64,000 nt of DNA, taken from positions 62,001 to 126,000 of the forward strand of contig NZ_SBKQ01000001.1 in NCBI RefSeq assembly GCF_004122145.1, read 5' to 3'. This document shows positions 1 to 64,000 of this stretch, in pieces. How positions within the stretch are numbered: position 1 is the first letter of the stretch; the number at the start of each line of letters is the position of its first letter. The translations under genes and the position numbers were made by a program. The notes beneath the pieces are model-generated. The model searched no databases, was not told the origin of the DNA, and saw only the letters and a list, made by a program, of their open reading frames with translations. The DNA is from Flavobacterium piscinae (GTDB lineage Bacteria; Bacteroidota; Bacteroidia; Flavobacteriales; Flavobacteriaceae).

Positions 1-66
1 TTTTGGAGCGGCTTAGAAAAAACGGTTGTGGCAAACAAGCTTGAAGTGGACAGCAGGATTAGGTTC
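1..66. repeat. Possible edge of a flavobacterial intergenic repeat element
   Basis: This stretch lies beyond the rplY terminator. It opens with TTTTGGAGCG, almost the same as the bases that begin the structured repeat near 63.1 kb, and it contains a CAGGATTAG end like those I remember from flavobacterial intergenic repeats. One forward frame is open to position 87 but has no start and no recognisable protein. The element is cut by the window edge, so its full form cannot be judged. Confidence 0.3.
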
Positions 67-98
67 AAAAAAAAAGCACCGGCGTAAACCGATGCTTT
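66..98 (-). terminator. rplY terminator
   Basis: The arms AGCACCGG (75-82) and CCGATGCT (89-96) form a hairpin around a 6-base loop. Read on the minus strand it is followed by a run of T, which is the form of an intrinsic terminator just after the rplY stop codon. Confidence 0.75.
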
Positions 99-118
99 TA
101 GTATTGAGAAAATAGAAA

Positions 119-727
119 TTATTTTTTCTTTTTTGCTCCACCTTTTTCTGCTTTGGCAGCTTCTTGAGCAGCTTTCATAGCAGCACGTGAAATTCTCACT
201 TGACATACAACTGTGTTATCCGGGTGCATCAATTTGAAATTGTTGGTTTCAATTTTGGTAACATATAATTTGTTACCCATTTCTAAACCGGAAATGTTTG
301 CTTCTACGAAATCAGGAAGGTTTTTAGGTAAAGCTTTCACTTTTAATCTTCTTTGGTTTAAACGTAGTACCCCACCGGCTAATACACCTGGTGATGTACC
401 TGTAATTTTTACAGGAATTTCCATCATGATTTCTTTGTCGTCTTTTAACGCATAGAAATCGATGTGTAAAATTTTGTCTGATACGGGGTGAAATTGAATG
501 TCTTGTAAAATAACATCTGCCTTTTTCCCACTATTTAATTCAATTACAACAGTGTGTGCGTTGGGAGTGTAAACCAAGTTTTTGAACGCTTTTTCTTCTG
601 CTGCAAAATGTACTGGTTGATCTCCTCCGTAAATAACGCAAGGAACCATTCCAGCATCACGTAAGGCTTTTGTTGACTTTTTGCCTACGCTTTCTCTTTC
701 TGATCCTTTAATCGTAATCGATTTCAT
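119..727 (-). CDS. rplY: 50S ribosomal protein L25 (CTC/TL5 form)
   Basis: This 202-residue protein is the long form of L25, which binds 5S rRNA in the large ribosomal subunit. The N-terminal half (about 1-90) is the L25 domain, opening with [17 protein letters not shown] and containing the VIYGG motif. The C-terminal half (about 95-180) is the TL5 beta domain with the GVLAGGVL segment. The tail is rich in Ala and Lys and ends in four lysines. It lies 91 bp downstream of prs on the same strand, an order I know from other Flavobacteriaceae, and a hairpin terminator follows it. The identification is firm. Confidence 0.95.
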
Positions 728-769
728 TGTAAAATATATAAAATTAATAAATAAAAATTCTTTTCTGTT

Positions 770-815
770 GTCTGTAATTTGCTAATCACTAATTACTATT
801 CACTAATCACTCAAC
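770..815. repeat. Degenerate CACTAAT-rich intergenic repeat
   Basis: The spacer between prs and rplY holds several imperfect copies of AATCACTAAT / ATTCACTAATCACT. Similar low-complexity strings recur in other spacers of this window, near 16.71-16.76 kb (GGAGTTGGGAG), 20.09-20.14 kb (GATTACCCATTACC) and 29.24-29.28 kb (AAAATCAACAATC). Nothing indicates coding. Confidence 0.45.
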
Positions 816-818
816 AAA

Positions 819-1760
819 CTACATCAAAAACTTCCCACTAATGGAATTGTTGTGTTGCACCATGTGCATGACTTCTGCAAAAAGCGGTGCACAACTCACC
901 ACTCTGATTTTGTTCGATTCTTTCTTTAACGGAATTGAATCGGTAACGATTAACTCGCTTAATTGTGACTTTTCGATTTTTTCATACGCATCGCCGGATA
1001 ATATGGCATGTGTACAAATGGCTCGAACACTCAAAGCTCCTTTTTCAATCATTAAATCGGCCGCCTTAGCAAGGGTACCGCCGGTATCTATCATGTCGTC
1101 AACCAAAACAACGTTTCGTCCTTTTACTTCTCCGATCAATTCCATTGTGTCAATGACGTTAGCTACTTTCCGTTGTTTGTAACAAATCACCACATCCGAT
1201 TCTAAAAACTTCGAGTAGGCATAAGCTCTTTTAGAACCGCCCATGTCGGGTGAAGCAATCGTTAAATTCTCCAAATTCAAACTTTTTACATACGGTAAAA
1301 AGATGGTAGAAGCAAACAAATGGTCAACCGGTTTTTCAAAGAAACCTTGAATCTGATCGGCGTGTAAATCCATCGTCATAATTCTTGTTGCTCCTGCAGT
1401 TTCCAGTAATTTGGCTACTAATTTGGCTCCAATCGGCACTCTTGGCTTGTCTTTTCGGTCTTGTCTGGCCCATCCGAAATATGGAATAACCGGTGTAATG
1501 TGTCTGGCTGAGGCTCTTTTGGCAGCATCAATCATTAACAAAAGTTCCATCAAGTTGTCTGCACTCGGAAAAGTGGAGCAAACGATGAACACCCGCAATC
1601 CGCGAATAGATTCTTCAAAAGACGGTTGAAACTCGCCGTCACTATATTCAGAGAACGTTACTTTACCTAGCGGAATTCCATAGTGTTGAGCTATTTGTTC
1701 AGCTAAGTATACACTTTTTGAACAAGCAAATATTTTTGCTTCCGGTTCGTTGTGTGACAT
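819..1760 (-). CDS. prs: Ribose-phosphate pyrophosphokinase (PRPP synthetase)
   Basis: The enzyme transfers pyrophosphate from ATP to ribose 5-phosphate, giving PRPP for purine, pyrimidine, histidine and tryptophan synthesis in the cytoplasm. The 313 residues match the usual length of bacterial class I enzymes. Visible motifs are the metal and ATP loop DLHADQIQGFF (about residues 130-140) and the PRPP loop VVLVDDMIDTGGT (about 215-227). The N-terminus starts at an ATG followed by a typical beginning (IFACSKSVYLAEQIAQHYG). A TAAATTTG -7 element lies about 50 bp upstream. rplY follows on the same strand, so the two may be cotranscribed. Confidence 0.96.
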   Translation of the reverse strand: MSHNEPEAKIFACSKSVYLAEQIAQHYGIPLGKVTFSEYSDGEFQPSFEESIRGLRVFIVCSTFPSADNLMELLLMIDAAKRASARHITPVIPYFGWARQDRKDKPRVPIGAKLVAKLLETAGATRIMTMDLHADQIQGFFEKPVDHLFASTIFLPYVKSLNLENLTIASPDMGGSKRAYAYSKFLESDVVICYKQRKVANVIDTMELIGEVKGRNVVLVDDMIDTGGTLAKAADLMIEKGALSVRAICTHAILSGDAYEKIEKSQLSELIVTDSIPLKKESNKIRVVSCAPLFAEVMHMVQHNNSISGKFLM

Positions 1761-1811
1761 TTTAAATGGTTGTTATGTAGTTAGTTAGTTGTGTGTCGTC
1801 GAAACGAGGTG

Positions 1812-1819
1812 CAAATTTA
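1812..1819 (-). promoter_or_regulatory. -7 element of the prs promoter
   Basis: Read on the minus strand the bases are TAAATTTG, an exact match to the Bacteroidota -7 consensus TAnnTTTG, about 50 bp ahead of the prs start. No TTG stands at the best spacing, so only the -7 part is convincing. Confidence 0.55.
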
Positions 1820-1861
1820 GAAATAAAAATCAACTTAGAAAGGAATTTTTCCACAAATTTC

Positions 1862-1893
1862 TTGAAAATGTCTCAAAAAATTATTTACATTTG
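1862..1893 (+). promoter_or_regulatory. Promoter of the tRNA-Leu transcript
   Basis: TTG at 1862-1864 and TACATTTG at 1886-1893 are separated by 21 bases, close to the Bacteroidota -33/-7 spacing. Transcription would start near 1900. The primary transcript would therefore carry both upstream repeat units before the mature tRNA. Confidence 0.6.
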
Positions 1894-1914
1894 CACCCAC
1901 AAATAAGCATCCCT

Positions 1915-2047
1915 GCCCGGATGGCAAAGTCTTTAATTAATTTTTTCTAAAAATTAGTCAAAACTTAAAAATCTAAATTGCCCGGATGGCGTTATCTTTA
2001 CTTAATTTTTTTTAAAAATTAGCTAAAAATAATTTCATCTTAAATTA
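1915..2047 (+). repeat. Two tandem 65/68-bp units carrying the tRNA-Leu 5' end
   Basis: The 11-mer GCCCGGATGGC, identical to the first 11 bases of the tRNA, occurs at 1915-1925, 1980-1990 and again at the tRNA itself (2048-2058). The first two copies are each followed by a similar AT-rich segment (TCTTTAxTTAATTTTTT, then TAAAAATTAG), in which AATTTTT and AAAAATT can pair as a small hairpin. The units are 65 and 68 bp long and, by eye, about three quarters identical. They look like tandem duplications of the tRNA leader plus the acceptor 5' strand, and they lie inside the likely precursor. Confidence 0.8.
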
Positions 2048-2127
2048 GCCCGGATGGCGGAATTGGTAGACGCGCACGACTCAAACTCGTGTACTTAGGT
2101 GTGTGGGTTCGATTCCCACTCCGGGTA
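2048..2127 (+). tRNA. tRNA-Leu(CAA)
   Basis: The acceptor strands GCCCGGA and TCCGGGT pair with one G-U. The T arm is GTGGG-TTCGATT-CCCAC, and the anticodon stem CACGA/TCGTG encloses the loop CTCAAAC, giving anticodon CAA (reads UUG). The extra variable-arm bases, A as discriminator and a total of 80 nt fit a leucine tRNA. CCA is not encoded. Confidence 0.95.
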
Positions 2128-2128
2128 C

Positions 2129-2160
2129 AAAACCTCTCAGTAATGGGAGGTTTTTTTTAT
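2129..2160 (+). terminator. tRNA-Leu terminator
   Basis: AACCTC and GAGGTT form a short hairpin followed by eight T residues, directly after the tRNA. Confidence 0.75.
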
Positions 2161-2229
2161 TTTCATACGCTCATTTACGTATTTCAAAAAAGTTTTACTA
2201 TTTTTAATATTGCTTAAAATTTTGAATGA

Positions 2230-2856
2230 ATGAAAAAACGAATTGGGATAGTAGAAGATGACCGCGATTTGCGAGAAGCATTGGGTTTGATGATTCAATT
2301 TACCGATCAATTTGAATTAGCCGGAAGTTTTGAAAATGCCGAGATGGCTTTAAAAGAATTACCCGATTTGGATGTGGATGCCATTTTGATGGATATAAAT
2401 TTACCCGGAGAAAGCGGAATTAGTTGCGTGAATAAATTGAAAAATTCCTGTCCCTCAGTACTTTTTTTAATGTGTACTTCTTATGAGGATGATGATAAAA
2501 TTTTTCAAAGTTTAGAAGCCGGTGCAAGTGGTTATATATTGAAAACCGAAGGCCCGGCAAAAATTATTGGTGCTTTAGACGAATTATTTGAAGGCGGAAG
2601 CCCAATGAGTAGTAGCATCGCCCGAAAAGTGGTAGCTAGTTTTTCCAAAATGGAATCACAAAATAAATTGACGGAATCGTTAACCGGCAGAGAAAGAGAG
2701 ATTTTAGAATTGTTAGCCAAAGGGCAAATGAACAAGGAAGTAGCAGCGGTTTTGGAGATTAGTGTAGGTACGGTCCGTAAGCACATTCAAAATATTTATG
2801 AAAAGTTACATGTCAATACGAGAGTAGAGGCGGTTAATGTATATTTGAAACGCTAA
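2230..2856 (+). CDS. NarL/LuxR-family response regulator
   Basis: This 208-residue cytoplasmic regulator has a receiver domain (about 1-120) and a LuxR-type helix-turn-helix (about 145-208, LTGREREILELLAKG...GTVRKHIQNIYEKL). The acidic pair D10/D11 and the phosphoacceptor D55 (AILMDINLPG) are present, as are the switch Thr/Ser and Lys (MCTSYEDD, ILKTEGP). It lies 9 bp ahead of a histidine kinase with the dimerisation domain that normally partners NarL-type regulators, so the two form one system. The S74 fibre gene follows the kinase after a terminator. I infer, but cannot show, that it is a target. Confidence 0.92.
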   Translation: MKKRIGIVEDDRDLREALGLMIQFTDQFELAGSFENAEMALKELPDLDVDAILMDINLPGESGISCVNKLKNSCPSVLFLMCTSYEDDDKIFQSLEAGASGYILKTEGPAKIIGALDELFEGGSPMSSSIARKVVASFSKMESQNKLTESLTGREREILELLAKGQMNKEVAAVLEISVGTVRKHIQNIYEKLHVNTRVEAVNVYLKR

Positions 2857-2865
2857 AAAAAGGAC

Positions 2866-4620
2866 ATGAAACATTATTTAACCTTTTTTTTAGTTTTAGT
2901 TTTCTCTTTTGGAATTGCTCAAAGTATTGCTGAAAAAGAGAAGCTAAGGGAATTTGAAAATTGCAAAACGACCAATTGTAAAATTGCAAATTCATTTCTT
3001 TTGGCGGAGCATTTTTTGGAAACGGATGATATCCAATCGTCTCAAAAATGGTTAAACATAACCAAAGATTTAATTTCTCCTAAACAATCTGATACCACAA
3101 TTATTTTCATTCACAGTTTGCAGTCTGAACTTTTTTATTACGATGGTTTGTTTCAATTTGGAACAAATGAGGCGGATAAAGCCATTTTAAAAGCAAAGCA
3201 ACAAAAGGATAGTTTGTGGATAGCTAATGGTTATTTCTTTAAAGGAATTAACCAGATAGAAATGAATAAGTGGGAAGATGCACAAAAATCGCTTTGGAAT
3301 TCAAGAGAATTTCAACCACAAAAGAATAGCACTTCACACATAAGAAGTACGATTCAAAAAGAACACATTTTCAATAATATTGCACAATTAAAGTTAAAAT
3401 TACATCAAACGGATTCAGCTGCTTGGTATAACGAGAAAGCCTATCAGTATGCCAAAAATACCAACAGTAAAAGAGGCATACCAAACACTGAACAAACGTT
3501 TGGTCAAATTTATTTAGAGGAAAAGAAAACGGATAGTGCAGTTTTCTATTTTGAAAAGAGTATACTATCCGCACAAAAAAGTGAGTACTTTGATATTGTT
3601 TTGCTTAACTATGGTTATTTAATGCAATGTTTCGAAAATAATCCAATTGAACACAATCGGTTGTTTGAAAAAGGAGTAGAACTCATCAATCAAAAAATTA
3701 TTAATGCAACGTTTCAACAGTATTTTTATACGATTGCTCAAGAGGTTTTCAAAAAAAATAAGCAAATTGACAAGCTGGCTTTTGTTCAGGAAAAAATCAT
3801 AAAAATAAACGAAGAAACCAGACTTAAAGGGAATACAAATATTCAAAGTATTACAGAGCAATATGCCAAAAACGAAAATAAATTGCTTTTGCTTCAAGTA
3901 GAAGAATTACAAAAGCAACGAAAATTCACGATTCTTCAATTGATTGCGGCCTTGCTTTCTGTGATTATTTTATCCCTAGTAATTGTCATTATCAGGAGAA
4001 AAAATAAAATTCAAAAAACTTTACTGCATCAAAAGAACGAAATAAGTAAAGATTTACATGATGATATCGGAAGCGGTTTAAGCAGCATTCTTATTCATGC
4101 TGATTTACTTTTAAAAAATGAAGAGACTTCAGAAAAAAACAAAGTATTAGCTTCTAAAATTAATCTAACGGGGAAAGAAATTTCTCAGCGGTTAAATGCA
4201 TTTATTTGGTCATTAAATACGGAACAGAACACACTTCAACATTTTTCGGAATATGTCAAAATGTATGGAGCAACACTTTTTGAAGAAACACCAATTGAAT
4301 TTTTATTTAGTTCATCCATCAAAGAGAGTGATTCAATAAAAATGAATGGTCATTTAAGAAAGAACTTATTTTATGCCATAAAAGAAGTACTGAATAATTC
4401 CCTCAAACATGCTCAGGCCACCAAAATAGTGTTGAATATGGATTTGGTTACATCAAAGCAAATTCAAATAACTATTCGTGATAACGGAATCGGAATGAAG
4501 AAAGAAAATGTTTTTGGGAATGGATTAAAAAACATCCAAAAAAGAGTAGAAGCAATGAAAGGAACTTTAAATATCAAAACCCAAAATGGATTACAAACCG
4601 TTTTTAAAATTCCACTGTAA
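2866..4620 (+). CDS. TPR-containing sensor histidine kinase (HisKA_3 type)
   Basis: The 584 residues start with a signal peptide (ending FGIAQS). A periplasmic region of about 300 residues with tetratricopeptide-like helices follows, then a coiled coil, one membrane helix (about 350-373, LIAALLSVIILSLVIVII) and the kinase core. The phosphoacceptor is H398 in DLHDDIGSGLSSI. The ATPase domain shows the N box (EVLNNSLKHAQA), RDNGIGM and GNGLKNIQKRV. The layout is common in Bacteroidota kinases that pair with LuxR-type regulators such as the one just upstream. The ligand is unknown, and the TPR sensor suggests detection of a protein or peptide in the periplasm. Confidence 0.92.
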   Translation: MKHYLTFFLVLVFSFGIAQSIAEKEKLREFENCKTTNCKIANSFLLAEHFLETDDIQSSQKWLNITKDLISPKQSDTTIIFIHSLQSELFYYDGLFQFGTNEADKAILKAKQQKDSLWIANGYFFKGINQIEMNKWEDAQKSLWNSREFQPQKNSTSHIRSTIQKEHIFNNIAQLKLKLHQTDSAAWYNEKAYQYAKNTNSKRGIPNTEQTFGQIYLEEKKTDSAVFYFEKSILSAQKSEYFDIVLLNYGYLMQCFENNPIEHNRLFEKGVELINQKIINATFQQYFYTIAQEVFKKNKQIDKLAFVQEKIIKINEETRLKGNTNIQSITEQYAKNENKLLLLQVEELQKQRKFTILQLIAALLSVIILSLVIVIIRRKNKIQKTLLHQKNEISKDLHDDIGSGLSSILIHADLLLKNEETSEKNKVLASKINLTGKEISQRLNAFIWSLNTEQNTLQHFSEYVKMYGATLFEETPIEFLFSSSIKESDSIKMNGHLRKNLFYAIKEVLNNSLKHAQATKIVLNMDLVTSKQIQITIRDNGIGMKKENVFGNGLKNIQKRVEAMKGTLNIKTQNGLQTVFKIPL

Positions 4621-4651
4621 ATGATGTAAAATAAGTTTGTAAGAAAATAGG

Positions 4652-4676
4652 AATACGCTAAATGGCGTATTTTTTT
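4652..4676 (+). terminator. Terminator of the NarL-type two-component operon
   Basis: The arms AATACGC (4652-4658) and GCGTATT (4665-4671) are followed by seven T. This separates the regulator-kinase pair from the fibre gene downstream. Confidence 0.75.
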
Positions 4677-4727
4677 ATGCTTAAATAGCTTCGAAAAGGG
4701 ATTAAAAGTGGGTTAAGATGATTTAAA

Positions 4728-4742
4728 GTATTGATTTTACTA
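4728..4742 (+). promoter_or_regulatory. 15-base motif shared with the second S74 gene
   Basis: GTATTGATTTTACTA occurs here, 133 bp ahead of the first S74 gene, and again without mismatch at 10845-10859 ahead of the second. A shorter relative (TTTTACTATTTTT) lies at 2193-2205 ahead of the response regulator. It is a candidate operator. The function is inferred only from position and identity. Confidence 0.4.
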
Positions 4743-4773
4743 ATGTATTAAATTTTTCTTACTTACAAACTTC

Positions 4774-4789
4774 TACGGATAATATCGTA
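4774..4789. promoter_or_regulatory. 16-base near-palindrome upstream of the first S74 gene
   Basis: TACGGATAATATCGTA reads nearly the same on both strands (outer TACG/CGTA arms). LuxR-type regulators bind sites of this form, and one is encoded just upstream. It lies about 86 bp before the start codon. Binding is a guess. Confidence 0.3.
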
Positions 4790-4874
4790 TTGTACTAATG
4801 GTTTGATTAAGTGAATTTTATACTTCAGAAACCACTAAAAATAGGATTTACTATTTTTTCAAAAAACCACTAGT

Positions 4875-7800
4875 ATGAAAAAAATTATTTTATTGCAATT
4901 ACTGTTATTTTCAACTTTTGCTGTCGCACAAGTGGGAATCAATACAACTTCTCCCAATGCACAATTGGATATTCGGTCATCAAATCAAGTTGCACCAGCT
5001 TCGACGGATGGAATGTTAATTCCCAAAATTGACACTTTTCCGGCTGTAAACCCAACTGCCGCTCAACAAGGGATGTTAGTGTATTTAACCACAACGGTTG
5101 GTAGCAATCCACCGGGGTTTTATTATTGGGATAATACTACTACCAATTGGATTCCGATAAAAGGAACTGATACAGGTACGTTAGACCAAGCCTACGACTT
5201 TGGCGGAGCGGGTAATGGTAGAACCATTACTGCTGATGCAGGTGCGGTTTTAATTAATGGAACGGATGGGTTAGTTTCTACTGGTACTTTAAACTTTGGT
5301 GCGGTAGCTCCAAGTGGTGCTGGTGTAAAAATGTATTGGAATCCAAGAAAAGCAGCATTTAGAGCAGGAAGTGTTTCTGGAGCACAGTGGGATGATACTA
5401 ATGTTGGGCAAAATTCTATTGCGTTTGGAGTAAATACTATAGCATCAGGAAATAATTCTGTGGCTATTGGAAACTCTTCTTTAGCTTCAGGAATTAGTTC
5501 AGTGTCTTTTAGAGGTAACGCCTCTGGAGCATCTTCTACTTCTTTTGGGGGAAATGCTTCTGGGTCAAATTCTACTTCTTTTGGTAGTGGGACAAATGCA
5601 ACTGGAATTAATTCATTTGTTGGGGGGTTTGTTTCAAATGCAACTGGAAGTAGTTCTTTTGCATTTGGATCTTTTAGCAATGCAAGTGGAGACAGTTCAG
5701 CTTCTTTTGGCGGTACGGCTAGTGGATTAAATTCATTTTCTCTTGGAAATGCAACTAATGCAAGTGGATTTAATTCTACTGTTATGGGTAGTTTTAATAG
5801 TTCTGTTAGTCAATCAGAAACTGTAATTGGTATCGGTGCAACAACCTATACACCTTCACTAAACGGTGATTCTCAATTTCGAATTGCCAATGCAACCGAC
5901 CGATTGTTTGTGATAGGAAATGCCATTGATTCCAACAATAATAACACTGTTGATCCTGCTGAACGCAGTGATGCAATGGTTGTGCTAAAAAACGGGGCAA
6001 CCGGAATAGGTTCTTCTACTCCAGAAGCTTTATTAGACATAGACTCAAATGATAAAGGTATTATGGTGCCTAGAGTTGCATTAACTTCAGCGAATATTAC
6101 CAGTCCGATAATCAATCCAAGCGGAGGTGCTCTTCCCGAAAGTACATTAGTATATAATACTGCAACTGCAGGAGTGGGAGAAAACGAAGTAACACCCGGG
6201 TTTCATTATTGGAATGGAACAAAATGGGTGAAATTGGAAGAGAATAACGGTAAAACGAAATATTATACCGCCTTGGGGACAACGAATGCAACTTCTTCTT
6301 CTGCAAAAACATTAATGCCGGAAATGGAAATCACCTTTACGCCAAAATCTAACATAATTTTAGTTAATTTTTCTGCTTCAGGGTTTCAAGCTCAAGGTCA
6401 AACCCCTATTTTCTTTGATGTTTTGCTAAACGGAACAATCGTAAAAGGTTTTCAAACTTCTGTTGAAGATATTGTAGGAGGTACAAATAGACCCATTTGG
6501 GATATTAATTTTTCATATCCGGTAAGTGTAACCCCATTTGTAACGCAAACTATATCGATCAATTGGGCAACTATAAACACGGTTTCTTCTAATTTTGTGC
6601 AAACGCCTGCTAGTTATGCGGGGCCATTAAATGTTAATGCACACAGAGTACTTACTGTTATTGATCCGGAAGGAGGAGGTGGTATAGTAACCCCTGTTGT
6701 ACCCCCAATTACAAATGAATATTGGAACATTCATGGAAATACAGGAACCAATCCGACTACAAATTTTATTGGTACATCTGATGCACAACCATTGGTTTTT
6801 AAAACCAATAATGTAGAAAGAATGCGAATATTTAATGGAAACTTGGGAATTGGTACAATTGCTCCAACTGCACCTTTAGAAGTGATAGGAAATATTCGAA
6901 TGGTAGATGGAAATCAACAAGCAGGGAGAGTATTAACAAGTAGTGCAACCGGATTAGCTTCTTGGCAAGATTTAAACACATGGAGTGTTTTAGGAAATGC
7001 CGGAACCAATCCTGCAACAAATTTTATAGGAACTTCCGATAATCAGTCATTTGTATTTCGAACAAACAATCTTGAACGTATGCGATTGGATTCTGGTGGA
7101 AATTTAGGCTTAGGAACAACAACTCCAAGCCGAAATATTCACATTTTAGGTAACTCGGCTTCCACAACAAATGGTCAACTTTATTTAGAACAGTCAGGAA
7201 CAGGCGATGCACTGATACACTTGGGAATTTCAGGTGCTCGACATTTTAATTTAGGTTTAGATACATCTGCTGATAGTTTTAAAATCGGCACCAGTGCAAC
7301 CGCAGCTACTGCAGTTACTTCAAGTACATTAATGACTTTACAACCTACTGGGGAGGTTGGAATTGGAACAACGGTTCCAAATGAAAAACTCCATGTTTCC
7401 GGTCCGGCAGGTTTAACAGCTGTAAAAATTACGAATACATCTACCGGTGGTTCAACTTCAAATGTAGCTATAGACTTTCATAGAGGAGGCAATTTAAATA
7501 CCGATTGGAGAATATATAACATAGGACCCAATTTAACTATCGCTAATAGTGGTGATGAATTGACTACGATAAATGATTTGTATCAATTTCAAATTACTCG
7601 GTTTATGCCTATGAATGATGGCACACAAAGTTTGGGTCAAGCAGGTAACCGCTGGAATACTGTTTTTGCCACTAATGGAATTATCAATACAAGTGATCGT
7701 AGAGAGAAAAAAGAAATTGAACCACTTCATTATGGTTTGAACCAATTGATGCAACTCAAACCTGTTACGTTTAGATGGAATAATACTCAAATTGACAATA

Positions 7801-8069
7801 ATAGTAAACACTTGGGTTTTATAGCTCAAGATTTACAAGAAGTGTTGCCCGAAGTAGTAATTGATTCCGAATGGAAGGAAGAACAACAAGGAAAAGTCTG
7901 GAAAAAAACACCTCTTTTAGGAGTTAATTACTCTGAAATAATTCCTGTTCTTGTAAAAGCAACTCAGGATCAACAAGTAATTATTGAAAATCAAAACAAT
8001 GAAATTGAAATATTGAAAAATCAACTTCAAATGTTAATTGATAGAATAGAAACTCTTGAAAAAAAATAA
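4875..8069 (+). CDS. Giant surface fibre protein with YadA-head-like repeats and an S74 chaperone domain
   Basis: This 1064-residue protein begins with a signal peptide ending at AQ, then the motif VGINTTSPNAQLDIRSS. Ten head-like repeats follow (about residues 179-312; 12 or 14 residues each, core NSxAxGxxxxASG). Next come a conserved ANATDRLFVIGNAID segment, a beta-rich region (about 458-598) that resembles a jelly roll, and two copies of a GNxGTNPxTNFIGTSD module. The Peptidase_S74 intramolecular chaperone domain starts near S940 (SDRREK; S940/K945 fit the self-cleavage dyad). The C-terminus is a coiled coil. Such proteins trimerise and the chaperone tail is usually released. It is exported, probably to the cell surface. 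A paralogue lies at 11 kb. No phage genes are near, so this is not a prophage tail fibre. Confidence 0.85.
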   Translation: MKKIILLQLLLFSTFAVAQVGINTTSPNAQLDIRSSNQVAPASTDGMLIPKIDTFPAVNPTAAQQGMLVYLTTTVGSNPPGFYYWDNTTTNWIPIKGTDTGTLDQAYDFGGAGNGRTITADAGAVLINGTDGLVSTGTLNFGAVAPSGAGVKMYWNPRKAAFRAGSVSGAQWDDTNVGQNSIAFGVNTIASGNNSVAIGNSSLASGISSVSFRGNASGASSTSFGGNASGSNSTSFGSGTNATGINSFVGGFVSNATGSSSFAFGSFSNASGDSSASFGGTASGLNSFSLGNATNASGFNSTVMGSFNSSVSQSETVIGIGATTYTPSLNGDSQFRIANATDRLFVIGNAIDSNNNNTVDPAERSDAMVVLKNGATGIGSSTPEALLDIDSNDKGIMVPRVALTSANITSPIINPSGGALPESTLVYNTATAGVGENEVTPGFHYWNGTKWVKLEENNGKTKYYTALGTTNATSSSAKTLMPEMEITFTPKSNIILVNFSASGFQAQGQTPIFFDVLLNGTIVKGFQTSVEDIVGGTNRPIWDINFSYPVSVTPFVTQTISINWATINTVSSNFVQTPASYAGPLNVNAHRVLTVIDPEGGGGIVTPVVPPITNEYWNIHGNTGTNPTTNFIGTSDAQPLVFKTNNVERMRIFNGNLGIGTIAPTAPLEVIGNIRMVDGNQQAGRVLTSSATGLASWQDLNTWSVLGNAGTNPATNFIGTSDNQSFVFRTNNLERMRLDSGGNLGLGTTTPSRNIHILGNSASTTNGQLYLEQSGTGDALIHLGISGARHFNLGLDTSADSFKIGTSATAATAVTSSTLMTLQPTGEVGIGTTVPNEKLHVSGPAGLTAVKITNTSTGGSTSNVAIDFHRGGNLNTDWRIYNIGPNLTIANSGDELTTINDLYQFQITRFMPMNDGTQSLGQAGNRWNTVFATNGIINTSDRREKKEIEPLHYGLNQLMQLKPVTFRWNNTQIDNNSKHLGFIAQDLQEVLPEVVIDSEWKEEQQGKVWKKTPLLGVNYSEIIPVLVKATQDQQVIIENQNNEIEILKNQLQMLIDRIETLEKK
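5409..5810 (+). repeat. Ten YadA-head-like repeats, mixed 12/14-residue period
   Basis: Seven 14-residue and three 12-residue copies of a pattern NSxAFGxxxxASG run in an unbroken row. In DNA this gives 42- and 36-bp units. The shorter units (for example ASSTSFGGNASG) lack two residues of the loop. The pattern is that of a left-handed parallel beta-roll in trimeric adhesin heads. Confidence 0.8.
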
Positions 8070-8073
8070 TATT

Positions 8074-8499
8074 ATGAAAAGAATAATTATTGTTATAGTT
8101 CTCTTTACTTGTTTTACAACACAAGCTCAAACAAGACAAAGTTCCCTAAAGTATGAACTAACCAGAACCAATGGATTGGAACAAGTTGGTGGTGATTTAG
8201 TGATTGTAAATCTAAACACATGCCCATTAAAAGATCTTAACAAGCAGTTACTTTTTGAGTCACAAAGTTCCAGTACAATCTTTATCAATGTCAATAATCA
8301 TGGTGGTGGGAATAGTTGTGTCACCTTGATTGTAGAAACCCAAAATGGAACAACAAGAATTGAAATTCCTGAAAATACAGAATTAGGCGTTCATCAATTT
8401 TTGAGAGTAAAAAGAGCTTTTTTAAAAATAGAAAAAACGTTATCTGACACAGCAATTACCGAATTAAAAAGTATAGGCGAAGCAACCATTTGGTTTTAA
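8074..8499 (+). CDS. Small secreted protein of unknown function, downstream of the S74 gene
   Basis: I do not recognise this 141-residue protein. It starts at the ATG 5 bp after the fibre gene stop. An upstream TTG in the same frame would overlap that gene and is less likely. A signal peptide (MKRIIIVIVLFTCFTTQAQ) is followed by a beta-rich polar body with two cysteines (NTCPLK and NSCVTLIV) that might form a disulphide. It has no membrane segment or lipobox. It is almost certainly cotranscribed with the fibre gene and shares its terminator, so it may help its assembly or cap it. No equivalent follows the second S74 gene. Confidence 0.75.
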   Translation: MKRIIIVIVLFTCFTTQAQTRQSSLKYELTRTNGLEQVGGDLVIVNLNTCPLKDLNKQLLFESQSSSTIFINVNNHGGGNSCVTLIVETQNGTTRIEIPENTELGVHQFLRVKRAFLKIEKTLSDTAITELKSIGEATIWF

Positions 8500-8551
8500 A
8501 TTATATCACAGAGTCATCGAATTAAAAATTGGAAATTAGTTTTAGTGGTTG

Positions 8552-8591
8552 ATCCCCTTCCGGCAGTGGTTTGCGGAAGGGGATTTTTTTA
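8552..8591. terminator. Bidirectional terminator between the S74 operon and the LytS kinase
   Basis: The arms ATCCCCTTCCG (8552-8562) and CGGAAGGGGAT (8574-8584) are followed by T on the plus strand. The loop and flanks (GTGGTT before, CAGTGGTTTG inside) match those of the terminator after the second S74 gene. Confidence 0.85.
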
Positions 8592-8593
8592 TG

Positions 8594-10063
8594 TTAATTA
8601 AGCCATAAAATTACTTTTGTTCCATTGGGTTGATTTTTTTCATCTTTTAAATCGATAATTTCAAAGGTATAATTCAATTGATTTTGCAGATTAAAATTAT
8701 TTAATCGTTCAATACTAAATTCAATTCCCAACGAGTCTTTTTTAAAAGAATTCATTTTATTTTCTTTGGCTTTTTCTCGACCAATTCCATTATCTTGAAT
8801 AAAAAGACCGGTTTTGTTGTGCTCGTTTATGCATCCTATTTTAATCTCTTTATGACCTTCTTTTCGCATTAAACCATGCCAAATGGAATTTTCGACAAAT
8901 GGTTGAAGAATTAATCCGGGAATTCTTTTTTCAGTCATTTTAGCATCTTCTAATTGTTCAAAAACCAGTGAGATTGCATTGTTAAACCGAATGTTTTCTA
9001 TGGTTAGATACAATTCAATAACTTCTAATTCTTCTTTTATAGTGATGTATTCGCGTTTTGAAAACTCCAAAATATTCCGAATAAGTTTAGAAAACTTGTT
9101 CAGGTAATACACCGCTTTTTCTTTATTATTTTCGATAAAATAAACTTTAATTGAATTTAAGGCATTAAAAATAAAATGAGGATTCATTTGGCTTCTTAAA
9201 GCATCTAACTTGAGATTCAGAATTTCATTTTCATATTTAGATTTCAATAGCTCAATTTTTTCGTTTTCTGTTTTTTCTAATGTAGATCGGAGAATTTTTT
9301 CTTGTAAAAGCAACTTATTTTCTAACTCTTTTTGATGTTGTTCTTTTAATTCATTAAGTTTAGTTTTCTCCAGAATAACATTTTCTTGCATGATAATTTT
9401 TTCAGAATAAATGTTTTTGATTTTAAAACCTAATGCGGTCATGAAAAGCAACGATTCAACAAAAACACCAATTAACAAATAGGTTATTGGTGCAATAGAG
9501 TAATCGTTGATTAATGTTTTATACAAAGCAAACAATACAAATCCCGTGTAGATTAAAGTGCCGCAAAGGACTAGCTTAGAGAGAGTGTTTTTTAATAAAT
9601 AAACATTTTTTAAAAAATAAAGGCTATAAATAGTAAGTAAAGGTGTAAATAAATATAAAAAAAAATTTTTAATATAAGCGACATTGTGCAAAACTATAGA
9701 AAGAGAAAAAAGAAGAATAGCTATGATTAAATTAATATTCAAAAATCTAACAAAAAAAGTAGTTTGTTTTTTGTAATGGTTGTATAAATCCAACAGATGT
9801 ATATAGAAAAAAACCATCATGGAATTATAAATGATTTGATTCATCCAATTGAGGGCGAAAAAACGACTATTGGCATACCAAGATAAAACAGGTTCAATAT
9901 AAACTGTTTTTGTGGATAAGTATAACAGTAAAAAAAGATTGTAAAGGGCGTAATATTTAAACGCTTTTTCTTTTGTTTGGTTGTAGATTATCAAACTTAA
10001 GATAAAAAAAACAACTAATGCAGAAATGACGATATGCCATAAAATAAGTCTTGCTTCTTGCAT
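8594..10063 (-). CDS. LytS-family sensor histidine kinase with a seven-helix membrane domain
   Basis: The 489-residue protein has about seven membrane helices in its first 215 residues, like a 7TMR-DISM sensor without the extracellular domain. A coiled coil (about 220-280) and a His_kinase domain follow. The phosphoacceptor is H296 in SQMNPHFIFNALNSIK. The ATPase parts are FVENSIWHGL and IQDNGIGREKA. It is translationally coupled to the LytTR regulator by a TAATG overlap, with the regulator first, so the two form a system. The signal is unknown. It is convergent with the first S74 operon, and its operon is divergent from the second. Confidence 0.9.
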   Translation of the reverse strand: MQEARLILWHIVISALVVFFILSLIIYNQTKEKAFKYYALYNLFLLLYLSTKTVYIEPVLSWYANSRFFALNWMNQIIYNSMMVFFYIHLLDLYNHYKKQTTFFVRFLNINLIIAILLFSLSIVLHNVAYIKNFFLYLFTPLLTIYSLYFLKNVYLLKNTLSKLVLCGTLIYTGFVLFALYKTLINDYSIAPITYLLIGVFVESLLFMTALGFKIKNIYSEKIIMQENVILEKTKLNELKEQHQKELENKLLLQEKILRSTLEKTENEKIELLKSKYENEILNLKLDALRSQMNPHFIFNALNSIKVYFIENNKEKAVYYLNKFSKLIRNILEFSKREYITIKEELEVIELYLTIENIRFNNAISLVFEQLEDAKMTEKRIPGLILQPFVENSIWHGLMRKEGHKEIKIGCINEHNKTGLFIQDNGIGREKAKENKMNSFKKDSLGIEFSIERLNNFNLQNQLNYTFEIIDLKDEKNQPNGTKVILWLN

Positions 10064-10800
10064 TACAACTTGTTTATAAGTTCATCTTTTTTCTGCCGAG
10101 AAACGGGAATAATCACATCATAATCTAAAATTACATATTGTTCTGATTTATTAAACTCAATTAATTTATTCAAGTTAATGATAAAGCTGTTATGAACTCT
10201 GGCAAAAGGAAAATTTAAGAGTTTGTCTTCAACCGCTTTTAGGTTATGATTGATTAATTTTTTTTTGGTTTTGTCAAAATAAATGTAACTGTTATTGCCT
10301 TCGCTTTTTACATACAAAATATCATCAGCATTATAAAAAAATAATTTACTTTCTGAATTAAAGCTTAATCGTTGATAATTTGAGTTCGTTTTACTCGTAA
10401 AATCTAAAAGTATTTTTTCAATATCAACATGTAATTTTTCTTGGTTTATTTCAAATTTGATTTTTTCTACACACTCTTTTAAGTCGTCACTATCAATAGG
10501 TTTTAATAAATAATCAAAGGCTCTTTTTTTAATGGCTTGTATGGCATATTGATCATAAGCCGTAGTAATAATAATTTTCAAGCCTTTTGCGGGACAAAGA
10601 TCAATGAATTGAAAACCATTTAATCCAGGCATTTCAATGTCTAAAAAAATAATATCTACGGTGTTTTTTTCAACATATTTTAATGCTTCAAGAGGGTCTG
10701 AGAATTGACCTATTACCGTAACATCATTACAGAAAGTTTCAATTTCCCAAGCCAAACTTTTAAGGGCATTCAATTCATCGTCTATTAAAACAGCATTCAT
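10063..10800 (-). CDS. LytTR-family response regulator
   Basis: The 245-residue regulator has a receiver domain (about 1-120; acidic D7/D8, phosphoacceptor D54 in IIFLDIEMPG, K in LLKPIDSDD) and a C-terminal LytTR DNA-binding domain (about 150-245, with FARVHNSFIINLNKL and VIPVSRQKK). LytTR domains bind paired direct repeats, often ahead of genes for surface or secreted proteins. The gene is divergent from the second S74 gene across a 258-bp spacer, so that gene is the natural first target to test. Confidence 0.93.
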   Translation of the reverse strand: MNAVLIDDELNALKSLAWEIETFCNDVTVIGQFSDPLEALKYVEKNTVDIIFLDIEMPGLNGFQFIDLCPAKGLKIIITTAYDQYAIQAIKKRAFDYLLKPIDSDDLKECVEKIKFEINQEKLHVDIEKILLDFTSKTNSNYQRLSFNSESKLFFYNADDILYVKSEGNNSYIYFDKTKKKLINHNLKAVEDKLLNFPFARVHNSFIINLNKLIEFNKSEQYVILDYDVIIPVSRQKKDELINKL

Positions 10801-11058
10801 AATTAAATATAATAATTATAAACTATGCAAGTTAATAAATAATGGTATTGATTTTACTATTTTGTGTAAATGGATGCTATTGCGTGACAAATGACTGAAA
10901 TAAAATTATTTTCGGAAATTTAAACATATGGTTTTGATTTCAAATCGAAAATCAAATTTACTTTAAAAATCAACCAATTATATTCGTTTTTAACCCAATT
11001 TCAATTTTTATAATTAATATATGGAAAACATTTTCTGAAATTTGAGGTATAATGTATA
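10801..11058. promoter_or_regulatory. Divergent control region between lytTR and the second S74 gene
   Basis: This AT-rich spacer serves both divergent genes. It holds the shared 15-mer at 10845-10859 and a short inverted repeat GAAAACATTTTC near 11024. I see no clean TAnnTTTG element in the fibre-gene direction, and no ORF. Confidence 0.45.
10845..10859 (+). promoter_or_regulatory. Second copy of the shared 15-base motif
   Basis: GTATTGATTTTACTA is identical to 4728-4742. Here it lies 45 bp from the LytTR regulator start and 199-226 bp from the S74 start, depending on which start is used. Confidence 0.4.
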
Positions 11059-14000
11059 ATGAAAGTCGTTTTTAAAAAATTATTTATGAAAATAATTAAT
11101 CCAAAGAAAGCATTCGTTCTCTCTTTTCTATTCGTTTCAAGTTTTGTTTTTGCTCAAGTGGGAATCAACACAACCTCACCAAATGCACAATTGGAAATCA
11201 AATCGTCAAATGAAACAAATCCATCAAATACTGATGGCATATTAATACCAAAAGTTGATGCATTTCCATCAACCAATCCCGGAGTAGCTCAACAAGGCAT
11301 GATGGTTTATTTGACCACAACTTCCGGTAGTAATCCGCCCGGATTTTACTATTGGGACAATGGGACTACAACATGGATGGCCTTAAAAGGAACCGATGGA
11401 GGTACCCTTGACCAAGCGTATGATTTTGGCGGTCCCGGTGTAGGCAGAACAATTATTGCCAATAATGGTGCAGTTACAATCTCCGGAACAGATGGGTTAG
11501 TCTCTACAGGATTTTTTGGAGTTGGAGTTTTAGCTCCATCAGGTAGTGGCACTAGAATGGTTTGGAATCCAAGAAAAGCAGCTTTTAGAGCTGGTTTTGT
11601 TGATGGTAACCAATGGGATGATATAAATGTAGGTAATTATTCATTTGCAGTTGGAAGAAATTCTTTGGCAACAGGTGATTCCTCAGGTGCTTTCGGCTTT
11701 AATACTAGAGCAACCAATAATTATTCTTTTTCTTTTGGATATAATACTGAATCATCAGGATCATCTTCAATAGCAATGGGTTTTAATTCAGTTGCTTCGG
11801 GTAATTCCTCATTAGCAGTAGGAAACAATAATCTAGCATCTTCTACTGCTTCAATTGCATTTGGAAACAACACGATTGCTTCTAATTTAAATGCAGTTGC
11901 TTTTGGAGTTGGTACACAAGCTACTAATAATAATTCAGTAGCTTTTGGTGACAACACTCAAGCATCAGGTGGAAACACAGTAGTATTTGGTGTAAATTCA
12001 ATTGCTTCTGGAAGTAACTCTGTTGCTTTTGGAGCTAGTACACAAGCAACCGGAATTCAATCTGTTGCGATGGGACAGAATTCTGTTGCAAGTGGACCAA
12101 ATTCATTAGCAATAGGTTTAAATAATATCTCTATTGGCCCTAATTCTTCCTCATTAGGTTATTTTACACAAGCCAATGGATATGCATCAACAGCTTTTGG
12201 TTATCAATCTCAGGCAAATGAAGAAGCATCAACAGCTTTTGGAAGTAATAATTTAGCTTCCGGAGTTAATTCAACAGCTTTTGGAAGAAACACAATTGCC
12301 TCAGGTTTTGCATCAACTACTTTTGGAAGTAATACTGAGGCTAGTGGAGCTGATGCAACAGCTTTTGGAGAAAATACTCTAGCTTCAAATACTGGTTCAA
12401 CATCATTTGGTTATAACACAATTGCATCAGGTTCTAGAGCTACATCTTTAGGAAATACAACTGTTGCAGGAGGAACTTCCTCTACTTCATTTGGGCATCA
12501 TAATACAGCATATAGTTTTGGTGAAACGGTTCTTGGAATTGGTTCTACAGACTATACACCTTCACTAAATGGAAATATACGATTTAGAGTTGCCAATGCA
12601 ACAGATCGACTATTCGTTATAGGAAATGCGATAGACTCGAATAACAATAACGTGGTAGATATCGCTGAACGTAGTGATGCAATGATTGTATTAAAAAATG
12701 GGCTAACTCGTTTACCTTCAACTACCAATGCTATGATTAATGCCGCTGATGGTAAAGCAGTTGTGACGAAAGAGTACCTTCAAAGTAATTCATCAGGCTC
12801 TCTAGATCAAGCTTATGATTTTGGCGGACCGGGTGTAGGTAGAGTTATTAATGCTGATGCTTTGGATGTTGCAATCGATGGAAATTATGGTTTAAGTATC
12901 AATAAAAATGTAGGACCACTTGAACATGCATTAAGAATTAACAATACTTCAGAAGTGCTTAATGGTGCTTCATTAAGAATTAGTTCAACATTTAACAATA
13001 ATTCTGGTACCGGGATTGTAAACAGTATTGGTGGAGAATTAAGTTCAGGACAAACATTTACCGGTTTTCGAAATGTTTTTGAAAGTATTACTCCAACCTC
13101 TACAGCAAATATAAACGGAATATTCAATGTGTTTAATAATCCTTCAAATGCAAGTGTAACTGGAATAACGAACAGTTTTACAACCCCAGGTAATGGAAAT
13201 AAAGTTGGCTACAATAATTCATTTACATCAACCGGAAACGGACAGTTTTTTGGACTTAATAATTTTTTTGGAGGCACTAATGTTTCTATTTCTTATGGAG
13301 TAAGAAATGATTATTCTTTATCTGCTAACGGGACTTTTTATGGTGTCTATAATTCCATCTCAGCCTCAAATGCTTCCACTTCAACAAAATATGGTGTGTT
13401 TAATACATTTCCGGCTGCAGCAGGTGGTCTTAAATATGGTGTTTACAGTGACGTAAGAGGAGCAACAGATTTTTCTGGCTATTTTTTAGGTAGAGTGGCA
13501 ATTGGAGCAACGGCGGGTAATAATTACATTCTTCCATTATCTAGAGGTACAAACGGTCAAGTCATGCAAACGGATGGAGCTGGTAATGCATCATGGCAAA
13601 GTCCAACCACATTTGCTTGGGGTTTAAACGGAAATGCTGGGACAAATCCAACAACAAATTTTATAGGTACTACAGATAATGTAGATTTAATTTTTAGAAG
13701 AAATTCAGAAACAATTGGAAGATTGAGATTTGATAATGTTACTTTTGGTCGCAATTCTCTAACTAATTTGACAACTGGTTCTTTTAATGTTGCCTTAGGA
13801 ACAGATAGCTTAAATACACTAACAACAGGGAGTAATAATATTGCTATTGGAATAAATACTCTGAGAAATAATTTGACAGGGAATGGGAATATCGCGATAG
13901 TAGGCAATGCATTGAGAGATTTACAATCGGGAATGGGGAATATCGCTATTGGAAACCAAGCATTACAAAGCTCAATTAATTCCAACGAAGCGATAGCTAT

Positions 14001-14829
14001 TGGAAGTAGAGCTTTAATGTTACATAATTCTACAATATCAGTATCACGAAACATAGCTATCGGAGAAGAATCATTATATTCAAGCCAAGGGGTCAGAAAT
14101 GTTTCATTGGGATATCAAGCAGGATATGGTAATATTGAAGGAAACAACAATACTTTTATTGGAACAAATGCTAATGTTCTAAATTCAAATCTTAATTATG
14201 CAGTTGCCATTGGAAGTGGTGCTGTTGTGGAAAGAAGTAATGCAATTGCTCTGGGTGGAAATACACCATTTACAAATACAAGAGTAGGAATAAATGTAAG
14301 CAATCCATTATTTAGTTTACATATAAATCAAATTGGGGCTTTTGGTTTAGGTTTGTCGAACGGAACAAACAGTTGGGAATTTTGGAATAATAATACTTTG
14401 CGAATGTATTATAATGGTATTCAACGAGGAAATTTTAACGAAACAAATGGTGTATATACCTCAATTTCAGATAGAAAACTAAAAACCAATATTCAACCTC
14501 TTGAGGAGATACTTTCTAAGTTAACTAAATTAAAACCATCTAGTTATACATTTAAGCATGATAACAAAAACACGAAGCAAATTGGATTAATTGCTCAAGA
14601 AGTTGAAGAGATCTTCCCGGAATTTGTCTACAAAAGCACTAATTCAGAAAGGCAGGAAGTTGAATTATATACTTTGGATTATTCAGGTATGTCGGTTATA
14701 GCCATCAAAGCCATTCAAGAACAACAACTCATCATTGAAAAACAACAAGCTGAAATTGCAAGGCTTAAACAATTAGAAGAACAAGTTCAACAATTAGTAC
14801 AACGCCTTGAATCCCTAGAAAAAAAATAA
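11059..14829 (+). CDS. Second giant S74 surface fibre protein with 21 head-like repeats
   Basis: This 1256-residue paralogue may really start at the ATG at 11086, which puts the signal peptide (ending FVFAQ) in normal form. It shares with the first fibre protein the VGINTTSPNAQLEIKSS start, the LDQAYDFGG module (here twice), the TPSLNG...ANATDRLFVIGNAID block and one GNAGTNPTTNFIGTTD module. It has 21 strict 14-residue head repeats (from residue 193), then a GxxN/TxxG-rich middle, then NIAIGxxAL repeats (about 900-1060). The S74 chaperone domain begins at S1137 (SDRKLK, lysine at 1142). The tail is a Gln/Glu-rich coiled coil. It is exported and probably a self-processing trimer. Confidence 0.85.
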   Translation: MKVVFKKLFMKIINPKKAFVLSFLFVSSFVFAQVGINTTSPNAQLEIKSSNETNPSNTDGILIPKVDAFPSTNPGVAQQGMMVYLTTTSGSNPPGFYYWDNGTTTWMALKGTDGGTLDQAYDFGGPGVGRTIIANNGAVTISGTDGLVSTGFFGVGVLAPSGSGTRMVWNPRKAAFRAGFVDGNQWDDINVGNYSFAVGRNSLATGDSSGAFGFNTRATNNYSFSFGYNTESSGSSSIAMGFNSVASGNSSLAVGNNNLASSTASIAFGNNTIASNLNAVAFGVGTQATNNNSVAFGDNTQASGGNTVVFGVNSIASGSNSVAFGASTQATGIQSVAMGQNSVASGPNSLAIGLNNISIGPNSSSLGYFTQANGYASTAFGYQSQANEEASTAFGSNNLASGVNSTAFGRNTIASGFASTTFGSNTEASGADATAFGENTLASNTGSTSFGYNTIASGSRATSLGNTTVAGGTSSTSFGHHNTAYSFGETVLGIGSTDYTPSLNGNIRFRVANATDRLFVIGNAIDSNNNNVVDIAERSDAMIVLKNGLTRLPSTTNAMINAADGKAVVTKEYLQSNSSGSLDQAYDFGGPGVGRVINADALDVAIDGNYGLSINKNVGPLEHALRINNTSEVLNGASLRISSTFNNNSGTGIVNSIGGELSSGQTFTGFRNVFESITPTSTANINGIFNVFNNPSNASVTGITNSFTTPGNGNKVGYNNSFTSTGNGQFFGLNNFFGGTNVSISYGVRNDYSLSANGTFYGVYNSISASNASTSTKYGVFNTFPAAAGGLKYGVYSDVRGATDFSGYFLGRVAIGATAGNNYILPLSRGTNGQVMQTDGAGNASWQSPTTFAWGLNGNAGTNPTTNFIGTTDNVDLIFRRNSETIGRLRFDNVTFGRNSLTNLTTGSFNVALGTDSLNTLTTGSNNIAIGINTLRNNLTGNGNIAIVGNALRDLQSGMGNIAIGNQALQSSINSNEAIAIGSRALMLHNSTISVSRNIAIGEESLYSSQGVRNVSLGYQAGYGNIEGNNNTFIGTNANVLNSNLNYAVAIGSGAVVERSNAIALGGNTPFTNTRVGINVSNPLFSLHINQIGAFGLGLSNGTNSWEFWNNNTLRMYYNGIQRGNFNETNGVYTSISDRKLKTNIQPLEEILSKLTKLKPSSYTFKHDNKNTKQIGLIAQEVEEIFPEFVYKSTNSERQEVELYTLDYSGMSVIAIKAIQEQQLIIEKQQAEIARLKQLEEQVQQLVQRLESLEKK
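11635..12516 (+). repeat. Twenty-one uninterrupted 42-bp/14-residue head repeats
   Basis: Each unit reads roughly NSxAFGxNTxASG with small changes, and no unit is shorter or longer than 14 residues. The copies differ in DNA, so the array is old or under diversifying drift, not a recent slippage tract. The first fibre protein mixes 12- and 14-residue units. Confidence 0.88.
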
Positions 14830-14853
14830 TGTTTGGAAGTTTAGTTAGTGGTT

Positions 14854-14891
14854 ATCCCTTTCGTTTAGTGGTTTGCGAAAGGGATTTTTTT
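14854..14891. terminator. Terminator between the second S74 gene and umuD
   Basis: The arms ATCCCTTTCG (14854-14863) and CGAAAGGGAT (14876-14885) are followed by T. Loop and flank (GTGGTTATCCC, TAGTGGTTTGCG) are homologous to the terminator at 8552. The umuD stop lies in its tail, so it serves both strands. Confidence 0.85.
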
Positions 14892-15321
14892 ATAACTTTT
14901 TTATAACATAAGTCACTATGCCCCAAATGATTAATTGGTTTTCTTTTGTAATTTTGATTGGGTCAAACAGTTTGTTTTCGGGCATTAAAAAGACTTCTTC
15001 TTGAGTTACTTTAATGCGTTTTACCGTAAATTCCCCATCTAAAAAACAAACGGCAATTTTATTGTTTTTGGGTTCCAAACTACGATCGATGACCATAATA
15101 TCGCCATCGTCAATTCCGGCTCCAATCATTGAGGTACCCGAAGCTTTGGCATAAAAAGTGGTTTCTCGGTTTTTCACCAACACGGCATCTAAACTGATTT
15201 TACTTTCATCAAAATCAGCCGCTGGCGAAGGAAATCCGGCCTTAATTCCCGCTTTAATAAAAGGAAGTTCGATAGGATTTTCTAAATCCGGGATAAAAAA
15301 GGTAAGTTTCGTTTTTGTCAT
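14890..15321 (-). CDS. umuD: UmuD-like S24 autoprotease, subunit of DNA polymerase V
   Basis: The 143-residue product (from the ATG at 15321; a GTG seven codons upstream is possible but less likely) matches UmuD. RecA-stimulated self-cleavage would occur at A28-G29 (KAGFPSP). The catalytic Ser is S64 (ASGTSM) and the Lys is K101 (FTVKRI). Cleaved UmuD joins UmuC to make the translesion polymerase. It lies 52 bp downstream of umuC on the same strand, the reverse of the E. coli umuDC order. No LexA DNA-binding domain is present, so it is not LexA itself. Confidence 0.92.
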   Translation of the reverse strand: MTKTKLTFFIPDLENPIELPFIKAGIKAGFPSPAADFDESKISLDAVLVKNRETTFYAKASGTSMIGAGIDDGDIMVIDRSLEPKNNKIAVCFLDGEFTVKRIKVTQEEVFLMPENKLFDPIKITKENQLIIWGIVTYVIKKL

Positions 15322-15373
15322 ATTTTTAACCACAATGAGCACAAAGAAGGCACAAAGTTCACAAAATTAAACA

Positions 15374-16639
15374 TTAGTGACAATTTACTTTAAAAACATC
15401 CCGAATATCTGTCGTATATTTTGGTGAAAGTAAATGCTGCCGCATTTTCCAGGTGCGTTGCAAATCCTGATTGCCCAACCGAATCTTGCGTTCGCCGGTT
15501 TTTTGATGAAAAGCATCCATCACTTCCATGATTTTTTGATGCTTCGGATTTTCTTCTTCAAACAAATGAAATTGCTTTTGGTCTTGCGGAATTATTTGCG
15601 TGACAATAATACCTGCTTTTTTGTAAATTTCACCTTCTTCAAACAGTTCTTTCAACATTTTTACCGCTAAATTACTGATTGTGATGGAGGAATTACTGGC
15701 AAAAGGCAAGGTTTCCATACGGTAAAAATTATACCGCTCTCGTTCTATTTTGTGTTTGTCTTTTCTGAGGTATAAAATGACTCCGTAGCAACATGATCGT
15801 TGTTTGCGAAGTTTCTCCGCACAAACGGTAGCAAAGGTAGAAACGCGTTCTTTCATTTCGTCAAAAGTGGAAATCGTGCCATCAAAACTGCGGGTTACAG
15901 CAATGTTTTTCTTGTCTTTGGGTTCTTCTAATTCCAATACCGATTGACCCAATAATTCCAATCGCAAACGGTTGCCCACTACGCCCATTTCTTTTTTGAT
16001 AAACTGTTCGTGTTGCGGTAGCGTAAAATCATAAGCGGTATGAATATTTTGACCTTTCATTTTTTTGGTCAACCGAAACCCGATGCCCCAAACGTCTTCA
16101 ATTTTGGTCCATTTTAAGCCTTTGATGCGTTTTTCTTCCGTATCCATCACATAACTGCCTAAGGTTTCTTTTGGAAATTTACGGGCGATTTTATTGGCTA
16201 CTTTGGCCAAGGCTTTAGTAGGAGCAAAGCCCACAGAAACGGGAATACTCAACCATTTCAACGTTCGCCTTTTCATTTCTAAACCGTATTGTTGGTAATC
16301 GGGGATATTTATGCCATCAAAGTTGAGGAAGGCTTCGTCGATGCTGTACACTTCTATGTTAGGAGTGAATTGTCCTAAAACTGCCATGACCCGACTACTG
16401 ATGTCTCCATATAAGGCATAGTTAGAAGAAAAAACCGTAACCTGATGTTGTTTCAATACCTGTCGCATTTGAAACTCAGGAGCTCCCATCGCAATGCCAA
16501 GGGCTTTCGCTTCATCACTGCGGGAAATGATACAACCGTCGTTGTTGGACAACACGACCACCGGTTTTCCATTCAGTTGAGGTTGAAACACCCGCTCACA
16601 GGAAACATAAAAGTTATTACAATCCACTAATGCATACAT
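15374..16639 (-). CDS. umuC: UmuC-like Y-family translesion DNA polymerase
   Basis: This 421-residue polymerase copies damaged DNA as the catalytic part of Pol V. I chose the ATG at 16639 because MYALVDCNNFYVSCERVF is the canonical N-terminus; the 13 codons before it are not conserved in form. Catalytic acids D6 and D101/E102 (YSIDEAFL) are present, as are the helix-hairpin-helix region (WTKIEDVWGIG) and a little-finger domain with a C-terminal UmuC-specific part. Upstream, GGTACAATCTACTACC overlaps a likely promoter and could be an SOS operator, but the LexA box of this group is unknown to me. Confidence 0.94.
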   Translation of the reverse strand: MYALVDCNNFYVSCERVFQPQLNGKPVVVLSNNDGCIISRSDEAKALGIAMGAPEFQMRQVLKQHQVTVFSSNYALYGDISSRVMAVLGQFTPNIEVYSIDEAFLNFDGINIPDYQQYGLEMKRRTLKWLSIPVSVGFAPTKALAKVANKIARKFPKETLGSYVMDTEEKRIKGLKWTKIEDVWGIGFRLTKKMKGQNIHTAYDFTLPQHEQFIKKEMGVVGNRLRLELLGQSVLELEEPKDKKNIAVTRSFDGTISTFDEMKERVSTFATVCAEKLRKQRSCCYGVILYLRKDKHKIERERYNFYRMETLPFASNSSITISNLAVKMLKELFEEGEIYKKAGIIVTQIIPQDQKQFHLFEEENPKHQKIMEVMDAFHQKTGERKIRLGNQDLQRTWKMRQHLLSPKYTTDIRDVFKVNCH

Positions 16640-16710
16640 GGTATAAAGGTAGTAGATTGTACCTTTTTTTGGAAACAAACGAATGTTAATGTTGATAAGA
16701 AATTGGAGTT

Positions 16711-16766
16711 GGGATGGAAGTTGGGAGTCAGGAGTTGGGAGTTTTCAGTCACCAGACACCAGATAA
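16711..16766. repeat. GGAGTTGGGAG-rich degenerate spacer repeat
   Basis: The spacer between umuC and the acetyltransferase gene holds imperfect copies of GGAGTTGGGAG, then CAGTCACCAGACACCAGA. It resembles the low-complexity strings in other spacers of this window. It has no coding potential. Confidence 0.4.
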
Positions 16767-16767
16767 C

Positions 16768-17271
16768 TCACAACACCTTCTCATACGCTCGTCTCGGACT
16801 TCCTCTGAAATGCACAATGCCACAGAAAACAAAACCGGCTTTTTCAAAAATGTTCATCATGGCAAAATTATCATGATTGGTGTCAGCTTTGAGGCTACGG
16901 ATGTTATTTTCTAAAGCGAATGCAGCAATAAAATCAATGATTTTTTTAGACAAATTTTGGCCGGTATAACCTTCCGCAATGGCTACACGATGAAAAACAA
17001 CAAAGTCACCGGTGGTCAACCATTTGCCTTGCAAGTTATCATATTCCGGTTCGTCGTTGATTAAAACGGCACTGTAACCTACAATTGTTTCCCCATCGGT
17101 TAATACATAACCAATTCCTTTTTCAATGTCTTGTTGGATAATTTCCGGATTGGGATAACCGTCTTGCCATTGGTTGCTACCATCGGCTTTTCGGCGGAGA
17201 ATAGCATGTTGCAAAATAGTCCAGATGTGTGGAGCATCGATGGGGGTGGCTTTGCGGAATTCGTAGTTCAT
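16768..17271 (-). CDS. GNAT-family N-acetyltransferase
   Basis: The 167-residue protein has the GNAT fold. An N-terminal strand-helix region (FRKATPIDAPHIWTIL) precedes the acetyl-CoA-binding motif A (VVFHRVAIAEGYTGQNLSKKIIDFI, about 95-118), with the loop GYTGQNLSK in place of the classic Q/RxxGxG/A. The segment NHDNFAMMNIFEKAGFVFCG is the usual motif B. The acceptor substrate cannot be read from the sequence. It is a single-gene unit between umuC and a structured intergenic repeat. Confidence 0.85.
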   Translation of the reverse strand: MNYEFRKATPIDAPHIWTILQHAILRRKADGSNQWQDGYPNPEIIQQDIEKGIGYVLTDGETIVGYSAVLINDEPEYDNLQGKWLTTGDFVVFHRVAIAEGYTGQNLSKKIIDFIAAFALENNIRSLKADTNHDNFAMMNIFEKAGFVFCGIVHFRGSPRRAYEKVL

Positions 17272-17330
17272 CTTAATCTGTGTTCTGATATATAATGAAA
17301 GTTACAAAGTTAGCACAATTTTCTATTGAA

Positions 17331-17438
17331 GCACAGCCTGCGTGAGTGATTGAGCCATTGTTTGAGCTCTTTTTGTTTCAGCCCAACGGGCTGTAACAAA
17401 AAAGCGAGTGGTGAAAGCACGACCCTTGGGGCACGCCC
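17331..17438. repeat. Structured flavobacterial intergenic element (possible ncRNA)
   Basis: This 108-bp element fills most of the 316-bp gap upstream of the acetyltransferase. It has GAGCCATTG/TGAGCTC, then a strong hairpin (CAGCCC-AAC-GGGCTG, 17379-17393) flanked by TTTTTGTTT and AACAAAAA that extend the stem, then GAAAGCACGACCCTTGGGGCACGCCC. The element near 63.1-63.2 kb has the same plan. I remember such elements as repeated in Flavobacterium spacers, but cannot confirm it here. The rest of the gap is AT-rich without features. Confidence 0.6.
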
Positions 17439-17523
17439 AAATTATTTTACTAATTTTTCCAATTTTTTTTTCATTTATGTTCTAAGAAATAACGAACTGA
17501 TGAATGATGAACAACGAATGATG

Positions 17524-17555
17524 AAAAAAAAAACGTCTCGATTGCTCGAGACGTT
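17524..17555 (-). terminator. Terminator of the cold-shock gene
   Basis: A perfect 10-bp stem (AACGTCTCGA at 17532-17541, TCGAGACGTT at 17546-17555) with a TTGC loop is followed on the minus strand by about ten T. Confidence 0.85.
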
Positions 17556-17587
17556 AACCATTCATTCGGTAATCTAAATAATGTATA

Positions 17588-17785
17588 TTATTCGATCACA
17601 GCTACTTGAGCTGCTACTTTACCTTTTCTACCTTCTTCTTCTTCATAAGAAACGCGGTCACCTTCTCTTAGCTCTTCAGCTTTGATTCCAGTTGCGTGAA
17701 CGAAGATGTCTTTTCCGGTTTCTTCATCTGTGATGAAACCATAACCTTTAGACTCATTGAAAAATTTTACTGTACCTGTACGCAT
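17588..17785 (-). CDS. Cold-shock domain protein (CspA family)
   Basis: This 65-residue single-domain OB-fold protein binds single-stranded RNA/DNA and melts mRNA structure. RNP1 (KGYGFIT, residues 14-20) and RNP2 (DIFVHA, about 26-31) are intact, and the N-terminus MRTGTVKFFNESKGYGF is canonical. A TACCTTTG -7 element lies at 17815-17822 (minus strand), giving a short leader rather than the long thermosensing leader of E. coli cspA. A strong terminator follows, so it is a monocistronic, probably abundant transcript. Confidence 0.95.
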   Translation of the reverse strand: MRTGTVKFFNESKGYGFITDEETGKDIFVHATGIKAEELREGDRVSYEEEEGRKGKVAAQVAVIE

Positions 17786-17814
17786 TGTGTAATAAAAAAA
17801 TAATTAATAATGGC

Positions 17815-17822
17815 CAAAGGTA
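17815..17822 (-). promoter_or_regulatory. -7 element of the cold-shock gene promoter
   Basis: On the minus strand the bases are TACCTTTG, an exact TAnnTTTG match 30 bp ahead of the start codon. The -33 part is not clear. Confidence 0.5.
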
Positions 17823-17871
17823 AACTATAATTAAATACGAATGTTAAACCAATGTTACTTTTTTGTGAAAA

Positions 17872-18105
17872 TTATTGATTTTCAGTGTTTTCCTCGTTTT
17901 TTTTGTCAAATTTAAACATATAGTCCTCTAAATTCTTGTTTTTGTATCGATGCCATAAAAAAACCGGCATGAGCACTAATGCACTGATTAATACACCAAT
18001 ACCCACCCATTTGTCGCCTTCGTCTCCGATGGTATTTTTAATGTAAAATCCGTAGCCAATAAAGGCCAAAACGATAAAGAACAGAATGCGAATGACGTAT
18101 TTCAT
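17872..18105 (-). CDS. Small two-helix membrane protein, unknown function
   Basis: I do not recognise this 77-residue protein. I start it at the ATG 18105 (MKYVIRILFFIVLAFIGYG), because the eight residues of the longer frame fall within repeat DNA. It has two membrane helices (about 3-20 and 34-51, VGIGVLISALVLMPVFLW) and a charged tail (DKKNEENTENQ), which would face the cytoplasm. It lies downstream of aspS on the same strand across a long inverted repeat. It may be real but is short and lacks motifs. Confidence 0.6.
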   Translation of the reverse strand: MKYVIRILFFIVLAFIGYGFYIKNTIGDEGDKWVGIGVLISALVLMPVFLWHRYKNKNLEDYMFKFDKKNEENTENQ

Positions 18106-18123
18106 GGTTTTGTTTTTAATAAA

Positions 18124-18255
18124 AACCACATAGAAACATAGAATGAACGGATTAATTAAAGGGTCGTTTCACTCTAATTAGTAGAACATAGCTATGCGAA
18201 ATCAAGCATTGATCTATGTTTAGTAGACTTGTCAAACCTATGTTTCTATGTGGTT
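18124..18255. repeat. Long inverted repeat with AACCACATAGAAACATAG arms
   Basis: An 18-base arm at 18124-18141 has its perfect complement at 18238-18255. Inside, AACATAG (18185-18191) and CTATGTT (18214-18220) form a second, nested stem. The element spans nearly all of the spacer between aspS and the small membrane gene. I remember this arm as a recurrent flavobacterial spacer sequence. It may act as a terminator or mark a non-autonomous element. Confidence 0.7.
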
Positions 18256-18263
18256 AAATGGTT

Positions 18264-20015
18264 TTATTTTAGGTTTAATTTGATGTGTAATTCGTTTAAT
18301 TGTGCTTCGTCAATAGCAGAAGGAGCATCTATCATGACATCGCGACCACTGTTGTTTTTTGGGAAAGCGATGAAATCGCGAATGGTTTCTTGTCCGCCTA
18401 AAATCGCCACCAAACGGTCTAATCCGAATGCTAAACCTCCGTGAGGTGGTGCACCGAATTGAAAGGCATTCATTAGGAATCCGAATTGGTTTTCGGCTTG
18501 TTCGGGTGTGAATCCCAATAAGGAAAACATTCTGCTTTGTAAATCTCGGTCGTGAATACGAATAGAACCACCACCGATTTCATTTCCGTTTAACACCATA
18601 TCGTAGGCATTGGCACGGACTTTTCCGGGATCCGTTTCAATCAATTGCATATCTTCCGGTTTGGGCGAAGTGAACGGGTGGTGCATGGCGTGGTAGCGTT
18701 GCGACTCTTCGTCCCATTCCAACAACGGAAAATCAACTACCCAAAGGGGAGCAAACTCGTCCGGTTTTCTTAAACCTAAACGGGTGGCAACTTCCATACG
18801 AAGGGCTGATAATTGTGTTCTGGTTTTATCGGCTTTACCGGAAAGAATTAATATTAAATCGCCGGGTTTGGCGTTAGTGATTTCAGCCCATTTTTTCAAA
18901 TCAGCTTCGTCATAAAATTTATCGACGGATGATTTTAGACTGCCATCTACTTCATATTTGACATATACCATACCTGAGGCTCCTACTTGAGGACGTTTAA
19001 CCCAATCGATCAAGGCGTCAATTTCTTTTCTGGAATAGGAGGCACAGCCCGGAACGGCAATTCCGACTACTAATTCGGCTGCATTAAATACCGGAAAATC
19101 TTTGTGTTGAGCTACGGCGTTTAACTCACCGAATTTCATCTCAAAACGAATGTCCGGTTTGTCATTACCGTAGGTTTTCATGGCGTAATCGTAGGTTATT
19201 CTTGGGAATTTCTCTACTTCTATGCCTTTGATTTCTTTCAATAAATGTCGAGTCAATCCTTCGAACACATTTAAAATATCTTCTTGTTCCACAAACGCCA
19301 TTTCGCAATCGATTTGGGTGAATTCCGGTTGACGGTCGGCACGCAAATCCTCGTCTCTAAAACATTTTACAATTTGAAAATATTTATCCATACCGCCCAC
19401 CATCAACAATTGTTTAAAAGTTTGTGGCGATTGCGGTAACGCATAAAATTGTCCTTCATTCATTCGACTCGGCACGACGAAATCTCTTGCTCCTTCAGGT
19501 GTAGATTTAATCAAATAAGGCGTTTCAATTTCGCAAAAACCTTGATTGGATAAATAGTTTCGTACTTCCATCGACACTTTATGACGGAAAATCAAGGAGT
19601 TTTTAACCGGATTTCTTCGGATGTCCAAATAACGGTATTTCATGCGGATGTCTTCACCACCATCCGTTTCATCTTCAATGGTAAACGGAGGAAGTTGAGC
19701 AGCATTTAAAACGGTTAATTCCGAAACCAAAATCTCAATATCTCCGGTAGGAATGTTTTTATTTTTTGCTTCGCGTTCGATTACAGTACCTTTAATTTGA
19801 ATTACGAATTCTCTTCCAAGTGTTTTGGAGGCTTCAAAAACTGATTTTTCGGTTCGACTTTCATCAAATATTAATTGTGTAATACCGTAACGGTCGCGTA
19901 AATCGACCCAATTCATAAATCCTTTATCACGCGATTTTTGCACCCAACCTGCTAAGGTAACTTCTGTATTAATGTGCGAACTGTTTAATTCCCCACAAGT
20001 ATGACTTCTATACAT
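18264..20015 (-). CDS. aspS: Aspartyl-tRNA synthetase
   Basis: This 583-residue class II synthetase charges tRNA-Asp. It has an N-terminal OB-fold anticodon domain ([14 protein letters not shown]), the catalytic core with motif 2 ([16 protein letters not shown]) and motif 3 ([11 protein letters not shown]), and the bacterial GAD insertion between them. I start at 20015 ([10 protein letters not shown]), the canonical beginning, rather than nine codons upstream. A TACTTTTG -7 element is at 20040-20047 on the minus strand, so the leader is short. Length and motifs are those of the bacterial type. Confidence 0.96.
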
Positions 20016-20039
20016 CTTAATTCGAAATTTTTTGAGTTG

Positions 20040-20047
20040 CAAAAGTA
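20040..20047 (-). promoter_or_regulatory. -7 element of the aspS promoter
   Basis: Minus-strand TACTTTTG fits TAnnTTTG, 25 bp ahead of the chosen aspS start, and supports that start. I see no -33 element at the best distance. Confidence 0.5.
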
Positions 20048-20218
20048 GTATTTTGTTTGAAGAAATTTGATTTTTTAGGGTAAAAGGTAATGGAAGATGG
20101 GCGATTGGTCATCCTGATTACCCATTACCGATTACCCATCGTCATATTTCCAATGTTAAGTTTTTACCCAATGTTACTAAATTGTTAAGTAAAAGTTTTT
20201 TTATTGTAAAATAATGTG

Positions 20219-20226
20219 TATATTTG
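20219..20226 (+). promoter_or_regulatory. -7 element upstream of the MORN-like gene
   Basis: TATATTTG matches TAnnTTTG, about 36 bp before the start codon at 20262. The rest of the spacer to aspS holds degenerate GATTACCCATTACC repeats (about 20095-20140). Confidence 0.5.
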
Positions 20227-20261
20227 TTTAGTAATTGTTAACCTGCTAAAAACGAAAGATT

Positions 20262-20615
20262 ATGAAAAAGCTATTTATTACAGCAATGCTGGTAGTTTCG
20301 GGAGCTTTATTTGCTCAAGATGATAATGCAAAACATGAAGTAGTTGACCAAATGGTGAAGTCAACTTTTTATCACGATAATGGTCAAGTGCAACAAGAAG
20401 GTTTCTACAAAGATGGAAAAGTGCACGGACAATGGGTTTCGTATGATGAAAACGGAAACAAAGTGGCAATGGGTCAATACCAAAACGGAATGAAAATTGG
20501 CAAATGGTTTTTTTGGACCGGAGCTGATTTAACCGAAGTGGATTACTCAGAAAGCAGAATCGCACAAGTGAAAAAATGGTCACAGGGGGCTATAGTGCAA
20601 GTAAATAAGAATTAA
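20262..20615 (+). CDS. Secreted MORN-repeat (YwqK-like) protein
   Basis: The 117 residues start with a signal peptide (MKKLFITAMLVVSGALFAQ). Two or three MORN_2-type repeats follow, with the pattern YxxGxxxxEGxYKDGKxHGxWxxYxENG (about residues 40-90). In databases such proteins are often called toxin-antitoxin system YwqK family antitoxin, but no toxin partner is nearby, and export argues against that role here. It is probably a small periplasmic or surface protein. A hairpin terminator follows. Confidence 0.8.
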   Translation: MKKLFITAMLVVSGALFAQDDNAKHEVVDQMVKSTFYHDNGQVQQEGFYKDGKVHGQWVSYDENGNKVAMGQYQNGMKIGKWFFWTGADLTEVDYSESRIAQVKKWSQGAIVQVNKN

Positions 20616-20636
20616 CTACCTAAATATTTAACCAAA

Positions 20637-20668
20637 TAAAAGAGCTTCTAGAATGAAGCTCTTTTTTT
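20637..20668. terminator. Bidirectional terminator
   Basis: The arms AAAGAGCTTC and GAAGCTCTTT enclose TAGAAT and are followed by T on the plus strand and by T on the minus strand. It serves the convergent MORN-like and lipoprotein genes. Confidence 0.8.
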
Positions 20669-21236
20669 ATTGTATTTTCTTTTTATTGCGATTTAGTTCT
20701 TTAAAGGAGGAAATGATTTTTTCCATTGCTTCGATATGGTCTTCTTTTCTTTTTTGTTCTGTCCAATTCACAATTTGATAATAATGTTCTTTTCCTTTAA
20801 AAAAGCCAAGTTGGTAATAAATATCTAGTCCGTCTACTGTTCCGCTTACAGTCATTAGTTTGGCTTCCATACCATTTATTTTAGTGCTTTCTAAAGGAGA
20901 AATTTTTCCTTTTTTAATAGCAGCAGACAAATTATCCTTCAACAAATAGGCGTATCCGTTTAAATCAGGGGAATAATTTTCCTTTAATAGAAAATCAAAT
21001 TTCACCATGTCATTAAAGTCTGCAATCGGTTCGTCAATTACAATGGTGTAAAATTCACTAAAAATATTTTGGTATTGTAAGGAAGCATCTTCATGTAGAT
21101 TGTCTGCTTTGGATAGTATTTTGGGCAGTTCAATTTCATATTGACCTTTTACTTTAATGGATTGCACTTCTTCATTGGCACAGCTTAAAAAAAGAAAAGA
21201 GATTAAAATAAAGCTAATGAGGTGGATTTTTTTCAT
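20667..21236 (-). CDS. Lipoprotein of unknown function
   Basis: The 189-residue protein has a lipobox (FLFLSCANEE, Cys19) and should be anchored in the outer or inner membrane. The body is alpha/beta with no motif I recognise. Its middle part (INGMEAKLMTVSGTVDGLDIYYQLGFFKGKEHYYQIVNWT) resembles PsbP-like or DUF1795-like single-domain lipoproteins, but weakly. It is downstream of the RND operon and separated from it by a terminator, so a shared role in efflux is unproven. Confidence 0.75.
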   Translation of the reverse strand: MKKIHLISFILISFLFLSCANEEVQSIKVKGQYEIELPKILSKADNLHEDASLQYQNIFSEFYTIVIDEPIADFNDMVKFDFLLKENYSPDLNGYAYLLKDNLSAAIKKGKISPLESTKINGMEAKLMTVSGTVDGLDIYYQLGFFKGKEHYYQIVNWTEQKRKEDHIEAMEKIISSFKELNRNKKKIQ

Positions 21237-21256
21237 ATAAATATTTTGTGCAAGAT

Positions 21257-21283
21257 AAAAAAAACCACGTTCGCACGTGGTTT
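21257..21283 (-). terminator. Terminator of the RND efflux operon
   Basis: The arms AAACCACGT (21262-21270) and ACGTGGTTT (21275-21283) enclose TCGC. On the minus strand a run of eight T follows. Confidence 0.8.
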
Positions 21284-21289
21284 AATGGG

Positions 21290-24200
21290 TTAATTTGTTT
21301 GTGGATTTATATCTAATTCTTTTTTCTTTTTCTTTTTGACTTTAATTTTTCCTTTGTGTAATAAAAAAAACATGACCGGAACAATTACCAAGGTAAGGAA
21401 AGTGGCAAAAATTAATCCGTAAATAACCGTTTTGGCCAATGGTCCCCAGAAAATTACGTTATCACCTCCCATGTAAATATTTGGATTATAATTGATGAAT
21501 AAACTAAAAAAGTCAATATTCAATCCGATTGCCAGTGGGATTAATCCTAAAACGGTGGTAATAGCGGTTAATAATACCGGTCTCAAACGCGAGCGACCTC
21601 CTTCTACAATCACTTCTAAATATTCTTGTTTGGATAATAATCCGTTTTCGTCTAAACCTTTTTCGTGTAATTTTCGGTCGATCAACAATTGGGTGTAATC
21701 AATTAACACAATTGCATTGTTCACCACAATTCCAGCCAAGGATATGATTCCCATCATGGTCATGATGATCACAAAATCATCGCCGAAAATTGCCATACCA
21801 AAAAACACGCCACCAAAACTCAGTAACACGGAAACCATGATAATGATTGGTTTGGAAACCGAATTAAATTGAGCCACCAAAATCAAGATAATTCCACCAA
21901 GAGCAATTAACAACGCTCTTACTAAAAAGCCCATGTTTTTCGATTGTTCCTCTTGCTCGCCCGTGAATGAGAATTGAATGTCATCACTAATTTTATAATC
22001 TTCCAATTCTTTTTTGATTTTTTCTACAATTTCATTTCCGTTGTAGCCGGTCACTACATTTGAGTAAACAGTGATTACACGTTTTAGATTTTTACGTTTA
22101 ATGGTATTAAAAGTAAACGAATCTTCTTTACTGGTTAAAGATGCAATAGGTACTTGAACCAATTTTCCTGTGGCTTGGTCTCTAAACGTGATGGGTTGGT
22201 TGTATATTAAATTATTGTCATTGCGTTGTTCTTCCGGTAATCTGACATTAATTTCAAAATCGTCTTTTCCGTCTTTATAGGTAGATATTTTTTCACCAAA
22301 AATCGCTCTACGCAACGTTTGCCCTACTTGTCCGGATGTGATGCCAAGTTGTCCGGCTTTGTCTAAATCTACTTTAACATCAACGCCGGGTTTTAATTTG
22401 TTCACATCAATTTTTAATTCTTCGATACCGGCTATATTTTTTGCATCGATAAAGTCTTTCATCTTTTGAGCTTCCAATAGCATTGCATTGTAATCTTCAC
22501 CAGAAATTTCAATGTTTACCGGATAACCCGCCGGTGGACCGTTTTGTTCTTTTTCAACAATAACCGAAACTCCGGCATAACCCTGCACAGCAGAACGGAT
22601 TTCTTCCATTACTTCCAAACTGTTTTTGCCTTTTCGGTATTTGAATTCCCGCATGGTTAAGGTTACTTTTCCGCGGTGTGGCATATCATTTTGAGAACCA
22701 CCATCTGTTTGTGGGTTCCCGGAACCATTACCTACTTGACCTATGGCACTTTCAACCATATAATTTTCTCCATCCTCCACATATTTGTTGGCAATGGCAT
22801 ATACTTTTTCTTCAATTTTTTTGACAAATTCATTGGTTTTTTTGATATCGGTTCCTTCCGGGAATTCGATGTAGACCATAATTTGGTTGGGTTGATTTTC
22901 GGGAAAGAACAAAGTTTCAGGGTCTGATATTTTTAAAGCTACTGTTGACACATAAAGTAAAATAACTGTACCAATTAAAAAAGCAATTGGCTTCCTACCT
23001 CCAAGAGCAAACTGCAAAAAGTTTCGGTATTTGTTTTCCAACCATACTAAAATGATACGTTGGAAGAAATCTTGAGCACGAATCAGGTAGTACTTATATA
23101 CCCAAAGCATAATTGCAAAGAAAATCATCAGATTTCCTAATCCTTTTAAGCCACCGGATTTTGAAACAAAACCTAAAATCAGCACAACCAAACCAATTCC
23201 GCCTATAAATCCGCTTAATTTGATAAGGGATTTTTTGGTCATTTCTTCTTCTTTCAGTTTCATAAAATCGGAAGTAAGCATCGCATTAATAACCAATGCT
23301 ACAAACAAAGAAGAAAATAACACCACTGAAAGCGTCATTGGGAAGTAAATCATAAATTTACCCATGGTTCCCGGCCATAATCCCAGAGGGAAAAAAGCGG
23401 CAAGCGTTGTGGCTGTTGAGGCGATGATAGGCCACGCAATTTCACCAATTCCTTCGATAGCAGCTTGTTTTCTTGATTTTCCTTCACTCATTAAGGTGTA
23501 GACATTTTCTACCACCACAATTCCATTATCTACCAACATCCCAAGCCCCATAACCAGTCCGAAAAGCACCATCGTGTTTAGGGTAATTCCGAAAGAAGCT
23601 AAAATCATATAGGACATAAACATCGAAAGTGGAATGGCAAATCCAACAAAAACGGCATTTCTGAATCCTAAAAAGAACATTAATACACCAATAACCAGAA
23701 TAACCCCGAAAATGATGTTGTTCACTAAGTCATCCACTTGTGCAATCGTTCGAGTGGATTGATCATTGGCATAAGTGATGGTTAATCCTTCCGGAAAGAA
23801 ATTATTTTGAGCCTTTTCAATAATTGTTTTTACCCCATCAACAGCCTCCACCATGTTTTTTCCACTACGTTTTTTGATGTCGAGCATAACCACCGGTTTT
23901 CCATAATCACGAGCAAAAGTGGTGCGTTCTTTTTCCTTAAATGTAATCGTGGCAATATCACGTAGATAGACATTTCCGTTTTGATGTTTAACAATAATGT
24001 TTTCCAGGTCAGCCGGTTTTTTGATTTCACCAATAACTCGAATATTCTTTTTTATACCATTATTAGAAACGCTACCACCGGAAACCGTTTTGTTTTCAAA
24101 TCGAACATTATTGATGATGTCATCAAAACTCACTTGTGCGGCGGCCATTTTGTACATATCCACTGCAATTTCTACTTCCTTGTCTTCTGCTCCACGAATA

Positions 24201-24763
24201 GCTGCTTCTTTTATTTGTGGCAAACGTTCAATACGTTCTTCTAAATATTCGGCATATTCTTTTAATTTTTCTGAAGTGAAATCGCCGGTAAGATTGATGT
24301 TTAAGATGGGTACTTCTTCCGCAATATTCAAATCAAATACATTGGGTTCTACTTTACCGCCGCCGTCCAATGTAGGCCATTCTGTATCCGATTTAACTTT
24401 GTCAACTTTGTCTTTTACCTTTTGTTTAGCATCTTCAACCGAAATATCTTCGTCAAATTCAACCAATATCATGGAATAATCTTCCAACGTATTCGAGGTT
24501 ATTTTAGTAACACCCGAAATGTTGTTGAATTCCTCTTCTAAAGGTTTGGTAATCAGTTTTTCAACATCTTCAGCCGAATTTCCGGGATTAATGGAACTCA
24601 CATAAATTTTCGTTTCAATAATTTCGGGAAAACTTTCTCTCGGCATGGAATAATATGACATTAATCCACCAATCAAAAGAATGGCTGTAATGACATAAAC
24701 CGTCATTTTATTATTAATTGCCCATGTTGATATGGCAAATTCTTTGTTTATTTTATTACTCAT
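21290..24763 (-). CDS. RND-family efflux pump inner-membrane permease
   Basis: At 1157 residues this is a full-length HAE1-type RND permease that exports drugs or other small molecules using the proton gradient. Twelve membrane helices are visible, one after the N-terminus (MTVYVITAILLIGGLMSYYSMPRESFPE) and the rest in two clusters (about 335-560 and 965-1145). The TM4 region LGMLVDNGIVVVENV carries the proton-relay aspartate, and two large periplasmic loops are present. An extra helix pair near 510-560 (GGIGLVVLILGFV) precedes the second half. It is the last gene of tetR-tolC-MFP-RND, with 25 bp to the adaptor gene. The substrate is unknown. Confidence 0.93.
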   Translation of the reverse strand: MSNKINKEFAISTWAINNKMTVYVITAILLIGGLMSYYSMPRESFPEIIETKIYVSSINPGNSAEDVEKLITKPLEEEFNNISGVTKITSNTLEDYSMILVEFDEDISVEDAKQKVKDKVDKVKSDTEWPTLDGGGKVEPNVFDLNIAEEVPILNINLTGDFTSEKLKEYAEYLEERIERLPQIKEAAIRGAEDKEVEIAVDMYKMAAAQVSFDDIINNVRFENKTVSGGSVSNNGIKKNIRVIGEIKKPADLENIIVKHQNGNVYLRDIATITFKEKERTTFARDYGKPVVMLDIKKRSGKNMVEAVDGVKTIIEKAQNNFFPEGLTITYANDQSTRTIAQVDDLVNNIIFGVILVIGVLMFFLGFRNAVFVGFAIPLSMFMSYMILASFGITLNTMVLFGLVMGLGMLVDNGIVVVENVYTLMSEGKSRKQAAIEGIGEIAWPIIASTATTLAAFFPLGLWPGTMGKFMIYFPMTLSVVLFSSLFVALVINAMLTSDFMKLKEEEMTKKSLIKLSGFIGGIGLVVLILGFVSKSGGLKGLGNLMIFFAIMLWVYKYYLIRAQDFFQRIILVWLENKYRNFLQFALGGRKPIAFLIGTVILLYVSTVALKISDPETLFFPENQPNQIMVYIEFPEGTDIKKTNEFVKKIEEKVYAIANKYVEDGENYMVESAIGQVGNGSGNPQTDGGSQNDMPHRGKVTLTMREFKYRKGKNSLEVMEEIRSAVQGYAGVSVIVEKEQNGPPAGYPVNIEISGEDYNAMLLEAQKMKDFIDAKNIAGIEELKIDVNKLKPGVDVKVDLDKAGQLGITSGQVGQTLRRAIFGEKISTYKDGKDDFEINVRLPEEQRNDNNLIYNQPITFRDQATGKLVQVPIASLTSKEDSFTFNTIKRKNLKRVITVYSNVVTGYNGNEIVEKIKKELEDYKISDDIQFSFTGEQEEQSKNMGFLVRALLIALGGIILILVAQFNSVSKPIIIMVSVLLSFGGVFFGMAIFGDDFVIIMTMMGIISLAGIVVNNAIVLIDYTQLLIDRKLHEKGLDENGLLSKQEYLEVIVEGGRSRLRPVLLTAITTVLGLIPLAIGLNIDFFSLFINYNPNIYMGGDNVIFWGPLAKTVIYGLIFATFLTLVIVPVMFFLLHKGKIKVKKKKKKELDINPQTN

Positions 24764-24788
24764 CAGAGGTTTTGTTTTATGAGTTTAT

Positions 24789-25955
24789 TTATTTGATAAT
24801 TTCAACAGTGATGCCGTCTTTTAACGATTTTGCACCATCAGTAACCACCATTTCTCCCGATTCTAAGCCGGATTTCACTTCAACAAAAGAACCGGAAGTA
24901 TAACCAATTTCGATTTTCTTTTGGCTCACTTTGGCCGTGTTGTTTGATTCAACTTTATTTACGACATATACAATTTTACTGCCGTCTGCGGTTTCTTGAA
25001 GAATATTTTCCGTTAACAATAATGCTTTCGGATTTTTGTAATCTTCAATTTTTAAAACCGCTACCTGATTTGGGCGAAGTAAATTATCCGGATTTGGCAA
25101 TGCAATTTCAATACTAAATGTTCTATTGTTAGGATTAATATAATTGCCAATTTGACGAACTTTCCCTTGGTATGATTTTCCTAAAGCATTCAAATAAACG
25201 TTAACGATTGCACCTAATTTTAGTTGAGCAATGTAATTTTCCGGCACATTTGCGGTAACATACATATTGCTTAGATTGACAATTCGGAATAAATCCATTC
25301 CGGGAGCAACCACTTTTCCTCTTTCGGTGATTACCTCGTCAATTGTTCCTGAGAAAGGAGCTACAACATTCGTTTTATTTAATTGTGATTTAATCTGAGC
25401 CACCACTTTTTGTTGACTCTCTAACGTTGTTTTAGCTTGTAAGAACTGAATTTCAGACCCAATTTTTTGGTCCCAGAGATTTTTTTGACGCTCAAAAGTA
25501 GTTTTAGCTAAAGCTAATTGCGTTTCAGCTTGAGCTAATTGAGCACTCATACCGCCATCGTCAATTCGGGCCAAAAGTTGTCCTTTTGAAACTTTTTGAC
25601 CTGCTTTTACATACAATTGAGTTAAAATCCCTGAATATTCCGGGCTAATAACAATATTTTCTTTGGTTTCTACATTTCCTTGGATTTCGATGTAATGGTT
25701 AAACAGCGTATCTTTTAAGGTAATTGTTTTCACCAACGGATTTTTTTTGTTTGGATCTAATTCGGCAATCGCTTTGTCTAGTTTTGCCAATTCGGCTACT
25801 AATTTTTCATATTCTTTGTGAATGATTTCTCTGGATGATTTGATTTGGTTTAAATCTTTCGATTTTACAACTTCATCAACGTTTACTTCTTTGTTTCCGC
25901 CTGAGCAAGATAGGAGTAGAAGTGAAAGTGCAGCTAAGTATAGATTTTTTTTCAT
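24789..25955 (-). CDS. RND efflux periplasmic adaptor (membrane fusion protein), lipoprotein
   Basis: The 388-residue adaptor links the RND permease to the TolC-type channel. The lipobox LLLLSCSGG (Cys17) predicts lipid anchoring. Residues 18-70 are a charged coiled coil, unusual before the lipoyl part. The biotin/lipoyl-like half-domains (YVKAGQKVSKGQLLARID and VVAPFSGTIDEVITERGKVV) flank an alpha-hairpin. A beta-barrel and membrane-proximal domain follow. It lies 27 bp from tolC and 25 bp from the permease gene, so all should be cotranscribed. Confidence 0.93.
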   Translation of the reverse strand: MKKNLYLAALSLLLLSCSGGNKEVNVDEVVKSKDLNQIKSSREIIHKEYEKLVAELAKLDKAIAELDPNKKNPLVKTITLKDTLFNHYIEIQGNVETKENIVISPEYSGILTQLYVKAGQKVSKGQLLARIDDGGMSAQLAQAETQLALAKTTFERQKNLWDQKIGSEIQFLQAKTTLESQQKVVAQIKSQLNKTNVVAPFSGTIDEVITERGKVVAPGMDLFRIVNLSNMYVTANVPENYIAQLKLGAIVNVYLNALGKSYQGKVRQIGNYINPNNRTFSIEIALPNPDNLLRPNQVAVLKIEDYKNPKALLLTENILQETADGSKIVYVVNKVESNNTAKVSQKKIEIGYTSGSFVEVKSGLESGEMVVTDGAKSLKDGITVEIIK

Positions 25956-25981
25956 AATGTATATATTGATTTTTGATTGAT

Positions 25982-27322
25982 TTAATTTGTTTGTCCGATT
26001 GCTTTTTCTAAAGCTGCTTTTTTGTTTACAACGTCTATCATTGATTGTAGATAGCTTTGTTGAGCTGAATATAATTGACGTTGAGCATCTGTAAAGTCAA
26101 AACTGGTGGAAAGACCTTCTGTAAATTTTACTTGTTGTTTTCGTTCAATTCGCTCTGCTAATAATAAATTTTCTTTGGAACTGAAATACTGTTCAACACT
26201 GTATTCATAATCACTTTTAGCGTTTTGGTATTGCAGTTTCAAACGTTGTTCGGTTTCTGTCAATTGAGTTTGGGCTTGTTCTAAGGCGATTTTTGCTTGT
26301 TGAACCTTGGCTGTTTTTCCAAAACTACTAAATATTGGTACGTTCAAACTTACACCTAAGTTAGAGTAGTTTAACCACCTTTGATTGGGGGTAAAAAACT
26401 GAAATTGATCGCCAAAAGCATTGTAACCAAAATTGACATTGGCGGAGAGTGAGGGTAAAAATTTACTTTTTTCCAATTTCATTTCCAACGTTCGTTGTTC
26501 TACAAAATTGGTAGAAAGAGCATAATCAATATTGTTTTTCACCTCAAACGATGAACCGGTTAATGCCATATCTAAATTAGAAGTTGTTAGGTTTTCTAAT
26601 TTGTCAGTTAATGATAGTTCCTCTTCCAATTCAATTCCTAAATTAATTTTCAGCATATTATAAGAAATGTCTTTTAGACGTTTGGTATAATTCAAACTAC
26701 TGTTAATGCTGGAAAGTGTAATTTTTAATTGTTCAACATTTTCTTCCTCAATCAAACCGTTTTTAAACGTTTGTTCGGTATCAAATAATGTTTTTTCCAA
26801 TGTTGCTTTGTTTTTTTCGAGTATAGAAATATTTTCCTCAGCTAACAATACATTTCCATAGGAATTAATAATCATTTCACGCACTTCCAAATCAGTTTTC
26901 TTTTTGGAACTTTCAAAGTATTGCAAATACGTTTTTGAAGCTTGTAGTGCTACAATATAAGAACCATCAAAAATGAGTTGGCTTAAAGTTGAACGTGCCA
27001 CCATCGAATGCTTTGTTCCAAAAGGTACAGTTACAAACTCTTCTTCGCTATCAGGTATAAAAGCACCGGGAATCACAGACTGTTGAATTACAAAGTTATT
27101 TTGATAATCCAATCCCGCATTAATTTGAGGCAGACCGGTGGCGGTGGTTTCCCATTTTTTCTTCTTGGCCGCTTCGATATCTAAACCGGAATTTTTGGCC
27201 GCATAATTATATTGTAAAGCATGTTCAATCGCCTGCTGAAGCGAAAATGAATAGCTTTTTTTAGTTTCTTGTGCCTGCATACCTAAACAAGCGAACAAGA
27301 GGAAGAGTGATAATTTCTTCAT
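25982..27322 (-). CDS. TolC-family outer-membrane efflux channel
   Basis: The 446-residue protein has a signal peptide (ending MQAQ) and two outer-membrane-efflux repeats rich in long helices (about 30-225 and 240-440), as in TolC. Periodic N/Y/A helices such as LQQAIEHALQYNYAAKNSGLDIEAAKKKKWET are typical of the family. It is the exit duct of the pump encoded downstream. The regulator gene lies 15 bp upstream, which places the channel second in the operon. Confidence 0.92.
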   Translation of the reverse strand: MKKLSLFLLFACLGMQAQETKKSYSFSLQQAIEHALQYNYAAKNSGLDIEAAKKKKWETTATGLPQINAGLDYQNNFVIQQSVIPGAFIPDSEEEFVTVPFGTKHSMVARSTLSQLIFDGSYIVALQASKTYLQYFESSKKKTDLEVREMIINSYGNVLLAEENISILEKNKATLEKTLFDTEQTFKNGLIEEENVEQLKITLSSINSSLNYTKRLKDISYNMLKINLGIELEEELSLTDKLENLTTSNLDMALTGSSFEVKNNIDYALSTNFVEQRTLEMKLEKSKFLPSLSANVNFGYNAFGDQFQFFTPNQRWLNYSNLGVSLNVPIFSSFGKTAKVQQAKIALEQAQTQLTETEQRLKLQYQNAKSDYEYSVEQYFSSKENLLLAERIERKQQVKFTEGLSTSFDFTDAQRQLYSAQQSYLQSMIDVVNKKAALEKAIGQTN

Positions 27323-27337
27323 AGTATAGATTGATGA

Positions 27338-27937
27338 TTATGATTTATTAGTTATTTTTTCTAAAACTTGGAGTCCTTTGGTGGTTGAAATTGCACGCAC
27401 ATGATAGTCGAGGTATAATTCTTCCATCATCCTAAAGTTGTATGATTCATCTGAAAAGACATTTTTATCTTTTAAAGCATGAACACAGGAATAGTATATT
27501 TTACTGATGAATTCAATGTCAATTCCCGGTCGATAAAGACCCGTTTCAACTCCTTTTTTGAGATTGGTTACAACGCAATCTTGCATTTTACAATATTCTT
27601 TCCCATGTAAAGTTTTGTAGATTTTTGGAAAATATTTTTGCAACTGAAAAATAGGCGAAGCTTTTTCATCCTTTAATTTATGTAAAACAAAGTCTTTAAT
27701 TTCAAACAATTCTTCAATCGCATTTTTATCCGGCTGGCATATCTGATCAATTCCACATGAGATAGTTTCAAACATTTGCATGGTTACTGCTTCAACCAAA
27801 TCATTTTTATTGGAAAAATGTTGGTAAATTGTTTTTTTTGAAATTCCCATTTCATTGGCAATGTCATCCATTGTCACACTTTTAAAACCAAGTGTTAAAT
27901 ACATTTCAGTTGCTTTTTCAATAATTTGTTCTTGCAT
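27338..27937 (-). CDS. TetR-family transcriptional regulator of the efflux operon
   Basis: The 199-residue regulator starts at ATG 27937 (MQEQIIEKATEMYLTLGFKSVTMDDIANEMGISKKTIYQHF follows in the usual TetR register). The longer frame of 231 residues has a weak N-terminal extension. The helix-turn-helix is at about residues 22-45 and the ligand domain follows. It is the first gene of the efflux operon, so it probably represses its own promoter in the roughly 185-bp spacer to the divergent polyprenyl synthetase gene. No operator palindrome is obvious. Confidence 0.9.
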   Translation of the reverse strand: MQEQIIEKATEMYLTLGFKSVTMDDIANEMGISKKTIYQHFSNKNDLVEAVTMQMFETISCGIDQICQPDKNAIEELFEIKDFVLHKLKDEKASPIFQLQKYFPKIYKTLHGKEYCKMQDCVVTNLKKGVETGLYRPGIDIEFISKIYYSCVHALKDKNVFSDESYNFRMMEELYLDYHVRAISTTKGLQVLEKITNKS

Positions 27938-28121
27938 TATAATTTGATTTTTATGACTAAAATTCGCAGCAAAAGTATAACGGAAACTTTTAACACCAAA
28001 ATAGTTTCCAAAGTATTTACATTTATTTAACATTTGATTTGCTTTTGAGTCTTCTGATAAATTTCGGGGTTACGCTTTTTTTGGTTTTCTTTGTATTCCA
28101 TTAAACTAAAAATTTTATTCA

Positions 28122-29096
28122 ATGCATTCAATTGCGGTTTACCAAGAACATTTTCTGGTTCATTTAGAAAATGAAAAAATTTTAAAAGAGCCTAAAAATT
28201 TATACGAACCCATCGACTATATTTTGCGTTTAGGCGGAAAAAGAATGCGTCCGGTTTTAACTTTACTTTCAACTGAAATTTTTGATGCTGATTTTAAAAA
28301 TGCACTTTCTGCGGCTACAGCGGTGGAAGTTTTTCATAATTTCTCTTTGGTTCATGATGACATCATGGATGACGCTCCTTTACGCAGAGGAAAAGAAACC
28401 GTGCATGAAAAATGGAATTTAAATACCGGAATTTTATCAGGAGATGCCATGTTGATACTGGCTTATCAATATTTTGAAAGTTATGAACCAAGTATTTTTC
28501 GCGAATTAGCCAAATTATTCAGTAAAACTGCCTTAGAAGTCTGTGAAGGGCAGCAATATGACGTTGATTTTGAAACACGGGATGATGTTTCCATTTCTGA
28601 ATATTTAAAAATGATTGAATATAAAACCGCTGTTTTGGTTGGGGCCGCGATGAAAATGGGAGCCATTATTGCCGAAACTTCCGATGAAAATGCCAATTTA
28701 ATTTATGATTTCGGATTGAATTTAGGTATCGCTTTTCAATTGCAAGATGATTATTTAGACTGTTTTGGTAATCCTGAAACATTTGGAAAACAAGTGGGTG
28801 GTGATATTATCGAAAACAAAAAAACGTATCTTTACCTTAAAGCAATGGAGTTTGCCAAAGCAGAAGAACGAGAACAATTATTGCATTTATATTCCATTCA
28901 ACCGAATGATAATTCCGACAAAATTGAATCCGTAAAAGAATTTTTCAATCAAACCGGTGCATCAAAAGCTACGCAAAAAGCGATAGAAGATTATACAATG
29001 AAAGCCTTCGAAACCTTAACCAAAATGCAAATTGGCGAAGAAAAAAAGATGGTTTTGAGAACGTTTGGTGAGAAGTTGATGAAGAGAGATGTTTAA
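28122..29096 (+). CDS. Polyprenyl diphosphate synthase (trans-isoprenyl type)
   Basis: The 324-residue enzyme chains isopentenyl diphosphate units onto an allylic primer. The first Asp-rich motif is DDIMDD (residues 79-84) followed by RRG, and the second is FQLQDDYLD (about 203-211). GGKRMRP near residue 40 binds the pyrophosphate. The chain length made cannot be settled from motifs alone; farnesyl, geranylgeranyl or longer quinone side chains are possible. It is divergent from the efflux regulator. Confidence 0.92.
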   Translation: MHSIAVYQEHFLVHLENEKILKEPKNLYEPIDYILRLGGKRMRPVLTLLSTEIFDADFKNALSAATAVEVFHNFSLVHDDIMDDAPLRRGKETVHEKWNLNTGILSGDAMLILAYQYFESYEPSIFRELAKLFSKTALEVCEGQQYDVDFETRDDVSISEYLKMIEYKTAVLVGAAMKMGAIIAETSDENANLIYDFGLNLGIAFQLQDDYLDCFGNPETFGKQVGGDIIENKKTYLYLKAMEFAKAEEREQLLHLYSIQPNDNSDKIESVKEFFNQTGASKATQKAIEDYTMKAFETLTKMQIGEEKKMVLRTFGEKLMKRDV

Positions 29097-29108
29097 ATGG
29101 CAAGTTAT

Positions 29109-29130
29109 AAGTTTCAGGTTTCAAGTTTTT
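29109..29130 (+). repeat. TTTCAGGTTTCAAGTT repeat, single arm
   Basis: AAGTTTCAGGTTTCAAGTTT lies just after the polyprenyl synthase gene. It matches the arms of the inverted repeats in the sucA-sucB and rpoN-asnS spacers and the sequence inside leuS. The rest of this 190-bp spacer holds AAAATCAACAATC strings. Confidence 0.65.
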
Positions 29131-29286
29131 GGCTTTTTGAGTTGATATAAAAGAAAAGTATATAGAATAAAATCCTTTCAAATCCATTTTCGCCTGCGAA
29201 CAAAAAAATCAGCGAACATCCATTCAATCTTTCCAATCAGTGTTCTATTAAAAATCAACAATCAAAAATCAACAATCGCTAATCCA

Positions 29287-29637
29287 ATGTATCCCATTCC
29301 AACTTCAACCGATCATCTTTTAACGGAAGCAGAAAAAGAAAATCTGTACCTCAAACTCATTGAACAACTCAACAAAGATTTCAATTTTGCCAACGAACCG
29401 GTTGATTTTCCGTTAAGCACATCGCCAAACGAATTAAAAATTCAATTGCATGAAAAAGTGTATCGACTCATTCAATACAAATTTGCCGAATATTTGAATT
29501 TACTCTATATCATCGATGTTTCCGAAGATGAAGTCAAAAAACTCAACGGAGATGACATTTCAGAATTGGCAGGAGAGGTGGCTTTTTTAATTTTAAAAAG
29601 AGAATGGCAGAAGGTTTGGTTTAGAAATAAACTCTAA
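29287..29637 (+). CDS. Conserved small protein, unknown function
   Basis: I do not recognise this 116-residue soluble protein. It is acidic and mostly helical, with no signal peptide or membrane segment. Its start is MYPIPTSTDHLLTEAEKENLY and it ends in KREWQKVWFRNKL. Codon use is like that of its neighbours, which supports a real gene. It overlaps the convergent outer-membrane gene by 17 bp at its 3' end and follows the polyprenyl synthase gene at 190 bp. Confidence 0.7.
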   Translation: MYPIPTSTDHLLTEAEKENLYLKLIEQLNKDFNFANEPVDFPLSTSPNELKIQLHEKVYRLIQYKFAEYLNLLYIIDVSEDEVKKLNGDDISELAGEVAFLILKREWQKVWFRNKL

Positions 29638-30166
29638 CAAACGGCATCCAAGCCTCCGAATACACATTTCGATTATCATTGTGTAGCACATTATAACGCA
29701 AACCAATTGTTACATTATTCGTTTGATAACCGGCTCCTAAAAACAGTCCGGTGTTCCAAAAATTGTCTTTTACAGAATTGAAATTGTTTTCATAAGTAGT
29801 GTTTACACGCAATTGTTCTAATTCAGCCGAGAGCTGTATTTCAGGAATAGGATTACCCAAAACTATCATACTGGCACCATAAATATAGGATTCAAAAAAA
29901 TTCTTTTGTTTCACATAACTTCCTTGAATTCCAAAACCTAAACTAATGTACTGATTAAAGTCATAAATTGCTCCGGGTGCGAGTGTAATATCAGTATAAT
30001 TGTTTCCTAGGGCTAAGCCAAATCCACCTCCAAAACGAACCTTTGACCAAAACTCACTTTTTTGAGTCGCTGAAACGGATTGTTCAGACTGTGCAATCGA
30101 GTTTTCCATACCAAAAATAAATACCAATAGGAAAATTAAAATGGGAAGTTTTTCAGCGTTTTTCAT
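29621..30166 (-). CDS. Small outer-membrane beta-barrel protein
   Basis: The 181-residue protein has a signal peptide (ending SIAQ) and about eight amphipathic strands, alternating aromatic and small residues, ending in the aromatic VRVYF that outer-membrane barrels need. It is probably an OmpA/OmpX-sized barrel of unknown role. Proteins of this kind beside sucA are, in my memory, sometimes labelled alpha-ketoglutarate decarboxylase in flavobacterial genomes. Nothing in this sequence supports enzyme activity. It is divergent from sucA. Confidence 0.75.
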   Translation of the reverse strand: MKNAEKLPILIFLLVFIFGMENSIAQSEQSVSATQKSEFWSKVRFGGGFGLALGNNYTDITLAPGAIYDFNQYISLGFGIQGSYVKQKNFFESYIYGASMIVLGNPIPEIQLSAELEQLRVNTTYENNFNSVKDNFWNTGLFLGAGYQTNNVTIGLRYNVLHNDNRNVYSEAWMPFVRVYF

Positions 30167-30236
30167 ATCTATATCTTTTTAGCAATTTAAAACATAAAAG
30201 TATGCAAAAATAAATGAAAGATTATGGCAATTATTG

Positions 30237-30244
30237 TACTTTTG
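30237..30244 (+). promoter_or_regulatory. -7 element of the sucA promoter
   Basis: TACTTTTG matches TAnnTTTG, 41 bp upstream of the sucA start. No strong -33 TTTG stands in front of it. Confidence 0.5.
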
Positions 30245-30284
30245 CAAAACTATTTTTAACAAATAAGGTTTATTACTACTAATT

Positions 30285-33056
30285 ATGGATAGGTTTTCCT
30301 TTTTAAACGCTGCACACACTCAATTTTTTGCCGATTTATATGAACAATATACCGTTAATCCGGATAGCGTTGAACCCAGCTGGAGAGCCTTCTTTCAAGG
30401 TTTCGATTTTGGTCTGGAATCGGCAAATGACAATGAAGCCGTTTCACAATTGGCGGATTTTTCTGCAGGAAATCAAGACTTTAGTCTCGTTTCGGATAAA
30501 TTACAAAAAGAGTTTAATGTTCTTAAATTAATTGATGCTTACCGAACGCGAGGACATTTATTTACCAAAACCAATCCTGTTCGTGAGCGAAGAGTGTATG
30601 TCCCCACATTGGCAATCGAAAATTTTGGATTAGCATCCTCTGATTTAGATACCGTTTTTGATGCTGCAAAAGTATTGGGGCACGAACCAAAACCATTGCG
30701 TGAAATTATTATACATTTAGAGAATGTCTATTGTCAATCCATCGGAATTGAATACATGTATATCCGTAAGCCGGAAGTCATCGAGTGGATTCAAAGACGT
30801 TTAAACATCAATGATAACTTACCAAATTTTAACGTTGATCAGAAAAAACATATATTAAATAAATTAAACGAAGCCGTTTCGTTCGAAAACTTCTTACATA
30901 CAAAATACGTAGGCCAAAAACGTTTTTCTTTAGAAGGAGGCGAGAGCATTATTCCTGCTTTAGATGCCTTAATTGAATCGGCAGCTGAAAAAGGAGTAGA
31001 ACAATTTGTGATGGGAATGGCTCACCGAGGTCGTTTGAACATCTTAGCCAACATTTTTGGCAAACCAACACAAGACATTTTCTCCGAATTTGACGGAAAA
31101 GATTACGATAAAGAATATTTTGACGGTGATGTAAAATACCATTTAGGATTAACCGCTGACAGAAAAACAAAATCAGGTAAAAACATCAACATTAATTTGG
31201 CTCCAAACCCTTCTCACTTAGAAACGGTTGGTGCGGTGATAGAAGGAATTACCAGAGCAAAACAAGACAAATATTTCCCTAACGATTTCTCAAAAGTTTT
31301 GCCAATCGCCGTTCACGGAGATGCCGCTGTGGCCGGACAAGGAATTGTTTATGAAATCATTCAAATGTCCCAATTAGACGGTTATAAAACCGGAGGAACA
31401 ATCCATTTGGTAATTAATAACCAAGTTGGGTTTACAACGAATTACCTTGATGCTCGTTCATCTATTTATTGTACGGATGTAGCCAAAGTAACGCTTTCAC
31501 CGGTTTTGCATGTCAATGCAGACGATACCGAAGCTGTAGTGCATGCCATGCTTTTTGCCTTAGATTTCAGAATGACATTTGGTCGTGATGTGTTTATTGA
31601 TTTGTTAGGTTACAGAAAATACGGTCACAACGAAGGGGATGAACCTCGTTTTACCCAACCTGTTTTATATAAAATTATCGCAAAGCATAGAAATCCGAGA
31701 GACATTTATGCTGAAAAGTTAATTGTTGATGGAATTGTTGACCAAGCCTACATCAATAAAATCGAAAGCGATTATAAAGCTAAATTAGACCAAAATTTAG
31801 AAGCTTCCCGCAAAAAAGAATTGACAATCATCACTCCCTTTATGCAGGATGAATGGAAAGGTTTTGTACAAGTTTCAGACGATGAAATGTTGAAAAAAGT
31901 CAAAACTACCTTTGACAAAAAGAAATTGGATGTGATTGCAGAATCCATTTCAACTTTGCCGTCGGATAAAAAATTCATCAATAAAATCAGCAAAATTGTT
32001 ACCGACAGAAAAACGATGTACGACAATGATGCTATTGATTGGGGAACTGCCGAGACTTTAGCTTATGGTACATTGTTAATGGAAGGCTACGACGTTCGAA
32101 TTTCCGGTCAAGACGTAGAAAGAGGAACATTCTCCCACCGTCATGCCGTTGTAAAAGTGGAAGACAGCGAAGAAGAAGTCATCTTATTAAACGGATTAAA
32201 AGATAAAAAAGGAAAGTTCAACGTGTTCAACTCGTTCCTTTCTGAATATGGTGTTTTAGGTTTCGATTACGGATATGCCTTAGCCAATCCAAACGCACTA
32301 ACCATTTGGGAAGCACAATTTGGTGATTTCTCTAACGGTGCCCAAATTATGATTGACCAATACATTTCCTGTGGCGAAGACAAATGGAACAACCAAAATG
32401 GGATTGTGCTTTTATTGCCGCATGGTTACGAAGGTCAAGGTGCCGAGCATTCTTCTGCCAGAATGGAACGCTACTTGCAACTTTGTGCCCGTCACAACAT
32501 GTATGTAGCCGATTGTACCACACCGGCAAACTTTTTTCACTTGTTGAGAAGACAAATGAAAACCAAGTTCCGTAAGCCTTTAATCGTGTTTTCACCAAAA
32601 AGTTTGTTGCGTCATCCCTTATGTATATCTACCAAAGAAGAACTATACAATGGAAGTTTCCAAGAAACCATTGACGACAATTCGGTTGACAAAAAGAAAG
32701 TAAAAACTCTCGTATTTTGTACCGGAAAATTTTACTACGATATTTTAGCCGAAAGAGAAAACTTAGGCAGAAATGATGTAGCTTTGGTAAGAATTGAACA
32801 ATTGTTTCCGTTGCCAATCGAGCAATTAAAAGAAATAATCGCAAAATATCCTAACGCAGATGATTATGTTTGGGCACAAGAAGAACCAAAAAACATGGGA
32901 GCTTACAGTTTTATGTTAATGAATTTTGACTTGGTTAAATGGCGATTGGCTTCGTTAAAAGCCTATGCAGCTCCAGCCGCAGGAAGTCACACCAGAGACA
33001 GAAGACGCCACGCCGATGCAATCAGAATGGTATTTGACAAAAATTTATTTAGATAA
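30285..33056 (+). CDS. sucA: 2-oxoglutarate dehydrogenase E1 component
   Basis: This 923-residue thiamine-diphosphate enzyme decarboxylates 2-oxoglutarate in the TCA cycle and passes the succinyl group to the E2 lipoyl arm. The N-terminal E2-binding helix (FLNAAHTQFFADLYEQYTVNP) is present. The catalytic part includes MGMAHRGRLNILAN and a ThDP site (HGDAAVAGQGIVYE). The transketolase-like C-terminal domain carries GTFSHRHAVV and EGQGAEHSSARMERYLQL. Length and motifs are typical. sucB follows, so the pair forms the odh operon; E3 is not in the window. Confidence 0.97.
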   Translation: MDRFSFLNAAHTQFFADLYEQYTVNPDSVEPSWRAFFQGFDFGLESANDNEAVSQLADFSAGNQDFSLVSDKLQKEFNVLKLIDAYRTRGHLFTKTNPVRERRVYVPTLAIENFGLASSDLDTVFDAAKVLGHEPKPLREIIIHLENVYCQSIGIEYMYIRKPEVIEWIQRRLNINDNLPNFNVDQKKHILNKLNEAVSFENFLHTKYVGQKRFSLEGGESIIPALDALIESAAEKGVEQFVMGMAHRGRLNILANIFGKPTQDIFSEFDGKDYDKEYFDGDVKYHLGLTADRKTKSGKNININLAPNPSHLETVGAVIEGITRAKQDKYFPNDFSKVLPIAVHGDAAVAGQGIVYEIIQMSQLDGYKTGGTIHLVINNQVGFTTNYLDARSSIYCTDVAKVTLSPVLHVNADDTEAVVHAMLFALDFRMTFGRDVFIDLLGYRKYGHNEGDEPRFTQPVLYKIIAKHRNPRDIYAEKLIVDGIVDQAYINKIESDYKAKLDQNLEASRKKELTIITPFMQDEWKGFVQVSDDEMLKKVKTTFDKKKLDVIAESISTLPSDKKFINKISKIVTDRKTMYDNDAIDWGTAETLAYGTLLMEGYDVRISGQDVERGTFSHRHAVVKVEDSEEEVILLNGLKDKKGKFNVFNSFLSEYGVLGFDYGYALANPNALTIWEAQFGDFSNGAQIMIDQYISCGEDKWNNQNGIVLLLPHGYEGQGAEHSSARMERYLQLCARHNMYVADCTTPANFFHLLRRQMKTKFRKPLIVFSPKSLLRHPLCISTKEELYNGSFQETIDDNSVDKKKVKTLVFCTGKFYYDILAERENLGRNDVALVRIEQLFPLPIEQLKEIIAKYPNADDYVWAQEEPKNMGAYSFMLMNFDLVKWRLASLKAYAAPAAGSHTRDRRRHADAIRMVFDKNLFR

Positions 33057-33062
33057 AAATTT

Positions 33063-33118
33063 GTTTCAAGTTTCAGGTTTCAAGTAAACAAAAACCTGAA
33101 ACTTGAAACCTGAAACTT
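33063..33118. repeat. Inverted repeat in the sucA-sucB spacer
   Basis: GTTTCAGGTTTCAAGT (33070-33085) pairs perfectly with ACTTGAAACCTGAAAC (33101-33116) across a 15-base loop. Both arms belong to the TTTCAGGTTTCAAGTT family. The hairpin sits between two genes of one complex and could tune how much sucB is made relative to sucA. Confidence 0.8.
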
Positions 33119-33135
33119 TTAAACCAATATTAGAT

Positions 33136-34362
33136 ATGATTTTAGAAATGAAAGTTCCCTCTCCGGGAGAATCTATAAAAGAAGTAGAAATCGCAACTTG
33201 GTTAGTTAAAGACGGCGATTATGTTGAAAAAGATCAAGCCATTGCTGAGGTTGATTCAGATAAAGCCACATTGGAATTACCTGCCGAAGCCAGCGGAACC
33301 ATCACCCTAAAAGCAGAAGAAGGTGACGCCGTAGCCGTTGGAGCAGTCGTTTGTTTAATCGATACTTCAGCTGCAAAACCAAGTGGTGATGCTCCAAAAG
33401 CCGAAGCAAAACCAGCTGCTGAAACACCTAAAGCGGAAGTAAAAGTTGAAGCTCCAAAAGTAGCACCAGCACCTGAAAAAACCTATGCTACGCAAGCTCC
33501 TTCGCCGGCAGCTCGTAAAATATTAGACGAAAAAAACATTCAACCTTCCGATATTGTTGGAACAGGAAAAGGAGGAAGAATAACCAAAGAAGATGCGATG
33601 AACGCTGTTCCTTCAATGGGTACACCCACCGGTGGGAACCGTGGTTCAGAGAGAACTAAATTATCAATGTTACGACGTAAAGTAGCTGAGCGATTGGTTT
33701 CGGCTAAAAATGAAACGGCGATGTTAACTACTTTTAATGAAGTGGACATGACTGCCATTTACGATTTACGTGCAGAATTTAAAGATGCTTTTAAAGAAAA
33801 ACACGGATTAGGATTAGGATTTATGTCGTTTTTCACCAAAGCGGTGACAAGAGCATTGCAGTTGTATCCGGATGTCAATTCTATGATTGACGGTCAAGAG
33901 AAGATTTCGTATGATTTCTGTGATATTTCAGTTGCCGTTTCCGGGCCAAAAGGATTAATGGTTCCGGTAATGCGAAATGCAGAAACTCTTTCTTTTAGAG
34001 GGGTAGAAGCTGAAATTAAAAGACTGGCTTTACGTGCCCGTGATGGACAAATTACGGTAGACGAAATGACGGGTGGAACATTTACCATTTCAAATGGTGG
34101 AGTTTTCGGGAGCATGTTATCTACTCCAATTATCAACCCACCACAATCCGGAATTCTTGGAATGCACAATGTAGTGGAAAGACCGATTGTAAGAAACGGC
34201 CAAATCGTAATTGCTCCGGTGATGTATGTTGCTTTGTCCTACGACCACAGAATCATCGACGGAAGAGAATCAGTTGGTTTCTTAGTAGCTGTAAAAGAAG
34301 CATTAGAAAACCCTGTAGAACATTTGATGGGTGGAAACGCTAAAAAAGCATTGGAACTGTAG
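33136..34362 (+). CDS. sucB: 2-oxoglutarate dehydrogenase E2 (dihydrolipoyl succinyltransferase)
   Basis: The 408-residue E2 core subunit carries the succinyl group to CoA. A lipoyl domain with K43 (EVDSDKATLEL) is followed by an Ala/Pro/Lys-rich linker (about 80-125), the E1/E3-binding domain (PSPAARKILDEKNI) and the catalytic domain with the active-site motif SYDHRIIDGRE. I start at ATG 33136; an upstream in-frame TTG lies inside the repeat and would add 11 unlikely residues. MKVPSPGES four codons further is also possible. Confidence 0.96.
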   Translation: MILEMKVPSPGESIKEVEIATWLVKDGDYVEKDQAIAEVDSDKATLELPAEASGTITLKAEEGDAVAVGAVVCLIDTSAAKPSGDAPKAEAKPAAETPKAEVKVEAPKVAPAPEKTYATQAPSPAARKILDEKNIQPSDIVGTGKGGRITKEDAMNAVPSMGTPTGGNRGSERTKLSMLRRKVAERLVSAKNETAMLTTFNEVDMTAIYDLRAEFKDAFKEKHGLGLGFMSFFTKAVTRALQLYPDVNSMIDGQEKISYDFCDISVAVSGPKGLMVPVMRNAETLSFRGVEAEIKRLALRARDGQITVDEMTGGTFTISNGGVFGSMLSTPIINPPQSGILGMHNVVERPIVRNGQIVIAPVMYVALSYDHRIIDGRESVGFLVAVKEALENPVEHLMGGNAKKALEL

Positions 34363-34383
34363 TAATCATTTCAATAAAAAATA

Positions 34384-34418
34384 AAATCCCGGTTAGAAAT
34401 TCTAATCGGGATTTTTTT
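34384..34418. terminator. Terminator between sucB and the DUF4476 gene
   Basis: AATCCCGGTTAGAA and TTCTAATCGGGATT form a long stem followed by seven T on the plus strand. It is placed between convergent genes and serves at least sucB. Confidence 0.85.
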
Positions 34419-34431
34419 ATAAAATAATATC

Positions 34432-35388
34432 TTATCTCCTCGAAATAAAATCATTCAATTCATCTGCACTTGATGAAAATGAGAACACATTGTTTACTTT
34501 AAAGTAGTTTTGCGGTTCTACACAGGCATCAAAAGCAAATTTAGCAAAGTCTAATTTAGTTTCTTCAAAAGCAAAAATTTTACAGATCTCTACAATTTGA
34601 TTGGTGTTTAAACAATTGTTTTGGGCAATTTGTTTGGCGGTTTTTAATCTTGACTCATCGAATCCTTGGTTTTTGATGGTTTGTAATGCACTGTTGAAAT
34701 TCCCATTATTCATAGGTCTGGCACCATAACAACCCTCTTGTAAAGGTTCTTGAACGACTACAGCAGTTCCACCACCGGTTGTTGTTACTGTAGTAGTTTC
34801 AGTAATGGTAGTACTCCCCGTCATAATTGGGTCATTGATGGAAATGTTTACCCCAACACCACCAACATTCACACCGGCATTCACCCCTCCATTAGTTGTA
34901 GTAGTGGTAGTAGTTGTTTGTTGAACCACACCTACGGGGGCAGATTGTTGCACAATTACTTGTTGTGGTGGAGCAGGTTGTCCCCAACGGCGAACATATA
35001 CATTAGAAGGAGGGATAAAGCCATCCACCACCGGAATCATCGAAAAGAAATTCAATTTCATTTTAGATGGTTTGTTTTTATCCCGACGAATTTTATAGGT
35101 TACATCCATAAAAACACCATCAACATCGGCAATTTGAAGAAAGTTTTTAGAAATTTCTTGTCGTAATTTATCCTCAAAAATAATTTTGGCGTTGTAATAC
35201 GGTTGTACTAATTCTTCTACACGGATGTTTGTTTGTGGTTCATCATTCATCCGTTCTCCATTCAAAATCAAGTAAAATTTATCACCGTCTTCAGAAAAAA
35301 TGGTTAAATGACCAAATGGCTGAATCTGTCCAAAAGAAAGGGCAGAAACAATAAATAATAAACAAGTTAAAGTAGTTTTTAGTTTCAT
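34432..35388 (-). CDS. Secreted DUF4476-domain protein
   Basis: The 318-residue protein starts at ATG 35388 with a signal peptide (ending SFGQ). The middle (about 145-215) is low complexity, with a row of eight Thr, Gly/Val/Asn-rich stretches and another Thr-rich row. The C-terminal 95 residues (from about GCYGARPMN) match the pattern I know as DUF4476: helices with FDESRLKTAKQIAQNNCLN and a LDFAKFAFDAC repeat. Function is unknown. The upstream TTG start of the longer frame adds only two residues. Confidence 0.8.
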   Translation of the reverse strand: MKLKTTLTCLLFIVSALSFGQIQPFGHLTIFSEDGDKFYLILNGERMNDEPQTNIRVEELVQPYYNAKIIFEDKLRQEISKNFLQIADVDGVFMDVTYKIRRDKNKPSKMKLNFFSMIPVVDGFIPPSNVYVRRWGQPAPPQQVIVQQSAPVGVVQQTTTTTTTTNGGVNAGVNVGGVGVNISINDPIMTGSTTITETTTVTTTGGGTAVVVQEPLQEGCYGARPMNNGNFNSALQTIKNQGFDESRLKTAKQIAQNNCLNTNQIVEICKIFAFEETKLDFAKFAFDACVEPQNYFKVNNVFSFSSSADELNDFISRR

Positions 35389-35470
35389 ATACAATTGTTT
35401 TAAAGTTCTAAAATTAAGTATTATGCAAGGAGATTTCCAAATATAATGCCAAAAAAACAGATCATTTAAT

Positions 35471-36424
35471 TTATCTTTTTATTATTTTAATAGTTTCATA
35501 ATCTTCAACGCTTATTAGTTTTAGAAAATAAATTCCGGATGTCAAAATACTTAAATCAAGGGTTGTTTGTTGTTGATTAATTTTTAACAAAATTATACGT
35601 TGTCCTAGAGCGGAAATTATTTCAATTTCATTGATTTCGGAAGAGTTACTAATTGATAAAAAATCAACAACAGGATTTGGAAACACTTTCAAATTTTCAA
35701 ACAGATTTTCATCAAGATTTAATCCACATTCAGTTGAAAAAAGCACACTTTCAGTAGACCATAAGCCTTGTTCTAATTCTGAACATCTATAACGTACTTG
35801 ATACTTATAATTTGTGCATGGTAAAAGATTACTTATCGCTGCGGGGTTGCTATTTACGGTAATAAAGGATGAGTTTGATTGAGCATTTTCGGATAAATCA
35901 GTAGTCAGAAAGATATCATATTGTTGGGGGTTGTAATCAGTTCCCCAACTCAATAGAGCGGTTGTTTCAGTACTGGAAATAAATTCTAAATTAAACGGCC
36001 AAAAAAAGCAACAGTCCGTTGTGCAATTCGAAATTCCTGAAAAAATTATAGAATTTGGGTTTCCTTCTCCATAATTTTTTGTGAATATTGTTTGTTCAAA
36101 TGAACTAATTACTCTTAGTTTGATTTGTTCAGGATGATTCCCACCTTCATTCCAAACTAATTCAAAAGGAGAACTATCACATAAAAAAACGGTGTCTGAA
36201 AACATACTCCCATCAACAAAATTTAGCCCTATCGTTTTAATGGCTTCCCCATTTTGATAAAATGTCATAGAATTACCATTCCACCCCGAATTATCTAAAC
36301 TTTCCAGAAGTACTGTATAAATACATTGTTCAGTAACATCACAAGTGTTATTTTGTGCGTTTGAGATTAACGAAAAGCTAAATAGAAAACTAAAAATGAA
36401 ACGATTTATGTGGTTGCTTTTCAT
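35471..36424 (-). CDS. Secreted protein with T9SS type A sorting domain and fibronectin-like domain
   Basis: The 317-residue protein has a signal peptide (MKSNHINRFIFSFLFSFSLISNAQ). An N-terminal beta domain (about 30-140) contains CDVTEQCIYTVLLESLDNSGWNG-like text. A fibronectin type III-like domain follows (about 150-235). The last 75 residues are the type A sorting domain (KVFPNPVVDFLSI ... GIYFLKLISVEDYETIKIIKR). It should cross the outer membrane through the type IX system. I start at 36424 because the longer frame has no signal peptide and would overlap the protease gene upstream. Its cargo function is unknown. Confidence 0.85.
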   Translation of the reverse strand: MKSNHINRFIFSFLFSFSLISNAQNNTCDVTEQCIYTVLLESLDNSGWNGNSMTFYQNGEAIKTIGLNFVDGSMFSDTVFLCDSSPFELVWNEGGNHPEQIKLRVISSFEQTIFTKNYGEGNPNSIIFSGISNCTTDCCFFWPFNLEFISSTETTALLSWGTDYNPQQYDIFLTTDLSENAQSNSSFITVNSNPAAISNLLPCTNYKYQVRYRCSELEQGLWSTESVLFSTECGLNLDENLFENLKVFPNPVVDFLSISNSSEINEIEIISALGQRIILLKINQQQTTLDLSILTSGIYFLKLISVEDYETIKIIKR

Positions 36425-36459
36425 TAGGATAGCGTTTGAATTAATCAAAAATAACACAA

Positions 36460-36897
36460 TTATTTCAAATACAAACAATGATTATAATAGTCAATAATGG
36501 CTTTGCCTTCTAATAAAATATCTGCTCCAATAATGCCATGAACAGGTTTGGCTTTGTATTGTGTTAAGGCTAAATTGACATGCGTTAAATCGAAAATAAC
36601 CAAATGCAGATTTTTAGTTTTCCAACGACCGATTTTTAGACTGATATTTTTACCAATTTGCGTTTCCATTCCGGTTGCTCCGGCACCAGCGGCTTTAGTT
36701 TTAGAAGCTTTGGCATTTACGTTAAAATGCTCAACTTGATCAAATCCAATGCAACTGTTGGATGCTCCGGTGTCTAAAATAAAGTTACCTTTTACACCAT
36801 TTATACTGGCTTTTATCAATAAATGTTGGGTTTTAGAAACCTTAAAACCAATTTTTTTATATCCTGAATCTTTTAAAAGATCTTGTAAGTTCTTCAT
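36460..36897 (-). CDS. Retropepsin-like aspartic protease family protein
   Basis: The 145-residue single-domain protein carries the pepsin/retropepsin active-site motif FILDTGASNSCIG (about residues 38-50) and the later GIIGADILLEGKAIIDYY, which is the usual hydrophobic-hydrophobic-Gly second motif. One domain of this size would work as a dimer. There is no signal peptide, so it is probably cytoplasmic. The T9SS cargo gene follows at 35 bp on the same strand and may be cotranscribed, but no functional link is visible. Confidence 0.85.
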   Translation of the reverse strand: MKNLQDLLKDSGYKKIGFKVSKTQHLLIKASINGVKGNFILDTGASNSCIGFDQVEHFNVNAKASKTKAAGAGATGMETQIGKNISLKIGRWKTKNLHLVIFDLTHVNLALTQYKAKPVHGIIGADILLEGKAIIDYYNHCLYLK

Positions 36898-36972
36898 TTT
36901 GCAATTTTGAAGTTCAAAAGTAATTCAAATTAAAGTCAAAACAAAGTCGTATAGACTATCTTGAATTTTACC

Positions 36973-36980
36973 TATTTTTG
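36973..36980 (+). promoter_or_regulatory. -7 element directly at the tatD start
   Basis: TATTTTTG ends only 4 bases before the tatD ATG. If it is used, the transcript would start at or next to the start codon. Confidence 0.4.
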
Positions 36981-36984
36981 CCGC

Positions 36985-37752
36985 ATGATTTTAACCGACA
37001 CCCATACCCATTTATATTCCGAAGAATTCGATTTAGATCGTGATGAAATGATGCAAAGAGCTATTGCAAATGGTGTAACTCGTTTTTTTGTTCCGGCTAT
37101 CGATTCCACTTGTACACCATCGATGTATGAGTTAGAAGAAAATTATCCGGAAAATGTTTTTTTAATGATGGGATTGCATCCGTGTTATGTCAAAGCCAAT
37201 TATCTAGAGGAATTAAACCACATCGAAACTGAATTAGCGAAACGAAAATTTATTGCCATCGGCGAAATTGGCATCGATTTATATTGGGATAAATCAACCC
37301 TCGAAATTCAAAAAAACGCCTTCAAACATCAAATTCAATTGGCCAAAAAATATAAATTGCCGATTGTGATTCATTGTCGCGAATCATTTGACGAGATTTT
37401 CGAAGTGTTAGAATCGGAAAGAAGTGATGATTTATTTGGTATTTTTCATTGTTTTACCGGAAATTTTGAGCAAGCTCAGCAAGCCATTTCACTGAATATG
37501 AAATTGGGAATTGGCGGAGTTGTAACGTTTAAAAATGGAAAAATCGATCAATTTCTTCACCAAATTGACATGAAACATATTGTTCTTGAAACGGATTCCC
37601 CTTATTTAGCTCCCGTTCCTTTTCGCGGAAAGCGGAATGAAAGTAGTTATGTTTCTTTAGTTGCTGAAAAATTAGCTGCTATTTATGGTATTTCAGTTGA
37701 AGAAGTAGCGAAAATTACAACTGAAAATTCAAAAGCAATTTTCGGGATTTAA
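36985..37752 (+). CDS. tatD: TatD-family metal-dependent hydrolase/DNase
   Basis: The 255-residue TIM-barrel enzyme has the metal ligands H7/H9 (DTHTHLY), the Glu of GEIGIDLYWD, His of PIVIHCRES, His of GIFHCFTGN and Asp of LETDSPYLAPVPFRGKRNE. It is a cytoplasmic 3'-5' nuclease family also linked to peptide or D-aminoacyl-tRNA repair in some bacteria. I start at ATG 36985; the upstream TTG frame covers the promoter. An acyltransferase gene follows at 60 bp. Confidence 0.93.
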   Translation: MILTDTHTHLYSEEFDLDRDEMMQRAIANGVTRFFVPAIDSTCTPSMYELEENYPENVFLMMGLHPCYVKANYLEELNHIETELAKRKFIAIGEIGIDLYWDKSTLEIQKNAFKHQIQLAKKYKLPIVIHCRESFDEIFEVLESERSDDLFGIFHCFTGNFEQAQQAISLNMKLGIGGVVTFKNGKIDQFLHQIDMKHIVLETDSPYLAPVPFRGKRNESSYVSLVAEKLAAIYGISVEEVAKITTENSKAIFGI

Positions 37753-37812
37753 CGATATCATATCTCAAAAGTCACATTTTTTTTGTTCATTTGTGCATTA
37801 AATAGCTGATTA

Positions 37813-38949
37813 ATGTCAAAATTTGATACGATTCGACCTTATTACGACAGTGAAGTAAACGATGGAATTCGTTCAGTGATTCATCACCCTATGATGAAAG
37901 CGTTGATGAATTTTACTTTTCCTGATGTGGAGGAAAAAGTTTGGATAGACCAACTTCAAAAAACGCATTCAATCAGAGATTTTCAGATAAATTTCGTTTA
38001 TCATTCAGTCCAAAAAGTACTTGAACGCAGTTCAGATGGGCTAACAACTTCCGGTTTTGAAAAGTTGGAAAAAAACACGTCCTACCTTTTTATTTCTAAT
38101 CATCGTGATATAATCTTGGATACATCATTACTAAATGTAGCATTGTATCAACATGGTTTGGTGATGACAGCATCTGCCATTGGCGATAATCTAGTGAAGA
38201 AAGATTTTTTGCTTAAATTATCTAAATTGAACCGTAATTTTTTGGTTCAAAGAGGGTTGCCTCCAAGGGAGTTGTTACAAAGTTCCAAATTAATGTCCGA
38301 ATACATCGGTCAGTTATTATTACGAGAAAATCGTTCCGTTTGGATAGCTCAACGTGAAGGCAGAACAAAAGACGGTAACGATGCTACCCATCAAGGTGTT
38401 TTAAAAATGCTTGGAATGGGTTCTGATGAGCAAAATGTAATGGACTATTTTAAGAAAATAAAAATTGTCCCCGTTTCTATTTCCTATGAATACGATCCAA
38501 CCGATGCTTTAAAAATGCCCCAACTGATGGCTGAAGCGAATAATGAAGTATATATTAAGGAGAAAAATGAAGATTTTATTACATTGCTGAGTGGTATTAT
38601 GGGACAAAAAAAGCGGATCCACATGCATGTAGGCGATATTTTGCAAACAGAAATAGATCAACTTAAGCAGCAGGAAGAAAATTCCAATCGCCAAATTCAG
38701 GCTTTGGCACAAGTGATTGATGATTCTATTTTGAGTTCTTATAAGCTATGGCCAACTAACTTTATTGCTTATGATTTAATGCATAAAACCAATCAATACC
38801 GCCATTTGTATACCGAAGAAGAAAAATCATTGTTTGAAAGAAGATTGGAAATGAAAATTGATGCCAACAATCCAAAAATGGTGGAAAGCTTCCTTGCTAT
38901 GTATGCAAATCCGGTGACTAATAAGATGAAATACCACGATGCATTCTAA
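37813..38949 (+). CDS. Glycerolipid acyltransferase (PlsC/PlsB-like)
   Basis: The 378-residue protein has acyltransferase motif I in the form NHRDIILD, followed by IAQREGRTKDGND (motif III-like, glycerophosphate binding) and VPVSISYEYDPTDA (motif IV-like). It probably acylates glycerol phosphate or lyso-lipids at the inner membrane. His and Asp in motif I are five residues apart, not four as in classic NHx4D. There is no strong membrane helix. It overlaps ansA by 11 bp, so they are translationally coupled. Confidence 0.82.
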   Translation: MSKFDTIRPYYDSEVNDGIRSVIHHPMMKALMNFTFPDVEEKVWIDQLQKTHSIRDFQINFVYHSVQKVLERSSDGLTTSGFEKLEKNTSYLFISNHRDIILDTSLLNVALYQHGLVMTASAIGDNLVKKDFLLKLSKLNRNFLVQRGLPPRELLQSSKLMSEYIGQLLLRENRSVWIAQREGRTKDGNDATHQGVLKMLGMGSDEQNVMDYFKKIKIVPVSISYEYDPTDALKMPQLMAEANNEVYIKEKNEDFITLLSGIMGQKKRIHMHVGDILQTEIDQLKQQEENSNRQIQALAQVIDDSILSSYKLWPTNFIAYDLMHKTNQYRHLYTEEEKSLFERRLEMKIDANNPKMVESFLAMYANPVTNKMKYHDAF

Positions 38950-39967
38950 AGCCAACATACTTTTGATTTATACCGGTGGAACCATCGGAATGATGAAGGA
39001 TTTTGAAACCGGTGCGTTAAAAGCATTTAATTTTAAAAAGTTACTCCAACGGATTCCTGAATTAAAGCAATTGGACTGCGATATTGAAACCATTTCATTT
39101 GAAAAGCCAATTGATTCTTCGAATATGAATCCGCAAAAGTGGATAGAAATGGCTCAAATTATTGAAGACAATTACGAAAAATTTGATGGATTTGTGGTGC
39201 TTCATGGTTCCGATACGATGTCGTATTCTGCTTCTGCTTTGAGTTTTATGTTTGAGAACCTATCCAAACCGATTGTGTTTACCGGTTCTCAATTGCCAAT
39301 TGGTGATTTGCGGACAGATGCTAAAGAAAATTTAATTACAGCCATTCAAATCGCTTCCTTAAAACAAAAAGGAAAATCTGTCTTTAAAGAAGTTTGTCTT
39401 TATTTTGAATACAAATTATACCGAGGAAATCGAACCAGTAAAATTAATGCGGAACATTTTAAGGCATTTGCATCACCCAATTTTCCTGCTTTGGCAGAGT
39501 CTGGAGTGCATATCAAAATTAATAATGAGTCACTTTTTCAGGGAAGCTCAACAAAAAAAATGATGGTTCACAAAGAGTTAGACTCCAATGTAGCCATAAT
39601 AAAAATGTTTCCCGGACTCAATGAGAATGTATTAGCTTCTTTATTTGAAATACCAAATCTGAAAGGAGTTGTGCTGGAAACCTATGGTGCCGGGAACGCT
39701 CCCACCGAAGAATGGTTTATTTCCATCTTGAAAAAGGCAATAAAAAAAGGAATTTACGTTATAAATGTGACACAATGTTCCGGTGGTAGTGTCAATATGG
39801 GGCAATATGAAACGAGTACTTATCTTAAAAAGATAGGAGTTATCTCAGGAAAAGACATTACTACAGAGGCAGCCATCACCAAATTGATGTACCTTTTAGG
39901 ACAAAATGTTTCTGCTAAAGTGTTCAAAACCATTTTTGAAACATCTTTGCGAGGCGAATTGTCATAA
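38939..39967 (+). CDS. ansA: Type I (cytoplasmic) L-asparaginase
   Basis: The 342-residue enzyme hydrolyses asparagine to aspartate and ammonia. The first catalytic Thr is in YTGGTIGM (T15) and the second motif is VVLHGSDTMSYSASAL (T about residue 92). There is no signal peptide, consistent with the cytoplasmic AnsA type. The start overlaps the acyltransferase gene by 11 bp. The family is well defined, and the length is right. Confidence 0.93.
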   Translation: MHSKANILLIYTGGTIGMMKDFETGALKAFNFKKLLQRIPELKQLDCDIETISFEKPIDSSNMNPQKWIEMAQIIEDNYEKFDGFVVLHGSDTMSYSASALSFMFENLSKPIVFTGSQLPIGDLRTDAKENLITAIQIASLKQKGKSVFKEVCLYFEYKLYRGNRTSKINAEHFKAFASPNFPALAESGVHIKINNESLFQGSSTKKMMVHKELDSNVAIIKMFPGLNENVLASLFEIPNLKGVVLETYGAGNAPTEEWFISILKKAIKKGIYVINVTQCSGGSVNMGQYETSTYLKKIGVISGKDITTEAAITKLMYLLGQNVSAKVFKTIFETSLRGELS

Positions 39968-40042
39968 AAATAACAAAATTAATTTTTCTAGGTGAGTTTT
40001 TTTTTGTTATTTGGCACTCTTAAAATACGTTGTAAGCAATGA

Positions 40043-40133
40043 GGAGAGGTGTCCGAGTGGTCGAAGGAGCACGCCTGGAAAGTGTGTATACTCCAAAAGG
40101 GTATCAAGGGTTCGAATCCCTTTCTCTCCGCCA
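40043..40133 (+). tRNA. tRNA-Ser(GGA)
   Basis: The acceptor strands GGAGAGG and TCTCTCC pair (one G-U). The anticodon stem CACGC/GTGTG encloses CTGGAAA, anticodon GGA (reads UCC/UCU). A long variable arm (ATACTCCAAAAGGGTAT) and the T arm AAGGG-TTCGAAT-CCCTT mark a serine tRNA. CCA is encoded at 40131-40133. It is 75 bp after ansA; the poly-T after it may end the transcript. Confidence 0.96.
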
Positions 40134-40213
40134 TTTTTTTATAATGTGTAATAAAATTAAAAATAAATTTATACCTTTAACCTGATTAACTAATTAAATT
40201 AAGAACAAAAGCA

Positions 40214-41023
40214 ATGAAAAGATTATTTTCTATTTTGGCAATCACAGGTCTAATGACGTTTGGAACAGTTCAAGCACAAGAAGACACAACTCAAACAACT
40301 GAGCCGGCTGTTGAAGCAGCAGCACCAGCTCCTGTAGAAGAAGCAGCGGCTGTAGATACTGCTGATGATGATACTACAACTGCTGACAAACCCTTTACGC
40401 AAGAGTTAAAAGAAAGATTTATTCAAGGGGGTCCTGGTTTTATGGGGATCGTTTTGTTATGTTTGATTTTAGGTTTGGCTATTGCTATTGAAAGAATTAT
40501 TTATTTAAATCTTTCTACAACAAATTCAAAAAAATTAATCAAAGATGTGGAAGATGCTCTTCAATCAGGTGGTGTAAATGCTGCTAAAGAAGTTTGTAGA
40601 AATACAGCAGGTCCGGTTGCGTCTATCTTCTACCAAGGTTTAGATCGTATCGATCACGGTGTAGAATCAGCTGAAAAAGCAGTTGTATCTTATGGTGGTG
40701 TACAAATGGGTCAATTAGAGAAAAACGTATCTTGGATTTCATTGTTTATCGCGTTAGCACCGATGTTAGGGTTCATGGGAACTGTAATCGGGATGATTCA
40801 AGCGTTTGATAAAATTGAAGCTGCCGGTAACATGGATGCATCACTTGTAGCGGGTGGTATTAAAGTAGCGTTATTAACAACGGTATTTGGTCTAATTGTT
40901 GCGATGATTCTTCAAGTATTCTATAACTATATTATTGCAAAAATCGATTCAATTGTAAACGATATGGAAGATGCTTCTATCAGTTTAGTTGATATCCTTG
41001 TAGATTATAAAAACAAAAAATAA
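40214..41023 (+). CDS. exbB: ExbB/TolQ/MotA-family proton channel
   Basis: The 269-residue protein has a signal-like first helix (MKRLFSILAITGLMTFGTVQAQ), an Ala/Pro/Glu-rich linker (residues 30-60), then the MotA/TolQ/ExbB domain with three membrane helices (FMGIVLLCLILGLAIAIERI, VSWISLFIALAPMLGFMGTVIG and VALLTTVFGLIVAMILQVFYNY). It uses the proton gradient to power TonB-type transport. The N-terminal extension is common in Bacteroidota. It heads a four-gene set with a small membrane protein and two ExbD genes. Confidence 0.93.
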   Translation: MKRLFSILAITGLMTFGTVQAQEDTTQTTEPAVEAAAPAPVEEAAAVDTADDDTTTADKPFTQELKERFIQGGPGFMGIVLLCLILGLAIAIERIIYLNLSTTNSKKLIKDVEDALQSGGVNAAKEVCRNTAGPVASIFYQGLDRIDHGVESAEKAVVSYGGVQMGQLEKNVSWISLFIALAPMLGFMGTVIGMIQAFDKIEAAGNMDASLVAGGIKVALLTTVFGLIVAMILQVFYNYIIAKIDSIVNDMEDASISLVDILVDYKNKK

Positions 41024-41041
41024 TTTAAAATAACTATCAGT

Positions 41042-41455
41042 ATGAACTTAAAAAAGTTATCCAGATTAGTAGTTATTGTATTAAGTATAATTTCTATTGT
41101 GTTTCTGGCAACAATTATGGCATCTGACACCAAGGAAGGTGGAATGATTGAACCATTTATTTATGTTGCCTATTTAACACTACTCATAGCAATTGTATTG
41201 GTATTAATTTATACACTTAAAAATCTTGCTTCAAAAGATTTGAAAAAAACACTTATCAGTGTTGGAGCGTTTTTAGGTGTTATTCTAATAGCCTTTATTT
41301 TTGCTGACGGAACACCGGTGCCATTAAAAGATGGTGGTGAGGTTTCTTCGTTTGGCTCTAAAATGGTCAGTACAGGTCTAAACGCTTTTTATATATTAGC
41401 AGTTGCGGCTTTGGGATTGATGTTTTTCTCAGGATATAAAAGAATAAAAAAGTAA
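41042..41455 (+). CDS. Small four-helix membrane protein between exbB and exbD
   Basis: I do not recognise a named family. The 137-residue protein has about four membrane helices (LVVIVLSIISIVFLATIMA, PFIYVAYLTLLIAIVLVLIYTL, TLISVGAFLGVILIAFIFAD and AFYILAVAALGLMFFSGY). It starts 18 bp after exbB and stops 3 bp before exbD, so its product is made with the channel in fixed ratio. It may be an accessory subunit of the ExbB-ExbD motor. Confidence 0.8.
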   Translation: MNLKKLSRLVVIVLSIISIVFLATIMASDTKEGGMIEPFIYVAYLTLLIAIVLVLIYTLKNLASKDLKKTLISVGAFLGVILIAFIFADGTPVPLKDGGEVSSFGSKMVSTGLNAFYILAVAALGLMFFSGYKRIKK

Positions 41456-41458
41456 AAA

Positions 41459-42070
41459 ATGGCAAGAAAAAACAGAGCTGGTGCACCGGAAGTGAATGCC
41501 GGATCGATGGCAGATATTGCGTTCCTGCTGTTGATTTTCTTCTTGGTGACCACAACGATTCAAACCGATCAGGGGATTAACCGTAAGTTGCCTCCGATTG
41601 AGGATGTTATTGACCCACCTGAAATTAAAGAAAAAAACATTTTTACTGTATTGATTAATAAAAACGATCAATTACTAGTTGATGATAGACCAATGGATCT
41701 TAATGATTTAAGACAAGCAGCTATCGATTTTCTTGATAATGGTGGTGATGGTACCTGTGCTTATTGCAAAGGAGCAAGAGATGTAACTTCATCTGATAAT
41801 CCAGATAAAGCTGTTATATCCCTTCAGAATGACGCGGAAACCTCTTACGAAGCTTATATTTCCGTTCAAAATGAACTTGTTGCAGCCTATTACTTTTTAA
41901 GAGATAGAGAGTGTATGGCTAAATACGGTAAAACATTTCGTGAGTTAGAAGCTATGTTTGATGATCCGAAAACGAGAGATGCTCAACGTGAAAAGATTGA
42001 GCCTTTAATTAAAGATATTCAAGCCTTGTTTCCACAAAAGCTTTCTGAAGCTGAGCCTAAACGTAATTAA
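41459..42070 (+). CDS. exbD: ExbD/TolR-family protein with a cysteine-bearing insertion
   Basis: The 203-residue ExbD has its single membrane helix (SMADIAFLLLIFFLVTTTIQTDQG, with the functional Asp of the ADIAFLLLIFF motif) and a periplasmic domain. It is longer than the usual 140 residues because the periplasmic domain holds an insertion around 95-130 with a CAYCKG motif and one more Cys (RDRECMAKYG). It is the partner of ExbB at 40.2 kb and is followed 16 bp later by a shorter second ExbD. Confidence 0.92.
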   Translation: MARKNRAGAPEVNAGSMADIAFLLLIFFLVTTTIQTDQGINRKLPPIEDVIDPPEIKEKNIFTVLINKNDQLLVDDRPMDLNDLRQAAIDFLDNGGDGTCAYCKGARDVTSSDNPDKAVISLQNDAETSYEAYISVQNELVAAYYFLRDRECMAKYGKTFRELEAMFDDPKTRDAQREKIEPLIKDIQALFPQKLSEAEPKRN

Positions 42071-42086
42071 TATAAATTTTAGAAGT

Positions 42087-42560
42087 ATGTCTAAATTTAA
42101 AAAGAAAAAAGGGGGCGATGTGCCGGCAATTTCTACAGCGTCTTTACCGGATATTGTATTTATGTTGTTGTTTTTCTTTATGGTTGCAACTGTGATGAAA
42201 GACAATGATTTGAAGATTCAAAACTCTTTGCCGAAAGCTGATCAAGTTACGAAACTGGAAAAGAAAGACCGTGTGATGTTTATTTTTGCCGGAAAACCCC
42301 ATGAAAAATACCGTTCACAATATGGTGAGGGGGCTCGTATTCAATTGAATGATCGTCTTTCTGATGTTTCTGAGATAAGAAATTTTGTTTTGGCAGAAAG
42401 AGCGGCAAGACCACCTGAATTAGAAAATGTTTTAACGACTTCTCTCAAAGTAGATAAAGAAGTTAAAATGGGTCTTGTTACAGAAATTAAACAGGAATTA
42501 AGAAAAGTTGAAGCTTTAAAAATTAATTATACAACCAATCAAGGTAAAGTAACGAATTAA
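42087..42560 (+). CDS. exbD: Second ExbD/TolR-family protein
   Basis: The 157-residue ExbD has the same membrane helix and motor Asp (STASLPDIVFMLLFFFMVATVM) and a shorter periplasmic domain without cysteines. Two different ExbD chains with one ExbB are usual in Bacteroidota and may form a heterodimer in the channel pore. The gene ends the operon and a strong terminator follows. TonB itself is not encoded in this window. Confidence 0.92.
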   Translation: MSKFKKKKGGDVPAISTASLPDIVFMLLFFFMVATVMKDNDLKIQNSLPKADQVTKLEKKDRVMFIFAGKPHEKYRSQYGEGARIQLNDRLSDVSEIRNFVLAERAARPPELENVLTTSLKVDKEVKMGLVTEIKQELRKVEALKINYTTNQGKVTN

Positions 42561-42580
42561 TTCAATAATTTTAAATACAT

Positions 42581-42607
42581 AAGCCACGCGTTTGCGTGGC
42601 TTTTTTT
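42581..42607 (+). terminator. Terminator of the exbB-exbD operon
   Basis: A perfect stem AAGCCACGC (42581-42589) / GCGTGGCTT (42594-42602) with a GTTT loop is followed by seven T. Confidence 0.88.
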
Positions 42608-42634
42608 GTAATTTTATATTCAGATTTGACTTTT

Positions 42635-43321
42635 ATGAAAATTACTATTTTTATGTTTCTCTTTTCGTGTACATTATTCGCACAAGACACATTGTACTTT
42701 GAAAAGAAAATCGATTCATTATACCGTGAAGACCAATTCTATTTTGGTTTTACCTATAACTTATTTCAAAATAAACCCAGCGGAATTTCTCAAGACGGAT
42801 TTTCAACCGGACTTCATTTAGGTTTTCTACGTGATATGCCAATTAATAAAAACAGAACAATGGCTGTGGCTGTTGGTTTTGGGTTTGCATATCAAGCTTA
42901 CAATCAAAATTTATTAATTTCTAAAAATGAAAATACTTATACATTTACCAGAATCGATAATGATGTTGCTTACAAAAAAAACCAATTTTCATTTATAAAT
43001 TTTGATCTTCCAATAGAATTAAGATGGCGAACTTCCACACCAGAATCACATAAGTTTTTCAGGCTTTATACGGGGATAAAATTAAGTTACATGCTCTACA
43101 ATAATTCTCGTTTTATTGCTAGTGAAGGCAATATCAAAATTAATAATAACGAAAATTTTAATGCTTTTCAATATGGTGTTTACCTCGCAACCGGATATAA
43201 CACTTGGAATTTTTATGCGTACTATGGTTTGAATACGATTTTTAAATCTGAAGCAAAGTTTGAAGGCAGAGCTATGGAGTTAAGTACCTTAAATTTAGGC
43301 TTACAATTTTATATCTTATAA
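42635..43321 (+). CDS. PorT-like outer-membrane beta-barrel protein
   Basis: The 228-residue protein starts at ATG 42635 with a signal peptide (MKITIFMFLFSCTLFAQ). About eight to ten amphipathic strands end in the aromatic NLGLQFYIL. Size and strand pattern resemble the PorT/SprT barrel of the type IX system and other porin-family proteins. It is not beside ubiE, where I remember sprT in F. johnsoniae, so it may be a paralogue and not the T9SS subunit. It overlaps the convergent membrane gene by 6 bp. Confidence 0.7.
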   Translation: MKITIFMFLFSCTLFAQDTLYFEKKIDSLYREDQFYFGFTYNLFQNKPSGISQDGFSTGLHLGFLRDMPINKNRTMAVAVGFGFAYQAYNQNLLISKNENTYTFTRIDNDVAYKKNQFSFINFDLPIELRWRTSTPESHKFFRLYTGIKLSYMLYNNSRFIASEGNIKINNNENFNAFQYGVYLATGYNTWNFYAYYGLNTIFKSEAKFEGRAMELSTLNLGLQFYIL

Positions 43322-43921
43322 CCAAAAATACCACATGCAAAATTGAGGTATTGCTCCACAAAAAAATCCGATTATCAATTCAAAAAATGTGTGAGCTTTC
43401 ATTTGTAATCGTGAAGAAGCTACGAATCCGTTAAGGGTTATGAAAGTTGCTATTGTGTAAAGTAAGGGGACTTCTACTTTTGAACTTAATCCAATAATAA
43501 AAAATGTTAATGTTGCCATCCCAAGCATATGTAAACTTGCTTTTATTTTAAGGAAGAGCAATATTATCGCTAAAACTGTACTCCAAAAAGCTCCGAAAAA
43601 GAAAAAATATAATTCAGGAATTCTATCAATTGTTATACTTTTTTGAGTAAGAATTAATAGCAAAATACAATTTACCATCAAGGGAAATTTTCGTTGAGAA
43701 AGTTGAACAATCATTATGGAATCTACTTTTCCCAAAGACAAGAGAAGATAAAATAAGGAAATTGGAATCAATACAGTAATGATTATTATTTGAATCATAT
43801 ACAAGTAGATTTCTTGCATGACAAAGAAATCCAAAAATAAAATAAAAAAGAAAGCTGCCGCATAAACCGAAATAAAAAGCGGATGAAAAAGATACGAGAA
43901 TATGGGGAGAATGTTTTTCAA
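43316..43921 (-). CDS. Polytopic membrane protein with degenerate PAP2-like motif
   Basis: The 201-residue protein has about six membrane helices. Near the C-terminus, SRLQMKAHTFFE fits the last PAP2 phosphatase motif SRx5Hx3D with E in place of D. SLHMLGM may be a relic of PSGH, but no Kx6RP motif is visible, so catalysis is doubtful. I call it a PAP2-superfamily relative of unknown activity. It lies 5 bp downstream of rpoN on the same strand and is probably cotranscribed with it. Confidence 0.65.
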   Translation of the reverse strand: MKNILPIFSYLFHPLFISVYAAAFFFILFLDFFVMQEIYLYMIQIIIITVLIPISLFYLLLSLGKVDSIMIVQLSQRKFPLMVNCILLLILTQKSITIDRIPELYFFFFGAFWSTVLAIILLFLKIKASLHMLGMATLTFFIIGLSSKVEVPLLYTIATFITLNGFVASSRLQMKAHTFFELIIGFFCGAIPQFCMWYFWL

Positions 43922-43926
43922 AAAAA

Positions 43927-45390
43927 TTATATTTTTTTCCGCATTCGAGCCACCGGAATGTCTAATTGTTCGCGGTATTTTGCAACAGTTCTTCGGGCAA
44001 TGGGATAACCTTTTTCCTTTAAAATTTCAGCCAATTGATCATCGGGAAGCGGTTTTTGCTTGTCTTCTTCTTCAATGACATTTTGAAGAATTTTTTTAAT
44101 TTCCAAGGTAGATACATCTTCCCCTTGGTCATTCTTCATGGCTTCTGAAAAAAATTCTTTGATAAGTTTTGTTCCATACGGGGTTTCCACATATTTACTA
44201 TTGGCTACTCTGGAAACAGTTGAAATATCTAAACCAATCATATCGGCAATGTCTTTTAAAATCATTGGCCGAAGCTTTGTTTCATCGCCTTCTAAAAAAT
44301 ATTCTTGTTGATAATGCATGATGGCATTCATGGTTACAAACAATGTTTCCTGACGTTGTCTAATCGCATCAATAAACCATTTTGCCGAATCTAATTTTTG
44401 TTTGATAAATTGAACGGCATCTTTTTGGGCATTCGATTTATCACGAGAATCTTTGTAGGTTTGCAACATGTCTTGGTAATCTTTGGAAACATGAAGCTCA
44501 GGTGCGTTTCTCCCATTAAGTAAAAGTTCAAGTTCTCCTTCCACAATTCGAATAGTAAAATCGGGAACAACATGTTCAACCATTTTATTATTTCCGGTAA
44601 AAGCACCACCCGGTTTTGGGTTCAATTTTTCAATTTCTTCAATTGCTTTTTTAAGCTGATCTTGCGAAACCCCGTATTTATGAAGCAATTTATCGTAATG
44701 TTTTTTTGTAAATTGTTCAAACTGATTTTCAATAATATCAATGGCCAAATTAACCGATTCAGTTGGTGTTTTATGTTTGAGCTGCAATAATAAACATTCT
44801 TGCAAATCGCGTGCACCCACACCTGAAGGTTCTAATTCGTGCACAATGTGTAAAATGCGTTCAACTGATTCTTCATCAGTATAAATACCTTGCGTAAAGG
44901 CTAAATCATCTACAATGTCTGAAACGGATCTACGTATGTAACCCATGTCATCTATACTTCCAACCAAAAATTCTGCTATCTCTCTATCTTCCTCTGAAAG
45001 AATAAAAGTGTTCAATTGATTAATCAAATCTTGGTGAAAAGTAACCGGAGCAGCAAAAGGTGTTTCTCGGTCTTCGTCATCATCACTATAATTATTGGCT
45101 TGAAGTTTATAATCAGGTGTTTCGTCGTTACTTAAGTATTCGTCGATGTTAATGTCTTCTGCATCAATTCGATCATATTCATCTTCTTCGTAATCGTCAA
45201 ATTCTTCTTTCTCAAACTCATCTGCATAGTCATCTTCCTCTTTTCCGCCTTCTAAAGCCGGGTTTTCATTCATTTCCTCTTTCAATCGTTGTTCAAATGC
45301 TTGCGTTGGCAATTGAATCAACTTCATCAACTGAATTTGTTGAGGAGATAATTTTTGAGATAATTTGAACTGTAGATTTTGTTTTAACAT
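43927..45390 (-). CDS. rpoN: RNA polymerase sigma-54 factor
   Basis: The 487-residue sigma factor has the glutamine/leucine-rich activator region I (FKLSQKLSPQQIQLMKLIQLP), a very acidic region II (about 50-110), the core-binding domain, the helix-turn-helix (about 365-385, DIADMIGLDISTVSRVANSKYV) and the C-terminal RpoN box ARRTVAKYRE. It directs -24/-12 promoters that need an enhancer-binding ATPase; none is encoded here. asnS lies upstream across a TTTCAGGTTTCAAGTT hairpin. Confidence 0.96.
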   Translation of the reverse strand: MLKQNLQFKLSQKLSPQQIQLMKLIQLPTQAFEQRLKEEMNENPALEGGKEEDDYADEFEKEEFDDYEEDEYDRIDAEDINIDEYLSNDETPDYKLQANNYSDDDEDRETPFAAPVTFHQDLINQLNTFILSEEDREIAEFLVGSIDDMGYIRRSVSDIVDDLAFTQGIYTDEESVERILHIVHELEPSGVGARDLQECLLLQLKHKTPTESVNLAIDIIENQFEQFTKKHYDKLLHKYGVSQDQLKKAIEEIEKLNPKPGGAFTGNNKMVEHVVPDFTIRIVEGELELLLNGRNAPELHVSKDYQDMLQTYKDSRDKSNAQKDAVQFIKQKLDSAKWFIDAIRQRQETLFVTMNAIMHYQQEYFLEGDETKLRPMILKDIADMIGLDISTVSRVANSKYVETPYGTKLIKEFFSEAMKNDQGEDVSTLEIKKILQNVIEEEDKQKPLPDDQLAEILKEKGYPIARRTVAKYREQLDIPVARMRKKI

Positions 45391-45420
45391 TTTAAAAATA
45401 GTTGTTTAAAAGTTTAAGAT

Positions 45421-45464
45421 TTCAGGTTTCAAGTTGCTGAACTAAAAATAACTTGAAACCTGAA
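45421..45464. repeat. Inverted repeat in the rpoN-asnS spacer
   Basis: TTCAGGTTTCAAGTT (45421-45435) is perfectly complementary to AACTTGAAACCTGAA (45450-45464). It is the same family as in the sucA-sucB spacer. It lies in the leader of rpoN and could act as a partial terminator after asnS. Confidence 0.8.
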
Positions 45465-45477
45465 ACGTGAAACATTT

Positions 45478-46926
45478 TTAAAACTCTGCATTCTGCGGTG
45501 TTCTCGGAAATGGTATCACATCGCGAATATTAGTCATTCCGGTAACAAAAAGTACTAATCGTTCAAATCCTAATCCAAATCCGGAGTGCACTGCTGTTCC
45601 AAAACGACGCGTATCTAAATACCACCATAATTCTTCTTCGTCAATTCCTAATGCTTTCATTTTTTCAACCAAGACGTCATGGCGTTCTTCTCTTTGTGAA
45701 CCACCTACAATTTCACCAATTCCCGGGAATAAAATATCCATGGCTCGAACGGTTTCTTTTCCGGGTTCAGTATTATCATTCAAACGCATATAAAACGCTT
45801 TTATTTTTGCAGGATAATCATATAAAATAACGGGGCATTTAAAGTGTTTTTCAACTAAAAAGCGTTCGTGCTCACTTTGTAAATCGGCACCCCATTCTTC
45901 AATTAAATACTGGAATTTTTTGTTCTTATTTGGTTTTGAATTTCTTAAAATATCAATTGCTTCGGTATACGTAACACGTTTGAAATTATTTTCCAAAACA
46001 AAATTTAATTTTTCCAACAAACTCATTTCACTGCGTTCGGCTTGTGGTTTGTTTTTTTCTTCATCCAATAAACGTTGTTCTAAAAACTTCAAATCGTCTT
46101 CGTGTTTTTCAACAGTATATTTGATAACATATTTAATAAAATCCTCCGCTAAATCCATATTATCCGCCAATTCATTGAACGCTACTTCCGGTTCAATCAT
46201 CCAAAATTCAGCTAAATGGCGAGATGTGTTTGAATTTTCAGCTCTAAAAGTTGGTCCAAACGTATACACCTGACCTAAAGCCATGGCATAGGTTTCGGCT
46301 TCCAATTGTCCGGAAACGGTAAGGTTGGTTTCTTTACCAAAAAAGTCTTCTTTGTAGTTCACATTTCCTTCTTCCGTTCTAGGGGTGTTATCGAATGGTA
46401 GTGCGGTTACTTTGAACATTTCTCCGGCACCTTCAGCATCAGAACCTGTAATGATTGGCGTATTCACATAGTAAAAACCTCTTTCTTGAAAATATTGATG
46501 AACAGCAAACGATAATGTAGAACGCACTCGCATAATTGCTCCAAAGGCATTGGTTCGTACACGTAAATGAGCATTTTCTCTCAGAAATTCTAATGAATGT
46601 TTTTTGGGTTGCATTGGATATTTTTCTGCATCCGAATCACCTAAAATTTCAATTTTTGAAACCTGAATTTCTACTCTTTGACCGGCTCCTTTACTTTCAG
46701 TCAAGGTTCCTATTAACGAAACTGCTGAACCGGTTGTAATTCTTTTTAAAGTTTCTTCCGGTGTGTTTTCAAAATCAACTACACATTGGATATTATTTAT
46801 TGTGGAACCATCATTTAAAGCAATAAATTGATTATTTCTAAAAGTTCTAACCCAACCTTTTACGGTTACTTCAGTTAAAATAGGAGTGGCAGTTAGTAAT
46901 TCGTTTACTTTCGTGTGCTTCTTCAT
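45478..46926 (-). CDS. asnS: Asparaginyl-tRNA synthetase
   Basis: The 482-residue class IIb synthetase charges tRNA-Asn. It has an N-terminal OB anticodon domain ([22 protein letters not shown]), motif 2 ([23 protein letters not shown]) and motif 3 ([27 protein letters not shown]). The ending IPFPRTP separates AsnRS from AspRS. A TATATTTG -7 element at 46946-46953 (minus strand) gives a short leader. Length and order are standard. Confidence 0.96.
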
Positions 46927-46945
46927 TTTGTTTTAATTTACTATG

Positions 46946-46953
46946 CAAATATA
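46946..46953 (-). promoter_or_regulatory. -7 element of the asnS promoter
   Basis: Minus-strand TATATTTG matches TAnnTTTG, 20 bp ahead of the asnS ATG. Confidence 0.5.
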
Positions 46954-46973
46954 CTAGATTTTGATTTTTTTGA

Positions 46974-49382
46974 CTAAGATTTAGTCTCTGTTTCTTTGTC
47001 GTCTTCCACCAAAATGTCAATGGTAGGTTGAAGAAATTCTTCTTGGTTTGCAATTGTTTTTTCTAATGATAATAATAATGCCGGTAATAGTAATAAATTA
47101 GACAACATTGCAAATAGTAAAGTAGTTGAAACTAATCCACCCAAAGCAACTGTACCTCCAAAACTGGAAATCATAAATACTGAAAACCCAAAGAACAGAA
47201 CAATAGAAGTATAAAACATACTTACACCGGTTTCTCGCAAAGCATTAAATACCGATTTTCTGATTTTCCAGTTATTAGCTTGTAATTCTTGGCGGTATTT
47301 GGCTAAGAAGTGAATTGTATCATCAACGGAAATTCCGAAAGCAATACTAAATACTAATATAGTTGATGGTTTTATAGGAACACCCAAATAGCCCATAAGT
47401 CCGGCCGTAATTATCAACGGTAATAGGTTTGGAATTAAGGAAATAAGCACCATTTTAAAAGATCGGAACAAATATGCCATGAAAAGTGAAATCAGCACAA
47501 TGGCGAATAGTAAAGAAAGCACCAAGTTGGTTACCAAATAATTTGTCCCTTTTTGAAATACTAATGCTTTTCCTGTCAAAGTAACTGTATATCGATCGGG
47601 AGGAAAAACTTTATTGATTTTATCCCACAATTTTTCTTCAATTTTTTCCATTTTATCAGTGCCAATGTCTTTCATAAAAGTGGTGATTCTGGCATATTGA
47701 CCGGTGGAATCCACATAACTTTTCATGAAATTTTCTTTACTGTTTTGCGTTGTATTTTTGGCATAGCTTAAAATGAATCCTTGCTCTTGAGCAGTGGGCA
47801 ATTCATAATAATCAGGATTGCCATTGTAATAGGCCTGTTTAGAATACTTTACAACATTTACAACCGACATCGGTTGAGAGAGTTCCGGAATTTCACTAAT
47901 GATTTCTTGCACCTCTTCCATTTTTTGTAAAGTAGATAGTTTCATGACACCTTTTTTTCGTTTGGTGTCAATCATTATTTCTAGTGGCATGACGCCATCA
48001 AACTCTTTTTCAAAAAATAAAATATCTTGAAAGAAACCTGTTTTTTTGGGCATGTCTTCAATTAAACTGCCGGAAATTCTCATTTGATAGATGCCAATAA
48101 TGCTCAGTACAAGAAGAATAATGGATGTGATATAGATGGAAATATTATGATTTTTGACTGTTTTTTCAGTCCAATTTACAAATGTCTTAGTATATGTTTT
48201 GTTGAGATGCTCCAAATGTTTGTCTTTTGGCAAAGGCATGAAACTGTAAATAATCGGAATTACCAATAAACAGAGTATAAACAATAAAATAATATTAATG
48301 GAGGCAATAATTCCAAACTCTGTTAACAATTCACTATCGGTAACAATAAATGTTGCAAATCCTGCCGCTGTAGTCAAATTGGTCATCAAGGTTGCATTAC
48401 CAACTTTGGAAATAACACGTTGTAATGATTTGGCTTGATTGCCGTGCTTTTTTACTTCTTGTTGGTATTTATTGATAAGAAAAATACAGTTTGGAATCCC
48501 AATTACAATGATTAATGGCGGAATGATGGCGGTTAAAACGGTGATTTCAAACCCCAATAATCCCAACGTTCCAAATGCCCACATCACACCAATTATCACT
48601 ACACACATCGAGATAAAAGTAGCTCTGAAACTTCTGAAAAAGAAGAAGAAAATCAATGAGGTAACTAAAAGAGCTGCACCAATAAAAATGCCGATTTCAT
48701 CTACAATGTTTTGTGAATTGAGTGTTCGGATGTAAGGCATTCCCGAGACTTTTAAATCAATTTTTGTATTCGTTTCAAAATCCTCAATTTGAGGAATTAA
48801 TTTTTTTACAACAAAATCCTTTCGTGTAATAGTGTTTACAATTTTCTTGTCCAAATAAATAGCCGCTCTAATGGTTCCGGATTTTTTGCTGTACAATAAA
48901 TGTTCATAGAAAGGAAGATTTTGAAAGAGTTCTTCGCGTTTTTCTTGTAAATATTTTAAGTTATTTATTTTAATTGTATCAATAAAATCAACCAATTCAA
49001 ACGTTTCTGATGTTTCGTTTTTATTAAGTTTTTTTAAATCATCTACCGAAATAATTAATTCAACTTCTTTTGATTTTTTTAAGTTAGACATTAAAGTGTT
49101 CCAAGCACCAAATTGCTTCGGGGTAAAAAAAGTTGAATCCTGAATTCCAATAATAATCAGATTTCCTTCTTCACCAAATTTATCTAGAAATTGATTGTAT
49201 TGTTCATTTATCTCATGATGGTCAGGCAGCAGATTGGCTTCTGTATAAGTAAAACGCATGTGTTTCCATTGCAGTGCCAAAAACACTGTCAATAGAAAAA
49301 CCATGGAAAGAATTGTGATTCTGTTTCTAAGGATTATTCGGGCAATGGATTCCCAAAAACCTACGCTAAACCATTTAGCCAT
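46974..49382 (-). CDS. RND-superfamily (MMPL-type) exporter
   Basis: The 802-residue membrane protein has the RND two-fold repeat: one helix, a large periplasmic loop and five helices, then again. Helices are clear at about 18-38, 232-385, 425-445 and 630-785. Motifs such as FGISVDDTIHFLAKYRQE (second half) and VIGIPNCIFLINKYQQE (first half) match the MMPL/HpnN-like predicted exporters of Bacteroidota, which carry lipids or hydrophobic molecules. It has no adaptor gene beside it. A TACCTTTG element lies at 49402-49409 (minus strand). Confidence 0.88.
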   Translation of the reverse strand: MAKWFSVGFWESIARIILRNRITILSMVFLLTVFLALQWKHMRFTYTEANLLPDHHEINEQYNQFLDKFGEEGNLIIIGIQDSTFFTPKQFGAWNTLMSNLKKSKEVELIISVDDLKKLNKNETSETFELVDFIDTIKINNLKYLQEKREELFQNLPFYEHLLYSKKSGTIRAAIYLDKKIVNTITRKDFVVKKLIPQIEDFETNTKIDLKVSGMPYIRTLNSQNIVDEIGIFIGAALLVTSLIFFFFFRSFRATFISMCVVIIGVMWAFGTLGLLGFEITVLTAIIPPLIIVIGIPNCIFLINKYQQEVKKHGNQAKSLQRVISKVGNATLMTNLTTAAGFATFIVTDSELLTEFGIIASINIILLFILCLLVIPIIYSFMPLPKDKHLEHLNKTYTKTFVNWTEKTVKNHNISIYITSIILLVLSIIGIYQMRISGSLIEDMPKKTGFFQDILFFEKEFDGVMPLEIMIDTKRKKGVMKLSTLQKMEEVQEIISEIPELSQPMSVVNVVKYSKQAYYNGNPDYYELPTAQEQGFILSYAKNTTQNSKENFMKSYVDSTGQYARITTFMKDIGTDKMEKIEEKLWDKINKVFPPDRYTVTLTGKALVFQKGTNYLVTNLVLSLLFAIVLISLFMAYLFRSFKMVLISLIPNLLPLIITAGLMGYLGVPIKPSTILVFSIAFGISVDDTIHFLAKYRQELQANNWKIRKSVFNALRETGVSMFYTSIVLFFGFSVFMISSFGGTVALGGLVSTTLLFAMLSNLLLLPALLLSLEKTIANQEEFLQPTIDILVEDDKETETKS

Positions 49383-49401
49383 ACAATTATTTTAACGGAT
49401 G

Positions 49402-49409
49402 CAAAGGTA
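49402..49409 (-). promoter_or_regulatory. -7 element upstream of the MMPL exporter gene
   Basis: Minus-strand TACCTTTG, 20 bp ahead of the start codon, is an exact TAnnTTTG match. The -33 element is not clear. Confidence 0.45.
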
Positions 49410-49481
49410 GTGAAATCAATACTAAATAGATGGAATTAAGTGTAATTTAATCTTTAAAATAATCACTAAAAAGTACTTTAA

Positions 49482-51962
49482 TTATAAGCCTAAGTCAAGT
49501 GTAAAGGTTAATTTAATGGCTATATTGTCTTCAAATCGACTTAATTGGTTTGGGCCATAACGATAAAATCCGGCTAAACCCAAGCCACTAAAAATTTGGT
49601 TTAATTCGATACCTGATTCAAAATAGCCATCATTAATGGTTTTATAATTCAGTCCAACATGTTGTTCAGGTTTTTTCATACTTCCCCATGTCATTCGACT
49701 TACCAATACTAAAGATGGTTTTACTTTATTAAACAATTTAACTCGTTTAAAACCGTGTTTAAAATGGAACATGATATATTGACTTGAAAAAAATTCATTA
49801 AAACGCATCGTTTCAAAACTGTTTTTGCCCGCCACAGTAATACGTTGTAAAAGCACTTCCCGATCTAAGTTATTGGGAGAGTTGTTGTATAAATGCGTCA
49901 ATGGAATGTCGCCATGTGCATAGCCGGCTTGTATTAAAACCATTGATTTTTGCCCGTTTATAAATTGCTTTTCATATTCAGCACGGACATCAATTTTTCC
50001 AAACTTAAAATCATTACCTAAAAATTTTGGTAGTGATTCTGTAAACTGAAAAGTAAATTTGGGATAGCGTTTTTCAATTTCAATTTTCCCGCTTGGTGTG
50101 TGCATGTAATCGCTAAAAGGATTCCACTGAATTGAAACAGAGGCGGTTGTCATGTCATAGCGATTATATAGTGCTTCACCATCAAAAAAGGCATAGTTAA
50201 ATAATGGTTGAATCTTGGAATGATTCAATTGCCAAATGCTTTCTGTTTTGGGTAAAAAATTGGTTTCAACATAACCTTTCCAGGTTCGATGATTGTAAAA
50301 GGTGCTAACATTGATAGGTCGAGGATCATAGATTTTAAAAACTCGTTTGTCAATATTAAATTTAGTACTACCAATCTCCTGTACATCATCCGTATAGGAA
50401 AAACCGGCCCATGTGTTTGAAAAATTTCCTACCCGAGTCGTGCCTCCAAAATGATATTTTAACTTATCATCTTTTAATCCATAGGCAAGATATCCATCCA
50501 ATTTATAATTTTTGGAAAAACGCTCATTAGTTATTCCTCCCAGACCAAATCGGAAACCTTCATAATTGTTATAACTCATTAAATACCTTAGGTCAAAGTC
50601 AAAAAATCCAAGCGGAACATAACCGTTAATAATTTTTCTGCCAAAAAAAAGCTTGGCATTTATTCCCTTAAAAAAAGCTAAACTGTCTTTCACAGCAAAG
50701 GTGTTACGGTCTCTTTTGGTAAAGCGTTCTTTTCTGTTTTTTATCCAAAAAGTGGTGTCTTTTTTAGCAACATCCTCATCAATTTCAATAGCTACAGAAT
50801 TTCTATCAATGGTAAAGGGTTTATTTATTTCTCTATCATAATAAAATGTTTTAGATTGGAGATAAGAATAATCAGAAGCAGATTTTTCTCGTTTTGTACC
50901 CAATTCATCATATTCTCCTTCAAATTCGATAGTTCCTCCTAGGATTTTGATTGGGTCATCATTTTTCCCTTTGATAATTTTTAGTTCATAAACAGTAGGG
51001 AACCATATTTTTTCATTGGAAAGATATTCAAATTCATGAACTGCCGTTAAATCGATTATTCCACGAACTCGCATGATGGCTTTGGCTACAGCAAAATTTT
51101 CCTGATCAATAAAAAGCAATCCTTCTAATCCTTTTTTATTTATTTGTTTTTTGTTTTTAAAATATACCAAAACGGTTGGTCGGTTAGAAATTTGAATAGT
51201 GTCAATTAATTCAAATTGATAATCACGAAGACCCGATTTGGAAATAGGATTGACATATTTTGTTTCCAATAATTCATAACGTGGTTCATAAACAGAGGAA
51301 GATTGGAGGTTAAAACCAATCACTTCATAAATCGGACTTTTAAAACCGGACATTTGTGAAGCTAAAACCGTTTCTTTGAATTTATCATTGCTAAATTGAA
51401 ATAACGAGACTTTTTCAGTAACAAATAAATGTTGTTTTCGAATCAATTTTTGGAATTTAAAATCTGTGGAATCAATTTTAATTTTACGAAATTTTTTGAT
51501 GGTATCAATTTTTCCTTTTATGGAATCCGGATGTGCTGTGACAACAATCTTATTATAGCCTTTGTATTGATAGGTTGAAAGGGCTTTTTTGGGATTGTTC
51601 AATTCAATGGAATGGTAAACTCTATTTAGAAAAGATTCAGCTTTTTTTTGACTTTCATTTATTTCATTATCAGATAGTTTTGTTTTACTCTGAAGAAAAA
51701 CTGAATAGTGATTGGTTTTGTCAATTGTAAATTCTTTACTTCTAAAATTAACATATGAAATAACCATTTTTTCACCTACTGTTGAACTAATGAATTCAAA
51801 TTGCCCGTTAATATCAGCAATTGTAGTTCTGCCGGATGAAGATTGAATGGTAGCAAAAGGCAATGGTTTTTTTGATGCTTCGTCTTTAATAATTCCGGTT
51901 ACTCGAAATTGTGCCTGAACACAAAATGAGCAAAAAAGAAAAAGAAAAGCGAGGTACTTCAT
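49482..51962 (-). CDS. Outer-membrane protein with carboxypeptidase-regulatory-like and DUF5686 domains
   Basis: The 826-residue protein has a signal peptide (ending CVQAQ). A CarboxypepD_reg-like beta-sandwich (about 20-100, FRVTGIIKDEASKKPLPFATI and TIADINGQFEF) is followed by a long region of the DUF5686 type with many beta strands, and it ends in LDLGL as for an outer-membrane barrel. The first domain is the same as in SusC-like receptors, but there is no TonB plug, so it is not a TonB receptor. Function is unknown. Confidence 0.85.
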   Translation of the reverse strand: MKYLAFLFLFCSFCVQAQFRVTGIIKDEASKKPLPFATIQSSSGRTTIADINGQFEFISSTVGEKMVISYVNFRSKEFTIDKTNHYSVFLQSKTKLSDNEINESQKKAESFLNRVYHSIELNNPKKALSTYQYKGYNKIVVTAHPDSIKGKIDTIKKFRKIKIDSTDFKFQKLIRKQHLFVTEKVSLFQFSNDKFKETVLASQMSGFKSPIYEVIGFNLQSSSVYEPRYELLETKYVNPISKSGLRDYQFELIDTIQISNRPTVLVYFKNKKQINKKGLEGLLFIDQENFAVAKAIMRVRGIIDLTAVHEFEYLSNEKIWFPTVYELKIIKGKNDDPIKILGGTIEFEGEYDELGTKREKSASDYSYLQSKTFYYDREINKPFTIDRNSVAIEIDEDVAKKDTTFWIKNRKERFTKRDRNTFAVKDSLAFFKGINAKLFFGRKIINGYVPLGFFDFDLRYLMSYNNYEGFRFGLGGITNERFSKNYKLDGYLAYGLKDDKLKYHFGGTTRVGNFSNTWAGFSYTDDVQEIGSTKFNIDKRVFKIYDPRPINVSTFYNHRTWKGYVETNFLPKTESIWQLNHSKIQPLFNYAFFDGEALYNRYDMTTASVSIQWNPFSDYMHTPSGKIEIEKRYPKFTFQFTESLPKFLGNDFKFGKIDVRAEYEKQFINGQKSMVLIQAGYAHGDIPLTHLYNNSPNNLDREVLLQRITVAGKNSFETMRFNEFFSSQYIMFHFKHGFKRVKLFNKVKPSLVLVSRMTWGSMKKPEQHVGLNYKTINDGYFESGIELNQIFSGLGLAGFYRYGPNQLSRFEDNIAIKLTFTLDLGL

Positions 51963-52003
51963 GTGTTATAAAAAATGCGAATCACAAATGTACTTGATTA
52001 AAA

Positions 52004-52032
52004 CAAAAAATCCACTTTTTCAAGTGGATTTC
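52004..52032 (-). terminator. Terminator of the pyrH-frr operon
   Basis: The arms AAATCCACTT and AAGTGGATTT enclose a short T-rich loop. On the minus strand T residues follow, right after the frr stop. Confidence 0.8.
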
Positions 52033-52035
52033 CAT

Positions 52036-52599
52036 TTATACTTTCATGATTTCAGCTTCTTTAACGGCGAGGATGTCATCTATTTTTTTGATATATGCAT
52101 CGGTTAATTTTTGAATGCTTTCTTCAGCTGTTTTGCAAATATCTTCCGAGGTTCCGTTTTTCTCTTCTTTTTTGATGTCTGTATTGGCATCTTTTCTAGC
52201 ATTTCTGATTCCGATTTTGGCATCTTCCGCTTCTGATTTGGCTTGTTTAACCAAGTCTCTTCGGCGTTCTTCTGTCAATGGTGGTACAGAAATGATGATG
52301 TTATCTCCGTTATTCATTGGGTTAAAGCCTAAATTGGCAATCATAATCGCTTTTTCAATAGGTTGTAACATGCTTTTTTCCCAAGGTGTAACCGTAATGG
52401 TTCTGGCATCCGGTACATTGATATTAGCCACTTGTGAAAGCGGTGTCTGAGAACCGTAATAATCTACAAAAACACCACCCAGCATTTGAGGCGAAGCTTT
52501 CCCGGCTCTAATATTTAAAAATTCTTTTTCTAAATGTGCAATCGAACCATCCATGTGTTCTTTTGCGGTATCAATGATAAAATCTATTTCTTCTGTCAT
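52036..52599 (-). CDS. frr: Ribosome recycling factor
   Basis: This 187-residue factor splits post-termination ribosomes together with EF-G. It has the RRF pattern: a three-helix bundle with HLEKEFLNIRAGKASPQML (about 22-40) and the second domain VDYYGSQTPLSQVANINVPDARTITVTPW. The helix ERRRDLVKQAKSEAEDAKIGIRNARKDA is canonical. It lies 44 bp downstream of pyrH, the usual gene order. Confidence 0.96.
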   Translation of the reverse strand: MTEEIDFIIDTAKEHMDGSIAHLEKEFLNIRAGKASPQMLGGVFVDYYGSQTPLSQVANINVPDARTITVTPWEKSMLQPIEKAIMIANLGFNPMNNGDNIIISVPPLTEERRRDLVKQAKSEAEDAKIGIRNARKDANTDIKKEEKNGTSEDICKTAEESIQKLTDAYIKKIDDILAVKEAEIMKV

Positions 52600-52643
52600 G
52601 ATAGTATATTTTTTAATCGAAATCTATTATTCAAAAACCTACA

Positions 52644-53351
52644 TTAAATTGTAACGGTTGTTCCAATGGTTTCACCATTACAAACTTTCAATAAATTACC
52701 CGGTTTATTCATATCAAACACGATAATAGGCAATTTATTTTCCTGACTTAACGTAAAAGCGGTGGTATCCATTACATTTAATCCTTTGCTCAATACGTCT
52801 TCAAACGAAATATAATCAAATTTTACGGCATCTTTGTGCTTTTCCGGATCGGCATTATACACACCGTCTACGCGAGTTCCTTTTAAAATTACATCGGCAC
52901 CTACTTCAACTCCTCTTAAAACGGCCGCAGTATCTGTTGTAAAGTAAGGATTCCCGGTTCCTGCTCCAAAAATTACAATCCTGCCTTTTTCTAAATGACG
53001 AACGGCTCTTCTTTTGATATACGGTTCTGCAATCGCTTCGATTTTTAAAGCGGTTTGCAAACGAGTTAACATTCCGGCTTCTTCCAATGCTCCTTGCAAA
53101 GCCATTCCATTGATAACGGTGGCTAGCATTCCCATATAATCGCCTTGCACTCTGTCCATTCCATTACTTGCTCCGGCTATCCCTCTAAAAATATTTCCAC
53201 CACCAATCACGATGGCAATCTCTACTCCTTGATCGTGAATTTGTTTAATTTCTTGAGCATATTCTGCTAATCTTTTAGGGTCGATGCCGTATTGACGTTC
53301 ACCCATTAAAGCTTCTCCACTTAGTTTTAGAAGTATTCTTTTATATTTCAT
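52644..53351 (-). CDS. pyrH: UMP kinase
   Basis: The 235-residue kinase of the amino-acid-kinase fold makes UDP from UMP. The N-terminus [15 protein letters not shown] is typical, as are [11 protein letters not shown], the UMP-binding [15 protein letters not shown] and the C-terminal ITIFD-like region. The chain length matches the hexameric bacterial enzyme. A strong promoter precedes it and frr follows in the same unit. Confidence 0.97.
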
Positions 53352-53370
53352 TTAAAAGATTTTTGTGGTG

Positions 53371-53400
53371 CAAATATAAAGAATTATTGATTTTATCAAT
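53371..53400 (-). promoter_or_regulatory. Promoter of pyrH-frr
   Basis: On the minus strand TTG (53398-53400), 19 bases and TATATTTG (53371-53378) give the exact Bacteroidota spacing. The -7 element lies 20 bp ahead of the pyrH start. Confidence 0.7.
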
Positions 53401-53416
53401 ATAAAAACAGAGTAGT

Positions 53417-54211
53417 TTATCTATTTTCAATCAATGCCTGAAAATCTGTAAAAGAATTTTTTGCCGCTTCATAACCCAGTTGGTAAATGGCTTCCATTTT
53501 AACTTTGTTCGTTTCAAACGTACTGTAATTTGATAAATCTTCCGGTTCAATTACCCAATCACACAGATTAAATTTTTGCATCGTTGTGTTGGCCGTCAAC
53601 AAATCAAATGCTCTGGAAGTGACGGCTTTAATGGAATTCAAGTCTTTCGATTCTATTTTTTGAATCGGACTCACATATACACCAATAATAAAGTCACATC
53701 TTCCCTGTAAAATATCGGTAGGAAAATGATTCAGAATTCCGCCATCGCTATACCAATTATCATCAATCACATAAGGCGAAATAATTCCAGGAAACGCACT
53801 GGAAGCTAAAATAGCATCAATTATTTTAGTGTCTTTGTCAAAGATTTTAATTTTTCCTTTCACCAAATCAGTCGCCGTAATATGAATAGGAATAGCTAAA
53901 TCACCTAATGTTTTTTCTCCAAAAACATCACTAAAATATTTTTTAAACGACTCGCTATCAATAATTCCGGCTTTGGTAAAGGTGAAATGTTTCCAATGAA
54001 AGAAATAAATCGACTGAAAAAAGGCTAAAATTTCCTGAGGTGATTTACCAAAACTATACAATGCTGCAACAATAGAACCCGCACTGCTTCCGGCGATTTG
54101 GTTAGGTTTGATGTGTTGTTCTTCCAAAAATTGCAAAACACCGGCATGGGCTAAACCTTTTGATCCGCCACCCGAGAGTACTAAACCTATATTTTTTGAT
54201 TTCATTTCCAT
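53417..54211 (-). CDS. Patatin-like phospholipase
   Basis: The 264-residue single-domain protein has the oxyanion motif SGGGSKGLAHAGVL, the nucleophile motif GSSAG (S43) and the catalytic Asp in YSDGGILNHFP. It matches the RssA/YlbK group of small bacterial patatins that act on phospholipids or acyl esters in the cytoplasm. The first ATG is at 54211 and a second at 54205 is equally possible. A good promoter precedes it. Confidence 0.92.
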   Translation of the reverse strand: MEMKSKNIGLVLSGGGSKGLAHAGVLQFLEEQHIKPNQIAGSSAGSIVAALYSFGKSPQEILAFFQSIYFFHWKHFTFTKAGIIDSESFKKYFSDVFGEKTLGDLAIPIHITATDLVKGKIKIFDKDTKIIDAILASSAFPGIISPYVIDDNWYSDGGILNHFPTDILQGRCDFIIGVYVSPIQKIESKDLNSIKAVTSRAFDLLTANTTMQKFNLCDWVIEPEDLSNYSTFETNKVKMEAIYQLGYEAAKNSFTDFQALIENR

Positions 54212-54218
54212 ATAGTTC

Positions 54219-54250
54219 CAAAATTACATTTAATTAATAACTGTCACAAA
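54219..54250 (-). promoter_or_regulatory. Promoter of the patatin gene
   Basis: On the minus strand TTTG (54247-54250), 20 bases and TAATTTTG (54219-54226) fit the -33/-7 consensus. The divergent thioredoxin-like gene has TATTTTTG at 54279-54286, so two promoters are back to back. Confidence 0.6.
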
Positions 54251-54278
54251 CGTTACCGTTTAAACTCAAAATAAATTA

Positions 54279-54286
54279 TATTTTTG
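54279..54286 (+). promoter_or_regulatory. -7 element of the thioredoxin-like gene
   Basis: TATTTTTG, 19 bp upstream of the start at 54306, matches TAnnTTTG. Confidence 0.5.
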
Positions 54287-54305
54287 CACCGAAATTCATC
54301 CAATC

Positions 54306-54920
54306 ATGCAAGAGATTATCAAAAGTAGTTTAGTTAAAAGTTATAGTTATTTTACCTATCGTGAACATGTTGCCAATTTGTTGAAAGAAGGAAAATCAAC
54401 TGGAAACGAACAGTCGGAAAGCCTAACAAAATATAGTGAACTGAATGAAGTTCGCATGAATCGATTAGAAAAGACCATTCAAATTACTGAGAGAGTTGCT
54501 CAATCATTAGAGAATTTACAAGCTAATTATATTTGGATTGTAATATCCGAAGGATGGTGTGGTGATGCCGCTCAACTATTACCAATCATCCATAAAATGG
54601 CTGAACTTTCAGAAAAAATTGATTTACGAATTGTTCTTAGAGATGAAAACGAAGCCTTAATGAATCAATTTTTAACCAATGGCGGAAAAGCCATCCCTAA
54701 ATTATTGATTTTGGATGCAGAAACTTTAACCGTTTTGAGTGATTGGGGACCAAGACCGGAAGGAGCCAAAAATTTAATTTTAGATTATAAAACTCGGCAT
54801 GGCGTAGTGGATGAAACTGCTAAAACCGAATTACAAAAATGGTATTTGCACGATAAAGGCATAAGTACACAAAAGGAAATTATAGCTTTGGTTGAAAAGG
54901 TTGAAAAGCAATTAGTTTAA
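54306..54920 (+). CDS. Thioredoxin-family protein with a single active-site cysteine
   Basis: The 204-residue cytoplasmic protein has a thioredoxin fold from about residue 60, after a helical N-terminus. The motif is WCGDA (VISEGWCGDAAQLLPIIHK), so only the first cysteine of CxxC remains. The cis-Pro region is GGKAIPKLLILDAETL. The family is known from Bacteroidota and Firmicutes and is called thioredoxin-like without a proven role. It overlaps the convergent YiiX-like gene by 9 bp. Confidence 0.85.
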   Translation: MQEIIKSSLVKSYSYFTYREHVANLLKEGKSTGNEQSESLTKYSELNEVRMNRLEKTIQITERVAQSLENLQANYIWIVISEGWCGDAAQLLPIIHKMAELSEKIDLRIVLRDENEALMNQFLTNGGKAIPKLLILDAETLTVLSDWGPRPEGAKNLILDYKTRHGVVDETAKTELQKWYLHDKGISTQKEIIALVEKVEKQLV

Positions 54921-55529
54921 TTTCCCCACTATTTTAATTTTATTCGAAGTAGAAATTCCGCCCGGGTTGCAACCTAGTTCTCCCTCCGGAATTTCTATTT
55001 TTAGGTTTTGATAATAGTCTACCCAAGCCGAGAAAAACTCATTTGATTCAGGTTGTTTGAAGGTCATGGGTTGCAATTCAAAAAAGGGTTTTCCGTAAGC
55101 ATTTAAAAAAGCATCGTAAATCAATTCGGAACAATAATATTTACCGTTATCGTATAAATAATCATCATCATACGGAATTCCGATTTGTTGTTTGGAAAAT
55201 GAAATCACTTTTGGAATTAGTTTTTTGTATTTCAATTTTACTCTTCCAATTAACATGGTGGTTTCAGTATTTTTTGTGAATTGTTCCAACGTGACTTTTC
55301 GAACGGCATTTCCGGCTGCTTCGATGATGAAAACAGAATCATTTTCGATGACAACTAAACCGAGATGACTGAAATCATTGCCATTAAAACCGTCTGTTAC
55401 CGCATGAATGGCATCACACAATTCGCCACAATTCATTTTTTGAAACAGTAAATCGCCGTTTCTCAAACTTGTTTTTTGAGGAAAAACAAACCAACTGAAA
55501 AGTAGAAAAAATAGTATGAACTTAGCCAT
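54912..55529 (-). CDS. Secreted YiiX/YebB-like NlpC/P60 cysteine hydrolase
   Basis: The 205-residue protein starts at ATG 55529 with a signal peptide (MAKFILFFLLFSWFVFPQ). It has the permuted papain-like pattern: GDLLFQ, His in DFSHLGLVV and Cys in YYCSELIYDAF. Such enzymes cut cell-wall peptides or lipid amides. The start overlaps truB by 8 bp, so it is coupled to it. The longer frame (226 residues) would put 21 residues before the signal peptide and is rejected. Confidence 0.83.
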   Translation of the reverse strand: MAKFILFFLLFSWFVFPQKTSLRNGDLLFQKMNCGELCDAIHAVTDGFNGNDFSHLGLVVIENDSVFIIEAAGNAVRKVTLEQFTKNTETTMLIGRVKLKYKKLIPKVISFSKQQIGIPYDDDYLYDNGKYYCSELIYDAFLNAYGKPFFELQPMTFKQPESNEFFSAWVDYYQNLKIEIPEGELGCNPGGISTSNKIKIVGKLN

Positions 55530-56220
55530 TTTTTTTGATTTTATTCTCAAAATCATCCGGCGAAACTCCATTTTCAACTGAATAATCGCCAATTTTTGTA
55601 CGTCGTAAAACTGTTAAATGAGCACCGGAGTTCAGAGCTTTTCCAAAATCATGAGCTAATGAACGAATATAAGTTCCTTTACTGCAAACGACTCTAAAAT
55701 CAATTTCGGGTAATTCAATTCGGGTTATTTCAAATTCGTGAATTGTGGTTTTTCGGCTCTGCATTTCAACTTCAGCACCGGCACGAGCGTGTTCATACAT
55801 GCGAATTCCGTCTTTTTTGATGGCCGAAAAAACAGGTGGTTTTTGGTCAATTTCGCCAATAAATAGAGGTAAAGTCTGATGAATCAATGTTTCATTAATA
55901 TGATCAATTGAAAAATTTTCATCCATTTCCGTTTCTAAATCGTAAGATGGAGTGGTGGCTCCTAAATAGAACGTTCCGGTATATTCTTTGGCTTGTCCTT
56001 GAATTTCGGTAATTCGCTTGGTGAATTTTCCTGTACAAATAATCAATAATCCGGTGGCTAAAGGATCTAATGTTCCGGCATGACCAATTTTAAATTTTTT
56101 AGGAAGATTTAATTCGCGTTTCAAAGTGTATTTTAATTTATTCACCGCTTGAAATGAAGACCATTTTAAAGGTTTGTCAATTAAGATAACTTTTCCTTCT
56201 AAAATTTCTTCCGCTGTCAT
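55522..56220 (-). CDS. truB: tRNA pseudouridine-55 synthase
   Basis: The 232-residue enzyme makes pseudouridine 55 in the tRNA T loop. The catalytic Asp lies in KIGHAGTLDPLATGLL, and the later motifs VVCSKGTYIRSLAHDFG and HLTVLRRTKIGDY are those of TruB. It is shorter than E. coli TruB because the C-terminal PUA domain is reduced, as is common in this phylum. It stops inside the next gene's signal peptide and begins 2 bp after uppP. Confidence 0.95.
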   Translation of the reverse strand: MTAEEILEGKVILIDKPLKWSSFQAVNKLKYTLKRELNLPKKFKIGHAGTLDPLATGLLIICTGKFTKRITEIQGQAKEYTGTFYLGATTPSYDLETEMDENFSIDHINETLIHQTLPLFIGEIDQKPPVFSAIKKDGIRMYEHARAGAEVEMQSRKTTIHEFEITRIELPEIDFRVVCSKGTYIRSLAHDFGKALNSGAHLTVLRRTKIGDYSVENGVSPDDFENKIKKNG

Positions 56221-56221
56221 G

Positions 56222-57007
56222 TTAGATTACGGTTAATTTTTGAACAAAGAAGTGAATCAATAAAATGGCAAGTCCGGCAACAATTCTATAAAAACCGAAA
56301 ATTTTAAATCCGTGCTTCGTTAAGAAACCAATAAATGATTTTATGGCAATTAAGGCAACAATAAAACCAACTACATTTCCAATAATTAATAAATTGACTT
56401 GATCTTGAGAAAGTTCAAAACCGGCTTTGTAATAGTCATATGATTTTTTAAGTGTTGCACCTAACATGGTTGGAATCGCTAAGAAAAATGAAAATTCCGC
56501 AGCCGTTGTTCGAGATAATTTTTGAGTCATTCCGCCAACGATGCTGGCTCCACTTCTTGAAACTCCCGGAATCATCGCCAAACATTGAAATAATCCAATT
56601 TTAAAGGCGGTAGTATAGGAAATTTCAGTCCCTTCAGAATTGCCAAACCAATCGTCAACTTTCAGTAATAAAAAGCCACCAATGATTAAAGAAACAGCAA
56701 CTGTAATAGGGTTTTCGAGTAAACCATCAATAAAATCACTTAATAATAAACCAAAAATTACCGCTGGTATAAATGCAACCAATAATTTAAAATAAAAATC
56801 GATGGATTGAAAAAAGCGTTTAAAATAGAGAACTATCACAGATAGTATCGTTCCTAATTGAATGACAATGGTAAATAATTTTGTAAAATCGTCCTGTGCA
56901 ATTCCAAAAAAGGACGACGCAATAATCATATGCCCAGTTGAGGAAACGGGAAGAAATTCTGTAATACCTTCGATAATAGCAAGAATTATGGCTTGAATTG
57001 TATTCAT
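56222..57007 (-). CDS. uppP: Undecaprenyl-diphosphatase (BacA type)
   Basis: The 261-residue inner-membrane enzyme recycles the lipid carrier of peptidoglycan synthesis and gives bacitracin tolerance. Both BacA motifs are present: [16 protein letters not shown] (residues 13-28) and the [10 protein letters not shown] of the second half, in an eight-helix chain. truB follows at 2 bp and DUF3098 and ftsX precede it, an order common in Bacteroidota. Confidence 0.96.
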
Positions 57008-57103
57008 GGAAGAAAATTAGATTGTTGAATTCGATGACTTTTGAATTGTCAGATTGTTAGATTTTAAATTGTATTTCGAATAATCTAAAAATCAAATAAC
57101 CGT

Positions 57104-57349
57104 TTATCCTTTCTTAGGATTTTTCATGATTGCATAAACCACCACGCCAAATCCAGCCAACACAACCGTTGGAGCCAAACGAATTCTTCTAAAGTCAAAA
57201 ATAGCTTCACTAAAGACTTTTGGGTCATCACTACCGCCGCCGCTCATTAAAATGAAACCTAAGACGATGATTCCAATTCCGATTAAAAGGATTTTATAAT
57301 TAATTTTTTCAAAGATAAACTCTTGCTTTTGTTCGTTTTTACTACTCAT
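57104..57349 (-). CDS. DUF3098 small membrane protein
   Basis: The 81-residue protein has two helices (YKILLIGIGIIVLGFILMSGGG, residues 18-39, and LAPTVVLAGFGVVVYAIM, 57-74) separated by the acidic DDPKVFSEAIFDFRRI. This SGGGSDDP...FDFRR signature is DUF3098, found only beside ftsX and uppP in Bacteroidota. It lies 15 bp after ftsX, so it may belong to the FtsX system. The 96-bp spacer to uppP holds degenerate AATTGTCAGATTG repeats. Confidence 0.9.
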   Translation of the reverse strand: MSSKNEQKQEFIFEKINYKILLIGIGIIVLGFILMSGGGSDDPKVFSEAIFDFRRIRLAPTVVLAGFGVVVYAIMKNPKKG

Positions 57350-57364
57350 TTTTTTCTGATAAAA

Positions 57365-58240
57365 TTAATATAAATCGTCTGTTCTTAAGTTCAAGAATTT
57401 TTGGGTTGCGAAGAAAGTACTGAACCATGAAATCAAAATTCCTAACAGTAAAACACCTGCTAATACTGCACCAATCATAACTTTATTTTCTAAAACCCCA
57501 AGTTTAGGGAAATTAGAATCAATATAAAACAACACGCCAACAATAGCCATAATAGCCAATAAAGCACCAATAATTCCTAATTTAATACTTCGCAAAATGA
57601 AAGGTTTTCGAATGAACGACTTAGTTGCACCTACCATTTGCATGGTTTTAATGATAAATCGGTTGGAATAAATGGATAATCGCATCGAACTATTGATTAA
57701 TAAAACAGCGATGAAGGCTAAAAATCCGGTTATAATTAACATCCAAAAAGTGATTTTTTTGATATTATCATTCACTAAATCAACCAAATGTTTGTCGTAA
57801 ACAATATCAGAAATCATTTTATTTTCCTTAAATTCCAGTTCAATTTTTTTGATGCTATCCGCTTGAACATAATCGGCTTTCAAGTGAATGTCGAATGAAT
57901 TTTGCAACGGATTGAACCCTAAAAACTGCATAAAATCTTCGCCAATAATATCTTTGTGTTTGGAAGCTGCCGTTTCTTTGGAAACAAATGTGTCGGTTTT
58001 AACGTAGGCCGACGCTTTTAGTTTGGCTTCGAAATTTTTGAGCACACTATCATTGGCTGCATCTTTAAAATAAACCGACATCGGAATTTCTTCTTTAAAG
58101 TCATCGGAAATTTTTTTGGAATTAATCACAAAAAAACCAAGAATTCCCAATAAAAAAAGCACTAAAAACACACTCAATACCACAGAAAAATAGGAAGAAA
58201 TAAGTCGTCTTTTTTGATACTTTTCGTAAGAAGATGCCAT
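57365..58240 (-). CDS. ftsX: FtsX-like cell-division permease
   Basis: The 291-residue protein has the FtsX layout: a cytoplasmic N-terminal tail, helix 1 (VVLSVFLVLFLLGILGFFV), a periplasmic domain (about 45-165) and three more helices ending in the conserved LISWFSTFFATQKFLNLRTDDLY. With FtsE it controls peptidoglycan hydrolases at the septum. ftsE is not in this window. It heads the DUF3098-uppP-truB gene set and is divergent from leuS. Confidence 0.92.
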   Translation of the reverse strand: MASSYEKYQKRRLISSYFSVVLSVFLVLFLLGILGFFVINSKKISDDFKEEIPMSVYFKDAANDSVLKNFEAKLKASAYVKTDTFVSKETAASKHKDIIGEDFMQFLGFNPLQNSFDIHLKADYVQADSIKKIELEFKENKMISDIVYDKHLVDLVNDNIKKITFWMLIITGFLAFIAVLLINSSMRLSIYSNRFIIKTMQMVGATKSFIRKPFILRSIKLGIIGALLAIMAIVGVLFYIDSNFPKLGVLENKVMIGAVLAGVLLLGILISWFSTFFATQKFLNLRTDDLY

Positions 58241-58306
58241 AGAAATTAATTTAAGCCGTAAAATTAAAAAAGAATTTGGTTAAACCACAGTTTATAACGT
58301 TGAAAG

Positions 58307-58337
58307 TTTTGAGTTTAGTACAATAAACGTAAATTTG
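58307..58337 (+). promoter_or_regulatory. Promoter of leuS
   Basis: TTTTG (58307-58311), 18 bases and TAAATTTG (58330-58337) form a complete Bacteroidota promoter. The start codon lies 53 bp downstream and the spacer contains CAACTTAGTAACTCAG strings. Confidence 0.7.
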
Positions 58338-58390
58338 CCCTTTAAAAAACCTTAGCAACTTAGTAACTCAGTTCCTCAGAACCTTACAAC

Positions 58391-61300
58391 ATGAAATACT
58401 TCCACGAACAAATCGAAGCCAAATGGCAAGAATATTGGGCTAAAAATCAAACATTTGCCGCAGAAAACAACTCTGAAAAGCCAAAATATTACGTACTGGA
58501 TATGTTTCCGTATCCATCGGGTGCCGGTTTGCACGTGGGTCATCCGCTGGGTTATATTGCTTCAGACATCGTGGCTCGTTACAAAAGACACAAAGGTTTT
58601 AATGTGTTGCATCCGCAAGGCTATGATTCGTTTGGACTTCCGGCGGAGCAATATGCCATTCAAACCGGACAACATCCCGAAAAAACAACTAAAGAAAATA
58701 TTGCTCGTTACCGGGAACAATTGGATAAAATCGGTTTTTCATTTGATTGGAGTAGAGAAGTACGCACTTCTAATCCAGAGTATTACAAATGGACGCAGTG
58801 GATTTTTATTCAATTGTTTGAATCCTATTATTGTAGAGTAGCTGATAAGGCATATCCCATTTCGGAATTGATAAAAGTGTTTGAACGTGAAGGAAACAGC
58901 AACGTTGATTTAGTTTGTGATGATGGTGTAGAACTTTTTTCAGCTGCAGAATGGAATTCCTTTTCATCGGAAAAACAACAGGAAATACTTTTGCAATACC
59001 GTTTAACGTATTTGGCTGAAACCGAAGTCAACTGGTGTCCCGCTTTGGGAACCGTTTTAGCGAATGATGAAATTGTCAATGGCGTTTCTGAACGTGGCGG
59101 TCATCCCGTCATTCGCAAAAAAATGACACAATGGAGTATGCGTATTTCGGCCTACGCCGAACGTTTGTTACAAGGTTTAGAAACGATTGATTGGAGCGAA
59201 AGCATTAAAGAAAGTCAACGAAATTGGATCGGGAAGAGTGTTGGGGCTTCTGTAAAGTTTCAGGTTTCAGGTTCCAAGTTTCAGGTTGAAGTGTTTACCA
59301 CAAGACCCGACACCATCTTCGGAGTCACTTTTATGACCCTCGCACCCGAGCACGACTTGGTTTCGCAAATCACTACACCCGAACAAAAAGCAGCCGTTGA
59401 AGCCTATGTGGAAGCTACCGCCAAACGTTCTGAACGCGAGCGAATGGCTGATGTAAAAACCATTTCAGGTGTTTTCACCGGAGCGTATGCTGAGCATCCG
59501 TTTACCAAAGAACCGATTCCAATTTGGATTGGTGATTATGTTTTGGCAGGTTATGGAACCGGAGCCGTTATGGCTGTTCCGTGTGGGGATGAACGCGATT
59601 TTGCGTTTGCCAATTTCTTTAAAGGGACTCAAGGAATGCCCGAAATTAAAAATATTTTTAACCAAGATATTTCCGAAGCAGCTTTTGCCGAAAAAGGAGG
59701 ATTTGAATTAGTGAATTCCGATTTCTTAAACGGATTGGATTATAAAGAAGGAACCAAAAAAGCCATTGAAGCCTTAGAACAAATTGGTCATGGAAAAGGA
59801 AAAACCAATTACCGTTTGCGTGATGCGGTTTTCTCCCGTCAACGTTATTGGGGTGAGCCGTTTCCGGTGTATTATGTAAATGGTTTACCGCAAATGATTG
59901 ATGCAAAATATTTACCTATCATTTTACCGGAAGTAGAGAAATATTTACCTACCGAAGACGGTCAACCGCCTTTAGGAAATGCAACGCATTGGGCTTGGGA
60001 CAGTGAGCAGTGTGCAGTGGTTAGTAATCAGATGATTGATGACAAAACCGTTTTTCCTTTAGAATTGAACACCATGCCGGGTTGGGCAGGAAGTTCTTGG
60101 TATTGGATGCGGTACATGGATGCTCATAACGAAAATGAATTTGCCGGCCAAGAGGCCTTGAACTATTGGGAAAATGTCGATTTATACATTGGAGGAAGCG
60201 AACACGCCACCGGCCATTTATTGTATTCGCGTTTTTGGAATAAATTTCTAAAAGACCGCGGATTCATCACACCCGAAGAACCGTTTAAAAAATTGATTAA
60301 TCAGGGGATGATTTTGGGGATGAGTGCGATTGTTTATAGGTTAGTAGTTTCAAGTGTTTCTGGAGGTCGAAATGAATTTGGACAAGATACTGTAGGTGAT
60401 AATATTTATGGAAAACCGATATATGTCAGTTCAAAATATTATAAAGAATTTATCAAATATAAAATAGTTTCAACCGAAAGTAATTTCGGTATTAGATTCG
60501 GTAGAGGAACAGATGTCATAATTAATAACGAAAAAAACGAAGTCTTAACCGAACTTTCTACATCACTATTTGAAAAAACTTCATCTAATACGACTGGGAT
60601 AACCATTTACGAAGATTCATTTGATATTATTGATATTAATGATTTACGAGTAGATGTTAATATTGTTAATTCTTCCGATGAAATAGATTTAGAAAAATTA
60701 AGAAATTGGATTCCTGAATTTAAAGATGCAGAATTCATTCTAGAAAATGGTAAATACATCGTAGGTCGTGAAGTCGAAAAAATGTCTAAAAGATGGTATA
60801 ACGTTGTTAACCCCGACGACATTTGCAACCAATACGGTGCCGATACCTTACGTTTATACGAAATGTTCCTCGGTCCGTTAGAACAAGCTAAACCTTGGAA
60901 TACAGCCGGAATTACAGGGGTTTCCGGTTTCCTGAAAAAATTATGGCGTTTGTATTTTGATGATAACGGTTTAATCGTAACCAACGATGAACCAACGGCA
61001 GAAATGTACAAATCTTTACACAAAACCATCAAAAAAGTAACGGAAGATATCGAGAATTTCTCGTTCAATACTTCGGTTTCACAGTTTATGATTTGTGTGA
61101 ACGAATTGGCACAATTGAAATGCAACCACCGAAAAATCTTAGAACCGTTGGCCATTTTAGTTTCGCCGTATGCTCCGCACATTGCCGAAGAATTATGGAG
61201 TCAATTGGGTCACGAAGGTTCAATTTCTACCGTTGCATTTCCGGTTTTTGAAGAGAAATATTTAATAGAATCCGAAAAAGAATACCCGGTTTCCTTCAAC

Positions 61301-61459
61301 GGAAAAATGCGATTTACCATCAAATTACCGTTGGATTTAACCGCTGCTCAAATTGAAGAAATTGTGATGGTAGACGAACGAACCCAAGCACAACTGCAAG
61401 GCAGAACACCCAATAAAGTGATTATTGTTCCCGGGAAAATCATCAACTTAGTCGGATAA
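58391..61459 (+). CDS. leuS: Leucyl-tRNA synthetase with two unusual insertions
   Basis: The 1022-residue class Ia enzyme charges tRNA-Leu. The HIGH motif is H48-VGH51 ([12 protein letters not shown]), and the editing domain (about 280-520) contains TTRPDTIFG and GTGAVMAVP. The KMSKS loop reads KMSKR (797-801), and the anticodon and C-terminal domains follow. It is longer than E. coli LeuRS (860). Residues 289-299 ([11 protein letters not shown]) are encoded by a copy of the dispersed repeat, and about 110 extra residues lie near 651-762 between the catalytic core and the KMSKS loop. A repeat-like stretch also encodes [11 protein letters not shown] near 538. The reading frame is intact, so I take it as functional. 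Confidence 0.95.
59255..59287 (+). repeat. Dispersed repeat inside leuS
   Basis: AAGTTTCAGGTTTCAGG and CCAAGTTTCAGGTT lie side by side, in frame, at the start of the editing domain of leuS. They match the TTTCAGGTTTCAAGTT family found in four spacers of this window. They encode the 11 residues K289 to V299. Confidence 0.7.
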
Positions 61460-61476
61460 TATTATTAAAATAGTTT

Positions 61477-61518
61477 ACCACGGATTAACTTATTTTAAAG
61501 GTGATCCGTGGTTTTTTT
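61477..61518 (+). terminator. Terminator of leuS
   Basis: A 9-bp perfect stem (ACCACGGAT at 61477-61485, ATCCGTGGT at 61504-61512) is followed by seven T. Confidence 0.85.
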
Positions 61519-61602
61519 GTGAACAATTTATAATAAAATCTTAAAATAATCGCTTTTAGAATAAATCGTATTAATTTTATAAAAAAGTTAAAATTTAAAA
61601 AC

Positions 61603-62286
61603 ATGAAAAGAATCTTTTTTATTGCCTCAGTATTGTTGGCTCAGTTCACTTTTGCACAAGAGCAGGAAACGGTTTCAACCGACGAAAAAAAATGTGTATT
61701 GCCCAAAACGGATATATACATTGGTGTGGGCGGTGTTTTTTACAATGATTTTTCTTTGAATCAAAAAATTAGAGCATCGGGTATGCCTGAAATTCGCGAA
61801 ACCATGCCGGAGTTAATGATTGGGATTAACTCATTATGGGAAAAATATTCATTTGATATGGATCTTTCTACCAGCTATTCTAATAAGAAAAACAGTACTA
61901 CTCAGAATAAGTTTGCGAGCGGTACTTTACGTCTTCGTGGACATTATAATTTTGTAAATAAATCCAGAATTTTATTATCCGGGGGATTAAATGTGGCTTA
62001 CACCCACAACGATTTGAATTTATATTCTCGTAATAATGACATCAACTTAAACGATTTGAATCCTGAAAATAATTCAGGACATGTGAGTTTAAAAAATGAT
62101 ATTTTTTATGCCGGTCCGTCGTTGGCATTCAATTTAAAAAGAAAGGAAAAATTAAGCATTCGTTTAAATGTGGGGTATGAATTTGCTTTCACCAATGGAA
62201 AATGGAAATCAGATTATGCCAGCGTATCTAATTCGGTGAAAGAAAATGGTCAAAACCGCTTGATGGTTGGAGTAGTGTTCTTCTAA
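61603..62286 (+). CDS. Outer-membrane beta-barrel protein, unknown function
   Basis: The 227-residue protein has a signal peptide (MKRIFFIASVLLAQFTFAQ) and about eight to ten alternating strands, ending in the aromatic GVVFF typical of outer-membrane barrels. I see no domain that tells its role. It is a single gene between leuS and the zinc peptidase gene. Confidence 0.75.
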   Translation: MKRIFFIASVLLAQFTFAQEQETVSTDEKKCVLPKTDIYIGVGGVFYNDFSLNQKIRASGMPEIRETMPELMIGINSLWEKYSFDMDLSTSYSNKKNSTTQNKFASGTLRLRGHYNFVNKSRILLSGGLNVAYTHNDLNLYSRNNDINLNDLNPENNSGHVSLKNDIFYAGPSLAFNLKRKEKLSIRLNVGYEFAFTNGKWKSDYASVSNSVKENGQNRLMVGVVFF

Positions 62287-62319
62287 AACATGACAAAATT
62301 TCAGCAAAAAGAATGCTTT

Positions 62320-62327
62320 TAAATTTG
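62320..62327 (+). promoter_or_regulatory. -7 element upstream of the zinc peptidase gene
   Basis: TAAATTTG matches TAnnTTTG, 50 bp upstream of the start at 62378. A second, weaker TATATTTA lies closer to the gene. Confidence 0.35.
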
Positions 62328-62377
62328 GCTTGTAATTTGCTATTTAATTTGTAACTTTATATTTAAAAAATAGAATT

Positions 62378-63049
62378 ATGTTTATAATATTGATGGTTGT
62401 AATCATGGGAGCCAGTTGGTTCGTGAGTTACAGATTGCAAAGTAAGTTTGATAAATATTCTAAATTGCATTTGCAAAATGGAATGAGTGGTGCCGAAATT
62501 GCCGAAAAAATGTTAGCCGATCACGGGATTAGAAACGTTCGAGTTATTTCTACACCGGGTAGATTAACAGACCACTATAATCCTGCAGATAAAACAGTAA
62601 ACTTAAGTGAAGCGGTTTACAATCAACGAAATGCTGCTGCAGCCGCTGTTGCCGCTCACGAAGTTGGTCATGCAGTTCAACATGCAACGGCTTATTCTTG
62701 GTTAACCATGCGTTCAAAATTAGTGCCGGTAGTTAGCGTAGCTTCTCGATTTGTACAATGGATTTTGTTAGCCGGAATATTAATGGTTAATACATTCCCG
62801 CAATTATTACTTGTTGGAATTGTAATTTTCTCCATGACAACCTTGTTCTCTGTTATCACCTTACCGGTTGAATATGATGCCAGTAATCGTGCCTTAGCAT
62901 GGTTAGAAAATAAACGAATCGTAAATCAACAAGAATTAGCAGGTTCAAAAGATGCTTTAAAATGGGCGGCTCGAACTTATGTTGTTGCCGCAATTGGCTC
63001 CATCGGGACCTTGTTGTATTACATTATGATTTATATGAATCGTAGATAA
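62378..63049 (+). CDS. YugP-family membrane zinc metallopeptidase
   Basis: The 223-residue protein has an N-terminal membrane helix, the zinc motif HEVGH (H94, E95, H98) in AAVAAHEVGHAVQHA, and three or more later helices (about 115-170 and 195-218). A distal Glu/Asp in LPVEYDASNRALAWLE fits the third zinc ligand. It matches the YugP/DUF2268-like neutral zinc peptidases of the inner membrane. The substrate is unknown. Confidence 0.88.
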   Translation: MFIILMVVIMGASWFVSYRLQSKFDKYSKLHLQNGMSGAEIAEKMLADHGIRNVRVISTPGRLTDHYNPADKTVNLSEAVYNQRNAAAAAVAAHEVGHAVQHATAYSWLTMRSKLVPVVSVASRFVQWILLAGILMVNTFPQLLLVGIVIFSMTTLFSVITLPVEYDASNRALAWLENKRIVNQQELAGSKDALKWAARTYVVAAIGSIGTLLYYIMIYMNRR

Positions 63050-63070
63050 AATTTTGAAATAAAACAACAA

Positions 63071-63100
63071 AATCCGTTACCCTCGTAGCGGATTTTTTTT
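63071..63100 (+). terminator. Terminator of the zinc peptidase gene
   Basis: The arms AATCCGTTA (63071-63079) and TAGCGGATT (63086-63094, one G-U) are followed by eight T. Confidence 0.8.
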
Positions 63101-63221
63101 GGAGCGAATGGCTCGGGCTTTTTCAGGATACCATATTCCCGCTTTTCGTTCCAATTTTTTGTTCACGAGCCAAGCTCGAAACAAAAAGATTTCCTCTACA
63201 ATCGGGGCTAGAGAGGATAGT
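63101..63221. repeat. Structured intergenic element, same plan as at 17.3 kb
   Basis: After GGAGCGAATGGCTCGGG, a hairpin is built from CGAGC (63166-63170) and GCTCG (63174-63178), extended by TTTTTTGTT and ACAAAAA. Then comes GATTTCCTCTACAATCGGGGCTAG with a further AGAGAGG. TTCCCGCTTTTCGTTCC before the hairpin and ATCGGGGCTAG after it are what I remember of a repeat common in Flavobacterium spacers. It ends beside a TTTCAGGTTTCAAGTT arm (63232-63266). Confidence 0.6.
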
Positions 63222-63231
63222 TTGTTTTATT

Positions 63232-63266
63232 GCAGGTTTCAAGTTATTAATCCTCACTTGAAACTT
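63232..63266. repeat. TTTCAGGTTTCAAGTT repeat, degenerate inverted copy
   Basis: GCAGGTTTCAAGTT (63232-63245) and CACTTGAAACTT (63255-63266) form an imperfect inverted pair near the 3' end of the Lrp-type gene. Confidence 0.6.
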
Positions 63267-63278
63267 AAAAATGAAAAA

Positions 63279-63749
63279 CTACAACTGTATCTGTCGCTCA
63301 ATCTGCTGCTCTAACGAAATGAAAGTCTCCGTACGTGAAACTCCTTCAATCGGCTGAATTTTTTTATTGAGCAATTGCATCAAATGTTCGTTATCTCTAC
63401 AAATTATTTTAACCAGAATGCTCCAATTTCCGGTGGTATAATGACATTCCAGCACTTCCGGAATTTTTTTCAATTCCCGCACCGCATCCGAATTGCTCGA
63501 CGCTTTCTCTAAATAAATCCCAATAAAAGCCATGGTTTTATAGCCCAACACTTTATTGTTAATCACAAATTTAGAACCCGAAATCACCCCGGCCTCTTCC
63601 AATTTTCGTAACCGCTGATGAATGGCAGCACCGGAAATTCCGATTTTATTGGCAATTTGAAGAATGGGTTTTCGGGCATCTTCCATCAAATCACGGAGGA
63701 TTTCTTTATCAATACCGTCAATTTCTATTTCAAGCGAATTGATTTTCAT
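63279..63749 (-). CDS. Lrp/AsnC-family transcriptional regulator
   Basis: The 156-residue regulator has an N-terminal AsnC-type winged helix (DKEILRDLMEDARKPILQIANKIGISGAAIHQRLRKLEEAGVISG, about 13-58) and a C-terminal RAM domain (about 75-150, FIGIYLEKASSNSDAVRELKKIPEVLECHYTTGNWSILVKI). It probably senses an amino acid. It is divergent from a secreted-protein gene at the window end across a 176-bp AT-rich spacer. Confidence 0.93.
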   Translation of the reverse strand: MKINSLEIEIDGIDKEILRDLMEDARKPILQIANKIGISGAAIHQRLRKLEEAGVISGSKFVINNKVLGYKTMAFIGIYLEKASSNSDAVRELKKIPEVLECHYTTGNWSILVKIICRDNEHLMQLLNKKIQPIEGVSRTETFISLEQQIERQIQL

Positions 63750-63925
63750 ACTTATAAATTTAAATTAAAAGTACAAAAAATACTTTCTAAAATACTAAAA
63801 AATCAATTTTTTAGTTTCAAAATAGTATACTGTATTTTCCGGTAAAATAGAAGATAATAAATTCTATTAGGATTCTTAAACTAAAAAAATTAAATTTGTT
63901 TATCAACCAGACCAAACTTCATCAT

Positions 63926-64000
63926 ATGAAAAAGCTACTATATTCTCTATTTTTTGTAATGATTGTAACATTTTCAACTGCTCAGGATTCAATTCAAAAT
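63926..64000 (+). CDS. Start of a secreted protein, cut by the window edge
   Basis: The 25 codons read from ATG 63926 to the end of the window give a clear signal peptide (MKKLLYSLFFVMIVTFSTAQ) and the first mature residues DSIQN. Nothing more can be said about the product. Upstream lies only the divergent spacer to the Lrp-type gene. Confidence 0.7.
   Translation, partial: MKKLLYSLFFVMIVTFSTAQDSIQN

Follow-up and report, generated by a model that had tools for sequence, protein, structure and literature searches.

Why do two related S74 fibre genes lie together in Flavobacterium piscinae, each beside a two-component system of a different kind? The window that we analysed, a stretch of 64,000 nucleotides in whose numbering all positions are given, comes from a genome of 3.37 Mb in 61 contigs. 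The locus is bounded by a tRNA gene on one side and two umuDC-like genes (read by eye) on the other, and its gene order is NarL-type response regulator RR1, HisKA_3-like kinase HK1, fibre A, a small secreted protein, kinase HK2 and regulator RR2 (both on the reverse strand) and fibre B. A preliminary description had suggested that the two systems sense different cues and switch between, or tune, the two fibres. We consider it likely, from the arrangement and conservation of genes and sites, that the locus instead comprises two fibre cassettes, each two-component system being dedicated to the fibre encoded beside it through predicted sites specific to its class.

Two S74 fibre genes beside two different two-component pairs had been described at this locus, and Pfam searches confirmed both genes and coordinates. 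RR1 (2230–2856, forward strand) carries Response_reg (3.2e-21) and GerE (3.7e-19) domains. HK1 (2866–4620, forward) has a HATPase_c domain (1.3e-9) and, by eye, a secreted-type N-terminus, a TPR-like sensor part (TPR_12, a weak match at 0.001), one membrane stretch and a HisKA_3/HATPase end; its best PDB relatives are DesK structures. The NarL-type regulator upstream of fibre A is thus as described, and the HisKA_3 assignment of its partner (7e-5) reaches 23.7 bits, just below the Pfam cut-off of 24. The second pair lies between the fibres, divergent from fibre B: RR2 (10063–10800, reverse) matches Response_reg (2.5e-20) and LytTR (5.7e-16), and HK2 (8594–10063, reverse) joins a PF06580 kinase to a 7TMR-DISM sensor (30.6 bits, cut-off 29). 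The pairing of a LytTR regulator with a PF06580 kinase was therefore rightly recognised, but HK2 has no LytS-type multi-pass sensor domain among its Pfam matches. Given these different sensor types, it is plausible that the two systems sense different cues.

Fibre A (4875–8069, forward) has 1064 amino acids; fibre B (11059–14829, forward) has 1256, its start probably being the ATG at 11086 rather than 11059. BLAST and Pfam bore out the features said to unite them: an N-terminal segment (53% identity over 352 columns in the first BLAST segment), head-like repeats, ANATDRLFVIGNAID, GTNPxTNFIGT and an S74 end. Peptidase_S74 (PF13884) scores 65.9 bits in A and 63.8 bits (1.8e-17) in B against a curated cut-off of 22, and YadA_head is found in both (6.3e-8 in A, 7.4e-39 in B, where seven stretches match). 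Fibre A consists of a signal-type N-terminus, a conserved base, YadA-head-like repeats, beta-helix modules, the S74 domain and a coiled-coil-like tail. Its conservation is uneven: against six type I orthologues (type I being the class of cassette A) the base is 76–86% identical, the middle (residues 373–605) 18–57% and the S74 part 32–59%. An SDxxxK motif is present in 75 of the 76 S74 genes of the loci compared, A and B included, the exception (L012) lying in this same genome. The strongly conserved base, 155 amino acids long, has no sequence relative in the PDB by profile search, where one match at E 0.058 was taken as chance; its model was too poor (pLDDT 52) for a structure search.

Trimeric heads were duly found in the structure database, the BpaC head being matched by both fibres (A, 1.4e-5; B, 8.8e-25) and YadA-group heads by B. 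Fibre A is also related to Bd2133 (8ond, 3.9e-8) and the tip of Bd3182 (8ojn, 1.3e-7), residues 633–766 being the part that matches these two tips. For fibre B, YadA-group structures are weaker relatives than BpaC, UspA1 is matched as well, and the Bd3182 and Bd2133 tips are not among its matches at E 0.1.

How do these proteins compare with known fibres? YadA-type trimeric autotransporter adhesins have a C-terminal membrane anchor. Fibres A and B share the YadA_head repeats of this family, and B its structural relatives, but they end in S74 and a coiled-coil-like tail, with no anchor family among their Pfam matches at E 0.01. The S74 chaperone/protease end with SDxxxK also occurs in phage tail fibres and endosialidases (T5 pb1, 4uw8; K1F, 3gw6), whereas the Flavobacterium fibres form part of a chromosomal cassette with regulators. 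A prophage origin was considered and rejected, as a viral collection gave just two weak, partial matches. Similar in build are the MAT fibres of Bdellovibrio bacteriovorus, which, in the searched part of the report describing them, are likewise secreted fibres of about 1000 residues with a conserved base after the signal peptide, an S74 end with SDxxxK, forms without S74 and a beta-helix tip, here related by sequence (8ond, 8ojn) (PMC10769870). Unlike these, the Flavobacterium shaft contains YadA-like head repeats and a two-component system stands beside each of the two fibres; the term "two-component" occurs 0 times in the searched text of that report. The MAT fibres have a beta-rich domain of about 130 residues after the signal peptide, where ours have the 155-residue base, and no result relates the two; according to the same part of the report, the PDB contains no structure of the base of MAT fibres (PMC10769870).

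Does the association of fibre and regulators extend beyond the two genes? The genome encodes eight S74 genes, of which the preliminary description, confined to this locus, had two. Two-component genes lie within two genes upstream of six of the eight (L010 and L012 lack them), and of the 35 response regulators in the genome 5 are no more than 4 kb away from an S74 locus, against 0.76 expected (binomial P 0.0009). Elsewhere in the genome, two fibres follow a divergent LytTR regulator and TPR kinase, and a third (L011) follows another such pair.

For other genomes, only the first ~100 residues of six fibres served as bait, so that neither the S74 domain nor any two-component gene entered the search, and the best 80 of 238 relatives were kept as 78 loci. 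Of the distinct public fibre genes, 86 in number, 8 were set aside because too little sequence lay upstream, and the 78 counted have at least 3 kb there; regulators, kinases, S74 domains and N-termini were labelled, unless Pfam named them, by profiles that started from proteins of this genome and were refined in rounds on the loci. Among these best relatives, 41 of the 53 fibres with an S74 domain have two-component genes within two genes upstream, as do 15 of the 25 in which no S74 domain was detected; 12 of the 53 have none there, two of them in this genome. Across 71 loci (two overlapping ones and repeats dropped), 61 response regulators lie within 4 kb against 5.5 expected from the density in the F. 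piscinae genome, an 11-fold excess. Beyond 4 kb there are still 14 against 4.8 (2.9-fold), so part of the excess belongs to the neighbourhood. The linkage claimed in the preliminary description is thus correct and reaches well beyond this locus, albeit with nearly all loci from one genus and related genomes, so that they are not independent events.

Two layouts dominate. In type I, a NarL regulator, a kinase of about 584 residues and the fibre all point the same way; in type II, a kinase and LytTR regulator are divergent from the fibre. Among the other layouts, L033, L068 and L086 have a kinase of about 1044 residues and a LytTR regulator several genes ahead, and were counted as unlinked. Most cassettes elsewhere consist of one fibre and one system.

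The linkage does not amount to a general rule that S74 genes go with two-component genes, a notion that we rejected. Any S74 match at all is found in 11 of 60 relatives, this genome included, and 11 S74 loci from nine other genomes contain no regulator or kinase, two of these loci being short or starting at a contig end; nor do any of the eight loci of a further genome (G047), in three of which the S74 profile is silent, have two-component genes. Five of the 11 carry a recognisable fibre N-terminus yet no two-component gene, which confines the rule to a clade of fibres. A literature search, with most subscription journals beyond reach, listed no S74 fibres with two-component genes among its matches.

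The reverse direction gives the same answer for type I. Relatives of HK1 occur in 23 of 398 genomes of the genus, own included, and a fibre N-terminus flanks them in 19 of the 22 other genomes; 12 of the 22 lie on contigs already in the fibre-bait set, and of the other ten, seven adjoin a fibre N-terminus. The three exceptions differ. In L202 only the C-terminal tail of the fibre is left, with regulator, kinase, operator-like boxes (see below) and small protein kept; in L203 the kinase is followed by a DUF5122 protein that bears a T9SS sorting domain, and the boxes are kept; L204 has another gene order and lacks a box. Type II kinases are more widespread, with relatives in 79 of 398 genomes. 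In 17 regions hand-picked from about 99 matches to one such kinase (HK4), a fibre faces the system in four and lies within two genes in two, two regions are rearranged or unclear, and in nine another gene faces the system, mostly secreted or lipoprotein by eye (collagen-like in L215, L217 and L218).

If each system serves its neighbour, the fibre promoters should carry sites to match. In cassette A, the inverted box TACG-N8-CGTA occurs three times and nowhere else in the window. Box 1 (2166–2181) is 64 bp before RR1; box 2 (4654–4669) sits just after the HK1 stop in an 11-pair hairpin (4649–4674) followed by T-rich DNA; box 3 (4774–4789) lies in the predicted fibre A promoter region (4774–4820, forward), with CGTATTG at 4786 and GAATTTTA at 4813. 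Across the loci, 1.38 Mb in all, there are 54 such boxes. Of these, 43 fall in a total of 6.9 kb, composed of the kinase–fibre gaps and the 150 bp ahead of each regulator in 17 type I loci (this genome's among them), where 0.27 would be expected. A box precedes the regulator in 16 of the 17 loci; 15 have one no further than 60 bp from the kinase stop, and 12 have one further along the gap, strictly at the fibre; none lies inside a regulator or kinase gene. CGTATT precedes the regulator in all 17. With two gaps of hybrid type and two long ones left aside, all 18 type I gaps have a GAATTTTA-type element exactly 27 bp after CGTATTG. The only exact match to ATATCGTATTGT in the genome is at fibre A. 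The class specificity is mutual: of 19 type I gaps, 11 contain ATATCGTATTG and none contains GTYGTTSGT; of 32 type II gaps, none contains ATATCGTATTG and 15 contain GTYGTTSGT. The sites are still present in loci whose fibre is decayed or has given way to another surface gene, an observation without shuffle control. A scan of 4600–8700 for sigma-70 promoters and terminators did no better than shuffles (20 versus 15.6 and 2 versus 2.4, respectively).

Type II gaps contain a different signal. Of 28 gaps under 200 bp, 19 have direct repeats at a lag of 20 (shuffle mean 2.3, largest 7, z 11.3), while other lags from 14 to 31 give z from -3.0 to 2.8; L011 and L040 have another string as their best repeat. 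An element resembling the -7 element (N-A-H-H-TTTG) follows the second repeat by 40–48 bp in 15 of the 19, against 0.3 in shuffles (largest 2). The Flavobacterium -7 element is given as TAHHTTTG in the part of the source consulted (PMC6847099), from which most elements in these gaps differ at the first base. AgrA, itself a LytTR protein, is described as binding direct repeats upstream of its promoters (PMC4227749, seen in part). The 20-bp repeat (at least 10 of 14 positions) also stands before 14 of the 17 regulators in the hand-picked type II regions, here without a shuffle control. The promoter region shared by RR2 and fibre B (10801–11085) belongs to a smaller class, IIb, with the gaps of L030, L038 and L095; these are 66% alike on average in a loose, partial alignment, and in the four poorly alignable gaps no clear repeat was found, the 20-bp repeat being absent.

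The presence of operator-like sites at the promoters of the fibre genes speaks for direct control, and it bears on the view that shared descent alone has kept the pairs next to the fibres, at a few stable places in the chromosome, and that their targets are other genes. That same-type cassettes often share flanks, for example a 308-residue downstream protein that forms a cluster of 17, besides further common neighbours in groups of 10 and of 6, agrees with this view, as does the restriction of nearly all loci to one genus. The class-specific sites, however, lie exactly at fibre promoters with fixed spacing, and the longer form TACG-N8-CGTATT, with 14 rows of matches at 11 places in the genome, has three of those places in cassette A. 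Moreover, in a tree of 87 fibre N-termini (only 78 columns, bootstrap unsettled), regulator type is clustered yet often changed (28 changes versus 43.1 in shuffles); well-supported branches force at least six changes for type II and at least five for type I, and the linkage was kept despite these repeated changes. We regard mere descent as a very improbable explanation.

Could the two systems cross-control A and B, one fibre replacing the other, as the preliminary description had it? The observation that points this way is a 15-mer, GTATTGATTTTACTA, with exactly two copies in the 3.37-Mb genome, one before fibre A (4728–4742) and one in the RR2/B gap (10845–10859); by eye, a similar stretch is present in the L095 gap. 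The 15-mer is kept before the A-type fibre in L025 and L026 (F. filum), but no RR2 relative close to the 47% level is found in these genomes (none at E 1e-40 in that of L026, one at 37% in that of L025), which rules out treating it as a proven RR2 site. As an operator of RR1 it was rejected too, being kept among type I gaps only in L013, L025 and L026. This shared sequence is the one hint of cross-talk between the A and B promoters. Against a switch, all three type I boxes of the window lie in cassette A and none near B, and most cassettes elsewhere are single. Relatives of RR2 at 47% (E 1e-40) occur in only 2 of 20 genomes with related cassettes, beside the L030 and L038 fibres; the pairing of A with B is thus not a constant one. 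Cross-control in which one fibre replaces the other thus appears unlikely, and we return to cassettes that each regulate their own fibre.

The cassette of fibre A contains a further gene, absent from the preliminary description: an ATG at 8074 directly after the fibre opens a forward reading frame (8074–8499) for a secreted protein of 141 residues. It belongs to the cassette, since homologues directly follow fibres in six loci (L024, L025, L026, L027, L031 and L095), and in the genus it is found in 6 of 398 genomes, own included and one copy broken, the other five all being such cassette loci. It has no Pfam or NCBIfam match. A model built from eight sequences (pLDDT 78, residues 16–34 poor) is closest to the Ena pilins of Bacillus (Foldseek E 2.8e-4, TM 0.45); against Ena2A and Ena1B-type chains it gives Z 11.2 (rmsd 2.6 over 94 aligned residues and 2.0 over 87), the next non-Ena structure reaching 9.5. 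We predict on this basis an Ena-pilin-like jelly roll. Unlike Ena pilins, the protein has no sequence match to DUF3992 at E 10, and the mature form lacks their cysteine-bearing N-terminal connector: its invariant cysteines are at positions 31 and 63, with none before. In Bacillus, the bicistronic l-bclA-ena3A operon makes the stalk and tip of an endospore appendage, according to the part of the report consulted (PMC12921279); there a trimeric-fibre gene adjoins a jelly-roll subunit gene, as would be the case here, which we take as a parallel only.

We propose the following model for cassette A. The membrane kinase HK1, through its TPR-like sensor part outside the cytoplasm, would phosphorylate RR1, dimers of which may bind the TACG-N8-CGTA boxes. 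RR1 could thereby set the transcription of its own operon at box 1 and of the fibre A/small-protein operon at box 3, with box 2 at the kinase gene's end, whereas HK2 and RR2 would act on the divergent promoter shared with fibre B. Judged by the placement of these sites, the cassettes are probably self-regulated, with feedback in type I. Once exported, the fibre is expected to trimerise through its C-terminal S74 domain, which would then cut itself off; the product would stand on the cell by its conserved base, with the variable shaft and tip binding a surface or another cell.

To what might the kinase respond? Among the six type I orthologues RR1 is 89–92% identical and HK1 67–84%, the sensor half (65–81%) being as conserved as the kinase half (71–91%). 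As the sensor is conserved while the middle of the fibre varies, the variable tip is not its ligand. Conservation of this kind, together with the presence of boxes at the regulator as well as at the fibre operon, which fits feedback, would suit a kinase that senses the fibre or a partner (its folding, its export or the S74 piece once released) instead of a signal from outside. An unvarying external cue also accounts for this conservation, however, and L202 retains system, boxes and small protein though its fibre has decayed, while the system of L203 serves a different secreted protein; sensing of the fibre itself is therefore doubtful. A broader scheme would have constant, self-regulated systems with an operator code into which surface genes (S74 fibres, fibres without S74, collagen-like lipoproteins or other secreted proteins) are exchangeably plugged, fibre A and the Ena-fold subunit forming one composite appendage and the kinase monitoring it in the envelope, a closed loop per fibre type. 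We offer this as a speculation, and quite an unlikely one when all its parts are taken together.

S74 fibres are known from phages and Bdellovibrio; here they come with dedicated regulators and predicted operators, so cue, target and surface role can be tested cassette by cassette in laboratory Flavobacterium, and the putative operator code offers a simple route to further cassettes and to the outputs of orphan systems. Bacteroidota hybrid two-component systems adjoin the genes they control. The cassettes resemble them in placing a local regulator beside a secreted output, and one S74 gene of this genome (L009, 1821 residues) even follows a hybrid regulator with an AraC-type domain, with one short open reading frame between; they differ in using classical regulator–kinase pairs of several classes that would serve fibres, not glycan-use loci. 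As for the two S74 genes of this genome lacking two-component neighbours, L012 has nothing adjacent, and L010 adjoins an OmpA-like gene and a weak sigma-factor match.

The 15-mer GTATTGATTTTACTA occurs in identical form at window positions 4728-4742, before fibre gene A, and 10845-10859, between the LytTR response regulator gene RR2 and fibre gene B, and these are its only two exact copies in the whole genome. Read by eye, in the window at about 1915-2130, GCCCGGATGGC forms the start of an apparent leucine tRNA gene; two further copies lie upstream of this gene, with similar A/T-rich stretches behind them, a pattern resembling a duplication of the tRNA region's 5' end.

Elsewhere in the F. piscinae genome, two S74 genes have other neighbours. 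At locus L009, a hybrid regulator of 1338 aa, combining a beta-propeller sensor with an AraC-type domain (513-4529), is followed at short distance by an S74 protein of 1821 aa (4994-10459); such a pairing is usual for glycan loci. At locus L010 (5732-10856), the S74 gene adjoins an OmpA/DUF4892 gene and is divergent from a gene for a small protein with a weak match to sigma-70 region 2.

G047, a 1.9-Mb, single-contig genome from another family of the same order, yielded 29 S74 matches, weak ones (mostly 21–27 bits), the majority within reading frames of more than 700 aa. This small genome combines a large fibre repertoire with an absence of two-component genes from the eight stretches examined (L141-L148).

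In large-genome relatives, the gene opposite the type II system (kinase and LytTR regulator) encodes a small lipoprotein-like product with collagen-like GXX stretches (L215, 10997-11518; L217, 9724-10260; L218, 5978-6523); the L217 and L218 proteins had no match in Pfam. At L202, in another relative, only the C-terminal tail of a fibre remains (4521-4975), between the promoter box and the gene for the small secreted cassette protein, and this decay is recent.
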